Part shown: one piece after another, positions 1-64,000 of the stretch
Layout of the letters: each line of letters begins with the position of its first letter
How positions within the stretch are numbered: the stretch's first letter is position 1
From: Pseudomonas sp. p1(2021b)
GTDB lineage: Bacteria > Pseudomonadota > Gammaproteobacteria > Pseudomonadales > Pseudomonadaceae
Direction of reading: 5' to 3'
Length of the DNA: 64,000 bases
Assembly (NCBI RefSeq): GCF_020151015.1
Contig: NZ_CP083746.1
Span: 4,804,501 to 4,868,500 of the forward strand
Position numbers and translations under genes: made by a program
Notes under the pieces: generated by a model
What the model saw: only the letters and a program-made list of their open reading frames with translations
Databases searched by the model: none
What the model was told of the DNA's origin: nothing

Positions 1-779
1 TACAGCGTGGTGGTCTTGCCGGAGCCGGTAGGGCCGGTGACCAGGAAGATGCCGTGGGGTTTTTCCAGCACGCGCAAGAAGCCCGTGCGCACCGAACCTG
101 CCATGTGCATATGGTCGATATCCAGGCGCACCGCCTGCTTGTCCAGCAGGCGCAGTACCACCCGTTCACCATGGGCCGCCGGCAGGGTCGAGACCCGCAC
201 ATCGACCTCATGACCGGCCAGGCGCAGGCTGATCCGGCCATCCTGGGGCACGCGTTTCTCGGCGATGTCCAGGCGCGCCATGACCTTGATGCGCGAAACC
301 AGCAACGCCGAAAGCGCCCGCGGCGGCGCCAGCACTTCGCGCATCACGCCGTCGATACGCATGCGCACCCGCAGTTGCTGTTCGAAGGTTTCCAGGTGGA
401 TATCCGAGGCCCTGGAGCGGACGGCCTCGCTGAGCAGGGCATTGAGCAGGCGAATGATCGGTGCATCGTCCTGCTGGTCGAGCAGGTCGCAGGTCTGTGG
501 CAGGGCTTCGGCCAGGCGGGACAGGTCGATTTCCTGGTCCAGGCCCTGTACCACCGCCTGCGCCGCGTCCTGGCTGCCGCCATAGCAACTGGCCAGGCGC
601 TCGGCAAAGCTGGCGTCATCCACCTGGCGCAGCGGCCAGGCACTGCCCACCAAGCGGCAGGCCTCGGCCATGGCGGCCAGCGATGCATCCTCGCGCATCA
701 GCAAGGCAGGTTCGTCCGCCTGCTGGTCGAGCAGGATGCCGTGGCGCCGGGCGAAGCTGAACGGCAGGCTGGCAGTCAT
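1..779 (-). CDS. gspE: Type II secretion ATPase GspE, N-terminal part (cut by window edge)
   Basis: Cytoplasmic ATPase that powers the type II secretion pseudopilus. About 259 residues are visible, starting MTASLPFSFARRHG; the gene runs off the left edge. The N1E/N2E-type region is followed by the GspE core (RASDIHLETFEQQLRVRMRI), and the Walker A motif GPTGSGKTTT lies at the very edge. The start codon overlaps the gspD stop in an ATGA arrangement (776-779), so the two genes are translationally coupled. It is the third gene of a C-D-E order. PilB-type ATPases share this fold, but the neighbouring gspC and gspD decide the call. The Walker B and zinc-binding parts lie outside the window. Confidence 0.9.
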   Translation of the reverse strand, partial: MTASLPFSFARRHGILLDQQADEPALLMREDASLAAMAEACRLVGSAWPLRQVDDASFAERLASCYGGSQDAAQAVVQGLDQEIDLSRLAEALPQTCDLLDQQDDAPIIRLLNALLSEAVRSRASDIHLETFEQQLRVRMRIDGVMREVLAPPRALSALLVSRIKVMARLDIAEKRVPQDGRISLRLAGHEVDVRVSTLPAAHGERVVLRLLDKQAVRLDIDHMHMAGSVRTGFLRVLEKPHGIFLVTGPTGSGKTTTL

Positions 780-2617
780 CGACGGCCGCCTTGGTTGTCA
801 GGTAGGCGCTGGGCCTCGAACAGCTTCTGGGCATCCTCAGGCAGCACCGAGTCGTCCACCGCACGAACGTTTTCGTAGGCGCGTCGTCCTGCCTGGACCA
901 GCTCGGCCTGGCTACGCAGGATGGTGGGGCGCAGGAAGACCATCAGGTTGGTCTTTTCCTGGACATCCCGGTTCCAGCGGAACAGGCCACCCACCCAGGG
1001 GATACGGCTGAGCAACGGCACACCACGCTGCTCTTTTCGTACGCTGTCCTTGATCAGGCCACCGATCACGATGATCTCACCATCCGCGGCGAGGATGGTG
1101 CTCTTGAGCGTGCGCTTGTTGGTGATCAGGTCGTTTTCCAGCGTGCTGGGGGCGAGCTCCGAACTTTCCTGTTCGACCTCCAGGCGCAAGGTCCGGCCTT
1201 CGTTGATATGTGGACGCACCTTCAGGCTGATACCGATGTCCTTGCGCTCGACGGTGGTGAACGGGTTGTCCGCGCCACTGCCGGTAGTGGTATAGGAGCC
1301 AGTCTTGAACGGCACGTTCTGGCCGACGAGGATCTGCGCCTCCTGGTTGTCGAGGGTCAGCAGGCTGGGGGTGGACAGCAGGTTGCTGCGGGTATTGCTG
1401 GCCAGGGCCGACACCAGCAGGCCGAAGCGATCCGAGCCGATGGCCACGGCAGCACCCGCCGGGACCGACTTGCCCTCGCCGAGCAGATCGGCCAGCGAAG
1501 CGCCGCTGTCGGGGAAGGTGATGCCCCCCTTCAGGCCGCCCTTGTCGATGCCCCATTGCAGGCCGAGGGCCTCGTTGATGTCACCGCTGACTTCGACGAT
1601 GGCCGCATGGATCAACACCTGGGCCCGCGGTTGGTCCAGTTGTTCGATGATCTGCTCGACACTGCCCAGGGTCTGGGGTTCGCCCAACAGCACCAAGGCG
1701 TTCTGGTTGGCATCGGCCTTGACCATGGCTTCACCGCTGAGCGCCTCGCCCAGGCCGTCGCCGCTCGGCTTGCCATCCAGGCGCTTGCCCACATCGCCCA
1801 GCACCTCGGCCAGTTGCTCGGCATTGCTGTGCTGCAACCGGACCACGCGCCAGTTCTGCGAGGCGGTAGGCGCCGGAACGTCCAGCGAGCGGCTCAACTG
1901 CGCCAGGCGCTGACGCGACTTGACGGGCCCGAGGATGAGCAAGCGGTTGCCTGGCAGGTCGGCCAGCACCCGCACGCCGCTCTCCGGGCCACCGGCGGCC
2001 CCTTCCACCACGGCCAGCACGTCGCTGGCCTGGGCCTTGTGTAGGGTCACCAGTTCATAGTCATGCCGCTGGCCGCTGTCGAGCTGCAGCACCAGGTCTT
2101 CCAGGCGGTCCAGGTTGGCGGCCGAGTCGGTGACTACCAAGGCATTGGCCGAACTGGAGGGGCCGATATAGCCATTGCTGGAGACCAACGGGCGCAGCAG
2201 CCCTGCCAGGTCCGATGCGGTACTGCCGGACAGGGACAGTACGCGTGTCGTGAAGGCGGCCGGAATGGCCTCGACCTGCTGGTTGGCCCAGGCCTTGGCC
2301 TCGCTGGCCGGCAGCACCAGCAGCCGGTCACCGTCGTTCACGGCGGCGAAGCCTTGGGCGTTGAGCACCGAGTAGAACAGCCGACGTATGCCCTCGCGGT
2401 CGAGCGCTTCACTCGACAGCACGGTTATCCGCCCTTGCACGCGTGGGTCGAGGATGATCGTCTGGTCGAGGATCGTGCCCACCTCGCGCACCACGTCACG
2501 AACGTCGGCATCGCTCATCGCCAGTTGCCAGGTAGGCGCCTCGGCCAGCGCCAGCGAGCAGCTCAGGGTCAGGCACGCACCGAACGAAGCGGCGCGAAGG
2601 TATCGCTTGAAAGTCAT
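776..2617 (-). CDS. gspD: Type II secretion secretin GspD
   Basis: Outer-membrane secretin, the exit pore of the type II system. It has 613 residues. A signal peptide (MTFKRYLRAASFGACLTL then SLALA) precedes an N0 domain (TWQLAMSDADVRDVV), N1-N3 repeats, and the secretin core with GQNVPFKTG and the C-terminal PLLSRIPWVGGLFR box. The start at 2617 was chosen over an in-frame extension upstream because the signal peptide begins there and because it overlaps the gspC stop (ATGA). The length is typical of GspD (about 600-700) and too long for the pilus secretin of this genome, which lies separately at 16397. A pilotin-binding S-domain is not obvious after the last secretin strand. Confidence 0.93.
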   Translation of the reverse strand: MTFKRYLRAASFGACLTLSCSLALAEAPTWQLAMSDADVRDVVREVGTILDQTIILDPRVQGRITVLSSEALDREGIRRLFYSVLNAQGFAAVNDGDRLLVLPASEAKAWANQQVEAIPAAFTTRVLSLSGSTASDLAGLLRPLVSSNGYIGPSSSANALVVTDSAANLDRLEDLVLQLDSGQRHDYELVTLHKAQASDVLAVVEGAAGGPESGVRVLADLPGNRLLILGPVKSRQRLAQLSRSLDVPAPTASQNWRVVRLQHSNAEQLAEVLGDVGKRLDGKPSGDGLGEALSGEAMVKADANQNALVLLGEPQTLGSVEQIIEQLDQPRAQVLIHAAIVEVSGDINEALGLQWGIDKGGLKGGITFPDSGASLADLLGEGKSVPAGAAVAIGSDRFGLLVSALASNTRSNLLSTPSLLTLDNQEAQILVGQNVPFKTGSYTTTGSGADNPFTTVERKDIGISLKVRPHINEGRTLRLEVEQESSELAPSTLENDLITNKRTLKSTILAADGEIIVIGGLIKDSVRKEQRGVPLLSRIPWVGGLFRWNRDVQEKTNLMVFLRPTILRSQAELVQAGRRAYENVRAVDDSVLPEDAQKLFEAQRLPDNQGGRR

Positions 2618-3111
2618 GGCACCTCCCGCAGCAGGCGGGGTGAAGATTGGGGAGCCGAAACAGGGCCTATGGCTCTGTCGGAAGGTTGGAAGACAGAGGC
2701 GTTGCCGGGCGAGAGCGACACGACCTCCTCGCGGCCGTTGACCCATAGCACGATGGCACGCACGTCGATGCGCCGCAGTACGCCACCACCCGGCAGACGG
2801 TCGCCGACCCGATAGAGGCCATCGCCGCTGGCGGTCTTCACCAGTGCGCGGGCATCGCCCTGGCTGGAGACGAAGCAGGCCTTGAGGGTGATATCCGCTC
2901 GGCTCGACTGGGGCTGGCCGGGTGCCTGGAAACCGAACGCCAGCGCCAAGGTGGCGACAGGCAACGGTTTCTCCACCGCCGACGCCGGGGCCATGGGCTG
3001 CGCCGGGATGGCCGCACCTGGCAGCATCGGGTTGGCCAGTTCGCGCCAGGTCAGCAGGACACCCATGGCCAGCACCATGGCGACCCAAGGCAGATGCGCG
3101 GAAAGCTTCAT
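2614..3111 (-). CDS. gspC: Type II secretion inner-membrane protein GspC (short form)
   Basis: Inner-membrane component that links the cytoplasmic platform to the secretin. It has 165 residues: one N-terminal membrane anchor (WVAMVLAMGVLLTW, about residues 9-22), a Pro/Ala-rich linker, then a homology-region domain (about residues 65-130) containing LYRVGDRLPGGGVLRRI and IVLWVNGREEVVSL. The C-terminal PDZ or coiled-coil domain of longer GspC proteins is absent. The start MKLSAHLPW was preferred to an in-frame ATG 14 codons upstream, which would lie inside the cytochrome gene. It begins 5 bases after that gene and overlaps gspD by 4 bases, so all appear co-transcribed. PilP-like proteins share the fold; the context favours GspC. 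Confidence 0.82.
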   Translation of the reverse strand: MKLSAHLPWVAMVLAMGVLLTWRELANPMLPGAAIPAQPMAPASAVEKPLPVATLALAFGFQAPGQPQSSRADITLKACFVSSQGDARALVKTASGDGLYRVGDRLPGGGVLRRIDVRAIVLWVNGREEVVSLSPGNASVFQPSDRAIGPVSAPQSSPRLLREVP

Positions 3112-3116
3112 CGGGT

Positions 3117-3635
3117 TCAGGGCAGCATCCGCCGAAGCACGCGCCGCCCGCACAGCTCATGCAGCACCACGGCGGCGATGTGCATCGCCACGCCCAGGGC
3201 AAGCAGCAGGCAGGATGCGATGTGGAAGTTGAACCAGACCCGGTGCCAGAACGGATCGCTCAGTACAGGGGGGACAGCGAACCAGCCGAAGACCTCGATG
3301 TCGCGATCCATCATCAGCACGCCGGACAACAATACGGCGGCAATGGTCCAGTACAGGGCTTCGTGCACGACATGGGCGATACGGCGATTGCGGGGGTCGT
3401 CATGGAGGCTCTTCGGCACAGGCTTGATCACGCGCAGCCACCAACGAACCAGAAAGACCGGGATGAACAGCGTGGTCAGGGCGACATTGAAGAACGCGAC
3501 CCAATGGAAGGTGGGAGCGCCAACATCGAGGTGCGCGACAGCGAAGCCGCTGATCAACACCCAGAGGATGACCACGGCAGAGATCCAGTGCAGGATGATC
3601 TGCTGCCAGCAATACTTTTGTGCTCGCATAGGCAT
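3117..3635 (-). CDS. Cytochrome b561 family membrane protein
   Basis: Predicted di-heme cytochrome b of the bacterial b561/Ni-hydrogenase b-subunit type, an inner-membrane electron carrier that usually exchanges electrons with quinol. It has about 172 residues and four hydrophobic helices. Histidines suited to heme binding include ILHW in helix 1, VVHEALYW in helix 3, and FNFHIA and VAMHIAAVVLHEL in helix 4. The start is uncertain: ATGs occur at 3656, 3635 and 3629. The first overlaps a perfect palindrome (3655-3670), so 3635 was chosen. It lies between the LPMO gene and gspC, transcribed the same way, and ends 5 bases before gspC. A role as electron source for the LPMO is only inferred from position. 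Confidence 0.82.
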   Translation of the reverse strand: MPMRAQKYCWQQIILHWISAVVILWVLISGFAVAHLDVGAPTFHWVAFFNVALTTLFIPVFLVRWWLRVIKPVPKSLHDDPRNRRIAHVVHEALYWTIAAVLLSGVLMMDRDIEVFGWFAVPPVLSDPFWHRVWFNFHIASCLLLALGVAMHIAAVVLHELCGRRVLRRMLP

Positions 3636-3654
3636 TACCGCGACGAAACCGAGC

Positions 3655-3670
3655 ACCCCGTTAACGGGGT
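3655..3670. repeat. Perfect 16-bp palindrome between the LPMO and cytochrome b561 genes
   Basis: ACCCCGTTAACGGGGT is its own reverse complement. It sits 15 bases after the LPMO stop and just before the cytochrome start. It could form a hairpin ending or attenuating LPMO transcription, or be a regulator site. No T-run follows on the minus strand, so a classical terminator is not well supported. Confidence 0.5.
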
Positions 3671-3685
3671 ACCCGGTTCAATCGG

Positions 3686-5155
3686 TTAGAGTTTGTTCCA
3701 GGCATCGGCCCAGTTGCTGCCGAAACCAGGCTCGTAGTGGATAGCGCTAGGGTTGTTGCACCAGCCGCTGTAAGGGAATGGCTTACACTCGAAAACGTCG
3801 CCAGTCTTGGGCTGCAGCACTTTAGTGCCTTCCTGGTAGCTGCCGATCGATTGCGGGTACTCGAAGTCGTACTCGACAGCGCCTGCGGCCTTCAACTGGA
3901 CGCTGTACGTTTCTTGTAGCAACACACGTTTATGTGCGTCCGTACCCACGACTTTGAGCGTATGAGTGCCTTCTTGGCTGGAGGCGTCGAGCACGATGGC
4001 GCCAGCGCCGCCAGTCGCTTTGCCCTCAGCCACACCGACTGGCTTGTTGGATTCATCGAGCAACTGGGCCTTGACCTTCAGCTCATTGACGCTGGTGATG
4101 ACATTGAATTTCAGGCTGGTCTTGCCGTCTTTCAATGTGTACTCCGGCTGCAGACCATTCAACTTCATGTAGTGGTCCTCGCCTGGCGCAGCTTCCAAGG
4201 CGAAGAAGTAATTGGTGATCCCGGTTTCTGGCTTGGCAAAGATGGTATTTACGCCCGGCACGGGCTCAATAGTGCCATCCGCATCGAGTTTGCCGGCACG
4301 CACCAGTGTCTGTGTCTCATTGATACGCTTGGCGAGTTTGTAGGTCCAATTACCTGCCTTACCTTCCTCGGGCGTATCGACGGTGATACCGACACTGTAT
4401 TCCTTATTTTCCGTAGTACCTTGGAATGCCCGCGCGATCATTTTTTCGCCGACTTTCATATCGAAAACAGGTTTGATATCGGCAATGCGGGGCCACTCCG
4501 GCGCTGGACCGCCATCGAGTTGAATATCCACATCCATTACGTTGTGGAAGGCATTGCCGGTGTCGGCAACGGTCCATACGCCGAGGATGATATGGTGCCC
4601 AGAGCGATCGGCAGGCAGGGTGCATTGATGCTTTTCGATAGCAGGTCCGTGGGTTGGGTTACCTTGGCCACGGGCCGGTTTACCATGACCATCCACTTCG
4701 CAGAAAGGCGTGAGCTCGAACGCACTGCGACTCAATGGCGCATTGGGGTTCCACCCGTTCTTGGTAATGAAGTATTCCCACTTCGTCGTTGGGTGACCTG
4801 CGGTGTAGAACCAATCGAACGCGACATTGCGGTCGGTGATTGGCGTCAAATGCCAACGATTGGCGGATTGCTCATCGAGTAGAGCAAAGTCAGGACGCTT
4901 ACCACCACTGGCGATTTTCCCATCAACAGGGCCGCCGGCCGGAAACCCCTTGGCAACTTCACTGACAGACTGGGGCTCGCTTGCCGCTCCGCCACAACCG
5001 GTATTCTTGCCCAGCTGGCAAAGATAGGCACGAGAAGGCGGCTCGGTGGTATGACCATGCGCGTTGGCAACTTGCGCGTGCAGGCCAGCACCAAGGACAG
5101 CCGCGCAAAGGCCGCTCAAGGCGAACCCTTTGTGCATTACATTTCTGGTAGTCAC
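3686..5155 (-). CDS. gbpA: Secreted chitin-binding lytic polysaccharide monooxygenase (AA10, GbpA-like)
   Basis: Copper enzyme that oxidatively cleaves chitin or binds N-acetylglucosamine polymers outside the cell. It has 489 residues. A signal peptide ends ...QVANA, leaving His33 (HGHTTEPPSRAYLC) as the mature N-terminus; His33 and His121 (TAGHPTTKWEYFI) would form the copper histidine brace, with the GNAFHNVMDVDI strand near the site. The AA10 domain (about 33-215) is followed by GbpA-type domain 2 (VFDMKVGEKMIARAF onward), domain 3, and a C-terminal chitin-binding module with aromatic residues (PYSGWCNNPSAIHYEPGFG). Its base composition is visibly lower in GC than its neighbours, suggesting acquisition. 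It is a natural substrate candidate for the adjacent type II system, as P. aeruginosa CbpD is for Xcp. Confidence 0.93.
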   Translation of the reverse strand: MTTRNVMHKGFALSGLCAAVLGAGLHAQVANAHGHTTEPPSRAYLCQLGKNTGCGGAASEPQSVSEVAKGFPAGGPVDGKIASGGKRPDFALLDEQSANRWHLTPITDRNVAFDWFYTAGHPTTKWEYFITKNGWNPNAPLSRSAFELTPFCEVDGHGKPARGQGNPTHGPAIEKHQCTLPADRSGHHIILGVWTVADTGNAFHNVMDVDIQLDGGPAPEWPRIADIKPVFDMKVGEKMIARAFQGTTENKEYSVGITVDTPEEGKAGNWTYKLAKRINETQTLVRAGKLDADGTIEPVPGVNTIFAKPETGITNYFFALEAAPGEDHYMKLNGLQPEYTLKDGKTSLKFNVITSVNELKVKAQLLDESNKPVGVAEGKATGGAGAIVLDASSQEGTHTLKVVGTDAHKRVLLQETYSVQLKAAGAVEYDFEYPQSIGSYQEGTKVLQPKTGDVFECKPFPYSGWCNNPSAIHYEPGFGSNWADAWNKL

Positions 5156-5424
5156 AAGAAAACTCCGAAGAAATTATTAGACGCTAGTGGCCAGCAAGCA
5201 CCCGATAAAATCCGGTGCAAGCGACGATCGCAATCTAACTACGCCATCAGAGTTCTAGATGTAGGAAAGTTCTACAGAACCCGCAAGATTAGTAGGTATA
5301 GCCACGCCCATTGGTTCGAGCAAGTCATCTTTATTAACAAAGACTCTCTTTCCTCGCCAACGCACCCAATAAGCGCAGCAATAGTGAACTCACGAGATCA
5401 ATATAACGTATTGCAACGGAAGTT
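5156..5424. other. AT-rich non-coding region upstream of the LPMO gene
   Basis: About 270 bases lie between the LPMO start and the hemE terminator, much richer in A and T than the rest of the window. It must hold the LPMO promoter on the minus strand. No convincing RNA gene or open frame was found. A plus-strand frame reaching through it is antisense to the LPMO signal peptide and has no family resemblance. Confidence 0.5.
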
Positions 5425-5463
5425 CTTTTAAACAAATAGGGTTCTCCTATTGCAGGAGAACCC
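5425..5463 (-). terminator. Rho-independent terminator of hemE
   Basis: A perfect 10-bp stem GGGTTCTCCT/AGGAGAACCC (5439-5448 with 5454-5463) and 5-base loop lie 11 bases after the hemE stop. On the minus strand they are followed by the T-rich tract TATTTGTTTAAAAG. Confidence 0.8.
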
Positions 5464-5474
5464 CTCGCCTCGGT

Positions 5475-6539
5475 TCAGCCGTGATACCGAGCCGACAACT
5501 CATGCACTGCGTTGATGAACACCCCGGCATGCTCCGGGTCTACTTCCGGGGTAATGCCATGCCCCAGGTTGAACACATGGCCGCTGCCATGCCCGTAGCT
5601 TTCGAGAATCCGCGCCACTTCCTGGCGAATGGCCTCGGGCTTGGCGTACAGCACGGTCGGGTCCATGTTGCCTTGCAGCGCGACCTTGTCGCCCACGCGG
5701 CGACGGGCATCGCCGATTTCGCAGGTCCAGTCCAGGCCCAGGGCATCGGCGCCGGCTTCGGCGATGCTTTCCAGCCAGATGCCGCCGTTCTTGGTGAACA
5801 GGATCACCGGCACCTTGCGCCCGTCGTGTTCGCGGATCAGGCCGCTGACGATCTTGCGCATGTAGGCCAGGGAAAACTCCTGGTAGGCCGCTGCCGACAG
5901 GTTGCCGCCCCAGGTGTCGAAGATCTGCACCGCCTGGGCACCGGCCTGGATCTGGCCATTGAGGTAACTGGTGACCGACTGGGCCAGCTTGTCCAGCAAC
6001 AGGTGCATCGCCTGGGGGTTGTCGTAGAGCATGGCCTTGGTCTTGCGGAAGTCCTTGGAGGAACCGCCTTCGACCATGTAGGTGGCCAGTGTCCAGGGGC
6101 TACCGGAGAAGCCGATCAGCGGCACGCGACCGTTGAGCTCGCGGCGAATGGTGCTGACGGCGTCCATCACATAGCCCAGGTCCTTGTGCGGATCGGGGAT
6201 CGGCAGCGCCTCGATGTCGGCCAGGGTACTGACGACCTTCTTGAAACGCGGGCCTTCGCCGGCCTCGAAATACAGGCCCTGGCCCATGGCGTCGGGGATG
6301 GTGAGGATGTCCGAGAAGAGGATCGCCGCGTCCAGCGGGTAGCGGTCCAGCGGCTGCAGGGTGACCTCGCAGGCGAACTGTGGGTTCATGCACAGGCTCA
6401 TGAAGTCACCGGCCTTGGCGCGGCTGGCGCGGTACTCCGGGAGGTAGCGGCCGGCCTGGCGCATCATCCAGACCGGGGTGACGTCTACGGGTTGCTTGAG
6501 CAGTGCACGCAGGAAACGATCGTTCTTCAGGGCAGTCAT
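5475..6539 (-). CDS. hemE: Uroporphyrinogen decarboxylase
   Basis: Decarboxylates the four acetate side chains of uroporphyrinogen III to give coproporphyrinogen III in heme synthesis; a cytosolic dimer without cofactor. It has 354 residues, the usual length. The signature [16 protein letters not shown] lies near the N-terminus, followed by [15 protein letters not shown] and the second signature region ([17 protein letters not shown]). The start MTALKNDRF at 6539 is chosen because homologs begin there; an in-frame ATG five codons upstream is not needed. It is followed by a clear terminator and preceded by a REP pair, so it is probably a single-gene unit. Confidence 0.97.
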
Positions 6540-6645
6540 GTCGGCATCCAGCAAAAAAGTGCGGGCATTTTCTCAGACGCACAGGGAAAAGGCACGGCTG
6601 TTTGTCTATTGAATGCCGTAGATCAAGGTTTTTTGTATACAAAAG

Positions 6646-6712
6646 CATCGCGGGACAAGCCCGCTCCTACAGGGATTGCGCAATACCTGTAGGAGCGGGC
6701 TTGTCCCGCGAT
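6646..6712. repeat. REP inverted pair between hemE and gltD
   Basis: Two copies of the Pseudomonas putida-type REP face each other: CGCGGGACAAGCCCGCTCC at 6649 and its reverse complement up to 6712, separated by 12 bases. The transcript could form a long hairpin behind gltD. Confidence 0.85.
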
Positions 6713-6721
6713 AGCGAGGGA

Positions 6722-8143
<1,422 letters not shown>

Positions 8144-8181
8144 TCAAAACCTCTATACCGCAGTTGCTGGCCTGGGCCGCA

Positions 8182-8242
8182 AGCTGCAAGACGATCACTT
8201 GAGCCGGGCAAGCCCCGCGCATGGGGCTTGCCACTTGCAGCT
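8182..8242. repeat. Nested inverted repeat in the gltB-gltD gap
   Basis: An inner stem GCAAGCCCC/GGGGCTTGC (8208-8231, loop GCGCAT) is enclosed by an outer pair AGCTGCAAG/CTTGCAGCT (8182-8190 and 8234-8242). It lies inside a presumed operon, so it may stabilise or partly terminate the transcript. Confidence 0.6.
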
Positions 8243-8246
8243 GTTG

Positions 8247-11200
8247 TTACTGCGGGTTGGCACGGGTGCTGGACAGCAGTTGCTTGAGGTTGGCCGCCTT
8301 CGGCTTGACCAGCCAGAAGCGCCGCACGTAGTCGTCCAGGTTCTCCGAGAGCTCGCGCCCCCACTCGCTGCCGGTCTCTTCCACGTATTCGGCAAGGACC
8401 CGCGCCAGGTGGCTACGGTAGGCCTCCATCGCCTCGCCACTGATCCGCTGGATTTCCACCAGCTCGTGGTTGAGTTTGTCGACGAAGGTGTTGTCCATGT
8501 CGAGCACGTAGGCGAAACCGCCCGTCATGCCAGAACCGAAGTTGTAACCGGTCTTGCCCAGGACGCAGACAAAGCCGCCGGTCATGTATTCACAGCAGTG
8601 ATCGCCGGTACCCTCGACCACAGCGTGGGCGCCGGAGTTACGCACAGCGAAGCGCTCGCCCGCGGTGCCGGCCGCGAACAGCTTGCCGCCGGTGGCGCCA
8701 TACAGGCAGGTGTTGCCGATGATGGCGCTGTCCTGGGTTTCGAACGGGCTGCCGGCAGGCGGCACGATGGTCAGCTTGCCACCGGTCATGCCCTTGCCCA
8801 CGTAGTCGTTGGCGTCGCCTTCCAGGTGCAGGTTCAGGCCACCGGCGTTCCATACGCCGAAGCTCTGGCCTGCGGTGCCCTTGAAGCGGAAGGTGATCGG
8901 CGCGCCGGCCATGCCCTGGTTGCCATGCAGGCGGGCGATTTCGCCGGAGACACGCGCACCGATGGAGCGGTCGCAGTTGCAGATATCCAGGCTGAACTCG
9001 CCACCGGCCAAGTCGCGAACGGCCGGCAGGGCCATCTCGACCATCTTCTCGGCCAGCTCGCCCTTGTCGAACGGCGGGTTCTTTTCGACTTCACAGAACT
9101 GCGGCTTGTCGGCCGGAACGTGGGCGCTGCCCAGCAGCGGCGAAAGATCCAGGTACTGCTGGCGCTCGGTGTCGCCAGGCAGCACTTCCAGCAGGTCGGT
9201 GCGGCCGATCAGCTCGCCCAGGCTGCGCACGCCCAGCTTGGCCAGCCATTCGCGGGTCTCCTCGGCGACGAAGGTGAAGAAGTTCACCACCATGTCGACG
9301 GTGCCGATGTAGTGGTCCTTGCGCAGCTTGTCGTTCTGGGTGGCCACGCCGGTGGCGCAGTTGTTCAAGTGGCAGATGCGCAGGTACTTGCAGCCCAGGG
9401 CGATCATCGGCGCGGTGCCGAAGCCGAAGCTCTCGGCGCCGAGGATGGCGGCCTTGATCACATCCAGGCCGGTTTTCAGGCCGCCGTCGGTCTGTACCCG
9501 CACCTTGCCGCGCAGGTCGTTGCCGCGCAGGGTCTGGTGGGTTTCGGCCAGGCCCAGCTCCCATGGGGCACCGGCATACTTGATGGACGTCAGCGGCGAA
9601 GCGCCGGTGCCACCGTCGTAGCCGGAGATGGTGATTAGGTCGGCATAGGCCTTGGCCACGCCAGCGGCGATGGTGCCCACCCCCGCCTCGGCCACGAGCT
9701 TGACCGATACCAGGGCCTGCGGATTGACCTGCTTGAGGTCGTAGATCAGCTGGGCCAGGTCTTCGATTGAGTAGATGTCATGGTGCGGCGGTGGCGAAAT
9801 CAAGGTCACGCCCGGCACGGCATAGCGCAGGCGGGCGATCAGGCCATTGACCTTGCCGCCGGGCAGCTGGCCACCCTCACCGGGCTTGGCGCCCTGGGCC
9901 ACCTTGATCTGCAGCACTTCGGCATTGACCAGGTATTCGGGGGTGACGCCGAAACGGCCGGTAGCCACCTGCTTGATCTTCGAGCTCCTGATAGTGCCGT
10001 AGCGCGCCGGGTCTTCGCCGCCCTCACCGGAGTTGGAGCGCGCGCCCAGGCGGTTCATGGCCTCGGCCAGAGCTTCGTGGGCTTCCGGCGACAGGGCACC
10101 GAGGGAGATGCCTGCGGAGTCGAAACGCTTGAGGATCTCTTCCAGCGGCTCGACCTGCTCCAGCGGCAGCGCCTGGTCAGCGACCTTCACTTTCAGCAGG
10201 TCGCGGATCATCGACACCGGACGCTGGTCGACCAGCGTGGTGTATTCCTTGAACTTGGCGTAGTCGCCCTGCTGCACGGCAGCCTGCAGGGTATTGACCA
10301 CATCCGGGTTGTAGGCGTGGTATTCGCCACCGTGGACGAACTTGAGCAGGCCGCCCTGCTGGATCGGCTTGCGCGCACTCCAGGCTTCGGCGGCCAGCAG
10401 CTTCTGGTCGCTCTCCAGGTCGACGAAACGTGCGCCCTTGATCCGGCTGGACACACCCTTGAAGCTCAGGCCGACCACTTCCTCGGCCAGGCCCACGGCT
10501 TCGAACAGTTGGGCGCCACGGTACGAGGCGATGGTGGAGATACCCATCTTCGACAGGATCTTCAAAAGACCCTTGGAGATACCCTTGCGGTAGTACTTGA
10601 AGACTTCGTCCAAGTCGCCCAGCACTTCACCGGTGCGGATCAGGTCGGCCAGGACTTCGTAGGCCAGGTACGGGTACACGGCAGAGGCACCGAAGCCGAT
10701 CAGCACCGCGAAATGATGCGGGTCGCGGGCGGTGGCGGTTTCCACCAGGATGTTGCTGTCGCACCGCAGGCCCTGCTCGGTCAGGCGGTGGTGCACTGCA
10801 CCGACGGCCAGGGAAGCGTGTACCGGCAGCTTGCCCGGGGCGATATAGCGGTCGCTCAGCACCAGTTGGGTCTTGCCGCTGCGCACGGCCTCTTCGGCCT
10901 GGTCGGCGATGTTGCGAATGGCCGCTTCCAAGCCGACGCTTTCCTCGTAGTTGAGGTCGATCAGCTGGCGGTCGAAGCCCTCGCGCTCGAGGTTCATCAG
11001 CGAGCGCCACTTGGCCGGGGAAATCACCGGAGAGCTGAGGATCACCCGGGAGGCATGCTCCGGGGACTCCTGGAAGATATTGCGCTCTGCACCCAGGCAG
11101 ATCTCCAGGGACATGACGATCGCTTCACGCAGCGGGTCGATCGGCGGATTGGTCACCTGGGCGAACTGCTGGCGGAAGAAGTCGTACGGCGAACGCACGC

Positions 11201-12692
11201 GCTGGGACAATACAGCCATCGGCGTGTCGTCGCCCATCGAGCCCACGGCTTCCTGGCCTTGCTCACCGAGCGGGCGCAGCACCTGGTCACGTTCTTCGAA
11301 GGTGACCTGGAACATCTTCATGTACTGCTTGAGCTGGTCGGCGTCGTAGCTGGCCACGCCCTGGTCGTCGGTCAGGGTCGCCTGGATGCGCAAGGCGTGC
11401 TGACGCAGCCAGCGCTTGTACGGGTGGCGCGACTTGAGGCGGTTGTCGATGGCGTCGGTGTCGAGAATCTGGCCGGTCTCGGTGTCCACGGCGAAGATCT
11501 GGCCCGGGCCGACACGGCCCTTGGCCAGGACGTCCTCGGGCTCGTAGTCCCAGACGCCGATTTCCGATGCCAGGGTGATGTAGCCATTCTTGGTGGTGAC
11601 CCAACGCGCCGGGCGCAGGCCGTTACGGTCGAGCAGGCAGACCGCGTGGCGGCCTTCGGTCATGACGATGCCGGCCGGGCCGTCCCACGGCTCCATGTGC
11701 ATGGAGTTGTATTCGTAGAAGGCACGCAGGTCGGCGTCCATGGTCTCAACGTTCTGCCAGGCCGGCGGCACCAGCATGCGCACGCCGCGGAACAGGTCGA
11801 TGCCGCCGGTGACCATCAGCTCGAGCATGTTGTCCATGCTCGAGGAGTCCGAACCGACGCGGTTGACCAGCGGGCCGAGCTCTTCGAGGTCGGGGATCAG
11901 GTCGTTGGCGAACTTGGTGCGACGGGCCACGGCCCAGTTGCGGTTGCCGGTGATGGTATTGATCTCGCCGTTGTGGGCGAGGAAGCGGAAGGGCTGGGCC
12001 AGCGGCCACTTCGGCAGGGTGTTGGTGGAGAAGCGCTGGTGGAAGACGCAGATGGCGGTCTTCAGGCGCTCGTCGCCCAGGTCCGGGAAGAAGGCGGCGA
12101 GGTCCGCCGGCATCATCAGGCCTTTGTAGATGATGGTCTTGTGCGAGAAGCTGCAGATGTAGTGGTCAGCATCGTGGGCGTTGGCCACGGACGAGCGACG
12201 ACGGGCGCTGAACAGCTTGATGGCGAATTCCTGGTCGCTCAGGCCTTCACCGCCGATGAACACCTGCTCGATCTGCGGCAGGCGCTCCAGGGCCAGGCGG
12301 CCGAGCACGCGGGTGTCTATCGGCACCTTGCGCCAGCCGATCAGCTTCAGGCCGGCATTGACGATTTCCCGGTCCATGTTGGCGCGGGCTGCTTCGGCCT
12401 TCACCGGATCCTGGTTGAAGAACACCATGCCGACGGCATACTGCTTGGGCAGCTCGACGGCGAAGTGTTCCTGGGCTACGGCACGCAGGAACTGATCGGG
12501 CTTCTGCATCAGCAGGCCGCAACCGTCACCGGTCTTGCCGTCGGCGTTGATACCGCCGCGGTGGGTCATGCAGGTCAGGGCCTGCATGGCGGTTTGCAGA
12601 AGATGGTGGCTCGCCTCGCCCGTCATATGGGCGATCAGGCCGAAACCACAGTTGTCCTTGAATTCTTCGGGATGGTACAGACCTGTTTTCAT
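8247..12692 (-). CDS. gltB: Glutamate synthase [NADPH] large subunit
   Basis: Makes two glutamates from glutamine and 2-oxoglutarate using electrons from GltD. It has 1481 residues. The start [18 protein letters not shown] shows a short propeptide before the catalytic Cys15 of the type II glutamine amidotransferase domain (about 15-430). This fixes the start at 12692 rather than an ATG 20 codons upstream. A central linker domain follows, then the FMN-binding synthase barrel with the 3Fe-4S cysteines ([15 protein letters not shown]). The C-terminal GXXGXXXG beta-helix includes [26 protein letters not shown] and [13 protein letters not shown]. It heads the gltBD operon. Confidence 0.98.
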
Positions 12693-12976
12693 AGACACTT
12701 TCTCACCAGGTTCGCCTCTCAACGAAGGCAAATCTCTTTTTAGTACAACCACTTACCATCCACGCCGATCAAACGCCAGCTTTTTGCGGTGGGCAATGGG
12801 AAACCATTGTTGCACAGGGACAGCAACGCCCACAAATTTTCATGACGCATCAATGAAAACTTATGTCGCATTTTTGAATGTTTTTGCGCCACGAGCCGTG
12901 GTAGCGGCTTGGCTCGAGTCTGAAGCGTTTCAGCCAGGACTGCAAGAGTGGGCTTGTGGCCGGCAGTCTGGGACAG
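12693..12976. other. gltB upstream region with two inverted repeats
   Basis: About 280 bases without a gene, AT-rich at 12820-12890. Inverted repeats are CAATGG-GAAA-CCATTG (12794-12809) and TTTTCAT-9 bases-ATGAAAA (12837-12859). The second sits about 150 bases before the gltB start, where a promoter or activator site would be expected. No sigma-54 type GG-N10-GC motif was recognised. Confidence 0.4.
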
Positions 12977-13007
12977 AAAAGCCTGCCGCGCTCAGGCGCA
13001 GCAGGCT
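12977..13007 (-). terminator. Rho-independent terminator of the damX-like gene
   Basis: The hairpin has stem AGCCTGC/GCAGGCT with an inner GCGC/GCGC (12980-13007). It is followed on the minus strand by TTTTCTG. It lies 58 bases after the stop. A second GC hairpin (GGGCGGC/GCCGCCC, 13035-13056) lies between it and the gene. Confidence 0.7.
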
Positions 13008-13064
13008 CTGCAAGTCGGGAATCGCTTTGCAACTGGGCGGCGGGGTGTTGCCGCCCGGAAGGTA

Positions 13065-14663
13065 TCAGCGGGCCGCCGCCAGCTCTTGTTGGACGCTGCC
13101 GACGGTACGAGGCCAAGGTTTACCAGCCTGGACCTTGGCTGGCAAGTTCTTGATTGCCGCAACCGCTGCATCGCGATTGGCGAAATTACCGTAGGTGACC
13201 ACGTACAGCGGCTTGCCCTGCAGGGTTTTCTTGAAGTAGCGATAGTCGCCACCCTGGGCCTTGACGAAGGCTTGGGCCGACGCCTCGGAGCTGGTCCCCA
13301 GGATCTGCACCACGTAGTTGCCGGCTTTCTGGCCGGTGTACCAGCTGCTGTTGCCCGAACCGCCCGCGGCAGGTTTGGCCGCAGGCTTGGCCGTGGCCAC
13401 CTGGGTCGGTGCCGGAGCAGGCTTGGCAGGTACAACCGGCTTGGTCGACGGGGTTGCGACAGGCTTCGGTGCCGGCGCAACCGGCTGCGGGGAAGCACTG
13501 GCGATGGTCTGGGCCGGGGCGCTGGTGACAGGCTGGGCCGGCGCAGGACCAGCAGGCACACCCTGGGGCGGCGCGGTGGTGGTCACGGTAGGAGGGGTGG
13601 CCGGCTGCAGCGCGGTGTCGCCAGCCGGGCTGCCTTCCTCGCCGTCACCCATCCCGGCCGCCTGGGCCAGCGGCTCACGCATCACCGGCTGCGATTGACC
13701 AACCAGCGGCAGCGGCATGGGCTGCGATGAGCCGGAGAACTCGATGGCCGGCTGGCCTTCGCCCAAAGGCAGCTGGGCCTGGGCGGCCGGCGCCTCGGCG
13801 GGTTTGTCGCTCTTCTTGGGCATCAGCACCGCCGCGGCAACCGCGACCACGACGACAGCGGACAGCGCTAGCACATGTTTCTTAGGCATATTGAACCCCA
13901 TGGATGGTCGCTTGGCCGTACTGCGGCTGGCGATCATGGCTTCGATCAAGGTATCGCGGGCAACCTGGTTGATCGTTCCAGGCCAGCCGTCCGAGTTTTC
14001 ATGGATGTCGACGATCTGTTCGCGGGTGAACACCTCGATGCCTCGGCCGGCGCCATCCAGGCGCTGCTCCAGGTACTCGCGGGTCTCCTCCTCGCTGTAC
14101 GGGGCAAGCTCGATGACATGGAACCGCTCACCACCGGCATCGAGCCCTTCCAGGCCAGCGATCAACGACGGCTCGCCGAACAGGAATACGTGCGGACGCC
14201 CTTCAGGAACGCCGGCCGCCAACTCCAGCAACGCTTGGAGTGCCGACTCGTCCAGTTGTTCCGCATCGTCCACCAGCAAATAGACTTCCTGGCCGGTCAG
14301 TGCCAATTGCACCACCTGGGCAAGAATGGCCTGGACCTCGGCATGAGCCACGTCGAGCGCCTGGGCCACTTGGCCGAGCACGCTGGCCGCATCGCCCGCG
14401 CCGCGAGCAGACACCACCACGCTCTGCACCGACTGTTTGTTGGTGCTGGCCACCAGGGCCTGGCGCAGCAGGGTCTTGCCGCTGCCCATGGGGCCGGTGA
14501 CCACCAGCATCAGCTGGCTGTAGCGCGCCAGGTGATGGAGCTGGCCCAGCACCGGCTTGCGCTGGGCGGGGAAGAACTTGAAGCCGGGCACCCGAGGTGC
14601 GAACGGGTCATGGCTCAACTGGTAGTGGTCGAGAAACGCCTCATCGGCATGCAAACTGGTCAT
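13065..14663 (-). CDS. damX: DamX-like AAA ATPase with membrane anchor and SPOR domain
   Basis: Probable cell-division protein that binds septal peptidoglycan stripped of stem peptides. It has 532 residues. An N-terminal AAA/GspA-type ATPase domain carries Walker A GPMGSGKT (57-64) and Walker B YLLVDDAEQL (128-137). One membrane helix (about 263-281, KKHVLALSAVVVVAV) follows, then a long Pro/Ala/Thr-rich periplasmic linker, and a C-terminal SPOR domain (about 449-520, NYVVQILGTSSEA). E. coli DamX lacks the ATPase part; the Pseudomonas form with ExeA-like ATPase between aroB and gltB is conserved by position. It lies 15 bases after aroB, so it is probably the last gene of an aroK-aroB-damX transcript. 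Confidence 0.85.
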   Translation of the reverse strand: MTSLHADEAFLDHYQLSHDPFAPRVPGFKFFPAQRKPVLGQLHHLARYSQLMLVVTGPMGSGKTLLRQALVASTNKQSVQSVVVSARGAGDAASVLGQVAQALDVAHAEVQAILAQVVQLALTGQEVYLLVDDAEQLDESALQALLELAAGVPEGRPHVFLFGEPSLIAGLEGLDAGGERFHVIELAPYSEEETREYLEQRLDGAGRGIEVFTREQIVDIHENSDGWPGTINQVARDTLIEAMIASRSTAKRPSMGFNMPKKHVLALSAVVVVAVAAAVLMPKKSDKPAEAPAAQAQLPLGEGQPAIEFSGSSQPMPLPLVGQSQPVMREPLAQAAGMGDGEEGSPAGDTALQPATPPTVTTTAPPQGVPAGPAPAQPVTSAPAQTIASASPQPVAPAPKPVATPSTKPVVPAKPAPAPTQVATAKPAAKPAAGGSGNSSWYTGQKAGNYVVQILGTSSEASAQAFVKAQGGDYRYFKKTLQGKPLYVVTYGNFANRDAAVAAIKNLPAKVQAGKPWPRTVGSVQQELAAAR

Positions 14664-14678
14664 CGCGCTGTCACAACC

Positions 14679-15776
14679 TCAAAGCTGGGCCACGATCGCG
14701 CGGTAGTCCGCCGCCAGCGTGGCTTGAAGAATCTCTTTCGGATAGTCGTCGGTCACCACGGCCTCGCCCATCTGGCGCAGCAGCACCAAGCGCAAGCGAC
14801 CGTCGAGCACCTTCTTGTCGACCGCCATGTGCTCCATGAAATGCGCTGGGGTCATTTCCTCGGGCGGCACCACCGGCAGGCCTGCGGCCTGCAGCAGGCG
14901 AATGCCACGGTCCCGCGCCGGCTGGTCGATCCAGCCCAGGCGCATGGACATTTCCAGCGCCATCACGGTGCCGGCAGCCACGGCTTCGCCGTGCAGCCAG
15001 ACGCCATAGCCCATGTGGGTCTCGATGGCATGGCCGAAGGTGTGGCCGAGGTTCAGGGTCGCCCGCACGCCGGACTCGCGCTCGTCGGCACCGACCACGG
15101 CCGCCTTGGCGGCGCAGGAGCGGCGGATGGCCTCGGTCAGGGCAGCAGGCTCCAGGGCACGCAGGGCACCCATGTGTTCTTCGAGCCAGTTCAGGAATGG
15201 CTCGTCGCAGATCAGGCCGTACTTGATCACTTCCGCCAGGCCCGCCGACAGCTCGCGCTCGGGCAGGGTCTTGAGGCTGGTGGTGTCGATCAGGACCGCA
15301 TTGGGCTGGTAGAACGCCCCTACCATGTTCTTGCCCAACGGGTGGTTGATGCCGGTCTTGCCGCCTACCGACGAGTCCACCTGGGACAACAGGGTGGTCG
15401 GCACCTGGATGAAGTCGACGCCACGCTGGTAGCAGGCGGCGGCAAAGCCGGCCATGTCGCCGATCACGCCACCGCCCAGGGCCACCACGGTGGTGCGGCG
15501 GTCGTGGCGCGCAGTGAGCAGGGCATCGAAGATCAGTTGCAGGGTTTGCCAGTTCTTGTGGGCCTCGCCATCGGGCAGCACTACCGGCAGCACCGAATAG
15601 GCACCGAGGGTTCGGCTCAGGCGCTCGAGATACAGGGGCGCGACGGTTTCGTTGGAAACGATGGCGACCTGCCGCCCGGCAATGTGCGGTGCCAGCAGTT
15701 CAGGCTGGTCCAGCAGGCCTTCGCCAATGTAGATCGGGTAGCTGCGTTCGCCCAGGTCGACCTTTAGTGTCTGCAT
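14679..15776 (-). CDS. aroB: 3-dehydroquinate synthase
   Basis: Second step of the shikimate pathway: converts DAHP to 3-dehydroquinate with NAD and a divalent metal. It has 365 residues, the normal length. The NAD-binding stretch [11 protein letters not shown] is followed by [18 protein letters not shown] and the metal-binding region [13 protein letters not shown]. The start [15 protein letters not shown] at 15776 matches the family N-terminus. It is 97 bases downstream of aroK in the common aroKB order. Confidence 0.97.
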
Positions 15777-15873
15777 GTATCCCCACAATGTACTAGGGCG
15801 CGGCATCGTCCAGGCGACACCGCGCGGTAACGTTCAACCCGCCTCGGCGTTGGTCGCCGAGCATAGTCCCGGC

Positions 15874-16392
15874 TTACCGGGGCGGCAACTTCTCCAGGCG
15901 CTCGAGAATGTCGAGCACCACCATGCGCGGCGGCCGTTCGTCGGTTTCCACCACCAGGTCGGCAATCTCTCGGTACAGCGGGTCCCGGGTTTCCAACAGG
16001 GCACGCAGGGTCGCCTCGGGGTTGGCCGTGCGCAACAAAGGGCGGTTGCGGTCGCGGGCGGTACGCCCGACCTGCTGCTCCACCGAGGCGTGCAGATAGA
16101 TCACCCGCCCGCCGTCATGCAGGGCCTTGCGGTTGGCCTCGCGCATCACCGCGCCGCCACCGGTTGCCAGGACCACGCCATCGAGGGCGCAAAGCTCGGC
16201 GATCATGGCCTGCTCACGGTCACGAAAACCCGGCTCGCCTTCCTTGTCGAAGATCCACGGGATATTGGCGCCGGTTCGCAGCTCGATTTCCTTGTCGGAA
16301 TCCTTGAACAGCAGGCGCAGCTCTTTGGCCAAAAGGCGTCCGATGGTGCTTTTACCAGCGCCCATGGGCCCCACAAGTATCAAATTTCGCAC
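15874..16392 (-). CDS. aroK: Shikimate kinase
   Basis: Phosphorylates shikimate at the 3-hydroxyl using ATP. It has 172 residues, a standard single-domain kinase. It starts [21 protein letters not shown] with a P-loop at residues 8-15. DSDKEIE binds shikimate and magnesium, VLATGGGAV is the conserved second motif, and NRPLLRT lies in the lid. It begins 4 bases after the pilQ stop, linking it to the pilM-Q transcript. Confidence 0.97.
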
Positions 16393-16396
16393 AGAA

Positions 16397-17671
16397 TCAA
16401 CGACTCACAGCAATCGCCTGGTCACTCATGATACGCGGAGTCAGGAAGACCAGCAGCTCGGATTTTTTCTCTTGTAATGCATCGCGTCGAAACAGCCGCC
16501 CAACATACGGCAGATCGCCTAAAAATGGCACCTTGTCGACCACTTTGTTTTGCGTGGTCGAGTAGACGCCACCGATGACGATGGTCTGGCCATCGGCCAC
16601 CCGGACCTTGGCGTTGACCTCGTTCTTGCGGATCGGCGGTACGTTGTTCAGTGCATTGACGTAGTCAGGCTCGTCCTTAGTCACCCTCACCGCCATGATC
16701 ACCTTGCCGTCCGGCGTGATCTGCGGCGTGACCTCCAATGAAAGCGATGCTTCGCGAAACGAGATGGAGGTGGCGCCGCTCTTGCTGGTTTCCTGGTAGG
16801 GGACCTCCGTACCCTTGAGGATCCGCGCCGTTTCCTTGTCCGCCGTGACCACCTTCGGCTGGGAGATGATCTCGCCGTTACCGCTCTTTTCCATGGCACT
16901 GAGTTCCAGGTCCAGCAACGTGCCCCCACGTAGCAGGCCCAGCCCGACACCCGAACTGGCCCGCTCCACGCCCAGATCGACGAACAAATCCTTGCCCAGG
17001 CGAGCCTCCTCGCCCTGCAGCGGCGCGCCCCATTTCACCCCCAGGCTCTTTTCATAGTCGACATTGGCCTCGACGATACGCGCCTCGATCAGCACCTGGC
17101 GCACCGGCACGTCCAACTGCGCCACCAACTGTCGCAGTTCAGCCAGCCGATCGGCAGGCTGGTAGACCACCAACGTGTTGGTGCGGGCGTCCACGCTCAG
17201 GCTGCCACGCCCGGTGAGGATGCCATCGTCGGCCAGTGCAGCCAGCAACAGCTCGGCCAGGTCCGCAGCCTTGGCGTGGTGAATCGGCAGCAATGCCCGG
17301 CGCATGGGCTGCTGTTGCGCATCCAGCGCCTGCTCCAGGCGCGCTTCGCGAAATTGCTCGGCCAACTCGGCTGCCGGTGCCACCAGCAGGACATTGCCCT
17401 CCTCACGTCGGGCCAAGCCCTTGCTGCGCAGCACAAGGTCAAGGGCCTGCTCCCAGGGAACCCCCTCCAGACGCAGGGTCAGGTTGCCTTGCACGGTGTC
17501 GCTGGCCACCAGGTTGACACCGGCAAAGTCGGCGAGCACCTGCAGCGCCGCACGCACCTCTATGTCCTGGAAGTTCAGCGAGAGCGGCTCATTCCGACTG
17601 GCCAGCGCCATGCTGGCCTGGCCCGTCAGGAGTATCGCCAGCATCCATTTCCCCAGCCCGTTCACGCTCAT
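16397..17671 (-). CDS. pilQ: Type IV pilus secretin PilQ, short form
   Basis: Outer-membrane pore for type IV pili or DNA-uptake filaments. It has about 424 residues with a signal peptide ([18 protein letters not shown]...SMALA). A secretin/TonB short N-terminal domain ([20 protein letters not shown]) is followed by an N1-type domain and the secretin core ending [17 protein letters not shown]. It is much shorter than P. aeruginosa PilQ (over 700 residues) because the peptidoglycan-binding AMIN repeats are missing. The start at 17671 has a GAGG six bases upstream; an ATG four codons earlier is possible. Either start overlaps the end of the upstream pilO/P gene. Confidence 0.9.
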
Positions 17672-18605
17672 CCATGACCTCATTACCCACCTGCTTCCTT
17701 AGCCTCAGGTATGCCGTCCGCTCGTGCCAGGCACCTGCGACGAACACACGCTCACGCACTTCGATCTGTTGGCCGCTCACCGCCACGACAATGCCCTGGT
17801 CCCGGCCCAACCTGTCACCCTCGCCCACCCGGTAAAGGCGACCCGCAGCCTGGAGCAACGCCTGGTTTCGCCCATTGCGCGACAGGCTCCCCACCATTTC
17901 CACCTGTGCAAGCGCAACCCCGGCCAAGCCTCGAGGCGGCTTTTGCATCGACCACGGCGCGAACAGATCCACGCTGGCAGGCTGGGCAACAGACCGCGCC
18001 GGCTCATGGGCCAACGAAGCCGGCGCCGCCAGGGCCTCTGCGGGATGGTACGACTCGACCTGCAAGCTCAGGCGCCGCACACCCGGTCGACCTTGCACGC
18101 CGGTCAATTCCAGCTGCGTAGGCCGCAACAGACGAACTTGATCCAGCCACGCCTGCAGCCATGATCGCAAGGCCGGGTAGGTGCCAATGACCTGGATCTC
18201 GAGCGGCACCACCCGGTACCCCGGCCCGGCGCCCTCAGGCAATACATCGAGCTGCTCGAACACCAATCCCAAGGCGTGCCCGGAGCTGGCCAACCCGTCC
18301 AACAGGTCGCTCATGTCCTCCCCTGCCGAAAGTCGCCAGCGCGCGTCGAGCAACTGACGCTGCACGTCGGCCAGCGCCTCGGTGGCCGGCTGCAGCTGAC
18401 GAGCGGCCTGGGCCTTGCGCTCGTGCACCAGGCGCAAGCCATCGGCTGAGGTCTCGCCTTGCTGCAAGGCCCGATGGTTTTCCTGCAGGAACAGGCGCCA
18501 CCCGAGGAGAAATACCGCCAGCATGAGCAGCCCAGGGGCAAGCACCATGACGCCCCGTGAACGGCCAACCCACTCCGACCACTGCGCCTCGCCCAGCCCT
18601 TTCAT
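17589..18605 (-). CDS. Fused pilus assembly protein PilO-PilP
   Basis: Inner-membrane alignment-complex protein of the type IV pilus. It has 338 residues. The N-terminal part has one membrane helix (GVMVLAPGLLMLAVFLLGW) followed by a coiled region and a PilO-like ferredoxin fold (VVPLEIQVIGTYPALRSWL). From about residue 215 it continues as a PilP-like beta domain (VDLFAPWSMQKPPRGLAGVA, VEMVGSLSRNGRNQALLQ, LYRVGEGDRLGRDQGIVV). PilO and PilP are separate genes in P. aeruginosa. The start at 18605 overlaps the pilN stop (ATGA), preferred to an ATG two codons upstream. The last 80 or so bases overlap the start of pilQ. PilP's lipobox is lost because of the fusion. Confidence 0.82.
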   Translation of the reverse strand: MKGLGEAQWSEWVGRSRGVMVLAPGLLMLAVFLLGWRLFLQENHRALQQGETSADGLRLVHERKAQAARQLQPATEALADVQRQLLDARWRLSAGEDMSDLLDGLASSGHALGLVFEQLDVLPEGAGPGYRVVPLEIQVIGTYPALRSWLQAWLDQVRLLRPTQLELTGVQGRPGVRRLSLQVESYHPAEALAAPASLAHEPARSVAQPASVDLFAPWSMQKPPRGLAGVALAQVEMVGSLSRNGRNQALLQAAGRLYRVGEGDRLGRDQGIVVAVSGQQIEVRERVFVAGAWHERTAYLRLRKQVGNEVMDERERAGEMDAGDTPDGPGQHGAGQSE

Positions 18606-19141
18606 GACCAAGTTGCCGATAAGCGCGCGACCAACAGGAACTCGTCTCCGGCAGGCAGGTTGCGAAACCGTTTCAACTCCAAGCCTTGCAATACCGAGGC
18701 CTGCGTCAGGTCACGCATGAACTGGGCGAGCACCGCGGGAGAGGCCGTCAGCCCCAACAGCCGAACCTCGTCATCCTTGAGTTGCAGCTCGCTCAGGTGC
18801 AATCCGTCAGGCATTACCCGTTCGAGCTCCAACAGCATTGTCACGACCGTGCCCTGGCCGGACCTCAAGCGCGCCAGCGCACGGGTTTGCCCTTCGATGC
18901 TCAGGCGCTGCTCACGTAGCGCCTCGATACGCGCCAGGGCCTGCTCCACCGGTTGCAGGGCTGCTTGCCTGGCGGTAGCCGCCAAGGCTTGTTGCTGCAG
19001 GCGCTGGCGTGCCAAGTGGTCCAGCAGCATCACGCCACCGAGCGCGAACAGCAGACAGACGACCAGCGCTGTCTTGAACCGCCGCACGGCCGCCAGGCGG
19101 CGATGCTCGCGCCAGGGCAACAGGTTCAGGCGCACCCTCAT
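18602..19141 (-). CDS. pilN: Type IV pilus assembly protein PilN
   Basis: Inner-membrane partner of PilM and PilO. It has 179 residues. The N-terminus MRVRLNLLPWREHRR contains the conserved INLLPWR-type motif that binds PilM. A membrane helix (LVVCLLFALGGVMLLDHL), a coiled coil rich in Leu, Gln and Arg, and a periplasmic ferredoxin-like domain (LHLSELQLKDDEVRLLGL) follow. The start at 19141 is set by this motif and by the ATGA overlap with the pilM stop. Confidence 0.93.
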   Translation of the reverse strand: MRVRLNLLPWREHRRLAAVRRFKTALVVCLLFALGGVMLLDHLARQRLQQQALAATARQAALQPVEQALARIEALREQRLSIEGQTRALARLRSGQGTVVTMLLELERVMPDGLHLSELQLKDDEVRLLGLTASPAVLAQFMRDLTQASVLQGLELKRFRNLPAGDEFLLVARLSATWS

Positions 19142-19998
19142 CGGGCATCCCCCATCGCCAGGCCCAACGCCAGCACCAAGCTTGGATCGAACCGGGTAAA
19201 CGGCTGGAATACCTTGCAGGGCATGCCCAACTGCTCGGACAAGGCATCGACCCAACCTTCGTCGGCGGCGACCAGAAGAGGCTCGCACAGGGCCGACGAC
19301 AAGGCACTGCGCAACCACTGCGCGACCCGCTCGACAGCCAGCGAACGGTCCTCCGAGGCGAGCAGCCGCAGCGTCGTCCGCTGGGGCAGACCAGGCTCCG
19401 GCCAGCCATGCAGCACCGCACAGTCCGGCTCGATCCGAAGCAATACCGGCGAACCGTTGCCTGCTGGCAGGGTCCGCGCCAGGGCAATGCTGTCGACCTC
19501 CACGGCCACGGGCTGCAGCCCGGCGCCGCCGAGCACCTCTTCCAAGGGTGCGAGAGACTGCTGGCGGCACGCCCCCACCAGCACGCGGGCTTCACCAGCC
19601 TGGTCAACCGCAGACTCCAATACCTGGAAATCCAGCGCCAGGTCCTGCAAGGGGAAGGGAAACAGGCGCTCGGCCTCCACCAGCAGTTGTGCCTCCATCT
19701 CGGCTTCGGACAAACCCGCAGGCAGCCGGCAGACCTTGCAGATCACCTCCGAGCCCGGCAGGGCGACTGCCGCCTGGCGTTGCCGGCTACCGCTGCGATG
19801 CCAGGCGCGCCGCAGCGCACCGGCTACCACATCGGGGCAGGTAGCCCACCCGCCCGCCGGTGGTTCGAAGGGTTCCAGCGCCCAGGCCCCGACCGAACGA
19901 CGCCCGTGACGCCCTTGCAATTGAAGGATTCGAACGGAATCGGAGGCAATTTCCACCCCCAGCAGTGAACCGGCATCCCTGCCGAAGCGTCCAAGCAT
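19138..19998 (-). CDS. pilM: Type IV pilus assembly protein PilM, shortened
   Basis: Actin-like cytoplasmic ATP-binding protein that recruits PilN. It has 286 residues against about 350 in P. aeruginosa. The N-terminus LLGVEIASDSVRILQLQ matches the phosphate-1 loop of the FtsA/PilM fold. Also seen are VALPGSEVICKVCRLPAGLS and LVEAERLFPFPLQDLALDF. The C-terminal half is less conserved, with the final VLALGLAMGDAR typical of PilM. It is the first gene of the pilM-N-O/P-Q operon and is divergent from ponA. Confidence 0.88.
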   Translation of the reverse strand: MLGRFGRDAGSLLGVEIASDSVRILQLQGRHGRRSVGAWALEPFEPPAGGWATCPDVVAGALRRAWHRSGSRQRQAAVALPGSEVICKVCRLPAGLSEAEMEAQLLVEAERLFPFPLQDLALDFQVLESAVDQAGEARVLVGACRQQSLAPLEEVLGGAGLQPVAVEVDSIALARTLPAGNGSPVLLRIEPDCAVLHGWPEPGLPQRTTLRLLASEDRSLAVERVAQWLRSALSSALCEPLLVAADEGWVDALSEQLGMPCKVFQPFTRFDPSLVLALGLAMGDAR

Positions 19999-20086
19999 GG
20001 CGTTTTCCTGACAGTTTGTCGCAATACCGCGCCACCGGAGCCGACCGCCCAGGCCGGCCGGTCACCCCGGCAAAGCGAAAAATGCT

Positions 20087-20092
20087 TATAAT
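20087..20092 (+). promoter_or_regulatory. Probable -10 box for ponA
   Basis: A perfect TATAAT, preceded by TGCT (near-extended -10), lies 65 bases before the ponA TTG start in the 159-base gap divergent with pilM. A -35 box is weak. Confidence 0.45.
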
Positions 20093-20157
20093 GCCCAGCG
20101 TTTTTCCTGTCCGCCGGACCGCGTGCAATCCACTCCCAACCTGGACACCCAAAAGCC

Positions 20158-22611
20158 TTGATACGTCTGCTGAAGTTCTTCTGGTGGTCTTTCGTCGCAG
20201 TCATCTGCGCGCTCGTACTCGGTGTGAGCGGTGCGTTTCTGTATCTTAGCCCCAGCCTCCCCTCGGTCGAGTCCCTCAGAAGCATCCAGTTGCAGATCCC
20301 CTTGAGGGTATACAGCAGCGACGGCAAGCTGATTGCCGAGTTTGGCGAAATGCGCCGCTCGCCGATCCGCTTCGCGGACATCCCCCCACAATTCATCCAG
20401 GCGCTTCTGTCAGCCGAGGACGACAACTTCCTCAACCACTACGGGGTCGACCCGAGCAGCCTGATGCGTGCCGCGACCCAGCTGGTGAAGTCCGGCCACA
20501 TACAGACCGGCGGCAGCACCATCACCATGCAGGTGGCGAAGAACTACTTCCTCACCAGCGAGCGCAGCTTCTCGCGCAAGACCAACGAGATCCTCCTGGC
20601 CCTGCAGATCGAACGCGAGCTGACCAAGGACGAGATCCTCGAGCTGTACGTCAACAAGATCTACCTGGGCAACCGCGCCTACGGCATCGAGGCCGCGGCA
20701 CAGGTGTACTACGGCAAGTCGATCCGCGACGTCAGCCTGGCGCAGATGGCCATGATCGCCGGCCTGCCCAAGGCCCCTTCGCGCTTCAACCCGTTGGCTA
20801 ACCCGGCGCGCGCCAAGGAGCGTCGCGACTGGATCCTGGGGCGCATGTACAAGCTCGGCAAGATCGACCAGGCCAGCTACGAAGCCGCCCTGGCCGAGCC
20901 GCTCAATGCCAGCTACCACGTACCGACGCCGGAAGTGAACGCGCCCTACATCGCCGAGATGGCCCGCGCCGAAATGGTCGGCCGCTATGGCAGCGAGGCC
21001 TACACCGAAGGTTTCCGCGTCACCACCACGGTGCCGAGCGACATGCAGGAAATGGCCAACAAGGCCGTGCTCAACGGCTTGTCCGCCTATGACGAACGCC
21101 ACGGCTATCGCGGCCCGGAGGCGCGCTTCCCGGGCAAGACCCTCGACGCCTGGCAGCAGGAGCTGGGCAAGCAGCGCATCCTGGGCGGCCTGGAACCGGC
21201 CATCGTTACCCAGGTGCAGGCTGACGGCCTGCAGGTGCTGACCCGCGGTGGCCAACAGGAACATGTCGGTTGGGACACCATGAAGTGGGCCCGCCCGTTC
21301 ATCAACAGCAATGCCCAGGGCCGTTCTCCGCAGTCGCCGAAGGACGTGGCCCAGGTCGGCGACCTGATCCGCATCCAGCGCCTGGAAGACGGTAAGCTAA
21401 AGTTCAGCCAGGTCCCCGGCGCGCAGAGCGCCCTGGTCACCCTCGACCCGTACAGCGGCGCCATCCGCGCCCTAGTCGGCGGTTTCTCGTTCGAGCAGAG
21501 CAACTACAACCGCGCCATGCAGGCAAAGCGCCAGCCGGGCTCGAGCTTCAAGCCGTTCGTCTACAGTGCCGCGCTCGACAGCGGCTACACGGCGGCCAGC
21601 TTGGTGAACGACGCGCCGATCGTGTTCGTCGATGAGTACCTGGACAAGGTCTGGCGTCCGAAGAACGACACCAACACCTTCCTCGGCCCGATCCGCATGC
21701 GCGAAGCGCTGTACAAGTCGCGCAACCTGGTCTCGATCCGGCTGCTGCAATCGATGGGCGTAGGCAAGACCATCGACTACATCACCAAGTTCGGCTTCAA
21801 CAAGCAGGACCTGCCGCCGAACCTGTCCCTGGCCTTGGGTACCGCGACCCTCACCCCGATGGAGATCGCCACTGGCTGGAGCACCTTCGCCAACGGCGGC
21901 TACAAGATCAGCCCGTACCTGATCGAGCGCATCGAGAGCCGTAACGGCGAGACCCTGTTCACCGCCAACCCGGCCCGGGTCCCACAAGGCGACCAGGACC
22001 AGGCCGGCATCGCCGCACCGGAACAACCGATCAGCACCTCCGCCCTGCCCGGCGAAGCGCCCGTGGTCGCCGGCCAGGCTACGCCACAGCTGCAGGTGCC
22101 AGCGGTAGCCGAACGCATCATCGATGGGCGCACCACCTACATCCTCACCAGCATGCTCCAGGACGTGATCAAGCGTGGTACCGGCCGCCGTGCCTTGGCC
22201 CTGGGTCGCAGCGACCTGGCAGGCAAGACCGGCACCACCAACGAATCCAAGGACGCCTGGTTCACCGGCTACAACGCCGACTACGTCACCACCGTATGGG
22301 TCGGCTTCGATCAGCCGGAAACCTTGGGCCGACGCGAGTATGGCGGCACCGCGGCGCTGCCGATCTGGATGAGCTTCATGGGCGCTGCACTCAAGGACAA
22401 ACCCGAGCACGCGCCCGCCGAGCCGGAGGGCATCCTCAGCCTGCGGGTCGACCCGGTCAGCGGCCGCGCGGCCACACCGAGCACGCCGAACGCCTATTTC
22501 GAGCTGTTCAAGGCCGAGGATTCGCCGCCTTCGGTGGACGAGCTGGGCAATGGCGCCATTCCCGGCAGCCCGCTGCCGGCGGACGAAGCCGCGCCGATGG
22601 ATCTGTTCTAG
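20158..22611 (+). CDS. ponA: Penicillin-binding protein 1A (bifunctional)
   Basis: Class A PBP that polymerises glycan and cross-links peptidoglycan at the inner membrane. It has 817 residues. An N-terminal membrane helix (FFWWSFVAVICALVLGVSG) is followed by a glycosyltransferase domain (AEDDNFLNHYGVD with catalytic Glu; GGSTITMQVAKNYF). The OB-like insertion typical of PBP1A follows, then a transpeptidase domain with SSFK (Ser462, Lys465), SRN (521-523) and KTGT (690-693). The start is TTG at 20158; no ATG occurs upstream of the membrane helix. Its position next to pilM is conserved in gamma-proteobacteria. Confidence 0.96.
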   Translation: MIRLLKFFWWSFVAVICALVLGVSGAFLYLSPSLPSVESLRSIQLQIPLRVYSSDGKLIAEFGEMRRSPIRFADIPPQFIQALLSAEDDNFLNHYGVDPSSLMRAATQLVKSGHIQTGGSTITMQVAKNYFLTSERSFSRKTNEILLALQIERELTKDEILELYVNKIYLGNRAYGIEAAAQVYYGKSIRDVSLAQMAMIAGLPKAPSRFNPLANPARAKERRDWILGRMYKLGKIDQASYEAALAEPLNASYHVPTPEVNAPYIAEMARAEMVGRYGSEAYTEGFRVTTTVPSDMQEMANKAVLNGLSAYDERHGYRGPEARFPGKTLDAWQQELGKQRILGGLEPAIVTQVQADGLQVLTRGGQQEHVGWDTMKWARPFINSNAQGRSPQSPKDVAQVGDLIRIQRLEDGKLKFSQVPGAQSALVTLDPYSGAIRALVGGFSFEQSNYNRAMQAKRQPGSSFKPFVYSAALDSGYTAASLVNDAPIVFVDEYLDKVWRPKNDTNTFLGPIRMREALYKSRNLVSIRLLQSMGVGKTIDYITKFGFNKQDLPPNLSLALGTATLTPMEIATGWSTFANGGYKISPYLIERIESRNGETLFTANPARVPQGDQDQAGIAAPEQPISTSALPGEAPVVAGQATPQLQVPAVAERIIDGRTTYILTSMLQDVIKRGTGRRALALGRSDLAGKTGTTNESKDAWFTGYNADYVTTVWVGFDQPETLGRREYGGTAALPIWMSFMGAALKDKPEHAPAEPEGILSLRVDPVSGRAATPSTPNAYFELFKAEDSPPSVDELGNGAIPGSPLPADEAAPMDLF

Positions 22612-22642
22612 CAGGCGCGACGTCCACTTTCAGGACATTGCC

Positions 22643-22836
22643 CCTGCGGGAGCGACTCTCTTGAGTTGCCTGCTCCGGCCCTACCGCTGGCAAGCCAGCT
22701 CCCGCAGGTACGGCGGTGTCTCTGAAATCAGCGCCGGGCAGGTGGGAGCGGGCTTGTCCCGCGATCAAGGGCGAAGCCCTTGCCAAGCAGTCGCGGTGGC
22801 AGGGCCGGCCCAATCACGGGACAAGCCCGCTCCCAC
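22643..22836. repeat. Two REP-type inverted pairs between ponA and maeB
   Basis: The first pair is CCTGCGGGAGC at 22643 facing GCTCCCGCAGG at 22698-22708. The second is a full REP pair: GTGGGAGCGGGCTTGTCCCG at 22742 and its reverse complement ending at 22836. The stretch 22612-22928 holds these and the maeB terminator; no gene was seen in it. Confidence 0.8.
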
Positions 22837-22875
22837 AAGTATGGCGCTGCCGCTTGACTGACCTGCACCCAAACG

Positions 22876-22910
22876 AAAAAGCCCCGACTCTCACGAGCCG
22901 GGGCTTTTTC
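22876..22910 (-). terminator. Rho-independent terminator (maeB, possibly bidirectional)
   Basis: The stem GCCCCG/CGGGGC (22881-22886 with 22899-22904) is extended by GACTC/GAG pairing and flanked by AAAAA and TTTTT. It can end the minus-strand maeB transcript 19 bases after its stop and also plus-strand reading from ponA. Confidence 0.85.
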
Positions 22911-22928
22911 ATGGCGCTACGGCCTGGA

Positions 22929-24197
22929 TCAGCCGTTGAACACGTCGTTCACGCTCTGCAGCGGGTAGTGCTTCGGATACGGCAGGGTAGCCACGCCGGA
23001 CTCGATGGCGGCCTTGGCCACGGCGTCGGAGACGACGGTGATCAGGCGTGGGTCCATCGGTTTCGGAATGATGTACTCACGGCCGAATTCCAGGGCCTGT
23101 ACGCCGTAGGCGTCGCACACTTCCTTCGGCACCGGCAGCTTGGCCAGGTCCTTCAGGGCGATGGCGGCAGCGATCTTCATCTCTTCGTTGATGCGCTTGG
23201 CGCGAACGTCCAGGGCACCACGGAAGATGAACGGGAAGCCCAGCACGTTGTTGACCTGGTTCGGGTAGTCGGAACGACCGGTGGCCATGATCACGTCGTT
23301 GCGGGTGGCATGGGCCAGTTCCGGGGCGATTTCCGGGTCCGGGTTCGAGCAGGCGAACACGATCGGGTTGGCCGCCATGGACTTCAGGCCTTCGGCGCTC
23401 AGCAGGTTCGGGCCGGACAGGCCAACGAACACGTCGGCGCCTTCCAGGGCGTCAGCCAGGGTGCGCTTGTCGGTAGCGTGGGCGAACTGGGCCTTGTACT
23501 GGTTCAGGTCGTCGCGGCCGGCGTGAATGACGCCAGTACGGTCGATCATGAAGATGTTCTCGACCTTGGCACCCATGCTGACCAGCAGCTTCATGCAGGA
23601 GATGGCGGCAGCGCCAGCACCCAGGCAAACGATCTTGGCGTCTTCGAGTTTCTTGCCGGCGATTTCCAGGGCGTTGATCATGCCGGCCGCGGTGACGATC
23701 GCGGTACCGTGCTGGTCATCGTGGAAGACCGGGATGTCGCACTGCTCGATCAGGGTGCGCTCGATCTCGAAGCACTCAGGCGCCTTGATGTCTTCCAGGT
23801 TGATGCCACCGAAGGTGATGGAGATGCGCTTGACGGTGTCGATGAAGGCCTGCGGGCTTTCCGAGTCGACTTCGATGTCGAACACGTCGATACCGGCGAA
23901 ACGCTTGAACAGAACACCCTTGCCTTCCATGACCGGCTTGGAGGCCAGCGGGCCCAGGTCGCCGAGGCCGAGGATGGCGGTACCATCGGAAATCACCGCG
24001 ACCAGGTTGCCCTTGCCGGTGTACTTGTAGGCCAGCTCTGGGTCACGGCCAATCTCGCGCACCGGCTCGGCGACGCCCGGGCTGTAGGCCAGGGCCAGGT
24101 CACGAGCGGTTGCGGTTGGCTTGGTGAGCTCGACGCTCAGTTTCCCCGGGCGAGGCTGAGCGTGATATTCGAGAGCGGCGGTTTTCAGGTCTGACAT
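22929..24197 (-). CDS. maeB: Malic enzyme (NADP type, without phosphotransacetylase domain)
   Basis: Oxidatively decarboxylates malate to pyruvate, supplying NADPH. It has about 422 residues. The malic N-terminal domain contains LALAYSPGVAEPVREI, YKYTGKGNLVAVISDGTA, and the metal site VFHDDQHGTAIV. The NAD(P)-binding domain carries VCLGAGAAAISC, and FACSNPDPEI follows. The C-terminal phosphotransacetylase-like domain of long MaeB (about 760 residues) is absent. The start at 24197 (MSDLKTAALEY) fits the family; another ATG lies three codons upstream. A perfect TTGACA lies on the minus strand at 24284-24289, but its -10 is poor. Confidence 0.93.
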   Translation of the reverse strand: MSDLKTAALEYHAQPRPGKLSVELTKPTATARDLALAYSPGVAEPVREIGRDPELAYKYTGKGNLVAVISDGTAILGLGDLGPLASKPVMEGKGVLFKRFAGIDVFDIEVDSESPQAFIDTVKRISITFGGINLEDIKAPECFEIERTLIEQCDIPVFHDDQHGTAIVTAAGMINALEIAGKKLEDAKIVCLGAGAAAISCMKLLVSMGAKVENIFMIDRTGVIHAGRDDLNQYKAQFAHATDKRTLADALEGADVFVGLSGPNLLSAEGLKSMAANPIVFACSNPDPEIAPELAHATRNDVIMATGRSDYPNQVNNVLGFPFIFRGALDVRAKRINEEMKIAAAIALKDLAKLPVPKEVCDAYGVQALEFGREYIIPKPMDPRLITVVSDAVAKAAIESGVATLPYPKHYPLQSVNDVFNG

Positions 24198-24376
24198 GGT
24201 GGGCATTCCGCTTGTTTACTGTTCTGACGGACCGCCGAGGATACGCAAAGAGCCGGGGGGCTACAAGACTGCCCGGTCACTTGTGTCAAGGCCTTTAGCC
24301 TACGACTTTACGCTATAACCCACGGGGCATACGCCATCAAGTGTGTACAATCCAATAGCGAAATGTCTACAACTAT

Positions 24377-25198
24377 TTAACCTGAAACACGCTCCAACAT
24401 GCTCGGATCGGTCAATGGCAACAACCAACGCCGCTGCCCTGACTTCAGGCCGCCCTTGCGGGATCGATCCAGCACCCAGCCACGCGCCTCGACCTGGCGT
24501 CCTTTGAGATTATCGAAGAACCTGGGCGGGAAGTTGCGTTGCAGACGAGCGGGAACCTGCAGCACCACCTGCTCGCCAAGATCGAGCCAGACCCCGCCGC
24601 GATTGCGCTCGATGCCCTGGATTTTGCCGCTGATGACGGCAAACCCAGACTGGCGCACATCGCCGTCACGCAGCACCGGCGACTGCCGCCAGAGTCCGAC
24701 ACGGGCCGCCCTGGCCGCCTGTTCGGCTTGCTGCTGGCAGGAGGCGAGGTTGACGTTGGGCGCCACCGCGACCCGATAGCCCAGGCCCTCGCTGAGCAAT
24801 ACCGCCTCGAGATTGTCGCCATTGCGACTGTAGATATGCGCCAAGGTGCGCCCGTACTTGTCTTTCGACTCCACGCCCGGCACCAGGCCGACGCGCCCGT
24901 CGCTGGCTTTCACCAAGGCTTGCAGGCGGCGCTTGGCAGCCTCGGCATAGGGTTCGCTGGTACGCCCCTTGCGGCCGATTTCCGGTGCGTTGAGCCCGAT
25001 CATGCGCACGCTGCGCCCATCGCTCAGGCGCAAGGTGTCGCCATCGACCACCTGGCGTACCGCCACGTGCTGCGGTTTGTCGGGCAGGGGACAGTAGGCA
25101 AGGGCGGGGAGGTGCCAGATCGCGCCCACAAAAAAAGCGCCCACAAGGGGCGCCTTCTTCTGCAGTAGCGCGAAACCCGAGGGGTTCGCCATACGCAT
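24377..25198 (-). CDS. Secreted thermonuclease-like (SNase) protein
   Basis: Predicted exported staphylococcal-nuclease family endonuclease. It has 273 residues. A hydrophobic export signal (LVGAFFVGAIWHLPALA) is followed by the SNase domain. This has VVDGDTLRL (calcium Asp), VRMIGLNAPEIGRKG (catalytic Arg), DKYGRTLAHIY (Glu/Arg region) and LLSEGLGYRV. About 100 further C-terminal residues form an OB-like extension (GKIQGIERNRGGVWLDLG). The start MRMANPSG at 25198 lies two bases after the rpmE stop. It therefore appears co-transcribed with rpmE, an unusual partner for a nuclease. The substrate and physiological role are unknown. Confidence 0.85.
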   Translation of the reverse strand: MRMANPSGFALLQKKAPLVGAFFVGAIWHLPALAYCPLPDKPQHVAVRQVVDGDTLRLSDGRSVRMIGLNAPEIGRKGRTSEPYAEAAKRRLQALVKASDGRVGLVPGVESKDKYGRTLAHIYSRNGDNLEAVLLSEGLGYRVAVAPNVNLASCQQQAEQAARAARVGLWRQSPVLRDGDVRQSGFAVISGKIQGIERNRGGVWLDLGEQVVLQVPARLQRNFPPRFFDNLKGRQVEARGWVLDRSRKGGLKSGQRRWLLPLTDPSMLERVSG

Positions 25199-25200
25199 GA

Positions 25201-25416
25201 TTACTTCTTGGTACCGAACATACCGAAGCGATCGGCGAACTTCTGTACGCGACCACCGGTGTCCAGGACCTTCTGCTTGCCAGTGTAGAACGGGTGGCAC
25301 TGGGAGCAGACGTCGATCGACAGAGGCTTGGCCAGGGTCGAACGGGTCTCGAACTTGTTGCCGCAGCTGCAGGTGACTGCAACTACTTCGTAATTCGGGT
25401 GAATTTCTGGTTTCAT
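25201..25416 (-). CDS. rpmE: 50S ribosomal protein L31
   Basis: Large-subunit ribosomal protein, zinc-binding form. It has 71 residues. Cysteines in CSCGNKF and [10 protein letters not shown] form the zinc site of the C+ type. [14 protein letters not shown] is the conserved C-terminal motif. The start MKPEIHPNY is unambiguous. It is divergent from priA, as in other gamma-proteobacteria, and probably expressed from the promoter at 25487-25514. Confidence 0.97.
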
Positions 25417-25486
25417 CGTCACTTCCTCGAGCTGCGTGCCGCCACCCAACACCAATTGTTGAATACCGCACGTAATTAGGCGGCGA

Positions 25487-25514
25487 ATAATACCAGAGCA
25501 TCGCGCCAACGCAA
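25487..25514 (-). promoter_or_regulatory. Probable rpmE promoter
   Basis: On the minus strand TTGCGT (25509-25514), 16 bases, then TATTAT (25487-25492). It lies about 70 bases before the rpmE start. Confidence 0.5.
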
Positions 25515-25584
25515 GGTGTCGCGAGCACCGACTGTCGTCTGCTAGTCTCGGCGGATTCCGAAATGCCCTCCAGAGACCTTCCGC

Positions 25585-27804
25585 GTGTCCGACGTCATCC
25601 TGCGCCTTGCCCTGCCCTCGCCCCTGCGTCGCCTGTTCGACTACCGGGCTCCGGCCAGCATGGCCCGCCAGGCGCTGGTGCCGGGCATGCGCATCCGTGT
25701 GCCGTTCGGGCGCCGGGAGATGATCGGCGTGCTGGTGGAAGTCTGCGACAAGAGCGAAGTTCCGGCAGACAAGCTCAAGCCTGCCAGTGCCCTGCTCGAC
25801 CCGGTGTCGCCGCTGCCGGCTTCGCTGTTCAAGCTGTGCCTGTGGACCTCGCAGTATTACCAGCACAGCCTGGGCGACACCCTGAACTGGGCCCTGCCGA
25901 CCCTGCTGCGCCAGGGCGAGCCGGCCGAGATGCGCCAGGAGCGTTTCTGGCACGTGGCGCCCGGCGCCCGCCTGGAAGACCCGCGCATAGCCCGCGCACC
26001 GCGCCAGCGCGAAGCCCTCAAGACATTGTCGCAACACCCCCACGGTGTCGCCCACAGCCTGTTGACCAAGCTGGGCCTGAACAAGGACAGCCTGGATCTG
26101 TTGCTGGCCAAGGAACTGGTCCAGGTGGAAATACGCCGCCACCTGCCCCAGGCTCGTCACGAACACTGGCTGGCACAGCCGGAACTGCCCCTGAACGAGG
26201 AGCAGCTGGCTGCCTTCGATGCCGTGCGCTCGGGCTTCGGCGCCTTCCACGCCTTCCTCCTGGCCGGGGTGACGGGCAGCGGCAAGACCGAGGTCTACCT
26301 GCAGCTGATCCGTGAAACCTTGGAAGCGGGCAAGCAAGCATTGATCCTGATCCCCGAGATCAACCTGGGGCCACAGACCCTGGCGCGTTTCGAGCAGCGC
26401 TTCAATGCCCGCATCGCCCTGCTGCACTCGGCGGTTGGCGACCGTGAGCGCCTCGATGCCTGGCTGGCGGCCCGCGATGGCGAGGCCGACATCATCATCG
26501 GCACGCGCTCGGCGCTGTTCACACCCATGAAGAACCCCGGCCTGATCATCATCGATGAGGAGCACGACGGCTCCTATAAGCAGCAAGAAGGCCTGCGCTA
26601 CCACGCCCGGGACCTGGCCGTGGTGCGTGCCCACCAGGAAAACATCCCGATCCTGCTCGGCTCCGCCACACCCTCGCTGGAAAGCCTGCACAACGCCCAC
26701 AGCGGGCGCTACGGCCTGCTGCGCATGAACCAGCGCGCCGGCGGCGCACGTGCCCCTCGCTTCCTGCGCCTGGATGTGCGCAGCCTGCCTCTGGACAGCG
26801 GCATCAGCGGCCCGCTGCAGCAAGCCATCCGCCAGACCCTGGAAGCCGGCCAGCAAGTGCTGGTATTCCTCAACCGCCGCGGCTTCGCCCCGACGCTGCT
26901 GTGCCATGACTGCGGCTGGCTGAGCGAATGCCCGCGCTGCGATGCGCGAATGACCGTACACCAACGCTCCGGCGTGCTGCGCTGCCACCATTGCGGCCAC
27001 GACGAGCGCTTGCCGCACCAGTGCCCGCAGTGTGCCCATGTCGACCTGCGCCCGGTGGGCGCGGGCACCGAGCGGGCCGAGGAGCGCCTGAAAACGCTGT
27101 TCCCCGACTACCCTGTCCTGCGCGTCGACCGCGACAGCACCTCGCGCAAGGACGCCATGCACAACCTGTTCACCACTATCCAGCGCGGCCAGCCCAGCAT
27201 CCTGGTCGGGACGCAGATGCTGGCCAAGGGTCACCACTTCCCCCGGGTGACGCTGGTGGCCATCCTCGACGCCGATGGCGGCCTGTTCTCCGGCGACTTC
27301 CGCGCCAGCGAGCGCATGGCCCAGCTGATTGTCCAGGTGGCCGGCCGCGCCGGGCGGGCCGAGGAGCCAGGCAAGGTGATCATCCAGACCCACCTGGCCG
27401 AACACCCCTTGCTGGTGCAGCTGACCGAGCAGGGCTACTTCGCCTTCGCCGAACAGGCCCTGAGCGAACGTCGGGCTGCAGGCCTGCCTCCTTTCGCCCA
27501 TTTGGCCTTGCTGCGTGCCGAGGCGCACAAGCCGGGCCAGGCGGAGAGCTTTCTCGACGAGGCCTGCGCCGCGGCCGAACGCCTGCTGGCCGAGCAGAAC
27601 CTGCACGGTATCGAGCTGCTCGGCCCGGTGCCGGCGCCCATGGAGCGCCGCGCCGGGCGCTTCCGCGCGCAATTATTGCTCCAGGCCAATGCCCGGGCGC
27701 CTTTGCATCGACTGATCAGTGCCTGGTTGCTAGTGTTGGAGCACATGCCGTCCGGGCGCCAGGTACGCTGGTCGCTGGATGTGGACCCGGTCGACCTGTA
27801 CTGA
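25585..27804 (+). CDS. priA: Primosomal replication helicase PriA
   Basis: 3'-5' helicase that restarts stalled replication forks by loading the primosome. It has 739 residues. The N-terminal 3'BD domain ([20 protein letters not shown]) is followed by a winged helix, then helicase lobe 1 with Walker A GVTGSGKT (228-235) and DEEH (324-327). A zinc-binding insert has eight cysteines ([13 protein letters not shown] ... CHHCG ... CPQC), and lobe 2 contains [15 protein letters not shown]. The start is GTG at 25585 ([10 protein letters not shown]); an overlapping upstream frame has no family match. Confidence 0.96.
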
Positions 27805-27828
27805 GCAAAGGCGCAGCACACACATGCC

Positions 27829-27926
27829 CTGTAGGAGCCGGCTTGTTCCGCGATAAGCCGACCCTGTAGGCGCGACGGCATGGCAAGGGCTGCGCCCTTG
27901 ATCGCGGGACGAGCCCGCTCCTACAA
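27829..27926. repeat. REP pair between priA and argS
   Basis: CCTGTAGGAGCCGGCTTGTT at 27829 faces ATCGCGGGACGAGCCCGCTC at 27901. Between them is a small hairpin (AAGGGCTGCGCCCTT). Confidence 0.8.
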
Positions 27927-27948
27927 GGACACGCAAGATGCTCAGAGG

Positions 27949-27977
27949 TTGGCAACAAGCCCCCAGGAACGGATAAT
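27949..27977 (+). promoter_or_regulatory. Probable argS promoter
   Basis: TTGGCA (27949-27954), a 17-base spacer, then GATAAT (27972-27977). It lies about 64 bases before the argS ATG. Confidence 0.6.
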
Positions 27978-28040
27978 GCCCAGTTTTTCCACCTGCGCAT
28001 CGAAGCGCCCCACCGCGCTTGCGGTCGAAAAGAGAACGCC

Positions 28041-29777
28041 ATGAAAGACACCATTCGCCAGCTGATCCAGCAAGCCCTCACCCAACTCGTCACCGACGGC
28101 GTGCTGCCTGAAGGGCTGACGCCGGCGATCCAGGTGGAAAATGCCCGGGACAAGACCCATGGCGATTTCGCCAGCAACATCGCCATGATGCTGGCCAAGC
28201 CCGCCGGCATGAAGCCGCGCGACCTGGCCGACAAGATCATCGCAGCCCTGCCGGCCAGCGACGACATCACCAAGGTCGAGATCGCAGGCCCTGGCTTCTT
28301 GAACTTCTTCCAGAACACCCAGGCGCTGGCCAACCGCCTGGACGCCGCCCTGGCCGACGATCACTTGGGCGTGCGCAAGGCCGGCCCGAGCGAGAAGGTG
28401 GTGATCGACCTGTCGGCACCGAACCTGGCCAAGGAAATGCACGTCGGCCATCTGCGCTCGACCATCATCGGCGACAGCGTCGCCCGGGTCCTGGAGTACC
28501 TCGGCGACCAGGTGATCCGCCAGAACCACGTAGGCGACTGGGGTACCCAGTTCGGCATGCTGTTGGCCTACCTGGAAGAGAACCCGATCACCAGCGACGA
28601 GCTGTCGGACCTGGAGAACTTCTACCGCGCAGCCAAGAAGCGCTTCGACGAGTCCGAAACATTCGCCACCCGCGCCCGTGGCCTGGTGGTCAAGCTGCAG
28701 GCCGGCGACCCCGAGTGCATGGCCCTGTGGACCCGCTTCAAGGACATCTCCCTGTCCCACTGCCAGAAGACCTACGAGCTGCTCAACGTCAAGCTGACCA
28801 TGGCCGACGTGATGGGCGAAAGCGCCTATAACGCCGACCTGGCCAACGTCGTGGCCGACCTCAAGGCCAAGGGCCTGCTGGTCGAGGACCAGGGCGCCCA
28901 GTGCGTATTCCTCGACGAATTCAAGAATGCCGAAGGCGAGCCGCTGCCGGTGATCGTGCAGAAGGCCGACGGTGGCTACCTCTATGCCACCACCGACCTT
29001 GCCGCCGTACGCTACCGCAGCAATGTGCTCAAGGCCGATCGCGCCCTGTACTTCGTCGACCAGCGCCAGGCCCTGCATTTCAACCAGGTATTCGAAGTTG
29101 CCCGCCGCGCAGGTTTCGTCGGCCACCCGATGCAGATGGAGCACATGGGCTTCGGCACCATGAACGGCGCCGACGGCCGCCCGTTCAAGACCCGCGACGG
29201 CGGCACCGTGAAGCTGATCGACCTGCTCACCGAGGCCAAGGAACGCGCCTATACCCTGGTCAAGGACAAGAACCCGAGCCTGTCCGAGGACGAACTGCGC
29301 CGCATCGGCGAAGTGGTCGGCATCGGCGCAGTGAAGTACGCCGACCTGTCCAAGCACCGCACCAGCGACTACAGCTTCAACTTCGAGCTGATGCTCAACT
29401 TCGACGGCAACACCGCGCCGTACCTGCTGTACGCCTACACCCGCGTGGCCAGTGTGTTCCGCAAGCTGGGCAAGGGCTTTGACGAAGTCGAGGGCAAGAT
29501 CACCCTGCAGGCTGCCCACGAGCAGGACCTGGCCGCGCGCCTGGCGCAGTTCGGCGAAGTGCTCAACAACGTGGCCGAGAAAGGCACCCCACACGTGCTG
29601 TGCAGCTACCTGTACGACATCGCCGGCCTGTTCTCCAGCTTCTACGAGAACTGCCCGATCCTCGCCGCCGAGACCGCCGAGCAGCAACAGAGCCGTCTGC
29701 GCCTGGCCGCCCTGACCGGCCGGACCCTCAAGCAGGGCCTGGAACTGCTCGGCCTGGAAACCCTGGAGCGCATGTAA
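28041..29777 (+). CDS. argS: Arginyl-tRNA synthetase
   Basis: Charges tRNA-Arg. It has 578 residues. The N-terminal Add-1 domain is followed by the class I catalytic core with HVGH (134-137, the HIGH motif) in the context [20 protein letters not shown]. The anticodon-binding C-terminal domain ends in the standard [11 protein letters not shown]. In this enzyme the KMSKS motif is replaced by a diverged sequence near [11 protein letters not shown], as usual for this family. It is followed after one base by a SPOR-domain gene, so the two are coupled. Confidence 0.97.
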
Positions 29778-29778
29778 G

Positions 29779-30477
29779 TTGGCTGCCAAGAAAAAACCCG
29801 CACCCAAGCGTGGCGCCAGCCGTAACCAGGCACCGGCCAAACAGCCGATCCCGGGCTGGATCTGGCTGGCGGTCGGCCTGACCGTCGGCGCCTTCATCGT
29901 CTTCCTGATGAAGCTCGAGCCTGGCGGCGACGACATCAAGCGCACCAAGCCCGAGCAACAGAAGCCGGCGAAGGTCGCCGAAGCTGGCAAAGGCAGCGCG
30001 CCTGCGCAGCAGCAGCCGGTCAAGCCCAAGTACGACTTCTATACGCTGCTGCCGGAATCGGAGGTCATCGTGCCGCCCGAAGCCGTGCCGGAGAAAACCC
30101 CACCGGTGCCGGCGCAACCGATCAAGCCGGTCACACCAGCGGAAGCGGCGAAGATCGACACCGCCCGCGCCCAGGCCGCCCTGATGGGGCAGACACCTCC
30201 GCCTGCGCCCCCGGTGATCAAGCCGGCAGCGACCACGCAGTTCTTCCTCCAGGCCGGCTCGTTCCGTAAGCAGGCCGATGCCGACAAGGTCCGGGCGCAG
30301 ATCATCCTGCTCGGCCAGTCGGTCAAGGTGGAGTCGGGGACGGTGAAGGACGAGACTTGGTACCGCGTACTGGTCGGCCCGTTCAGTAATCGTGAACAAC
30401 TGACCGGGGCGCAGAAGCAACTGGCCGGGGCAGGCTTTGGCAACCTGCTGCTGCAGCAGCGACAGACCCGCCAGTAA
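29779..30477 (+). CDS. SPOR-domain cell-division protein (FtsN-like)
   Basis: Predicted inner-membrane protein that binds septal peptidoglycan. It has 232 residues. A basic N-terminus (MAAKKKPAPKRGASRNQ) precedes one membrane helix (IWLAVGLTVGAFIVFLM, about residues 31-47). A long Pro/Lys/Ala linker and a C-terminal SPOR domain (FFLQAGSFRKQADADKVRAQ) complete it. Its place after argS is that of ftsN in E. coli-like genomes. The start is TTG one base after the argS stop; it was chosen because it directly precedes the typical AAKKK head. Calling it FtsN rests on position and architecture. Confidence 0.8.
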   Translation: MAAKKKPAPKRGASRNQAPAKQPIPGWIWLAVGLTVGAFIVFLMKLEPGGDDIKRTKPEQQKPAKVAEAGKGSAPAQQQPVKPKYDFYTLLPESEVIVPPEAVPEKTPPVPAQPIKPVTPAEAAKIDTARAQAALMGQTPPPAPPVIKPAATTQFFLQAGSFRKQADADKVRAQIILLGQSVKVESGTVKDETWYRVLVGPFSNREQLTGAQKQLAGAGFGNLLLQQRQTRQ

Positions 30478-30483
30478 CAAGAG

Positions 30484-30518
30484 AAGGCCTTGCCGCCCCA
30501 CGCGACAAGGCCTTTTTT
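30484..30518. terminator. Bidirectional terminator after the SPOR gene
   Basis: The hairpin AAGGCCTTG/CAAGGCCTT (30484-30492 with 30506-30514) is followed by TTTTTT on the plus strand. It separates the convergent SPOR and TM2 genes. Confidence 0.8.
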
Positions 30519-30521
30519 CTA

Positions 30522-30941
30522 TCAGCGGCGTTCGGCGTTGACCTGGGAAATCTGGCTGTTGAGCGTCCAGAAGTCGTACAGCACGCCAACCAGGAACAAG
30601 CCACCGGTGAATAGGTAGATCAGGGCACTGATCCATTTGCCCTGGTACAGGCGATGCACTCCGAAGATGCCCAGGAAGGTCAGGAAGATCCAGGCCAGAT
30701 TGTAGTCCACCCGGCCCGGCTGGAAGCGCATGTCCGCCTCACGGTCCATGGACGGGATCAGGAACAGGTCGATCAACCAACCGATACCCAATAAGCCCAG
30801 GGTGAAGAACCAGAGGGTGCCTGTGATCGGCTTGCCATAGTAGAAGCGGTGCGAGCCAGTGAAGCCGAAGATCCACAAGAGATAACCCAGGACCTTGCTG
30901 TGGGTGTCGTGCAACGGCGCCCCCTGTTGATAACCATTCAT
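30522..30941 (-). CDS. TM2-domain membrane protein
   Basis: Small membrane protein of unknown function. It has 139 residues. The TM2 motif is visible twice: GYLLWIFGFTGSHRFYYGKP and FLTFLGIFGVHRLYQGKWIS, each followed by a further helix with GLLGIGWLIDLFLIP and GGLFLVGVLYDFWTLN. The start MNGYQQGAPLH at 30941 is decided by a strong AAGGAGG seven bases upstream, rather than an ATG 28 codons earlier. It is convergent with the SPOR gene and stands alone. Confidence 0.85.
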   Translation of the reverse strand: MNGYQQGAPLHDTHSKVLGYLLWIFGFTGSHRFYYGKPITGTLWFFTLGLLGIGWLIDLFLIPSMDREADMRFQPGRVDYNLAWIFLTFLGIFGVHRLYQGKWISALIYLFTGGLFLVGVLYDFWTLNSQISQVNAERR

Positions 30942-31109
30942 GCTTGTCCTCCTTGGATTAGTGAAAAATTTTCTAAGGAAATTTGTGACTTTTTCCTTGG
31001 AAGCCGACGTATGGTACCCGCGCAATCGACCAACGGAACGAAAAACCCACCGTAGGTGTTATAGAGTTGCGCGCCATACAGCCAACACATACCTAAAAGA
31101 GTTTCAACT

Positions 31110-31742
31110 ATGCCGCCTTTGTTCAAGACATGGCTGACCCTCTGCCTTCTGTTACCCCTGGCCGCCCACGCCACCAACCGTGAGCAACGTCTTCCCAACG
31201 GGTTTACCGGCTACACCACCAATGCCAGTAGCACCGTGAAGCGCACGCCGATCAAGCAGACCAGCCTGCGCGCTCGCCCAAGCAATGCCGCCAAGGCCTC
31301 CAGCCAACTACCTGTGGCCATGATGTCGGCCAAGCAGAGCAGCAATGTGCTCAGCCGTGCCGTCAATGTACTCGGTACGCCCTATCGTTGGGGCGGCAGC
31401 AGCCCGAGCAAGGGCTTCGACTGCAGCGGGCTGGTCAAGTACGCCTTCACCGACGTCGCCGACGTCGACCTGCCGCGTACCTCCAATGCCATGGCCCGCG
31501 GGCATGGCGTCAAAGTGGCCAAGAGCGACCTCAAGCCAGGCGACCTGATCTTCTTCAACATCAAGAGCCGCCGGGTCAATCACGTGGCCATCTACCTGGG
31601 CAACGACCGCTTCATCCATGCGCCACGGACTGGCAAGAGGGTGAGCATCGATACCCTGAGCAAGCCGTACTGGCAACGGCATTACGTGGTGGCCAAGCGG
31701 GTGCTGCCCAAAGAACAGACGCTGGCACTGGCCAAGCGCTGA
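31110..31742 (+). CDS. NlpC/P60 family cell-wall hydrolase
   Basis: Predicted exported cysteine peptidase that cleaves peptidoglycan stem peptides (C40 family). It has 210 residues. A signal peptide (TLCLLLPLAAHA) is followed by a low-complexity linker rich in Ser, Thr and Lys. The NlpC/P60 domain has the catalytic Cys in FDCSGLVKYAF and the His in NHVAIYLGNDRFIHAP. The family motif TPYRWGGSSPSKG precedes the Cys. No lipobox is apparent, so it is likely periplasmic and soluble. It is a single-gene unit bounded by the hairpin at 31790. Confidence 0.9.
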   Translation: MPPLFKTWLTLCLLLPLAAHATNREQRLPNGFTGYTTNASSTVKRTPIKQTSLRARPSNAAKASSQLPVAMMSAKQSSNVLSRAVNVLGTPYRWGGSSPSKGFDCSGLVKYAFTDVADVDLPRTSNAMARGHGVKVAKSDLKPGDLIFFNIKSRRVNHVAIYLGNDRFIHAPRTGKRVSIDTLSKPYWQRHYVVAKRVLPKEQTLALAKR

Positions 31743-31789
31743 ACTTAAATCGCCTGCTGTTCAGGTAGGCCTTGAGACGGGTGCTTGCC

Positions 31790-31827
31790 GTAAGATCGAG
31801 CGCCGCGCGGGCGGCGCTCGATCTTAC
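31790..31827. repeat. Perfect 17-bp stem hairpin between the NlpC/P60 gene and pilT
   Basis: GTAAGATCGAGCGCCGC is followed by loop GCGG and its exact reverse complement. It lies 47 bases after the NlpC/P60 stop and 22 bases after the pilT stop on the other strand, so it can end both transcripts. It has no T-run and differs from the common REP sequence in this window. Confidence 0.7.
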
Positions 31828-31848
31828 AGGCACCGAAGCGCTTTAAGA

Positions 31849-32844
31849 TCACCCTGCCTCAATAATCTGGCCCCGCAACGCCTGCAACGCCATCTCCATC
31901 GTCTTCATCCCCGCCGCCGCCCCGGTCTGCATCACGGACTGCAACTGCGCCATCCGCCCCTCGCGGATCAGGTTGCGCACCGCAGGCGTCGCCACCAGCA
32001 CTTCCCGCGCAGCCACCCGGCCACCGCCCACACGCTTGACCAGCACCTGCGCCACCACCAGGCGCAACGACTCCGCCAGCATCGCCCGTACCAGCGCCTT
32101 TTCTTCTGCGGCAAACACCTCCACCAACCGGTCGATGCTGTTCACTGCCGAGCGGGTATGCACCGTCGCCAGCACCAGGTGGCCGGTTTCCGCCGCACGC
32201 AAGGCCAGACGAATACTCTCCAGGTCACGCAGTTCACCGATCACGATCACATCCGGGTCCTGACGCAAGGCGCTACGCAGGCCCTGGGCAAAATCCCGGC
32301 AGTCGCGACCGATCTCACGCTGGCTGACCAGGCTGCGCTGGCTGCTGTGGATAAGTTCAACAGGGTCTTCGAGCGTGATGATATGAAAGGGGTGCGCGTG
32401 GTTGAGCTGGTCGACCAGAGCCGCCACGGTGGACGACTTGCCGCTGCCGGTCGGCCCGCCTACCAGCACCAGGCCGTCGCGCCACTGCGCAATAGGTTGA
32501 AATACTTCCCCCAGGCCCAGCTCATCCACGGTCGGCACGCGGCTGGGCAGCAAGCGCAGGCTCGCCCCAGGCCCATTGCGCTGGCGGTACAGGTTCAAGC
32601 GGATACGCACAGGACCTGGCAGCGTCACGGCCAGGTCCAGCTCATCGCCACTCGCCCATTGGCGCCGCTGCGCCTCGTCCAGCAGCGGTGCGAGCGCGTC
32701 TTCCAAGGTGGAGGCTGCCAGCGGCGGCAGGTCCAGGCGCTGCAACTGGCCATCCAGGCGCAGCATGGGTACTTCGCCCGCGGCCAGGTGCAGGTCCGAA
32801 GCCCCCGCAGCCATGGCCCGGGCCAGCAGGTCGGTCACATCCAT
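31849..32844 (-). CDS. pilT: Pilus retraction ATPase PilT
   Basis: Hexameric ATPase that retracts type IV pili. It has 331 residues. The N-terminal PAS-like domain (GASDLHLAAGEVPMLRLDGQ) is followed by Walker A GGPTGSGKSS, the Asp box (ITLEDPVELIH), Walker B (VIVIGELRD) and the His box (HLVLATVHTRSA). The retraction motif is seen as PAVRNLIREGRMAQL, close to AIRNLIRE. The start MDVTDLLARAM at 32844 fits PilT; an ATG four codons upstream is possible. It is divergent from yggS with only 66 bases between. Confidence 0.95.
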   Translation of the reverse strand: MDVTDLLARAMAAGASDLHLAAGEVPMLRLDGQLQRLDLPPLAASTLEDALAPLLDEAQRRQWASGDELDLAVTLPGPVRIRLNLYRQRNGPGASLRLLPSRVPTVDELGLGEVFQPIAQWRDGLVLVGGPTGSGKSSTVAALVDQLNHAHPFHIITLEDPVELIHSSQRSLVSQREIGRDCRDFAQGLRSALRQDPDVIVIGELRDLESIRLALRAAETGHLVLATVHTRSAVNSIDRLVEVFAAEEKALVRAMLAESLRLVVAQVLVKRVGGGRVAAREVLVATPAVRNLIREGRMAQLQSVMQTGAAAGMKTMEMALQALRGQIIEAG

Positions 32845-32910
32845 GAGACTCCCCAAAGGCCATCAAGCAGGTAGAATGCCGCAGACCATAGAGCCGTCGG
32901 CATCGATTCC

Positions 32911-33597
32911 ATGTCCACCATAGCAGACAACCTTTCCGCCCTCGCCGCTCGCATCGACAGCGCAGCGCAGGCCGCCGGACGCGACCCGGCCAGCGTCCAG
33001 CTGCTGGCGGTGAGCAAGACCAAACCGGCCAGCGCCATCCGCGAGATCCACGCTGCAGGCGTGCGCGATGTCGGCGAGAACTACCTCCAGGAGGCCCTGG
33101 CCAAGCAGGTCGAGCTCGATGACCTGCCCTTGATCTGGCACTTCATCGGCCCCATCCAGTCGAACAAGACCAAAGCCATCGCCGAGCATTTCGACTGGGT
33201 ACACTCCGTGGATCGCCTGAAGATCGCCCAACGCCTGTCCGAACAACGCCCCGAGAGCCTGGCGCCACTGAACATCTGCCTGCAGGTGAATGTCAGCGGC
33301 GAGGACAGCAAATCCGGCTGCGCCCCCGCCGACCTGCCCGCGCTGGCCCAGGCCGTGGCGGCCCTGCCCCGGCTACACCTGCGGGGTCTAATGGCGATCC
33401 CCGAGCCCACCGACGACCGCGCCGCCCAGGAGGCCGCCTTCGCCACCCTGCGCCGGTTGCAGGAAGGCCTTGGCCTGGACCTGGACACGTTGTCCATGGG
33501 CATGAGCCACGACCTCGAGGCTGCCATCGCCCAGGGCGCGACCTGGGTACGTATCGGCACCGCCCTGTTCGGGGCGCGTGATTACGGCGCCGCCTGA
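32911..33597 (+). CDS. yggS: PLP homeostasis protein YggS
   Basis: Pyridoxal-phosphate-binding protein that buffers free PLP and affects amino-acid metabolism. It has 228 residues as a single alanine-racemase-like barrel. The PLP lysine is Lys36 in LLAVSKTKPA. Other conserved parts are GENYLQEAL, WHFIGPIQSNKTK and SMGMSHDLEAAIAQGATWVRIGTALFG. It is first in the run yggS-proC-yggT, a common conserved trio. A TAGAAT at 32872-32877 may be its -10. Confidence 0.95.
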   Translation: MSTIADNLSALAARIDSAAQAAGRDPASVQLLAVSKTKPASAIREIHAAGVRDVGENYLQEALAKQVELDDLPLIWHFIGPIQSNKTKAIAEHFDWVHSVDRLKIAQRLSEQRPESLAPLNICLQVNVSGEDSKSGCAPADLPALAQAVAALPRLHLRGLMAIPEPTDDRAAQEAAFATLRRLQEGLGLDLDTLSMGMSHDLEAAIAQGATWVRIGTALFGARDYGAA

Positions 33598-33635
33598 ATC
33601 CATGCTTTACTCACTCTTTCCCTCAAGGACCTGAC

Positions 33636-34454
33636 ATGAGCAAGACACGAATTGCCTTTATCGGCGCCGGCAACATGGCCGCCAGCCTGATCGGTGGTCT
33701 GCGTGCCCAGGGCCTGGACGCCTCGCAGATCCGCGCCAGCGACCCGGGCGCCGAGACCCGCAGCCGCATCCAGGCCGAACACGGCATCGAAACCTTCGAG
33801 AACAACGCCCAGGCCATCGATGGCGCCGACGTCATCGTCCTGGCAGTAAAGCCGCAGGTCATGAAAGCCGTGTGCCAGGCCCTGCAACCGAGCTTGCAGG
33901 ATGGTCAGCTGATCGTTTCCATCGCAGCCGGCATCACTTGCGCCAGCCTGCAGAGCTGGGTCGGCGCTCGCCCAGTGGTGCGCTGCATGCCCAACACCCC
34001 CGCACTGCTGCGCCAAGGCGTCAGCGGCCTGTATGCCACCGAGGAAGTATCCAGCGAACAACGCCAGCAGGCCGAGCAACTGCTGTCGGCCGTGGGTACC
34101 GCCCTGTGGCTGGAGCAGGAGCGGCAACTGGACGCTGTGACTGCGGTCTCCGGCAGCGGCCCGGCGTATTTTTTCCTGCTGATCGAAGCCATGACCGCGG
34201 CAGGCGAAAAGCTTGGCCTGCCACGTGAAACCGCCTCCCAGCTGACCCTGCAGACCGCCCTGGGCGCCGCGCACATGGCCGTAGCCAGCGACGTCGACGC
34301 CGCCGAACTGCGCCGCCGCGTGACCTCGCCGGCCGGCACCACGGAGGCTGCGATCAAGTCGTTCCAAGGCAATGGCTTCGAGGCCATCGTCGAGCAGGCA
34401 CTGGAGGCCGCAGCGAAACGTTCCGCCGAACTGGCCGAGCAATTGGGCAAATAA
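33636..34454 (+). CDS. proC: Pyrroline-5-carboxylate reductase
   Basis: Last step of proline synthesis, reducing pyrroline-5-carboxylate with NAD(P)H. It has 272 residues. The Rossmann motif AFIGAGNMAASLIGGL is at the N-terminus. VRCMPNTPALLRQGVSGLYA follows, and the C-terminal signature is VSGSGPAYFFLLIEAM with LRRRVTSPAGTTEAA. It lies 38 bases after yggS, preceded by an AAGGA ribosome site, and 10 bases before yggT. Confidence 0.97.
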   Translation: MSKTRIAFIGAGNMAASLIGGLRAQGLDASQIRASDPGAETRSRIQAEHGIETFENNAQAIDGADVIVLAVKPQVMKAVCQALQPSLQDGQLIVSIAAGITCASLQSWVGARPVVRCMPNTPALLRQGVSGLYATEEVSSEQRQQAEQLLSAVGTALWLEQERQLDAVTAVSGSGPAYFFLLIEAMTAAGEKLGLPRETASQLTLQTALGAAHMAVASDVDAAELRRRVTSPAGTTEAAIKSFQGNGFEAIVEQALEAAAKRSAELAEQLGK

Positions 34455-34464
34455 GGAGCTGTCG

Positions 34465-35055
34465 ATGAATGCATTGTCCGGCGCCGCGATCTTCGTGGTG
34501 CAAACCCTGGTCAGCCTGTACCTGGTGATCGTCCTGCTGCGCTTCGTGCTGCAACTGGTCAAGGCCGACTTCTACAACCCGCTGAGCCAGTTCGCGGTGC
34601 GCGCCACCCAGCCGCTGCTCAAGCCGCTTCGCCGCATCATCCCCAGCGTCGGTGGCCTGGACACTTCGTCCCTGGTGCTGTCGGTGGTGATCCAGGCGCT
34701 GCTGATGGCCTTCGTGCTGATGGTCAGCTATGGCACCTTCGGCGACGTCCTGCACCTGCTGATGTGGGCGATCATCGGTGTCACCTCGCTGTTCCTGAAG
34801 ATCTTCTGGGTGGCGATGATCGTCATGGTGATCGTGTCCTGGGTCGCCCCCAACAGCCACAACCCGGCGGCCGAACTGGCCTACCAGATCAGCGAACCGG
34901 TGCTGGCGCCATTCCGTCGCCTGGTCCCGAACCTCGGCGGCATGGACATCTCGCCGATCTTCGCATTCCTGGCGATCCAGGTGATCCAGTCGTTCGTCAT
35001 GCCCCCGCTGGCCGCCTACGCTGGCATGCCACAAGAGCTGTGGCGGATGATCTGA
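34465..35055 (+). CDS. yggT: YggT family membrane protein
   Basis: Inner-membrane protein of unknown exact function, linked to osmotic or septal roles in other bacteria. It has 196 residues and two YggT repeats, each with hydrophobic helices flanking FYNPLSQF / NPAAELAYQISEPVLAPFRR. The start MNALSGAAIFVVQ at 34465 has AAGGAG eight bases upstream, chosen over an in-frame start inside proC. It ends 88 bases before metX, a gap holding a hairpin and a likely promoter. Confidence 0.93.
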   Translation: MNALSGAAIFVVQTLVSLYLVIVLLRFVLQLVKADFYNPLSQFAVRATQPLLKPLRRIIPSVGGLDTSSLVLSVVIQALLMAFVLMVSYGTFGDVLHLLMWAIIGVTSLFLKIFWVAMIVMVIVSWVAPNSHNPAAELAYQISEPVLAPFRRLVPNLGGMDISPIFAFLAIQVIQSFVMPPLAAYAGMPQELWRMI

Positions 35056-35070
35056 CCAACCTTACCCACG

Positions 35071-35114
35071 GCGGCAAGCCTTCGCTTGCCGCTGGGGGTG
35101 GCCCTCTTTAGACT
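35071..35114 (+). promoter_or_regulatory. Hairpin and probable metX promoter
   Basis: A stem GCGGCAAGC/GCTTGCCGC (35071-35079 with 35084-35092, loop CTTC) is followed by a promoter-like pair. TTGCCG (35086-35091), inside the 3' arm of the stem, is followed after 17 bases by TAGACT (35109-35114). The hairpin could end yggT transcription while a new start serves metX. Confidence 0.45.
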
Positions 35115-35143
35115 TACGCCTCCGTCAAGCGTGAGCAGGGTCG

Positions 35144-36283
35144 ATGTCCACTGTCCTTCCCGAAGATTCCGTTGGTCTGGTAACACCGCAAACCGCCCGG
35201 TTCGATGAGCCGCTGGCCCTGGCCTGCGGCCGCTCCCTGGCCAGCTACGAGCTGGTCTACGAAACCTATGGCACCCTCAACAGCACTGCCAGCAATGCCG
35301 TGCTGATCTGCCATGCATTGTCCGGCCACCACCATGCCGCGGGCTACCACGCCCCTACCGACCGCAAGCCGGGCTGGTGGGACAGCTGCATAGGCCCTGG
35401 CAAGCCGATCGACACCAACCGCTTCTTCGTGGTCAGCCTGAACAACCTGGGCGGCTGCAACGGCAGCACCGGCCCGAGCAGCATCAACCCGGCCACCGGC
35501 AAGCCCTACGGCGCGGAGTTCCCGGTCCTGACCGTGGAAGACTGGGTACACAGCCAGGCGCGCCTGGCCGACCGCCTGGGCATCGGCCAGTGGGCCGCCG
35601 TGGTCGGCGGCAGCCTGGGCGGCATGCAGGCGCTGCAGTGGACCATCAGCTACCCGGACCGCGTTCGCCATTGCGTGGACATTGCCTCGGCCCCCAAGCT
35701 CTCGGCACAGAACATCGCCTTCAACGAGGTGGCACGCCAGGCCATCCTCACCGATCCGGAGTTCCACGGCGGCTCGTTCCAGGACCAGGGCGTGATTCCC
35801 AAGCGCGGCCTGATGCTGGCGCGCATGGTCGGCCATATCACCTACCTGTCCGACGACTCCATGGGCGAGAAATTCGGCCGCGAGCTCAAGAGCGACAAGC
35901 TCAACTACGACTTCCACAGTGTCGAGTTCCAGGTCGAGAGCTACCTGCGCTACCAAGGCGAGGAGTTCTCCGGGCGCTTCGACGCCAATACCTACCTGCT
36001 GATGACCAAGGCGCTGGACTACTTCGACCCGGCCGCACGCCACGGCGGCGATCTGGCCGCTACCCTGGCTCACGTCTCGGCGGACTATTGCATCATGTCA
36101 TTCACCACCGACTGGCGCTTCTCCCCGGCGCGTTCACGGGAGATCGTCGACGCCCTGATGGCAGCACGCAAGAACGTCTGCTACCTGGAGATCGACTCAC
36201 CTTACGGGCACGATGCCTTCCTGATCCCCACGCCTCGCTACATGCAGGGTTTCGCGAACTACATGAATCGCATCGCCATCTGA
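35144..36283 (+). CDS. metX: Homoserine O-acyltransferase MetX
   Basis: Activates homoserine for methionine synthesis. In Pseudomonas this MetX-fold enzyme is reported to use succinyl-CoA, so homoserine O-succinyltransferase is the likely activity. It has 379 residues as an alpha/beta hydrolase. The nucleophile Ser157 sits in [21 protein letters not shown] contributes to the oxyanion region, and the C-terminal GHDAFLIP holds the catalytic His. It starts [11 protein letters not shown]. It is followed by metW after 7 bases. Confidence 0.95.
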
Positions 36284-36290
36284 GGACAGC

Positions 36291-36911
36291 ATGAGAGCCG
36301 ACCTGGAAATCATCCACGACTGGATCCCCGCCGGCAGCCGGGTACTCGACCTGGGCTGCGGCAGCGGCGAGCTGCTGGCCTCGTTGCGCGAGCGCAAGCA
36401 GGTCACCGGCTATGGCCTGGAGATCGACGCCGACAACATCGCCGCCTGTGTGGCCAAGGGTGTCAACGTCATCGAGCAGGACCTGGACAAGGGCTTGGGC
36501 AACTTCGCCAGCAACAGCTTCGACGTGGTGGTCATGACCCAGGCCCTGCAGGCCGTGGAGTACCCCGACCGCATCCTCGACGAGATGCTACGCGTGGGGC
36601 GTCAATGCATCATCACCTTCCCCAACTTCGGCCACTGGCGTTGCCGTTGGTACCTGGCGACCAAAGGTCGCATGCCGGTCTCGGACTTCATGCCCTACAC
36701 CTGGTACAACACCCCGAACATTCACTTCTGCACCTTCGCCGACTTCGAAGAGCTGTGCCACGAGCGCAACGCCAAGGTCATCGACCGCCTGGCGGTCGAC
36801 CGTCTGCACCGTAATGGGTGGGCGGGCCGGCTATGGCCTAATCTTCTAGGGGAGATCGGCATTTATCGCGTCAGCAGCCGGGGCCTGCCAGAACATCAGG
36901 TCGCGGTCTGA
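36291..36911 (+). CDS. metW: Methionine biosynthesis protein MetW
   Basis: SAM-dependent methyltransferase-like protein, partner of MetX in many proteobacteria. It has 206 residues. The SAM-binding motif VLDLGCGSGELLASL is near the N-terminus, then GYGLEIDADNIAACVAKGVN and ITFPNFGHWRCRWYLA. Directly downstream of metX, as in P. aeruginosa. Its exact chemistry is not settled; a regulatory or partner role for MetX is the usual assumption. Confidence 0.94.
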   Translation: MRADLEIIHDWIPAGSRVLDLGCGSGELLASLRERKQVTGYGLEIDADNIAACVAKGVNVIEQDLDKGLGNFASNSFDVVVMTQALQAVEYPDRILDEMLRVGRQCIITFPNFGHWRCRWYLATKGRMPVSDFMPYTWYNTPNIHFCTFADFEELCHERNAKVIDRLAVDRLHRNGWAGRLWPNLLGEIGIYRVSSRGLPEHQVAV

Positions 36912-36943
36912 ACCTCGCGCCCAACCCATTGGAGGATTGCACC

Positions 36944-37378
36944 ATGCGTCGCCTAGCCCTATTCCTGATCAGCCTGTGCCTGGCCCTGCCGGTACTGGCT
37001 GCAGACCCCGCCAGGCCGGAGCGCAAGGAAGTCTTCGGCGACGTCACGGTGCATTACAGCGCCTTCACCTCGAGCATGCTGCAGCCAGACGTGGCCGCCG
37101 CCACGGGCCTGACCCGCAGTAAGAACCAGGGCGTGCTCAACATTGCCGTGCTCAAGGCCGGGAAGCCAGGCATGGCGGTGGTCAGCGGCACGGTGAAGGA
37201 CCTGACCGGGCGTAGCAGCCCGCTGTCGTTCAAGCAGATCAGCGACCAGGGCGCGGTGTACTACATCGCCCAGTTCAAGATCGAACAGCCGGAAACCCTG
37301 ACCTTCGACGTCAACGTCGAAACCGGCGGTATCAGCCATAAACTCAGCTTCAACCAGGAAGTGTTCCCAGGCGAATGA
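36944..37378 (+). CDS. DUF4426 family exported protein
   Basis: Periplasmic protein of unknown function. It has 144 residues with a signal peptide ([16 protein letters not shown]) before [23 protein letters not shown]. The remainder is beta-rich, with [15 protein letters not shown] and [19 protein letters not shown]. The start MRRLALFL at 36944 has GGAGGA nine bases upstream, chosen over an ATG five codons earlier. It overlaps rdgB by four bases. Position between metW and rdgB is conserved in Pseudomonas. Confidence 0.85.
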
Positions 37379-37971
37379 TGAATTTCCAGCAACTCGTATT
37401 GGCCAGCCACAACGCCGGCAAACTCAAGGAACTGCAGGCCATGCTCGGCGAGTCCGTGCACCTGCGCTCGATCGGTGAATTCAGCCAGGTGGAGCCTGAG
37501 GAAACCGGCCTGTCGTTCGTCGAGAACGCCATCCTCAAAGCCCGCAATGCCGCACGCATCTCCGGCTTGCCCGCCCTGGCGGACGACTCGGGGCTTGCGG
37601 TGGACTGCCTCGGCGGCGCACCGGGCATCTACTCGGCGCGCTACGCCGATGGCAAGGGCGATGCAGCGAACAACGCCAAGCTGCTCGAAGCCTTGAAGGA
37701 CGTTCCGGTCGAGGAGCGCGGCGCGCAGTTCGTCTGCGTCCTGGCCCTGGTGCGCCATGCCGAGGACCCATTGCCCATCCTCTGCGAAGGCCTGTGGCAC
37801 GGTAGCATCCTGTTCGAAGCCAGCGGCGAGCACGGCTTCGGCTACGACCCGCTGTTCTGGGTCCCCGAGCGCAAGTGCTCCAGCGCCGACCTCGATCCCG
37901 TGGAAAAGAACCAGCTCAGCCACCGCGCCCGCGCCATGGCCCTGCTGCGTCAACGTCTGGGCCTGGCATGA
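37375..37971 (+). CDS. rdgB: Non-canonical purine NTP pyrophosphatase RdgB
   Basis: House-cleaning enzyme that hydrolyses ITP, dITP and XTP to monophosphates. It has 198 residues. The family motif [14 protein letters not shown] is at the N-terminus, and [22 protein letters not shown] contains the metal and base-binding residues. [13 protein letters not shown] lies near the C-terminus. Translation may begin at either of two adjacent ATGs. It overlaps the genes on both sides by four bases. Confidence 0.97.
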
Positions 37972-39155
37972 CCGAAACGCTGTCCACCCAGCCACGCCAG
38001 CCCGGCGCGGCGGGTTTCGCCACGCTGCCGCCCCTGTCCTTGTATATCCACATTCCGTGGTGCGTGCGCAAATGCCCCTATTGCGACTTCAACTCCCATG
38101 CCGCCGGCCCTGAGCTGCCGGAAGAGGCGTATGTCGATGCCCTGCTGACCGACCTGGACCAGGAGATGGCCGCCGTGCAGGGCCGCGTGCTCAGTTCGAT
38201 CTTCTTCGGCGGCGGCACGCCGAGCCTGTTCAGCGCCAATGCCTTGGGGCGGCTGCTGCGCGGCGTGGAGCAGCGCATCCCGTTCGCCACGGACATCGAG
38301 ATCACCCTGGAGGCCAACCCTGGGACCTTCGAGCAAGAGAAATTCAAGGCCTATCGGCAAACGGGGATCAACCGCCTGTCCATCGGCGTGCAGAGCTTCC
38401 AGCCGGCCAAGCTCCAGGCCCTGGGGCGCATCCACAACGGCGACGAGGCGATCCGCGCCGCCGGCATGGCACGGGCGGCCGGCTTCGACAATTTCAACAT
38501 GGACCTGATGCACGGCCTGCCCGACCAATCGCTGGAAGATGCCCTGGCAGACCTGCGCCAGGCCGTCGACCTGGGGCCGACCCATTTGTCCTGGTACCAG
38601 CTGACCGTCGAGCCGAACACCGTGTTCTGGAACCAGCCACCGGAGTTGCCCGAAGACGACATCCTGTGGGACATCCAGGAAGCCGGGCAAGCCTTGATGG
38701 CCGCGAACGGCTTCCAGCAGTACGAAGTTTCGGCCTACGCCCAGGCGGGCCGCGCCGCCAGGCACAACCTCAACTACTGGCGCTTTGGCGACTTCATCGG
38801 CATCGGTGCCGGCGCCCACGGCAAGCTGACCTTCGCCGATGGGCGCATCCTGCGCACCTGGAAGACCCGCCTGCCCAAGGACTACCTGAACCTGGCCAAG
38901 CCATTCAAGGCCGGGGAAAAGCGGCTACCGGTGGACGAACTACCGTTCGAATTCCTGATGAACGCCCTGCGCCTGACCCAAGGGGTGGAAGCCGAGCTGT
39001 TCAGCCAACGCACCGGGCTTGCGCTTTCGCAGTTGGCAGAAGCCAGGCGCGAGGCAGAACGAAAGGGCCTTTTGCAGGTCGAACCGGATCGGCTGGTGGC
39101 AACACCCCGGGGCCAATTGTTTCTCAATGACCTGTTGCAGTATTTCTTGACCTAA
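37968..39155 (+). CDS. hemW: Radical SAM heme chaperone HemW
   Basis: Radical-SAM protein related to HemN but now regarded as a heme chaperone. It has 395 residues. The cluster motif [10 protein letters not shown] follows LSLYIHIPW, and [10 protein letters not shown] and [12 protein letters not shown] are typical. It has no extra HemN N-terminal Cys, which favours HemW over true coproporphyrinogen dehydrogenase. The start [11 protein letters not shown] at 37968 overlaps rdgB (ATGA type). Confidence 0.93.
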
Positions 39156-39164
39156 GGATGACCC

Positions 39165-39491
39165 ATGGACCTGGTACTTGACCTGCTCGCGACCGTTTCT
39201 CGTTGGAGCCGCAGCAACCTGTCGGAAATCTCCCTGGCCTTGGTAGGCTGCTTGCTGGTGCTGTTCGGCACCGACATCAAGGGCTGGGTGGAAGGACGCC
39301 TGGGTGGCCTGGCCGGGGCCCTGCGCGTGCCCTTCATGGCACTGCTGGTGATGATCGGCAGCGGCGCCGCATTGATCTACGCAACCCCCTGGGTGGTGAA
39401 AGGCCTGGCCCAATTCAACAACTACGCCCTGGCACCGGTGCTGCTGGTGGTACTGGTCCTGATCGGCGTGGTAGCAGACCGCCGCGGCTGA
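39165..39491 (+). CDS. DUF3392 family small membrane protein
   Basis: Small inner-membrane protein of unknown role. It has 108 residues. Three hydrophobic segments are seen: SLALVGCLLVLFGTDIKGWV, FMALLVMIGSGAALIYA and LAPVLLVVLVLIGVVA. It lies 9 bases after hemW with an AAGGA ribosome site and ends the yggS-to-DUF3392 run; a large REP-rich repeat follows. Confidence 0.85.
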   Translation: MDLVLDLLATVSRWSRSNLSEISLALVGCLLVLFGTDIKGWVEGRLGGLAGALRVPFMALLVMIGSGAALIYATPWVVKGLAQFNNYALAPVLLVVLVLIGVVADRRG

Positions 39492-39504
39492 TCCGCTTGC
39501 GCCC

Positions 39505-39805
39505 ATCGCCGGCAAGCCGGCTCTCATAGAACAACGCATGACCATTTGATTTGCGGCACCCTGTGGGAGCGGGCTTGTCCCGCGATTGGGCCGGGCCCGA
39601 TATCACCGTCGCCTGGCAAGGGCTTCGCCCTTGATCGCGGGGCAAGTCGGACCGCCGCACCGCCGCTCCCACAGGGGCTGCATTGGCCGCTTGTTCTCTG
39701 CGCGACAGCGCAGCCCGAAGGGCTGGGTAATCTCCCACAGTGATTTCGCAAGTCTTGAGAGCGGCGCAATCTCGGTGGGAGCTGGCGACAGCCTGCGATG
39801 GGCTG
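39505..39805. repeat. Long REP-containing repeat, copy 1 (internal module reversed relative to copy 2)
   Basis: The stretch 39492-39882 has no gene. From 39505 it matches the copy at 52043 almost base for base, through two facing REPs (GGGAGCGGGCTTGTCCCGCG near 39564) and the block GCGCGACAGCGCAGCCCGAA, up to CTCCCAC (39732-39738). The next 36 bases (39739-39774) match the reverse complement of 52266-52301 with two differences. They are closed by GTGGGAG (39775-39781), the inverted copy of CTCCCAC. A REP-like tail follows (GGGAGCTGGCGACAGCCTGC). Confidence 0.85.
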
Positions 39806-39882
39806 CGTAGCAGCCCCAAGTGCAGCCGATAAGGCTTAACTGACTGGCGTTACCGTCCTGAGAGCGGTTTATTGAAACCCGA

Positions 39883-40605
39883 TCACTCGACCTTTTCGAA
39901 CTTCAGGTCCCAAACACCATGGCCAAGGCGCTCGCCACGGCGCTCGAACTTGGTGATCGGGCGCTCTTCGGGACGCGGAACGTAGGTGCCATCAGGCGCC
40001 TGGTTGCGGTACCCCGGCGCGACCTTCATCACCTCCAGCATGTGCTCAGCGTACGGCTCCCAGTCAGTGGCCATATGGAACACGCCACCGACCTTCAGCT
40101 TGCGGCGCACCAGCTCGGCGAATGCCGGCTGGACGATGCGGCGTTTGTGGTGACGCGCCTTATGCCACGGGTCGGGGAAGAACAGCATCAAACGGTCGAG
40201 GCTGTTGTCGGCCACGCAGCGGTTGAGCACCTCGATGGCGTCGCAATCGTATACCCGCAGGTTCTTCAGACCCTGGGTCAATACGCCATTGAGCAGTGCA
40301 CCGACACCCGGACGGTGCACTTCGACACCGATGAAATCCAGCTCAGGCGCGGCCGCGGCCATTTCCAGCAGGGAATGGCCCATGCCGAAGCCGATCTCCA
40401 AGGTGCGCGGCGCCGAACGGCCGAACACCTGGTCGTAGTCCACCGGACTGTCGGCCAGGGGCAGGATGAACAGGGGGCCGCCCTGCTCCAGGCCGCGTTG
40501 CTGGCCTTCGGTCATACGCCCGGCGCGCATCACGAAACTCTTGATGCGGCGGTGCGGGCGGGCTTCGCCGTCGGTGGTGATCGGCGTGTCTTGCGATTCA
40601 GTCAT
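39883..40605 (-). CDS. trmB: tRNA (guanine-N7)-methyltransferase
   Basis: Methylates G46 in the tRNA variable loop using SAM. It has 240 residues. The SAM motif [15 protein letters not shown] is followed by [15 protein letters not shown]. The catalytic and tRNA-binding signature is [34 protein letters not shown] completes the fold. It lies 9 bases downstream of thiG. Confidence 0.96.
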
Positions 40606-40614
40606 CAGGGGCTC

Positions 40615-41409
40615 TTACTTGATCAGACCTTCCAGCGGCGACGAGGCGCTGGCATAGAGTTTCTTCGGCATGCGCCCGGCCAGGTAGGCCATGCGACCAG
40701 CGACGATGGCGTGCTTCATGGCCTCGGCCATCAGCACCGGCTGCTGGGCATGGGCAATGGCCGAGTTCATCAGCACCGCCTCGCAGCCCATCTCCATGGC
40801 GATGGTGGCGTCGGAGGCGGTACCTACGCCGGCATCGACCAGCACCGGCACCTTGGATTCTTCCAGGATGATCTGCAGGTTGTAGGGGTTGCAGATGCCC
40901 AGGCCGGTGCCGATCAGGCCCGCCAGCGGCATCACCGCGATGCAGCCGGCTTCGGCCAGCTGACGGGCGATGATCGGGTCATCGCTGGTGTACACCATCA
41001 CGTCGAAACCGTCCTTGACCAGCACTTCGGCGGCCTTGAGGGTCTCGATGACGTTGGGGAACAGGGTCTTCTGGTCGGCCAGCACTTCCAGCTTGACCAG
41101 GTTGTGGCCGTCGAGCAGCTCACGCGCCAGGCGGCAGGTGCGCACGGCTTCGACGGCATCGTAGCAACCGGCGGTGTTCGGCAGGATGGTGTAGCGGTCC
41201 GGCGGCAACACGTCGAGCAGGTTCGGCTCGCCCGGGTTCTGGCCGATGTTGGTACGGCGCACGGCAACGGTGACGATCTCGGCACCCGAGGCCTCGATGG
41301 CCAAGCGGGTTTCTTCCATGTCACGGTACTTGCCGGTGCCGACCAGCAGGCGCGACTGGAAAGTGCGCCCGGCCAGGGTGAAGGGCTTGTCGCTGCGAAC
41401 GTTGCTCAT
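40615..41409 (-). CDS. thiG: Thiazole synthase
   Basis: Forms the thiazole phosphate ring of thiamine from deoxyxylulose phosphate, dehydroglycine and ThiS thiocarboxylate. It has 264 residues in a TIM barrel. Conserved stretches include [33 protein letters not shown] (probable Schiff-base Lys), [16 protein letters not shown] and [22 protein letters not shown]. It lies 54 bases downstream of thiS. Confidence 0.97.
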
Positions 41410-41463
41410 CGTGGATCCTCTGGAAAAGGTTGCGGGACTTGCAGGTGAATCGCCGGGCGGGAC

Positions 41464-41664
41464 TCAGCCGCCACCGATGGCATGGACCACTTCGACCTGG
41501 TCGCCTTCGCTCAGCTGCGTGCTTTCGTGCTGGCTGCGCGGGACGATATCCAGGTTCAGTTCCACCGCCACCCGGCGGCCGGCGAGCTCCAGCCGACCCA
41601 GCAGGGACGCGACGCTCTCGCCATCGGGCAATTCGTAAGGTTCACCGTTCAATTGAATGCGCAT
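41464..41664 (-). CDS. thiS: Sulfur carrier protein ThiS
   Basis: Ubiquitin-like carrier whose C-terminal Gly-Gly is converted to a thiocarboxylate for thiazole synthesis. It has 66 residues and ends AIGGG. The beta-grasp features MRIQLNGEPYELPDG and VAVELNLDIVPRSQH are typical. The start at 41664 is the family N-terminus; an ATG five codons upstream is less likely. Upstream of thiG in the same direction. Confidence 0.93.
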   Translation of the reverse strand: MRIQLNGEPYELPDGESVASLLGRLELAGRRVAVELNLDIVPRSQHESTQLSEGDQVEVVHAIGGG

Positions 41665-41767
41665 GCGCACGGCCACCATTGTGCTTTGGGGGTCCGCATT
41701 CTAGCCCCGATCCGCATTCCAACCCAAGGGTGGCCGACGCCATTAGTCGCGATTGTGGACCACTTGG

Positions 41768-42139
41768 TCAGCTCAGGCGCCAGGCAGCCAGCCCCAGGCA
41801 CAACCAGCCGGCCAGGAAACACAGGCCGCCGATGGGTGTGATGACACCAAGCTTGCCCAGGCCGCTTAGGGTCAGCACATACAGGCTGCCGGAGAACAGC
41901 ACGATCCCCATGGCGAACAGCCCACCGGCCCAACCGACCAGGCGCCCGGGCAGGTGCACCGAGAGCAGCGCGACGCCAAGCAGGGCCAAGGCATGCACCA
42001 GTTGATAGGTCACGCCGGTCTGGAAGATCGCCAGGTAATCGGCGCTCAGGCGGCTCTTCAGGCCATGGGCGGCGAAAGCACCCAGGCCCACGCCGGTGAA
42101 GCCGAAGAAGGCAGCGAGCATCAGGAAGCTGCGAAGCAT
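41768..42139 (-). CDS. DUF423 family membrane protein (YgdD-like)
   Basis: Small four-helix inner-membrane protein of unknown function. It has 123 residues. It contains the family hallmark GVGLGAFAAHGLK followed by YQLVHALALLGVALL, and LVGWAGGLFAMGIVLFSGSLY and LGVITPIGGLCFLAGW. The start MLRSFLML at 42139 was chosen because the family begins with this helix; a long upstream extension would overlap mtgA on the other strand. It is divergent from mtgA. Confidence 0.9.
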   Translation of the reverse strand: MLRSFLMLAAFFGFTGVGLGAFAAHGLKSRLSADYLAIFQTGVTYQLVHALALLGVALLSVHLPGRLVGWAGGLFAMGIVLFSGSLYVLTLSGLGKLGVITPIGGLCFLAGWLCLGLAAWRLS

Positions 42140-42203
42140 GGGACGACTCCTGGAAAGGGGTCTGTATAATGGCCCGTTCCACCGGTCCGGCCAAGCCATC
42201 ACC

Positions 42204-42902
42204 ATGTTGTCATCCCTAATCCGCCGCCTCGTCCGCGCCCTGCTCTGGTTCGCCGCCGGCAGCATCGTCGTGGTGCTGGCCCTGCGCTGGGTACCGCCGC
42301 CGGGCACGGCACTGATGGTCGAGCGCAAGGTGCAGTCATGGGTCAGTGGCGAGCCGATCGACCTGCAGCGGGACTGGACGCCCTGGGAGCGGATCTCCGA
42401 TGAACTCAAGGTGGCGGTCATCGCCGGTGAGGACCAGAAGTTCGCCAACCATTGGGGCTTCGACCTGCCGGCCATCCAGGCTGCGCTGGCCTACAACGAG
42501 CGCGGCGGCAAGATCCGCGGGGCCAGCACCCTGACCCAGCAGGTGGCCAAGAACCTGTTCCTGTGGTCCGGCCGCAGCTGGCTGCGCAAGGGGCTGGAGG
42601 CCTGGTTCACGGCGCTGATCGAGCTGTTCTGGTCCAAGCAGCGGATCCTGGAGGTCTATCTGAACAGCGCCGAATGGGGCAAAGGAGTATTCGGCGCCCA
42701 GGCGGCTGCCCGCTACCACTTCGGTGTGGATGCCAGCCGCCTTTCGCGCCAACAGGCCGCGCAGCTGGCGGCTGTGCTGCCCAGCCCGTTGAAGTGGAGT
42801 GCCAGCCGACCCAGTGCCTATGTGGCCAACCGCGCCGGCTGGATCCGCCGGCAGATGAGCCAGTTGGGCGGACCCAGCTACCTGATGCAGCTTCGTCCCT
42901 GA
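42204..42902 (+). CDS. mtgA: Monofunctional peptidoglycan glycosyltransferase
   Basis: Polymerises lipid II into glycan strands; membrane-anchored. It has 232 residues. One N-terminal helix (ALLWFAAGSIVVVLALRW) precedes the GT51 domain with AGEDQKFANHWGFD (catalytic Glu), GASTLTQQVAKNLFL and RILEVYLNSAEWG. No transpeptidase domain is present. The start MLSSLIRRL at 42204 is chosen because the upstream frame overlaps the DUF423 gene. Confidence 0.95.
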   Translation: MLSSLIRRLVRALLWFAAGSIVVVLALRWVPPPGTALMVERKVQSWVSGEPIDLQRDWTPWERISDELKVAVIAGEDQKFANHWGFDLPAIQAALAYNERGGKIRGASTLTQQVAKNLFLWSGRSWLRKGLEAWFTALIELFWSKQRILEVYLNSAEWGKGVFGAQAAARYHFGVDASRLSRQQAAQLAAVLPSPLKWSASRPSAYVANRAGWIRRQMSQLGGPSYLMQLRP

Positions 42903-42921
42903 AACACAGGCCGCACGCCCC

Positions 42922-42968
42922 CCCTGTAGGAGCGGCCTTGTGCCGCGAAAGGGCTGCGTAGCAGCCCC
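42922..42968. repeat. REP element downstream of mtgA
   Basis: CCTGTAGGAGCGGCCTTGTG with the GCCGCGAAAGGGCTGCGTAG continuation. It is the same variant as at 62488-62562. Confidence 0.7.
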
Positions 42969-42971
42969 GAC

Positions 42972-43009
42972 AAAAAAGCCGCTGCCTCTTCCGAGAGCAG
43001 CGGCTTTTT
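42972..43009. terminator. Bidirectional terminator between mtgA and rpoH
   Basis: The stem GCCGCTGC/GCAGCGGC is flanked by AAAAAA on the left and TTTTT on the right (42972-43009). It can end both convergent transcripts. Confidence 0.87.
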
Positions 43010-43027
43010 GCATCCAGCCAAGGGTGA

Positions 43028-43882
43028 TCAGACTGTGATCAACGCCTTGACCTTGTTCATCGCGTTCTTTTCCAACTGACGGATACGCTCCGCCGACACG
43101 CTGTACTTATCCGCCAGCTCATGCAGCGTGGCTTTTTCCTCGGCCAACCAGCGCTGGTAGAGAATGTCCCGGCTGCGCTCATCCAGCCCTTGCAAGGCAT
43201 CGTGCAGGTTGCTGGTGGAGTTATCGCTCCAGTCGGCATCCTCCAGCTGTACGGCCGGATCGTAGCGGTGGTCTTCCAGGTAATGCGCAGGCGACTGGAA
43301 GGCGCTGTCATCGTCGGCCTCGGCGGCCGGGTCGAAGGCCATATCCTGGCCGCTCAGGCGGCTTTCCATCTCGCGCACTTCACGCGGCTCCACGCCCAGG
43401 CTCTCGGCCACACGATGGACTTCGTCATTGTTCAGCCAGGCCAGGCGCTTCTTCTGGCTGCGCAAGTTGAAGAACAGCTTGCGCTGGGCCTTGGTGGTCG
43501 CCACCTTGACGATACGCCAGTTGCGCAGGATGAACTCATGGATCTCGGCCTTGATCCAGTGCACTGCGAAGGACACCAGGCGCACGCCCATTTCCGGGTT
43601 GAAACGCTTTACCGCCTTCATCAGGCCAACGTTGCCTTCCTGGATAAGGTCGGCCTGGGCCAGCCCATAGCCTGCATAGCTACGGGCGATATGTACGACG
43701 AAACGCAGGTGGGCCATCACCATTTGCCGAGCGGCCTCGAGATCCTGCTCATAGTAGAGACGCTCGGCCAGTTCACGCTCCTGCTCGACCGTCAGCAACG
43801 GGATGCTGTTGACCGTGTGCACGTAGGCTTCCAGGTTTGCACCGGGAACCAGGGCATAGGCAGGTTGCAACGAAGTGGTCAT
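43028..43882 (-). CDS. rpoH: RNA polymerase heat-shock sigma factor RpoH (sigma-32)
   Basis: Directs transcription of chaperone and protease genes. It has 284 residues, the usual length. The RpoH box QRKLFFNLR is at 133-141. Region 2 has [19 protein letters not shown] and [15 protein letters not shown], and region 4.2 has [20 protein letters not shown]. The start MTTSLQPAY at 43882 follows a GGAGG about seven bases upstream. It lies 110 bases after ftsX, giving the usual ftsY-ftsE-ftsX-rpoH arrangement. Its 5' region may fold as a heat sensor as in E. coli, which was not tested. Confidence 0.97.
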
Positions 43883-43992
43883 TAAGTACCTCCGACTCAC
43901 GAACTCGTGCCTTTTGGGCACTGCCAACATTGACCGGAAACCGCGAAACAAGTTCCCAGAATGGTAAAAAAGTCAATGCTGGCGTAAAAACA

Positions 43993-45018
43993 TTATCGTG
44001 GTGCCAGCTCGTTCAGGTGACGAGCGACCGCGATCCACGCACCGATATACCCCAACAGTACAGCACCGATCAAGAGCGAAAGTCCATCCGACCCTGGTAC
44101 ACCTGCCAGGGCGAAATCACTGCCATACAACCCGGAAAGGTCCACGACCGCATCGTTGAGCCAGTCCAGCGAGAAGGCCAGGATGCCCCAGGCCAGCACA
44201 CCAGCGCCCAGGCCGTAGAGCGCGCCCATGTAGAGGAAGGGTCGACGGACATAGCTGTCGGTCCCCCCCACCAACTTGATCACTTCGATCTCGATGCGGC
44301 GGTTCTCGATATGTAGACGAATTGTGTTACCGATTACTAACAACAGGGCCGAAACGAGCATCACAGCCAGGCCGAACACGAAGCGATCACCCAGCTTGAG
44401 GATCGCCGCCAGGCGTTCCACCCAGACCAGGTCCAGCTGTGCCGCCTCGACCTTCGGCAGTTCCGCCAGGCGCTGGCGCAGGGCCTCCAGGGCCGGCTTG
44501 TCGACCTCGGTCGGGGTCACCACCACCACACCGGGCAGCGGGTTGTCTGGCAATTCGCGCAGGGCCTCGCCCAGGCCGGATTGCTGCTGGAACTCCTCCA
44601 GCGCCTGCTCGCGGCTGACATATTGGGCATCGGCCACGCCGGGCATGCCCTTGATCTCGTCACGCAGCGCCTCGCCTTCCTTGCTGCCCGCATCGAGCTT
44701 AAGATACAGGGAGATCTGCGCGGCGCGTTGCCAGGAGCCTCCAAGTTTCTCGACATTCTTGAGCAGCAACGACAGGCCCATGGGCATGCTCAGTGCCACG
44801 GCCATGACCAGGCAGGTGAAGAAGCTGCCGATCGGCTGCTTGCCCAGGCGGCGCAGGCTGTCGGCCAGGCTGGCGCGGTGGCTCTCCAGCCACGCATGCA
44901 ACAGGGTGCGGAAGTCCGGGCCATCGTCGTCGTGGCCGCCGCGCTGCTTGTTCGGCTGCGGGTCGGCGGCTTTCGGCGCGACGCGCTCGGAGACTTTCGG
45001 CGTACGTGTCGTGTTCAT
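43993..45018 (-). CDS. ftsX: Cell division protein FtsX
   Basis: Membrane partner of FtsE that controls septal peptidoglycan hydrolases. It has 341 residues. A charged cytoplasmic N-terminus is followed by the first membrane helix (FFTCLVMAVALSMPMGLSLL) and a periplasmic loop (about 100 residues, ISLYLKLDAGSKEGEALRDE). Three C-terminal helices follow, with VKLVGGTDSYVRRPFLYMG typical of FtsX/LolC permeases. Its start overlaps the ftsE stop by four bases. Confidence 0.95.
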   Translation of the reverse strand: MNTTRTPKVSERVAPKAADPQPNKQRGGHDDDGPDFRTLLHAWLESHRASLADSLRRLGKQPIGSFFTCLVMAVALSMPMGLSLLLKNVEKLGGSWQRAAQISLYLKLDAGSKEGEALRDEIKGMPGVADAQYVSREQALEEFQQQSGLGEALRELPDNPLPGVVVVTPTEVDKPALEALRQRLAELPKVEAAQLDLVWVERLAAILKLGDRFVFGLAVMLVSALLLVIGNTIRLHIENRRIEIEVIKLVGGTDSYVRRPFLYMGALYGLGAGVLAWGILAFSLDWLNDAVVDLSGLYGSDFALAGVPGSDGLSLLIGAVLLGYIGAWIAVARHLNELAPR

Positions 45019-45686
45019 TGCCCGGCCTCCCCATCGCCGATCAAGCGACCGCGTTGCAAGGTCAGCATGCGGTGACGCATGCGCGCGATCAGCGCCAGGT
45101 CGTGGCTGGCGATCAATACCGTGGTGCCCAGGCGGTTGATGTCCTCGAACACGCCCATGATCTCGGCGGCCAGGCGCGGGTCGAGGTTACCGGTGGGTTC
45201 ATCGGCCAACAGCAAGGCCGGCTGGTGAACGATGGCGCGGGCGATGCCCACCCGCTGCTGCTGCCCGGTGGACAGGTCCGCCGGGAACAGTTCGCCCTTG
45301 TCGCTCAGGGACACACGCTCCAGGGCCGAGTCCACGCGTTTGGCGATCTCGGGCTTGGACAGCCCGAGAATCTGCAGCGGCAACGCGATGTTATTGAACA
45401 CCGTGCGGTCGAACAGCAGTTGGTGGTTCTGGAAGACCACGCCGATCTGCCGACGCAGGAAAGGAATCTGTGCGTTGCTGATCTGCCCCAGATCCTGGCC
45501 GGCCAGCATCAGCTTGCCGCTGGTGGGGCGTTCCATGGCCAGCAACAGGCGCAGCAAGGTGCTCTTGCCCGCGCCCGAGTGGCCGGTGACGAACAGGAAC
45601 TCGCCCCGGCGCGCCCGGAAGCTCAGCTCGTGCAGGCCGACATGGCCGTTGGGATAGCGCTTGGCAACCTGTTCGAATCGGATCAT
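45015..45686 (-). CDS. ftsE: Cell division ATP-binding protein FtsE
   Basis: ABC ATPase of the FtsEX complex. It has 223 residues. Walker A is TGHSGAGKSTLLRLL, the signature is DLSTGQQQRVGIARA, and Walker B is LLLADEPTGNLDP. It starts MIRFEQVAKRYPNG. It overlaps both ftsY and ftsX by four bases, indicating coupled translation. Confidence 0.97.
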   Translation of the reverse strand: MIRFEQVAKRYPNGHVGLHELSFRARRGEFLFVTGHSGAGKSTLLRLLLAMERPTSGKLMLAGQDLGQISNAQIPFLRRQIGVVFQNHQLLFDRTVFNNIALPLQILGLSKPEIAKRVDSALERVSLSDKGELFPADLSTGQQQRVGIARAIVHQPALLLADEPTGNLDPRLAAEIMGVFEDINRLGTTVLIASHDLALIARMRHRMLTLQRGRLIGDGEAGQ

Positions 45687-47134
45687 GGATGCTCCCGCTC
45701 GGCAAACAAGGCTTTGACGAAAGGCTCGGCTTCGAAGGTGCGCAGGTCGTCGATACCTTCGCCGACACCGATGAAGCGGATCGGCAGGTTGAACTGCTTG
45801 GCCAGGGCGAAGATCACCCCGCCTTTTGCGGTACCGTCCAGCTTGGTCAGGGCCAGGCCGGTCAGCTCGACGCTCTGGTTGAAGTACTTGGCCTGGCTGA
45901 TAGCGTTCTGCCCGGTACCGGCGTCCAGTACCAGCAGGACCTCATGGGGCGCCTCGGCATCGAGCTTGCCGATGACCCGCCGCACCTTCTTCAGCTCTTC
46001 CATCAGGTTGTCCTTGGTGTGCAGGCGACCGGCGGTATCGGCGATCAGCACATCCACGCCGCGAGCCTTGGCGGCCTGCACGGCATCGAAGATCACCGAG
46101 GCCGAGTCGGCACCGGTGTGCTGGGCGATGACCGGGATCTGGTTGCGCTCGCCCCACACCTGCAGCTGCTCCACCGCCGCGGCACGGAAGGTATCGCCGG
46201 CTGCCAGCATGACTTTCTTGCCCTCCAACTGCAGCTTCTTGGCCAGCTTGCCGATGGTGGTGGTCTTGCCGGCACCGTTCACGCCGACCACGAGGATCAC
46301 GTAGGGCTTGGTCTGCGACTGGATCTTCAGCGGCTGTTCGACCGGACGCAGCAGCGCGGCCAGTTCGTCCTGCAGCGACTTGTACAGCGCATCGGCGTCG
46401 GCCAGTTGCTTGCGGGCGACCTTCTGGGTCAGGTTCTGCACGATCACCGAGGTGGCCTCGACGCCTACGTCGGCGGTCAGCAGGCGGGTCTCGATCTCGT
46501 CGAGCAAATCGTCATCGATGGCTTTCTTGCCCAGGAACAGGCTGGCCATGCCCTCGCCGATGCTGGCGCTGGTCTTGGACAGGCCCTGCTTGAGGCGGGC
46601 GAAGAAGCCGACCTTGGCGTGTTCGGTGGCGACAGGTGCCGGAGCGGCCGGCTCGGGCTCAGGCTCGGCGACAGGGCGCTCGGGAATGGCCGGCGGGGCT
46701 TTCTGTTCGAGGTCCGGCACCAGGGCCACCGGCTCTTCGGCTACCGGCAACACCAGGTTGCTGACCGGCGCAGTGGGCTCGGGCACCGGTTCCACAACCG
46801 GTTGCACGGCTTGCAGCGGCATGGACGCCACAGGCTCCGGCGCAGGCGCCTGCATCGGCGTGGACGCGACCGGCTCCGGCCGTGGCGCCTGCAGGGGCTC
46901 GGAGGCGACGGGCTCGGGAGCAGGCGCTTGCACGACCGGGGCCACGGGCTCGACCGGAGCAACCTCGGGCTGCTCGACGGGGGCCTGCGGCGCGGCCGGT
47001 TCTACGGCCTGCGGTTCAGGGGTTTGTGGCTGTTCGGCGACAGGTTGCTGCGGCTTCTTGCGAAACCAGCTGAACAGGCCTTTCTTCTCGCCAGCCTCGG
47101 CCGGCGCTTTTTTGTCGTCGTTGGAACCAAACAT
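45683..47134 (-). CDS. ftsY: Signal recognition particle receptor FtsY
   Basis: GTPase that docks SRP-ribosome complexes at the membrane. It has 483 residues. The N-terminal A domain (about 1-170) is acidic and Pro/Ala-rich and contains three near-identical 13-residue units (68-106) with core QAPAPEPVAS. The N domain then begins at FFARLKQGLSKTSASIGEG. The G domain has VVGVNGAGKTTTIGKLA, DTFRAAAVEQLQVW, IADTAGRLHTKDNLMEEL and LTKLDGTAKGGVIFALA. First gene of ftsYEX. Upstream 230 bases are shared with the divergent M16 gene. Confidence 0.97.
   Translation of the reverse strand: MFGSNDDKKAPAEAGEKKGLFSWFRKKPQQPVAEQPQTPEPQAVEPAAPQAPVEQPEVAPVEPVAPVVQAPAPEPVASEPLQAPRPEPVASTPMQAPAPEPVASMPLQAVQPVVEPVPEPTAPVSNLVLPVAEEPVALVPDLEQKAPPAIPERPVAEPEPEPAAPAPVATEHAKVGFFARLKQGLSKTSASIGEGMASLFLGKKAIDDDLLDEIETRLLTADVGVEATSVIVQNLTQKVARKQLADADALYKSLQDELAALLRPVEQPLKIQSQTKPYVILVVGVNGAGKTTTIGKLAKKLQLEGKKVMLAAGDTFRAAAVEQLQVWGERNQIPVIAQHTGADSASVIFDAVQAAKARGVDVLIADTAGRLHTKDNLMEELKKVRRVIGKLDAEAPHEVLLVLDAGTGQNAISQAKYFNQSVELTGLALTKLDGTAKGGVIFALAKQFNLPIRFIGVGEGIDDLRTFEAEPFVKALFAEREHP
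46817..46933 (-). repeat. 3 x 39-bp in-frame tandem repeat in ftsY
   Basis: Three consecutive 39-base units encode QAPAPEPVASEP, QAPRPEPVASTP and QAPAPEPVASMP, each preceded by a hydrophobic residue. They lie in the variable A domain, where copy number could change without harming the GTPase. Confidence 0.75.
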
Positions 47135-47364
47135 GGAAGACGGCTATCTCAGGGTAGCGATGGGCCACCAGTGGCGCATCGGGAATTCTCTAAACGCAGA
47201 ACAGACTATTTTGAATCCGGCTGGTTCATGCGCAATATTTTGTCGCCAAGCCCGCAGGCCAGAACGGCGACAGGCATGGTCGCCAGGCAACCGGATCAGT
47301 ATCCTAGCACCTCCTGGCCCGCCGACGCTAAGCCAAGCGGGCCGCCGTACAGGTTATCCAACGT

Positions 47365-48720
47365 ATGAATGCTCTAGCCCGCCGCGCCGCTGGCCTGTTG
47401 CTCAGCACGCTCTGCCTGCCGTTCGCGGCCCTGGCCGCCGATCTGCAACCCACCCATGAGTTCATCCTCGACAACGGCCTGAAGGTGGTCGTGCGCGAGG
47501 ACCATCGCGCGCCGGTGGTGGTCTCGCAGATCTGGTACAAGGTCGGTTCCAGCTACGAGACGCCGGGCCAGACCGGCCTGTCCCACGCCCTTGAGCACAT
47601 GATGTTCAAGGGCAGCGCCAAGGTCGGCCCGGGTGAGGCCTCGCGCATCCTGCGCGACCTCGGCGCCGAGGAAAACGCCTTCACCAGCGACGATTACACC
47701 GCCTACTATCAAGTGCTCGCCCGCGACCGCCTGCCGGTGGCCCTGGAGCTGGAGGCCGACCGCCTGGCCAGCCTGCGCCTGCCGGCCGACGAGTTCAGCC
47801 GCGAGATCGAGGTCATCAAGGAAGAGCGCCGCCTGCGCACCGACGACCAGCCCAACGCCAAGGCCTTCGAACTGTTCCGCGCCATGGCCTACCCGGCCAG
47901 CGGCTACCACACGCCGACCATCGGCTGGATGGCCGACCTGGAGCGCATGAAGGTCGAGGAGCTGCGTCACTGGTACGAGTCGTGGTACGCGCCGAACAAT
48001 GCCACCCTGGTGGTGGTCGGCGATGTCACGCCCGATGAGGTCAAGGGCCTGGCGCAGAAATACTTCGGTGCCATCCCCAAGCGCGCGGTGCCTCCGGCCA
48101 AGCTGCCCCTGGAGCTAGCCGAGCCCGGCCTGCGCCAGCTGACCCTGCATGTACGCACCCAACTGCCGAGCCTGATCTACGGTTTCAACGTGCCGGGCCT
48201 GGCCACCGCCAAGGACCCGCGCACCGTCCATGCCCTGCGCCTGATCTCTGCCCTGCTCGACGGCGGCTACAGCGCGCGCATGCCGGCGCGCCTGGAGCGC
48301 GGCCAGGAGCTGGTGGCCGGTGCCTCTTCGGGCTACAACGCCTTCACCCGCGGCGACAGCCTGTTCATGATCTCGGCCACGCCGAACGTGCAGAAGCAGA
48401 AATCCCTCGCCGACGTGGAAAAAGGCATCTGGCAATTGCTCGATGAACTCAAGACCACGCCACCCACCGCCGAGGAGCTCGAGCGCGTGCGCGCCCAGGT
48501 GATCGCTGGCCTGGTATACGACCGCGATTCCATCAGCAGCCAGGCCACCACCATCGGCCAGCTGGAAACCGTAGGCCTGTCCTGGAAGCTGATCGACAGC
48601 GAACTGGACGAGCTCAAGCGCGTGACCCCGCAGGACATCCAGGACGCCGCACGCACCTACTTCACCCGCGAACGCCTGAGCGTTGCCCATGTACTGCCCG
48701 AGGAGTCCGCTCATGAGTGA
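47365..48720 (+). CDS. M16 family zinc metallopeptidase (active-type subunit)
   Basis: Predicted periplasmic zinc peptidase. It has 451 residues with a signal peptide (GLLLSTLCLPFAALA). The inverted zinc motif HALEH is seen in TGLSHALEHMMFKGSAK, with the downstream Glu in the E-VIKEERRLRTDD region. M16 and M16_C lobes are both present. It overlaps the following M16 gene by 8 bases, so the products likely form a heterodimer. The substrate is unknown; pqqL-like names are common but not proven. Confidence 0.92.
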   Translation: MNALARRAAGLLLSTLCLPFAALAADLQPTHEFILDNGLKVVVREDHRAPVVVSQIWYKVGSSYETPGQTGLSHALEHMMFKGSAKVGPGEASRILRDLGAEENAFTSDDYTAYYQVLARDRLPVALELEADRLASLRLPADEFSREIEVIKEERRLRTDDQPNAKAFELFRAMAYPASGYHTPTIGWMADLERMKVEELRHWYESWYAPNNATLVVVGDVTPDEVKGLAQKYFGAIPKRAVPPAKLPLELAEPGLRQLTLHVRTQLPSLIYGFNVPGLATAKDPRTVHALRLISALLDGGYSARMPARLERGQELVAGASSGYNAFTRGDSLFMISATPNVQKQKSLADVEKGIWQLLDELKTTPPTAEELERVRAQVIAGLVYDRDSISSQATTIGQLETVGLSWKLIDSELDELKRVTPQDIQDAARTYFTRERLSVAHVLPEESAHE

Positions 48721-50209
48721 TCGCAGCGCCCCCCGCTACACCCTGCTTGGCCTCGGCATCATCGCCGTGGTGGTGGCCCTGGCCCTCGTCCTGGCCCGCC
48801 CGGCCCAGTCGGGCAGCAGCGCCGAAAGCAAGGCCCCGGCGGCCCGCCCGGCCAATACCCTGCAATCCTTGGCCGAGCTGGACGGCAAGGCGCCTACCCG
48901 GCGCACGTTGAACATCCAGAACTGGAACACCGCCGAAGGTGCCCGTGTGCTGTTCGTCGAGGCACGTGAGCTGCCGATGTTCGACCTGCGCCTGACCTTC
49001 GCCGCCGGCAGCAGCCAGGACGGCGACGTGCCGGGCCTGGCGACACTGACCAACGCCATGCTCAACGAAGGCGTGGCCGGCAAGGATGTCACCGCCATCG
49101 CCCAGGGCTTCGAAAGCCTGGGGGCGGATTTCGGCAACGGCTCCTACCGTGACATGGCCGTGGCCACGCTGCGCAGCCTCAGCACCCCGGACAAGCGCGA
49201 GCCAGCCCTGAAGCTGTTCGCCGACGTGGTGGGCAAGCCGACCTTCCCGGAGGATGCCCTCAAGCGCATCAAGAACCAACTGTTGGCCGGTTTCGAGTAC
49301 GAAAAGCAGAACCCAGGCAAGATCGCCGGCAAGGCCTTGTTCACCAAGCTCTACGGCGACCACCCCTATGCCCACCCGAGCGATGGCACCGCCCAGAGCG
49401 TCCCCAGCATCACCCTGGACCAGCTGCGCGCCTTCCACGCCAAGGCCTACACAGCCGGCAACGCGGTGATCGCCCTGGTCGGCGACCTCAGCCGCGCCGA
49501 AGCCGAAGCCATCGCCGCCCAGGTGTCCGCCGCCCTGCCCAAGGGCCCGGCGCTGCCCAAGCCCGCTGAGCCTGCCGAGCCCAAGGCGGGCCTGACCCAC
49601 ATCGACTTCCCGAGCAAGCAGACCCACCTGATGCTCGCCGAGATGGGCATCGACCGCCAGGACCCGGACTGGCCGGCCCTGTCCCTGGGTAACCAGATCC
49701 TCGGCGGCGGTGCCTTCGGCACTCGCCTGATGAGCGAAGTACGCGAGAAACGCGGCCTGACCTACGGCGTCTATTCGGCTTTCAGCCCGATGCAGGTACG
49801 CGGCCCGTTCATGATCAACCTGCAGACCCGCGCCGAACTCAGCGAAGCGACCCTCAAGCTGGTCCAGGACATCCTCGCCGACTATCTCGAGCAGGGCCCT
49901 ACCCAGCAAGAGCTGGACGATGCCAAGCGCGAGCTGGCCGGCAGCTTCCCGTTGTCCAACGCCAGCAATTCAAGCATCGTCGGCCAGCTGGGTGCCATCG
50001 GCTTCTACAACCTGCCGCTGACCTGGCTGGAGGACTTCATGCAGCAGTCCCAGGCCCTGACCGTCGAACAGGTCAAGGCGGCGCTGAACAAGCACCTGGC
50101 CGTGGACAAGCTGGTGATCGTCACCGTCGGCCCGACCGTGGCGCAGAAACCGCTGCCACCGCCCACTGACAAACCCGCCGAGCAACCGCTTGGCGTACCG
50201 GAGCACTAA
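48713..50209 (+). CDS. M16 family peptidase-like protein lacking the zinc motif
   Basis: Probable non-catalytic partner of the preceding M16 peptidase. It has 498 residues. An N-terminal membrane anchor (YTLLGLGIIAVVVALALVLA) is followed by two M16 lobes. At the place of HXXEH the sequence reads TLTNAMLNEGVAGKD, so the zinc ligands are missing. The R/Y pair typical of the C-terminal half is kept (REKRGLTYGVYSAF). The start MSDRSAPRYT at 48713 sits inside the end of the upstream gene; the stop overlaps the rsmD start (TAATG). Confidence 0.92.
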   Translation: MSDRSAPRYTLLGLGIIAVVVALALVLARPAQSGSSAESKAPAARPANTLQSLAELDGKAPTRRTLNIQNWNTAEGARVLFVEARELPMFDLRLTFAAGSSQDGDVPGLATLTNAMLNEGVAGKDVTAIAQGFESLGADFGNGSYRDMAVATLRSLSTPDKREPALKLFADVVGKPTFPEDALKRIKNQLLAGFEYEKQNPGKIAGKALFTKLYGDHPYAHPSDGTAQSVPSITLDQLRAFHAKAYTAGNAVIALVGDLSRAEAEAIAAQVSAALPKGPALPKPAEPAEPKAGLTHIDFPSKQTHLMLAEMGIDRQDPDWPALSLGNQILGGGAFGTRLMSEVREKRGLTYGVYSAFSPMQVRGPFMINLQTRAELSEATLKLVQDILADYLEQGPTQQELDDAKRELAGSFPLSNASNSSIVGQLGAIGFYNLPLTWLEDFMQQSQALTVEQVKAALNKHLAVDKLVIVTVGPTVAQKPLPPPTDKPAEQPLGVPEH

Positions 50210-50811
50210 TGGCCAAGCCAACCCACACCGCCCGCCCGGGCCCGGCCCACAGCAAGGGGCAAGGCCACCTGCGCATCATCGCTGGCGAGTGGCGCAGCCG
50301 TCGCCTGGCCGTGCCGGACGGCGAAGGCCTGCGCCCGACGCCGGACCGCGTGCGCGAAACCCTGTTCAACTGGCTGGCGCCCTATATCGAGGGTGCCCAA
50401 GTACTCGACGCCTTCACCGGCAGCGGTGCCCTGGTGCTCGAGGCCCTGTCCCGCGGGGCCGAGGATGCCGTGGCCCTGGACAGCAACCCGGCGGCCATCG
50501 CCAACCTGAAGAACAACCTCGAGATCCTGCGCTGCCCACGCGGCCAGATCCTGCAGACCGATGCCCTGCGCTATCTGCAGAACCCGGCGAAGCAGCAGTT
50601 CGACCTGGTGTTCCTCGACCCTCCGTTCCATCAGGACCTGCTGGCCAACGCCTGCGACCTGCTCGAACAGAACCAATGGCTGCGTGAGCAGGCCTGGATC
50701 TACACCGAGAGCGAAGCCGCGCCTTCCTCCCTGCAGATGCCCGGCAATTGGCGCCTGCACAGGGAGAAAAAGACCGGGCAGGTGCATTACGCCCTCTGGC
50801 AACGAGGCTGA
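50209..50811 (+). CDS. rsmD: 16S rRNA (guanine966-N2)-methyltransferase RsmD
   Basis: Methylates G966 of 16S rRNA in the small subunit. It has 200 residues. LRIIAGEWRSRRLAVPDGEG and LRPTPDRVRETLFNWL form the family N-terminus. VLDAFTGSGALVLEALSRGA binds SAM, and FDLVFLDPPFHQD holds the DPPF catalytic motif. It starts on the last base of the M16 stop codon. A stem CCGCCTGC/GCAGGCGG (50817-50845) follows. Confidence 0.96.
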   Translation: MAKPTHTARPGPAHSKGQGHLRIIAGEWRSRRLAVPDGEGLRPTPDRVRETLFNWLAPYIEGAQVLDAFTGSGALVLEALSRGAEDAVALDSNPAAIANLKNNLEILRCPRGQILQTDALRYLQNPAKQQFDLVFLDPPFHQDLLANACDLLEQNQWLREQAWIYTESEAAPSSLQMPGNWRLHREKKTGQVHYALWQRG

Positions 50812-50816
50812 TGCCA

Positions 50817-50845
50817 CCGCCTGCCTGATTATGTAACGCAGGCGG
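50817..50845 (+). terminator. Possible terminator after rsmD
   Basis: The 8-bp stem CCGCCTGC/GCAGGCGG with a 13-base loop lies 5 bases after the rsmD stop and is followed by a pyrimidine-rich stretch rather than a clean T-run. Confidence 0.45.
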
Positions 50846-51033
50846 TCTCCACCTTTCGCTGAAGCTGCTCCGGCCTATACCCACACGAGCACTTCAGCGA
50901 TGCCTTCTCCCTTGCCATGCCCCGACGCCATCGAGCAGCAACCGCTGCCCACAACCGCGACCATTGGCGAACCGACCCACCCATAGGCAACGCTTCATGG
51001 CAAGCTAGGCAGGCACAACACGAGTCGCCTGAC

Positions 51034-52029
51034 ATGCCAAGCCCCGCCCCACCCCGTTTCGTTCCCGCCACCGGCCTCTCCAACCCGCACCTGCAAACGT
51101 TGTGGGGGCCGCTGTGGCGTAAGCTCGCCGACCTGCCGCGTACCCGCGAACGCCTGTGGCTGGCCGATGGCGACTTCCTCGACCTCGACTGGCACGGCCC
51201 GCACCAGGCCGATACGCCCGTGGTCCTGGTGTTGCACGGCCTGACCGGCTCGTCCCACTCGCCCTACGTGAAAGGCCTGCAGCAGGCCTTGCAGGCACGC
51301 GGCTGGGCCAGCGTCGCGGTGAATTGGCGTGGTTGCTCCGGTGAACCGAACCTGTTGGCGCGCAGCTACCACTCCGGCGCCAGCGAAGACCTGGCCGAAG
51401 CCGTTCGCCACCTGCGCACCCGACGGCCCCTGGCGCCGCTGTATGCGGTGGGCTATTCGCTGGGGGGCAATGTATTGCTCAAGTATCTGGGCGAAAGTGG
51501 CTCGGCCAGCCAACTGGAAGCGGCGGTTGCCGTGTCGGTGCCGTTTCGCCTGGACCAGTGCGCTGATCGTATCGGCCTGGGGTTTTCCAAGGTCTACCAG
51601 GCACACTTCATGCGTGAAATGCGGGCGTACGTACAGCGCAAGCAACAGCATTTTCGCGACAACGGCCACCTTGAGGGCCTGGCCGAACTGGAAAGGCTGG
51701 GGTCGTTGCGCAACCTGCGCACCTTCTGGGACTTCGACGGCAAGATCACGGCACCGCTCAATGGTTTTCGCGACGCCCATGACTATTACCGACGTGCGTC
51801 AAGCCGCTATTACCTGGGTGGAAACCGAACACCGACCTTGATCATCCATTCCAGCGATGATCCGTTCGTGTTCAGGCATAGCCTGCCCGGTAGGGACGAA
51901 TTGGCGCCGCAGACGCATTTCGAGCTGCATGCACGTGGCGGGCATGTAGGGTTTGTCGAAGGGAGCCTGCGTAACCCAGGGTATTACCTTGAGCGCAGGA
52001 TCCCGCAATGGCTGGCCGAGGGGACTTGA
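51034..52029 (+). CDS. YheT-like alpha/beta hydrolase
   Basis: Predicted serine hydrolase of the AB hydrolase-4 family, substrate unknown. It has 331 residues. FVPATGLSNPHLQTLWGPLWR is the family N-terminus (only part is conserved). VVLVLHGLTGSSHSPYVKGL gives the oxyanion region, and VGYSLGGNVLLKYLGE holds the nucleophile Ser. LIIHSSDDPFV and HARGGHVGFVEG carry the Asp and His. The start MPSPAPPRFVPA at 51034 was chosen on family length; an in-frame ATG 39 codons upstream reads a sequence with no family likeness. The ribosome site is weak. Confidence 0.88.
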   Translation: MPSPAPPRFVPATGLSNPHLQTLWGPLWRKLADLPRTRERLWLADGDFLDLDWHGPHQADTPVVLVLHGLTGSSHSPYVKGLQQALQARGWASVAVNWRGCSGEPNLLARSYHSGASEDLAEAVRHLRTRRPLAPLYAVGYSLGGNVLLKYLGESGSASQLEAAVAVSVPFRLDQCADRIGLGFSKVYQAHFMREMRAYVQRKQQHFRDNGHLEGLAELERLGSLRNLRTFWDFDGKITAPLNGFRDAHDYYRRASSRYYLGGNRTPTLIIHSSDDPFVFRHSLPGRDELAPQTHFELHARGGHVGFVEGSLRNPGYYLERRIPQWLAEGT

Positions 52030-52042
52030 ACGCCAGGGCCCG

Positions 52043-52335
52043 ATCGCCGGCAAGCCGGCTCTCATAGAATAACGCATAACCGTTTGATTTGCGGCACCCT
52101 GTAGGAGCGGGCTTGTCCCGCGATTAGGCCGGGCCCGATATCACCGTCGCCTGGCAAGGGCTTCGCCCTTGATCGCGGGACAAGCCCGCTCCTACAGAAG
52201 AAGGCGGCGCTAGCCACTTGTTCTCTGCGCGACAGCGCAGCCCGAAGGGCTGGGTAATCTCCCACCGAGATTGCGCCGCTTTCAAGACTTGCGAAATCCC
52301 TGTAGGAGCCGGCTTGCCGGCGATCGGGGCCAGCT
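52043..52335. repeat. Long REP-containing repeat, copy 2
   Basis: The whole 52030-52334 gap is filled by a copy of the repeat at 39505: REP (TAGGAGCGGGCTTGTCCCGC near 52102), facing REP (CGGGACAAGCCCGCTCCTAC near 52176), block GCGCGACAGCGCAGCCCGAA, and CTCCCAC (52259-52265). The 36-base module 52266-52301 is then in the opposite orientation to copy 1. A further REP (TAGGAGCCGGCTTGCCGGCG) ends it at the sulfurtransferase stop. Confidence 0.85.
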
Positions 52336-53189
52336 CAGTCGCCCCTGGCCACCCCTCGCGACGGATCGTTGATCCATTCACTCCACGAACCTGCATACAG
52401 CCGCCCCAGCGGATACCCCGCCAACGCCAGGGCGAACAGGTTGTGGCACGCGGTCACGCCGGACCCGCAATAGGCCACCAGCTGTTCCGGCGCCCGGCCT
52501 GCGAGCTTTTCGGCAAAGCGCTGCTTGAGTTGGTCCGCAGGCAGGAAACGCCCATCCGGCCCCAGGTTGTCGGTGAACGCCGCGCACTGGGCGCCCGGAA
52601 TATGCCCGGCTACAGGGTCGATCGGCTCGACCTCGCCGCGAAAACGCGGCAAACCGCGGGCATCGATCAGGGTCAGCTCTGGCGCGCCCAGGCGCTTGGC
52701 CAGGTGTTCGGCGTCGATCAGCAGCTTCATGTCCGGCTTGCCGGTGAAGGTCCCTTCACGCCGGGCCGGAGGGTCGAGGCTCAACGGCAGGTGCGATGCA
52801 TGCCACGCCTTCAGGCCACCATCGAGAATGAATACGCCATCACGCTTGCCCAGCCAGGCCAGTAGCCACCAGGCGCGGGCGGCGAATGCACCCGGGCCAT
52901 CGTCGTACAGCACCACCTGGCTGTCGTTGTCCACACCCCAGTCCCGCAGCCGCTCCTGCAGCCGCTGCGGGTCAGGCAACGGATGACGGCCGGTGTGGCC
53001 TTTGACCACCGGCCCGCTCAGGTCACGCTCCAGGTCAGCGAAGTGCGCGCCGGCGATATGCCCTTGGGCATAGCTGCGCTGGCCGTAATCCACATCCTCC
53101 AGGGCAAAACGACAATCGAGGACCACCAGCCCCGGCGCTTCCAGGCGCTCGGCCAACTGCAGTGGGGTGATCAATTGCGCAAGGGGCAT
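52335..53189 (-). CDS. sseA: 3-mercaptopyruvate sulfurtransferase
   Basis: Transfers sulfur from mercaptopyruvate to a thiol or cyanide acceptor. It has 284 residues and two rhodanese domains. The active loop in the second reads CGSGVTACHN, the form expected of mercaptopyruvate sulfurtransferases rather than thiosulfate-specific rhodaneses (CRKGVT). VLDCRFALEDVDYGQRSYAQ and LYDDGPGAFAARAWW lie in domain 1, and LIDARGLPRFRGEVEP in domain 2. It starts MPLAQLITPLQL. Preceded by the laoR-like gene in the same direction. Confidence 0.9.
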   Translation of the reverse strand: MPLAQLITPLQLAERLEAPGLVVLDCRFALEDVDYGQRSYAQGHIAGAHFADLERDLSGPVVKGHTGRHPLPDPQRLQERLRDWGVDNDSQVVLYDDGPGAFAARAWWLLAWLGKRDGVFILDGGLKAWHASHLPLSLDPPARREGTFTGKPDMKLLIDAEHLAKRLGAPELTLIDARGLPRFRGEVEPIDPVAGHIPGAQCAAFTDNLGPDGRFLPADQLKQRFAEKLAGRAPEQLVAYCGSGVTACHNLFALALAGYPLGRLYAGSWSEWINDPSRGVARGD

Positions 53190-53225
53190 GACAATCTCCT
53201 GATCGATGGCACGAAAGACCCTGGA

Positions 53226-53891
53226 TCACTGCTCCAGGGCCTGGTTGAAGGGAACGTGGAACTCGTCGCAGAGGGCATCCACGGCGCTGCGGGCACTGGG
53301 CGTGACGAAACCCAGCTCCAGCAACAGCACTTGGTAGACACCGCGCTTGAAGGCTTCTTCGCCCAGGTGGGCGGAATGCTCGCGGGTGGTGCTGAGAAAA
53401 CGCACCCAGGATGTCAGGACGATCCAGGCGTTGATGGTCAGCGATTCGATCTGCGCCGCGTCCATCGCCAGGATGCCGGCATCGACGAAACCCCGGTAGA
53501 TGGCCTGGGCCTGCTGCAGGCAGCGCTGGGAGAAGCGCCGATAGCGGGCTGCCAGCTCGGGGTCGCTCTCGAGCAGATGTTCAAGGTCGCGGTGCAGGAA
53601 ACGGTAGTTCCACATCGCCGCCAGCAGGGCCTTGAGGTAGAAACGCTTGTCCTCGACCGTGGCGGCCCGCCCCTGAGGCGGGCGCAGGAAGCTGTCCACC
53701 AGCTCTTCGTACTGGCTGAACAGCACGGCGATGATCGCTTGCTTGTTGGGGAAGTGGTAGTACAGGTTGCCGGGCGAAATTTCCATATGCGCGGCAATGT
53801 GGTTGGTGCTGACGCTGCGTTCGCCCTGCTGGTTGAACAGCTCCAGGCTGTTCTGCACGATGCGCTCTCGGGTCTTCATGCGCGGGGCCAT
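53226..53891 (-). CDS. laoR: TetR-family regulator, LaoR-like
   Basis: Predicted repressor of the divergent long-chain alcohol oxidation genes. It has 221 residues. The N-terminal DNA-binding domain reads MKTRERIVQNSLELFNQQGE and HMEISPGNLYYHFPNKQAII, a typical TetR helix-turn-helix. The C-terminal ligand domain has a TetR_C form with many aromatic residues. The start at 53891 (MAPRMKTRER) has GGAG seven bases upstream, preferred to an ATG four codons earlier. The order laoR / laoC-laoB-laoA next to coaD and a ferredoxin matches P. aeruginosa PA0367-PA0362. Confidence 0.78.
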   Translation of the reverse strand: MAPRMKTRERIVQNSLELFNQQGERSVSTNHIAAHMEISPGNLYYHFPNKQAIIAVLFSQYEELVDSFLRPPQGRAATVEDKRFYLKALLAAMWNYRFLHRDLEHLLESDPELAARYRRFSQRCLQQAQAIYRGFVDAGILAMDAAQIESLTINAWIVLTSWVRFLSTTREHSAHLGEEAFKRGVYQVLLLELGFVTPSARSAVDALCDEFHVPFNQALEQ

Positions 53892-54072
53892 GCTCAGCTC
53901 CATGTTCTGCGATGCTTCATCTTACGGCGTATCGGCCAAAGGATGTACCGATGGTTTGTGTGGTGTTTGCTTGCGGCACATCTGGCTTGGCGGGTCGCAG
54001 CCCACTCCGGCAGGGCCAGCTGCCAATAAATAATTCGATACCTGGCCCTGTTGGGCTGCACAAGGCAAAAAT

Positions 54073-54088
54073 TAGAGTATAGGCTCTA
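54073..54088. promoter_or_regulatory. Candidate operator between laoR and laoC
   Basis: TAGAG-TATAGG-CTCTA is an inverted repeat 28 bases before the laoC ATG, in the 224-base divergent gap. TetR-type regulators usually bind such a site near the divergent promoters. A weak pair TTGGGC (17 bases) TAGAGT overlaps it. Confidence 0.4.
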
Positions 54089-54115
54089 GGCATAACGCAC
54101 CTTCGCGGAGCCGCC

Positions 54116-55546
54116 ATGAACTCGCCAATCAGCCAGCCTCCTATGCATTGCGACCTCGACCTACAGGCGACGTTCGCCGCCCAGCGCACGGCCTTCGCAG
54201 CAAACCCGATGCCTCCGGCCGCCCAGCGCCGGCAATGGCTGAAAAGCTTGCGCGAGCTGTTGCTGGAACACCAACAGCCGTTGATCGAGGCCATCGATCG
54301 CGACTTCGAAGGCCGCAGTGCCGACGAGACCCGGCTGGCTGAGCTGCTGCCGTCCGTCCAAGGGCTTCGCCATGCCGAGCGACACCTGCAGCGCTGGATG
54401 CAACCCTCGCGACGCAAGGTCGGCCTGGCCTTCCAGCCGGCCCGTGCCCAGGTGCTCTACCAACCTTTGGGCGTGGTGGGCGTCATCGTGCCCTGGAATT
54501 ATCCGCTGCTCCTGGCCATCGGTCCGCTGACCTGCGCCTTGGCCGCAGGCAACCGGGTGATGCTCAAGCTCAGCGAAGCCACGCCAGCCACTGGGGTACT
54601 GCTCAAGGCCTTGCTGGAGCGCGTGTTTCCCAACGACCTGGTGAGCGTCGTGCTCGGCGAGGTAGAGGTCGGCCAGGCCTTTTCCCGTCTACCCTTCGAT
54701 CACCTGCTGTTCACCGGCGCCACCGGCGTGGGACGCCATGTGATGGCAGCCGCCGCGCAGAACCTCACGCCGGTCACGCTCGAGCTGGGCGGCAAATCGC
54801 CGGCCATCGTCTCCAGCAGCGTGCCTCTGGACACCGCCGCCGAGCGCATCGCCTTCGGCAAACTGGTCAATGCCGGGCAGACCTGCGTCGCCCCCGATTA
54901 TGCGCTCGTACCCCGCGAGCGCCTGGACGCCTTCGCCGAGTCCTACCGGCGCGCCGTGCACCGGCTGTACCCACGCATCGCCGATAATCCCGACTACAGC
55001 GCCATCATCAACCCACGACAGCTGCAACGCCTGGAGCACCTGCTGGCCGACGCCCGTGACAAAGGCGCCCGGGTGCTCGACCTCTACCCCGGCGAACCCC
55101 GCCAAGGCCGGCGCCTGCCGCCCCACCTGGTGCTCGAGGTACGCGATGACATGCAGGTGATGCAAGACGAGATCTTCGGCCCGGTGCTGCCGCTGGTGCC
55201 CTACGACACCCTCGAGCAGGCATTGGCCTATATCCACGAACGCCCACGGCCATTGGCGCTGTACTACTTCGGGTATGACCGGGCCGAGCAGGCCCATGTG
55301 CTGAGCCATACCCATTCCGGTGGCGCCTGCCTGAACGACACCCTGCTGCACGTGGCCCAGGACGACCTGCCATTCGGCGGTATCGGCCCCTCAGGCATGG
55401 GCCATTACCATGGGCACGAGGGGTTCCTGACCTTCAGCAAGGCCAAGGCCGTGCTGGCCAAGCAGCGCTTGAACGCCGCCCGGCTGATCTACCCGCCTTA
55501 TGGCAAAGCCTTGCAGCGCCTGGTCTTCAAACTGTTCATCCGCTGA
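54116..55546 (+). CDS. laoC: Aldehyde dehydrogenase, LaoC-like (coniferyl aldehyde dehydrogenase family)
   Basis: Oxidises a fatty or aromatic aldehyde with NAD(P). It has 476 residues. IVPWNYPLLLAIGPL starts the cofactor domain, LELGGKSPAIVSSS contains the general-base Glu, and NAGQTCVAPDYALV contains the catalytic Cys. A hydrophobic C-terminal tail (RLIYPPYGKALQRLVFKLFI) resembles membrane-anchored fatty aldehyde dehydrogenases. Automatic annotation often calls this family coniferyl aldehyde dehydrogenase (CalB). The neighbouring Tat lipoprotein and GMC dehydrogenase favour the long-chain alcohol pathway. Confidence 0.8.
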   Translation: MNSPISQPPMHCDLDLQATFAAQRTAFAANPMPPAAQRRQWLKSLRELLLEHQQPLIEAIDRDFEGRSADETRLAELLPSVQGLRHAERHLQRWMQPSRRKVGLAFQPARAQVLYQPLGVVGVIVPWNYPLLLAIGPLTCALAAGNRVMLKLSEATPATGVLLKALLERVFPNDLVSVVLGEVEVGQAFSRLPFDHLLFTGATGVGRHVMAAAAQNLTPVTLELGGKSPAIVSSSVPLDTAAERIAFGKLVNAGQTCVAPDYALVPRERLDAFAESYRRAVHRLYPRIADNPDYSAIINPRQLQRLEHLLADARDKGARVLDLYPGEPRQGRRLPPHLVLEVRDDMQVMQDEIFGPVLPLVPYDTLEQALAYIHERPRPLALYYFGYDRAEQAHVLSHTHSGGACLNDTLLHVAQDDLPFGGIGPSGMGHYHGHEGFLTFSKAKAVLAKQRLNAARLIYPPYGKALQRLVFKLFIR

Positions 55547-55559
55547 GCGAGGCCCGACC

Positions 55560-56045
55560 ATGCACCGCCGTGACCTGCTTGCCTTCAGCCTCGGCGCCAG
55601 CGCCTTCCTGGCCACTGCCAGCCTGGTTGGCTGCACGCCCCAGGCACCGGCGGCGGGCTTGCGCGTGCTGCGCGACGATGACCTGCCGCTGCTCAGTGCA
55701 CTGATACCCGTGGTGCTTGCCGGCACCCAGGCCTCCACGCCGCTGGTGCTGCACAGCCTGGACCACAAGCTGGCTGCGCTGTCGCCACAGATGCTCAAGC
55801 TTACCCGCCAGTTGTTCGACGTGCTCAGCCTGCCGCTGACCCGCGGCCCGTTGACCGGCATCTGGGCCAGCTGGGAAACCGCCAGCCCCGCCCAGGTGAA
55901 CGCCTTCCTGCGCCGCTGGAGCAACAGTTCGCTGGACCTGCTGCGCATGGGCCATGCCTCGCTGCTGCAATTGCTGCTGATGGCCTGGTACGAGCGCCCC
56001 GAGGCGTGGGCCGCCTGCGGCTACCCCGGGCCGCCGAAGGTCTGA
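55560..56045 (+). CDS. laoB: Small Tat-exported lipoprotein-like partner, LaoB-like
   Basis: Small protein needed by or attached to the GMC dehydrogenase. It has 161 residues. The N-terminus MHRRDLLAFSLGASAF is a twin-arginine signal, and TASLVGC gives a possible lipobox Cys. The rest is mainly helical (LKLTRQLFDVLSLPLTRGPL) and resembles the gluconate dehydrogenase subunit 3 fold in outline only. The start at 55560 is set by the Tat signal; an ATG 20 codons upstream lies inside laoC. It lies 13 bases after laoC and 25 before laoA. Confidence 0.75.
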   Translation: MHRRDLLAFSLGASAFLATASLVGCTPQAPAAGLRVLRDDDLPLLSALIPVVLAGTQASTPLVLHSLDHKLAALSPQMLKLTRQLFDVLSLPLTRGPLTGIWASWETASPAQVNAFLRRWSNSSLDLLRMGHASLLQLLLMAWYERPEAWAACGYPGPPKV

Positions 56046-56070
56046 CCCCTCACCACGAGAGCATCCCCGA

Positions 56071-57665
56071 ATGCCTACGACCGACCCGTTTCGCCAAGGC
56101 CTTGCCCGCGGCTGGATCACCCATGATGGCTCGCGCCTGAGCCAGGACCTGACGCTGGAGGCGGACGTCGCCGTGATCGGCAGCGGCGCAGGCGGCGCCA
56201 CCAGCGCGCAAGTCCTCAGTGCCGCAGGCTTCAAGGTGCTGTTGATCGAGGAAGGCCCGCTCAAGACCAGCCGCGACTTCCATCTGCTGGAAAACGAAGC
56301 CTACACCCACCTGTACCAGGAAGGCCTCGGGCGCATGAGCAAGGATGGCGCCATCACCATCCTCCAGGGCCGTGCCGTGGGAGGTACCACCTTGGTGAAC
56401 TGGACGTCGAGCTTCCGCACGCCTGCGCAAACCCTCGAGCATTGGGCACGCGAACACAGCGTGAAGGGGCTGGACAGCGAAGCGCTGCGCCCTTGGTTCG
56501 AACGCGTCGAGCAAGACCTTGGCATCACTCCCTGGATCATGCCGCCCAACGCCAATAACGATGTGCTGCGCCGTGGCTGCGAGGCACTCGGCTACCGCTG
56601 GGCAGTGATCCCGCGCAACGTGCGCGGCTGCCGCAACCTGGGCTATTGCGGCATGGGTTGTCCGGTCAATGCCAAGCAGTCGATGCTGGTGACGCGCATC
56701 CCGGCGACGCTCGAGCAGGGCGGCGAGCTGCTGTACCTGGCCCGTGCGCAGCGCTTGGAGCACAACGGCGAACGCATCGCCCAATTGCTGTGCCAAGCGC
56801 TCGACAGCCAGGGGATAGAGCCGAACGGGCATCAGGTCCGCGTACGAGCCCGGCATTACATCCTGGCCGGCGGCGGCATCAACAGCCCGGCCCTGCTGCT
56901 GCGGTCCGAGGCCCCCGATCCGCACCAGCGCCTGGGCAAGCGCACCTTCCTGCACCTGGTCAATTTCAGCGCGGCCGTGTTCGGCGAGCGCATCGATCCG
57001 TACTACGGCGCCCCCCAATCGATCTACAGTGACCAGTTCCAGTGGCAAGGCGGCGTCGACGGGCCTATCGGCTACAAACTGGAGGTACCCCCGCTGCACC
57101 CGGCCCTTGCCAGCACGCTGCTGGGTGCCTACGGCCAGGAAAATGCCCGGCGCATGGCCGAACTGCCCCATACCCACGTGATGCTGGCGCTGCTGCGCGA
57201 TGGCTTCCACCCGCAAAGCCAGGGCGGCCAGGTGGAGCTGCGCGGCGACGGCTCGCCCGTGCTCGACTACCCGCTCACCGACTACCTGCGCGATGGCCTG
57301 CGCCGAGCGTACCGGAGCATGGCGCAGATCCAGTTCGCCGCTGGCGCTGCCCGGGTGATGCCGGTACACAGCGATGCCCGCTTTGCCAGTGAACTGCCCT
57401 CCACCCTGGCGATGATCGACGAGCTACGCCTGGAGCCCTTCCGAACCCGCCTGGGCAGTGCCCATGTGATGGGTGGTTGCGCCCTCGGCGAAGACCCGCG
57501 CCAGGCGGTGTGCGACAGCCTTGGGCGGCACCACCAGCTGGAGAACCTGTCGATCCATGACGGCTCGCTCTTCCCCACCAGCATCGGTGCCAACCCACAG
57601 TTGTCGGTCTATGCCCTTTGCGCCCTGCTCAGCGAGGCCCTGGCCAGCCGACTGGCACAAGGCGC

Positions 57666-57669
<4 letters not shown>
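56071..57669 (+). CDS. laoA: GMC-family alcohol dehydrogenase, LaoA-like
   Basis: FAD-dependent oxidation of a long-chain alcohol to the aldehyde passed on to LaoC. It has 532 residues. The FAD motif VIGSGAGGATSAQVLSAAGF (about 31-50) is followed by AVGGTTLVNW, CGMGCPVNAKQSML, and the C-terminal GMC_C part with SAHVMGGCALGEDPR and SIGANPQLSVYALC. No export signal of its own is seen, so it could be carried by the Tat partner or stay at the inner face. The system is known from SDS and alkane degradation in P. aeruginosa. Confidence 0.82.
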
Positions 57670-58261
<592 letters not shown>

Positions 58262-58334
58262 CCGCTACTGCCTGATCATCGCGCCCGCGTGCACTGCGGG
58301 CGCGAATGCGGCACAATTGTGCCCACTGGTTTGA

Positions 58335-58622
<288 letters not shown>

Positions 58623-58639
58623 TCTGTAGCCTCAGGACT

Positions 58640-58732
58640 CTTGTAGGAGCGGGCTTGTCCCGCGATGGGGCCGGCACATGTGTATGGCAAGGGCTTCGCC
58701 CTTGATCGCGGCACAAGGCCGCTCCTACAGGG
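58640..58732. repeat. REP pair between ferredoxin and mutM
   Basis: TTGTAGGAGCGGGCTTGTCC at 58641 faces GCGGCACAAGGCCGCTCCTA near 58710, with AAGGGCTTCGCCCTT between. It fills the 125-base gap of the convergent genes. Confidence 0.8.
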
Positions 58733-58747
58733 GTACAGCGAAACGCC

Positions 58748-59560
58748 TCAGCGCTGGCAGCGCGGGCAATACACGCTCGCCCGCTGCCCCAACTTCACTT
58801 CCCGCAATGTCGTGCCGCAGACCTTGCACGGCTGCCCGCCTCGCCCGTAGACGAACAGCTCCTGCTGGAAGTACCCCGGCTGCCCATCGCCGCCGATGAA
58901 GTCGCGCAGCGTGGTACCGCCCTGCTCGATCGCCGCGGCCAGCACCCGCTTGATCTCGATCGCCAGCTTCAGGTAGCGCGCCCGGGAAATCCCCCCGGCT
59001 TCGCGTCGTGGGTCGATGCCAGCCGCGAACAGCGCCTCGGTGGCGTAGATGTTGCCCACGCCCACCACCACGGCGTTGTCCATGATGAACGGCTTGACCG
59101 CCATGGACCGCCCGCGGGACAACTGGAACAAGCGCTCGCCATCGAACAGGTCGGTCAGCGGCTCCGGCCCCAGGCGCACCAGCAGTTCATGGTTGAGCGG
59201 GTCCAGGCTCCACAGCATGGCACCGAAACGGCGCGGGTCGGTGTAGCGCAGCGCCAGCCCCGATTCCAGCTCGATATCCACATGTTCATGCTTACCCACG
59301 GGCAGGCCCTGCTCCACCAGGCGCAGGTTGCCCGACATGCCCAGGTGGCTGATCAGGGTGCCCACCTCGGCATTGATCAACAGGTATTTGGCCCGCCGCT
59401 GCACGGTGACGATGCGCTGCCCGGACAGGCGGATGTCCAGGTCTTCGGGGATCGGCCAGCGCAGGCGCCGGTCGCGTACCAGCACGCGGCTGACCCGCTG
59501 GCCTTCCAGGTACGGCGCGATGCCGCGCCGGGTGGTCTCGACTTCAGGTAGTTCCGGCAT
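58748..59560 (-). CDS. mutM: Formamidopyrimidine-DNA glycosylase
   Basis: Base-excision repair enzyme removing 8-oxoguanine and cutting the strand. It has 270 residues. The mature N-terminus [12 protein letters not shown] gives catalytic Pro2 and Glu3. [20 protein letters not shown] contains the conserved Lys region and H2TH part, and [18 protein letters not shown] follows. The C-terminal zinc finger is [20 protein letters not shown] followed by CPRCQR. The start at 59560 is fixed by MPELPEVE. It follows the HDOD gene after 4 bases. Confidence 0.97.
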
Positions 59561-59564
59561 GGTG

Positions 59565-60431
59565 TCAGTGCCCGCCCAATTCGCGAATGGTTTGCTTGAG
59601 GTGTTCGAAGTCGTACTCCGACAGACCGATGTAATCGAGCACCAGCGGGCCGACCACGTCCCACTCGTGGTCCTGGGCCTGGTTGCCCAGCACCCGGTGG
59701 GATGCACAGATATGCTCGGCCATCTTCAGCACCGCCAGCAGGTTCTTGAGCTGGGTGTTGCGCGAAGATTCGTCGCGGAAGATCGCCAAGGCGTTGTGAT
59801 GGTTGGCGATCGCCGAGCTGATGTGCTCCGGCAGGCGCCAGGACTTGGCGGTGAAGTAGCCCACCACCGCATGGTTGGTGTTGAAGGTGCGGTTTTCCGT
59901 GTCCACCACCCGCGTGTCCATGCCGGCATTGGCGTAGGACGCCTCCAGCACCTCCATATAGTCGGGGAAGCGCTTGAGCATCAACGGCACGCCGCAATCG
60001 TGGAACAGGCCCAGGGTGTAGGCCTCGTCCACCGCCTGGATGCCGGTGCGCTTGGCCAGGGTCAGGCAGGTCATGGCCACGTCCTGGGCGGTGTCCCAGA
60101 AACGGTTGAGGGTGACGATGGTTTCGTCGCTCATCTCGCCCTTGATCGACTGGGCATTGATAAGGTTGATGATCGAGCGGCTGCCCAGCAGGTTCACTGC
60201 ACGCTGGATCGAGCCGATCTTGTTGGCCAGGCCGAAGTGCGGCGAGTTCACCAGCTTGAGCAAGGCACCGGACAAGCCCGGGTCCTGGGCGATCAGCCGG
60301 GCGATGGTTTCCAGGTCAGGGTCGGGCATGTACTGCTCGAACTGCAGGTCGACCATGATCTGCGGCTGCGGTGGAATGCTGATCCCTTGCAGGGCTTGCT
60401 GGATCTGTTCGGGGCTGAGTTCCTGGGACAT
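59565..60431 (-). CDS. HDOD domain protein
   Basis: Putative signalling protein with an HD-related output domain. It has 288 residues. The HDOD region covers most of the protein (LPPQPQIM-like start, then [40 protein letters not shown] and [20 protein letters not shown]). The true HD metal pair is only partly present (FHDCG), so catalysis is uncertain. The start [11 protein letters not shown] at 60431 is preferred to an ATG three codons upstream. It appears co-transcribed with mutM. Confidence 0.88.
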
Positions 60432-60569
60432 GGGGCGCACACTCGGTAAGGACGGTGAATTCTACCCTCGTCCGCCCGAAGGGGCACCCACTGGCGCGAT
60501 GCGCCGGAACTTTCCCCACGCCTTGCGGGCCTCCTTTCACAGGCCCATCCCGAAAAGGAGAACATTCCC

Positions 60570-61109
60570 ATGAGCGCAACACTCAACGGCAAGCGCGTGG
60601 CTTTCCTGGTGACCGACGGTTTCGAGCAGGTAGAGCTTACCGGCCCTCGCGAGGCCTTGGAACGCAACGGCGCGGTGGTCGATATCCTGAGCGACAAAGA
60701 AGGCAGCGTACGCGGCTGGAACCATGACAAACCCGCGGACGCGTTCGCCGTCGATGCCACCTTCGAAGCGGCCAGTCTCGACCTCTACGATGCCTTGGTA
60801 CTGCCGGGCGGGGTACAGAACTCCGATACCATCCGGATCATTCCGGCAGCGCAGAAACTGGTGAAGAGCCATGACTCGGCCAACAAGCCGCTGGCGGTGA
60901 TCTGCCATGGCGCCTGGTTGCTGGTGTCGTGCGGCCTGGCGCAGGGGCGCCGGCTGACCAGCTACAAGACCTTGCAGGACGATATCCGCAACGCCGGCGG
61001 CAACTGGGTGGACGAGGAGGTGGTCGTCGACGGCAACCTGATCACCAGCCGCAAGCCCGATGATATCCCGGCGTTCAGCGAACAGCTGGTCAAGGCCCTG
61101 GCAGCCTGA
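60570..61109 (+). CDS. DJ-1/PfpI family protein (protein deglycase or protease-like)
   Basis: Stress protein of the YhbO/PfpI type. It has 179 residues. The nucleophile elbow Cys is in VICHGAWLLVSCG, paired with the upstream acid in FEQVELTGPREAL. LYDALVLPGGVQNSD and NWVDEEVVVDGNLITSRKPDD are family features. It starts MSATLNGKRVAFL with AAAAGGAG upstream. Whether it acts as deglycase or peptidase cannot be told from sequence. Single gene, divergent from the HDOD gene. Confidence 0.9.
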   Translation: MSATLNGKRVAFLVTDGFEQVELTGPREALERNGAVVDILSDKEGSVRGWNHDKPADAFAVDATFEAASLDLYDALVLPGGVQNSDTIRIIPAAQKLVKSHDSANKPLAVICHGAWLLVSCGLAQGRRLTSYKTLQDDIRNAGGNWVDEEVVVDGNLITSRKPDDIPAFSEQLVKALAA

Positions 61110-61116
61110 GCCCCCC

Positions 61117-61228
61117 GATCGCTGGCAAGCCACACAAGGCATGGCGGTGTCGCTGAAAAGAGCGCAGGACAGGTTGGAGCCGGCTTGCCGGCGATTGGGC
61201 CTTCAAGACCGTTGAAATCCCGACAGGG
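61117..61228. repeat. REP pair and degenerate module copy upstream of rlmI
   Basis: GATCGCTGGCAAGCC at 61117 faces GGAGCCGGCTTGCCGGCGAT ending at 61195. The following TTCAAGACC-GTTGAAATCCC (61202-61220) resembles the module TTTCAAGACTTGCGAAATCC of copy 2 at 52280-52299. Confidence 0.6.
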
Positions 61229-61255
61229 CCAACGCCTGCGCCGCCACCAACGCGC

Positions 61256-61261
61256 TATAAT
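61256..61261 (+). promoter_or_regulatory. Probable -10 box for rlmI
   Basis: A perfect TATAAT lies 28 bases before the rlmI ATG. The -35 region has no good match. Confidence 0.45.
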
Positions 61262-61288
61262 CCCGCTCTTTTTTCCCGGAGCGACGTC

Positions 61289-62485
61289 ATGTCCCTGCCC
61301 AGCCTTCGCCTCAAAGCCAATGCCGACCGCCGCCTGCGCGCCGGCCACCTGTGGGTCTACAGCAATGAAGTCGATGTTGCCGCGACCCCGCTGCAAGGCC
61401 TGCGCGCCGGCCAGCAGGCCGTCCTCGAGACGGCCACCGGCAAGCCGCTGGGCGTGGTGGCGGTAAGCCCCAACAACCTGATCTGCGCCCGCCTGCTGTC
61501 GCGCGACGCCAAGCTACCGCTGGACAAGTCGCTGCTGGTGCACCGCCTGAACGTCGCCCTGTCCCTGCGCGAGCGCCTGTTCGACCAGCCCTGCTACCGC
61601 CTGGTCTACGGCGACTCGGACCTGCTGCCTGGCCTGGTGGTCGATCGCTTCCATGACATCCTGGTGGTGCAGCTGGCCTCGGCCACCATGGAAGCCCACA
61701 AGGACGAGGTGATCGCCGCCCTGGTGCAGGTGCTCAAGCCCAGCGGCATCCTGTTCAAGAACGACTCCGCGGCCCGCGATGCCGAAGGCCTGGAACGCTA
61801 CGTCGAGACGGTCTACGGCGAAGTACCGGACTGGGTACCGCTGGTGGAGAACGGTGTGAAGTTCGAAGCGCCGGTGCGTGACGGCCAGAAGACCGGCTGG
61901 TTCTACGACCACCGCATGAACCGCGCGCGCCTGGCGCCGTACGTGAAGGGCAAGCGCGTGCTGGATCTGTTCAGCTACATCGGCGGCTGGGGCGTGCAGG
62001 CCGGCGCGTTCGGTGCCAGCGAAGTGTTCTGCGTGGATGCCTCGGGCTTCGCCCTCGATGGCGTGGAGCGTAACGCGGCGCTCAACGGCATCGCCGAGAA
62101 GCTGACCTGCATCGAAGGCGACGTGTTCGAGGCCCTGCGTGAACTGAAGGCGGCCGAAGAGCGCTTCGACGTGATCATCGCCGACCCACCCGCCTTCATC
62201 AAGCGCAAGAAGGACCTGAAGAATGGCGAGGCCGCCTACCGCCGCCTCAACGAACAAGCCATGCGCATGCTCACCAAGGACGGCATCCTGGTCAGCGCCT
62301 CGTGCTCGATGCACCTGCCCGAGGACGACCTGCACAACATCCTGCTGACCAGCGCCCGCCACCTGGACCGCAACCTGCAACTGCTCGAGCGCGGCGGCCA
62401 GGGCCCCGACCATCCGGTACACCCGGCCATCGCCGAGACCCGCTACATCAAGAGCATCACCTGCCGGCTGCTGCCCAATAGCTGA
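61289..62485 (+). CDS. rlmI: 23S rRNA (cytosine1962-C5)-methyltransferase RlmI
   Basis: Methylates C1962 of 23S rRNA. It has 398 residues, close to E. coli RlmI. The N-terminal PUA domain reads LRLKANADRRLRAGHLWVYS and VAVSPNNLICARLLSRDA. The Rossmann methyltransferase domain has KRVLDLFSYIGGWGVQAGAF and the FDVIIADPPAFIKRKKDLKN catalytic stretch, then LVSASCSMHL with the Cys. It starts MSLPSLRLKAN with a CGGAG ribosome site. Confidence 0.94.
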   Translation: MSLPSLRLKANADRRLRAGHLWVYSNEVDVAATPLQGLRAGQQAVLETATGKPLGVVAVSPNNLICARLLSRDAKLPLDKSLLVHRLNVALSLRERLFDQPCYRLVYGDSDLLPGLVVDRFHDILVVQLASATMEAHKDEVIAALVQVLKPSGILFKNDSAARDAEGLERYVETVYGEVPDWVPLVENGVKFEAPVRDGQKTGWFYDHRMNRARLAPYVKGKRVLDLFSYIGGWGVQAGAFGASEVFCVDASGFALDGVERNAALNGIAEKLTCIEGDVFEALRELKAAEERFDVIIADPPAFIKRKKDLKNGEAAYRRLNEQAMRMLTKDGILVSASCSMHLPEDDLHNILLTSARHLDRNLQLLERGGQGPDHPVHPAIAETRYIKSITCRLLPNS

Positions 62486-62487
62486 TG

Positions 62488-62562
62488 GCACAAGGCTGCT
62501 CCTACATACGCCAAACCCTGTAGGAGCGGCCTTGCGCCGCGAAAGGGCCGCAACGCGGCCCC
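62488..62562. repeat. REP pair between rlmI and mgtE
   Basis: GCACAAGGCTGCTCCTACA faces CTGTAGGAGCGGCCTTGCGC, followed by GGGCCGCAACGCGGCCC, in the gap of two convergent genes. Confidence 0.75.
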
Positions 62563-62570
62563 CGTTTCAC

Positions 62571-63626
62571 TCAGATATCCAACACCCGCGACGCGATCCC
62601 GAAATACACCAGCACCCCCGCCGCATCGGCGATCGAGGTCACCAACGGCCCACTGGCCGTAGCCGGGTCAAGCCTGAAACGGCTGAGCAGGAACGGCAGG
62701 CTCATGCCGATCAGGCTGCCGACCAATACGATCACCAACATGCTGCTGGCCACGATCAGGGCGATCTCCGGGCCACCGCGCAATACCCCAAGCGACGCCA
62801 CCGCCACCGCCATAGTGCCCCCCAGGGCCAACGCCACGCCGCATTCGCGCATCAGCATGCGCAACCAGTCGCGCATCACCACCTCGCCAGTGGCCAGGCC
62901 ACGGACCATCAAGGTCGCCGACTGCGCGCCGGCATTGCCACCGCTGTCCACCAGCAGCGGCAGGAAGAACACCAGGGCGATATGGGCAGCGATGGTTTCC
63001 TCGAAGGCCGCGATACCCGCGCCGGAGAACAGGTTGCCGAACACCAGCAGCACCAGCCACAGCACACGCTTGCGGTACAGCAAGCCGATGGTGGCATTCC
63101 TCAGGTTGCCGACATGGTTGGTGATCGACGCCCCCTTGTGGAAGTCCTCGGTGGCCTCGTCGACCACCACGTCGAGGGCATCGTCGTAGGTGACGATGCC
63201 CACCAGGCGCCCCTGCTCGTCCAGTACCGGCACAGCCAGCAGGTCATGCTCGCGCATCAGCCGCGCCACCTCCTCCTGGCGTGTGGCGGTGCATACGCAG
63301 ATGACCTTGCGCACCATGATCCGATCGATCGGCTGGTCGGGGGCGGCGAGAATCAGCTCGCGCAGTGACAGGGTGCCCAGCAGGTTGCGCTGCGCATCCA
63401 GGACGTAGGATTGGTAGATGGTCTCGGCATCGGCGGCTTCGCGTCGCAGCATGTCGATGGCTTGGCTGGCACTCAGGCCATCGTCCAGGCTCGAATATTC
63501 GCTGGTCATCAGCGCGCCGGCGGTGCCTTCGGGGTAATGACGGCCATCCAGCAGATGGTCGCGGCGGGCCTGGGCGGCCTGGCGCAGGTCAAGCGGGGAA
63601 ACAAGCGTATCGGTGGTGTAGTGCAT
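62571..63626 (-). CDS. mgtE: Magnesium transporter MgtE, short form
   Basis: Inner-membrane magnesium channel/transporter. It has 351 residues against about 450 for full MgtE. The N-terminal superhelical domain is nearly absent (only about 35 residues before GTAGALMTSEYSSLDDG). Two CBS domains (about 36-160, including DRIMVRKVICVCTATRQEEV and VPVLDEQGRLVGIVTYDDAL) are followed by five membrane helices with PLLVDSGGNAGAQSATLMVR and TASGPLVTSIADAAGVLVYF, the pore region. The start MHYTTDTLVS has an AGGAG upstream. Loss of the N domain may alter magnesium gating. Confidence 0.92.
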   Translation of the reverse strand: MHYTTDTLVSPLDLRQAAQARRDHLLDGRHYPEGTAGALMTSEYSSLDDGLSASQAIDMLRREAADAETIYQSYVLDAQRNLLGTLSLRELILAAPDQPIDRIMVRKVICVCTATRQEEVARLMREHDLLAVPVLDEQGRLVGIVTYDDALDVVVDEATEDFHKGASITNHVGNLRNATIGLLYRKRVLWLVLLVFGNLFSGAGIAAFEETIAAHIALVFFLPLLVDSGGNAGAQSATLMVRGLATGEVVMRDWLRMLMRECGVALALGGTMAVAVASLGVLRGGPEIALIVASSMLVIVLVGSLIGMSLPFLLSRFRLDPATASGPLVTSIADAAGVLVYFGIASRVLDI

Positions 63627-63797
63627 GAGGTTCTCCTGGCGCCGTGACAGGCGCCCGCAGACCTCAGCCAGACAGGCTCAAGCCTCCGAAAGCCCTGGCG
63701 ACGGCGCGCTCAGTGCCAGATTGCAGGTTCGTGAAGAACTGAAACTGGGAAGGTCCATTGAGGTCATGTCTCGTGAAGCCGCACATGCGGCGCCGGG
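63627..63797 (-). other. mgtE 5' leader with possible RNA structure
   Basis: About 165 bases lie between the probable promoter and the mgtE ATG. On the minus strand there is a GGCGCC-6-GGCGCC hairpin just before the AGGAG. Upstream, GCCAG/CTGGC encloses AGGCTTGAGCCT. TTCACGA occurs twice. No match to the known M-box consensus was recognised. Confidence 0.35.
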
Positions 63798-63826
63798 ATG
63801 ATAGGCCAAGCGCACAGGGGCGTCAG
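63798..63826 (-). promoter_or_regulatory. Probable mgtE promoter
   Basis: On the minus strand CTGACG (63821-63826), 17 bases, TATCAT (63798-63803). It lies about 170 bases before the mgtE start. Confidence 0.5.
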
Positions 63827-64000
63827 CGCCGCCAGAGCAGGTTTTTCAAGTTTGGGAAAGGTCCTACAAACATCGGGGAAGACGAAAACATCGCCGAACC
63901 CCAGGGCAGAGGCCGCCGACCATCCATATGCCCATTCCCTCCAGGCGCCAGCGGTGTAGAATCGACCCATTCATCGCCAGTCATCCCCGGCGGGTTTATG
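63827..64000. other. Right-edge region without a clear gene
   Basis: About 170 bases. A plus-strand TAGAAT at 63957-63962 and an ATG at 63998-64000 may be the promoter and start of a gene beyond the edge, but nothing identifies it. A 68-codon minus-strand frame here has no family likeness. Confidence 0.3.

Follow-up and report, generated by a model that had tools for sequence, protein, structure and literature searches.

A cytochrome b561 gene set between the gene for a secreted AA10 LPMO and those of a type II secretion system (T2SS) raises the question of whether the three work as one device and, in particular, whether the membrane cytochrome supplies the enzyme with electrons. Such a block lies at the left edge of the window, by which we mean the whole 64,000-nucleotide stretch of Pseudomonas sp. 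p1(2021b) DNA that was analysed, which begins at position 4,804,501 of contig 1 of a complete genome, G000 (Table 1). A preliminary description took it for a dedicated module in which the secretion machine exports the LPMO and the cytochrome feeds it. The reading that we prefer, and consider reasonably probable, keeps the first half of that proposal: the block would be a Txc/Yts1-type module whose T2SS serves mainly the GbpA-like LPMO, while b561 would be a cytochrome in its own right, linked to quinones, altered at its periplasmic heme and often found in the company of the module.

Table 1. Features of the block, listed in minus-strand order (positions are those of the window).
Feature	Position	Strand	Basis or remark
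hemE	5475..6554	-	flanks the site upstream and is conserved there; its E. coli match is annotated as hemE
GbpA-like AA10 LPMO	3686..5155	-	ORF and Pfam LPMO_10 (E 8.8e-43), GbpA_2 (E 1.6e-15)
GC-rich hairpin	3647..3678 (limits approximate)	-	between LPMO and b561, a few bases past the LPMO stop
four-helix cytochrome b561 (PF01292), Asn49 subfamily	3117..3629	-	ORF and Pfam
gspC	2614..3111	-	Pfam T2SSC (E 1.5e-7)
gspD, secretin	776..2617	-	ORF and Pfam secretin
gspE, cut by window edge	1..779	-	Pfam T2SSE

Open reading frames and Pfam matches give the minus-strand order hemE, LPMO, b561, gspC, gspD, gspE, confirming the five genes from the LPMO to gspE, with a four-helix b561, that had been described beforehand. 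The tight spacing claimed for the secretion genes also holds (the gspC-gspD and gspD-gspE pairs each share 4 bases, and 5 bases separate b561 from gspC), but the 50 bases claimed between LPMO and b561 probably do not: ATG 3629 (170 amino acids, matching the relatives P0005 and P0006) is a more likely b561 start than GTG 3656, and from this ATG the gap is about 56 bases and contains a strong hairpin. The genes gspF-M, which the preliminary description expected to the left, are present in the DNA adjoining that edge (L007), where a complete gspE-F-G-H-I-J-K-L-M run is followed by a gene for a BOF-fold protein; the core T2SS gene set from gspC to gspM is complete across the window and L007. Downstream of the BOF gene lie what we take to be an MFS transporter and a LysR regulator, so that the site reads gltD-hemE, block, MFS-LysR. 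The block therefore forms a single, complete type II secretion operon with the LPMO, its probable cargo, at the head. Its closest named relative found is that of P. guariconensis (L018), with b561 85% and GspD 96% identical. A BOF-fold protein gene lies 3' of the T2SS or of an orphan b561 at several of the loci L007 (5918-6265), L015-L018, L053, L067, L091, L095 and L098.

The LPMO_10 domain covers residues 32-208 (Pfam), and the protein aligns nearly end to end with a solved GbpA structure (8gul; residues 48-488, E 1.9e-93), an alignment that spans every domain of GbpA, the C-terminal chitin-binding module among them. The signal peptide was assigned by eye; because residue 32, a histidine, aligns with mature residue 1 of CBP21, putative cleavage would leave the N-terminal histidine that LPMOs require. 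By analogy with homologues, the protein would be made with this signal peptide, folded in the periplasm and pushed out through GspD. Export by the adjoining T2SS is likely, and the claim that this system is dedicated to the LPMO finds support from three sides: the linkage of the two at 98 of 105 listed loci (below), the secretion of the LPMO CbpE by Txc of P. paraeruginosa, as stated in an excerpt of PMC8623646, and the presence of other type II machinery elsewhere in the window genome, namely a cluster at L049 (G000:C1:4028000-4044000) whose gspD-E-F-G are 34-54% identical. No second LPMO_10 gene was found in that genome. A further cluster in it, L050, has gspE, gspD and gspG matches. Alignment of LPMO upstream regions brought out one short conserved block and nothing more. 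The sequence TTCGGAGTT, at about 5165-5180 in the window and just upstream of the LPMO start, is identical in the window and four relatives; it would be a ribosome-binding site, which might in addition bind a regulator.

To place the block in context, we compared it across genomes. Within the genus, LPMO_10 was found in 202 of 398 genomes, a gspD like the window's (E <= 1e-150) in 156 and a b561 like the window's (E <= 1e-25) in 91, at 99 places. Among the matches listed (143 rows taken for the LPMO search), gspD has an LPMO_10 gene no more than 12 kb away at 98 of 105 classified loci, G251, scored as lacking one, having an LPMO cut by the contig end; at 60 of these 98 LPMO-linked loci a related b561 (E <= 1e-25) stands upstream of gspD, on the LPMO side. 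These two counts from the matches listed put the arrangement far from chance, and the LPMO-b561-gsp order that the preliminary description proposed to seek in Pseudomonas genomes does recur, in those 60. Among the same matches, a second b561 follows the T2SS in one of the 60, and at one additional locus that far side holds the only b561. The 45 further, weaker gspD rows listed have neither LPMO nor b561 within 12 kb. LPMO and this T2SS together are the conserved core.

Many fetched loci carry the block at the same gltD-hemE and MFS-LysR site with the gsp order unchanged, and others carry it elsewhere, without a hemE match (e.g., L068, L071-L079, L084 and L087). A family scan of 298 genomes found an LPMO (E <= 1e-40) in 29, 11 of them outside the genus; all 11 loci were fetched, and nine adjoin a T2SS (six of the nine with b561), the other two being on short contigs. 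In a class scan of 369 genomes we found, besides the window's own, one LPMO of this type, whose 19 kb (L089) held no T2SS or b561 match, and a search for plasmid DNA similar to gspC-b561 gave no match. Five fetched genus LPMOs (L080-L083 and L085; 33-45% identical) stand without such a T2SS within the fetched 18 kb, which speaks against a strict tie between the two, as does L054. At L054 (G344) there is a T2SS of this type, with the LPMO absent at the site and, among the LPMO_10 matches listed, from the genome; given this LPMO-less G344, other cargo for the system is possible. Tandem LPMO genes precede the same T2SS at four loci, with four copies in L068 (1998-8913; without b561) and two each in L078, L079 and L087. 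In G208 (L106, 7747-8727) gspE is in two pieces with residues 244-398 missing; the system looks damaged, and the LPMO is present.

The hairpin in the LPMO-b561 gap bears on how the block would be expressed. Its z score in the window is -4.1, and 25 of 54 LPMO rows (among which are unlinked copies, tandem copies and, in L085, a partial match) have a hairpin with z < -3 after the stop codon (median -2.7), against 0 of 40 gspD tails and 1 of 40 gspE tails, a control of base shuffles that is a rough yardstick since those tails enter the next gene. It occurs in most loci, with or without b561, and also between tandem LPMO copies; its sequence varies, a T-run is present in some copies and absent from many, and L084 and L085 have no strong hairpin. 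Such an element may terminate or protect the LPMO message, so that cargo exceeds machine, acting perhaps as a leaky terminator or a message stabiliser; the block would then not be one evenly expressed unit.

The preliminary description knew of no report of this gene order, which is in fact in print: the available text of a 2012 review (PMC3521999) gives, for P. aeruginosa and P. putida, a gene for a GlcNAc-binding protein 5' of a Yts1-like T2SS, with a putative cytochrome B561 ahead of the T2SS, and raises the question of a functional role for the cytochrome as against a mere insertion-site marker. We found no paper that joins LPMO, cytochrome b561 and type II secretion in the sense of an electron donor, and the one paper listed for LPMO together with cytochrome b561 and bacteria is about house dust mites. 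Loci with and without b561, and b561 genes with and without an LPMO, constitute a natural experiment on the question left open in 2012. If b561 did feed or protect the LPMO, this would show a way in which redox power can reach a secreted monooxygenase.

Among the matches listed, 38 of the 98 LPMO-linked loci have no b561 match upstream of gspD. The distance from LPMO to gspD is shorter in 33 of them than in any of the 60 b561 loci; the other five have room (G116, G292, G071, G272 and G376), and the two of these that were fetched carry a divergent b561. Of the short-gap loci 17 were fetched. One (L055) has b561 beyond gspM, three (L063, L098 and L099) have only remnants by a profile of 29 relatives, and in the remaining 13 (L057-L062, L068, L100 and L104-L108) the profile found no b561, as was also the case in L053. 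Roughly one in three of these LPMO-T2SS operons has lost the gene or holds it in decay, and of the 37 genomes with no match within 12 kb at the block, just 3 have a b561 elsewhere (E <= 1e-25). On a GspD tree of 41 loci, for which b561-less loci were deliberately sought so that proportions differ from those of the genus, presence of b561 changes at least 7 times.

Of the 37 b561 rows away from a classified gspD, 32 were fetched, comprising 13 orphans and 19 others (one at a contig edge). The orphans are flanked by hemE and the MFS gene and have no intact LPMO or T2SS with them, and nine of them are in genomes without any LPMO_10 among the matches listed (the other four being G282, G254, G040 and G004). 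The 19 lie in unrelated places without a conserved partner, and the neighbours of solitary b561s include no partner common to all. A b561 restricted to LPMO loci was rejected on these grounds. The preliminary description named as refuting a b561, independently expressed, beside gspC in genomes without any LPMO; that juxtaposition was not found, but b561 does occur at the same chromosomal site with neither LPMO nor T2SS, which comes close to the condition. Two orphan loci bear traces of the lost genes: L088 has an intact b561 amid the first 50 and last 50 residues of an LPMO and scraps of gspD and gspM, and L091 retains gspG.

A b561 tree of 76 rows (39 upstream-operonic, 13 orphan, 2 three-prime, 19 elsewhere and 3 of the genome's own paralogues) puts the 73 non-paralogues on one side of a branch (99/99). 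Several orphans nest beside operonic or 3-prime copies, and the orphan state requires 10 changes, at least 7 by starred branches. This nesting, with the T2SS traces in L088 and L091, indicates that some orphan b561s derive from the module and not the reverse. The dN/dS ratio is 0.08-0.24 in seven pairs that cover 8 of the 13 orphans (several of which pair an orphan with an operonic or 3-prime copy), 0.16-0.27 in four operonic pairs and 0.10-0.18 in three solitary pairs; at the youngest losses, b561 may be retained by relaxation or chance. Since two deep clades of the GspD tree, the Txc-like one and that of the hemE site, both have b561 in the position between LPMO and gspC, it is probably ancestral to the module. 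In L056 the operon has a b561 gene at either end (3677-4171 and 13090-13590), and the two differ; that b561 can stand at the far end (L055) or at both (L056) looks beyond accident and suggests some benefit of its staying nearby. That it persists without the LPMO implies a partner that is not the LPMO alone.

The fold of the cytochrome is that of a four-helix cytochrome b, and the family profile matches the E. coli superoxide oxidase CybB (5oc0); a single b561 searched against solved structures with phmmer returned weak SEC63 matches alone (E 0.57 and worse). We take CybB His45 to be the TM2 histidine that ligates the periplasmic heme, paired with His137. The equivalent of His137 is retained in the aligned b561s, and at His45 there is an Asn in 73 of 73 aligned proteins and in 120 of 120 database relatives among the matches listed, a concrete structural oddity at a heme-ligand position. 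Histidines on the quinone side (CybB 13, 87, 151 and 158) are kept in 73, 73, 73 and 72 of the 73, R63 in 20, and nothing aligns at D164. PMC11869295 names His151 as a heme ligand and R30, R35, R38, R108 and K134 as the cluster that collects superoxide; of these, R30 is kept in 0, R35 in 1 and K134 in 1 of 73, R38 is K or R in 44, and nothing aligns at R108, with an Arg one column over in 48 of 73. The named b561 proteins of Yersinia massiliensis (P0060) and Serratia (P0062), taken without gene context, both have the Asn.

We can now ask what the cytochrome might do for the LPMO. The preliminary description has it supply or relay electrons. In a more specific form of that idea, b561 would take electrons from quinol and prime the LPMO by reducing its copper in the periplasm, just ahead of export, or would act by way of a diffusible carrier. 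LPMOs depend on a reductant, and a single reduction can serve several turnovers, which favours the idea, as do the retained quinone-site histidines and the place of b561 upstream of gspD in 60 of the 98 LPMO-linked listed loci, across two deep clades. The enzyme, however, works extracellularly and b561 is confined to the inner membrane, the scanned operon products of the window and L007 include no other redox protein, many LPMO-T2SS blocks lack an intact b561 with a copy elsewhere in only 3 of 37 such genomes, and b561 outlives the loss of LPMO and T2SS in 13 orphans, nine of them in genomes without LPMO_10 among the matches listed, besides occurring in unrelated places. The electron-source idea is left unsupported by this pattern, and we regard it as unlikely. 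Still less likely is a standard superoxide oxidase that guards the periplasm from radicals made by the LPMO: Asn replaces His45 in 73 of 73 and the antenna described in PMC11869295 is missing (R30 0/73, R35 1/73, K134 1/73). A plain superoxide oxidase was rejected on the same residues.

That b561 is instead a landing-site marker or passenger with no link to the LPMO, an idea raised in the available text of PMC3521999 (2012), would fit the orphans at the same hemE site, the 19 copies in unrelated places and the solitary relatives on Duffyella and Pantoea plasmids; it sits poorly with the T2SS traces of L088 and L091, with orphans nested by operonic or 3-prime copies, and with modules of other genera that retain b561 although their sites show no hemE match, and we think it doubtful. 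Under our preferred reading of a mainly LPMO-serving T2SS with a co-travelling cytochrome, b561 would be a separate inner-membrane protein of the superoxide-oxidase fold that retains the quinone-side heme. It would most likely exchange electrons between quinones and a partner on the periplasmic side, and plausibly deal with oxygen radicals or peroxide, whether or not an LPMO is there. Its place between LPMO and gspC would reflect co-inheritance and perhaps a helpful, non-essential contribution during LPMO production; one possible form of help is to remove or supply oxygen radicals while the copper-loaded LPMO is in the periplasm. A bolder version, which we rate a long shot, makes the Asn-type b561 a new functional kind of small membrane cytochrome whose open-site periplasmic heme reacts with oxygen or peroxide. 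If so, it would have one bis-His heme at the quinone side and an open coordination site on the periplasmic heme; beside an LPMO it would use quinol to produce or regulate superoxide or hydrogen peroxide, or would prime the copper of LPMO awaiting export, and alone it would serve general periplasmic redox control. The block is real and ordinary in kind, and its unusual heme site and pattern of loss merit following.

Several known systems delimit the module. CybB shares with the window b561 the four-helix fold and histidines 13, 87, 137, 151 and 158, and differs in His45 (Asn here) and in R30, R35 and K134, which are lost. LcoA/BcnA likewise pairs an encoded membrane b561 with an exported protein, and an antioxidant role is proposed there, but in the excerpt of PMC9113575 the partner is a YceI lipocalin, whereas the neighbours here are the LPMO and gspC, and no YceI family member was found among the 16 window and L007 proteins scanned. 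At L074, which we take to be the txc locus of PA7, LPMO-b561-gspC-D-E is preceded by genes for a hybrid kinase and a response regulator of LuxR type, and P0031 (named P. paraeruginosa) differs from its b561 by few residues. On this identification, Txc/CbpE of P. (par)aeruginosa PA7 is likewise a T2SS beside a GbpA-like LPMO, with the same order through gspC. The available text of PMC12369383 numbers txc PSPA7_1407-1417, CbpE 1419 and the two-component genes 1420-21, which leaves PSPA7_1418 for b561, and places the TtsS/TtsR pair upstream and the locus in genomic island RGP69. Txc proper has TtsS/TtsR by its LPMO gene, while the window block stands behind hemE and then gltD. Yts1/ChiY of Yersinia, with its relatives in Erwinia, Serratia and Pseudomonas, also combines a T2SS, a GbpA-like protein and a cytochrome b gene, as far as the excerpted PMC3521999 goes; there the GbpA-like gene of Yersinia lies at the 3-prime end, unlike the window, which shows the 5-prime b561 and adjoining GbpA-like LPMO printed in it for P. 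putida. A Pantoea plasmid (L134) has its GbpA-like gene at the 3-prime end and neither an annotated b561 nor a b561 match. The P. aeruginosa HOU1 replicon filed as a plasmid (L135) carries xcp together with purF, folC, truA and fimV, genes that are usually chromosomal.
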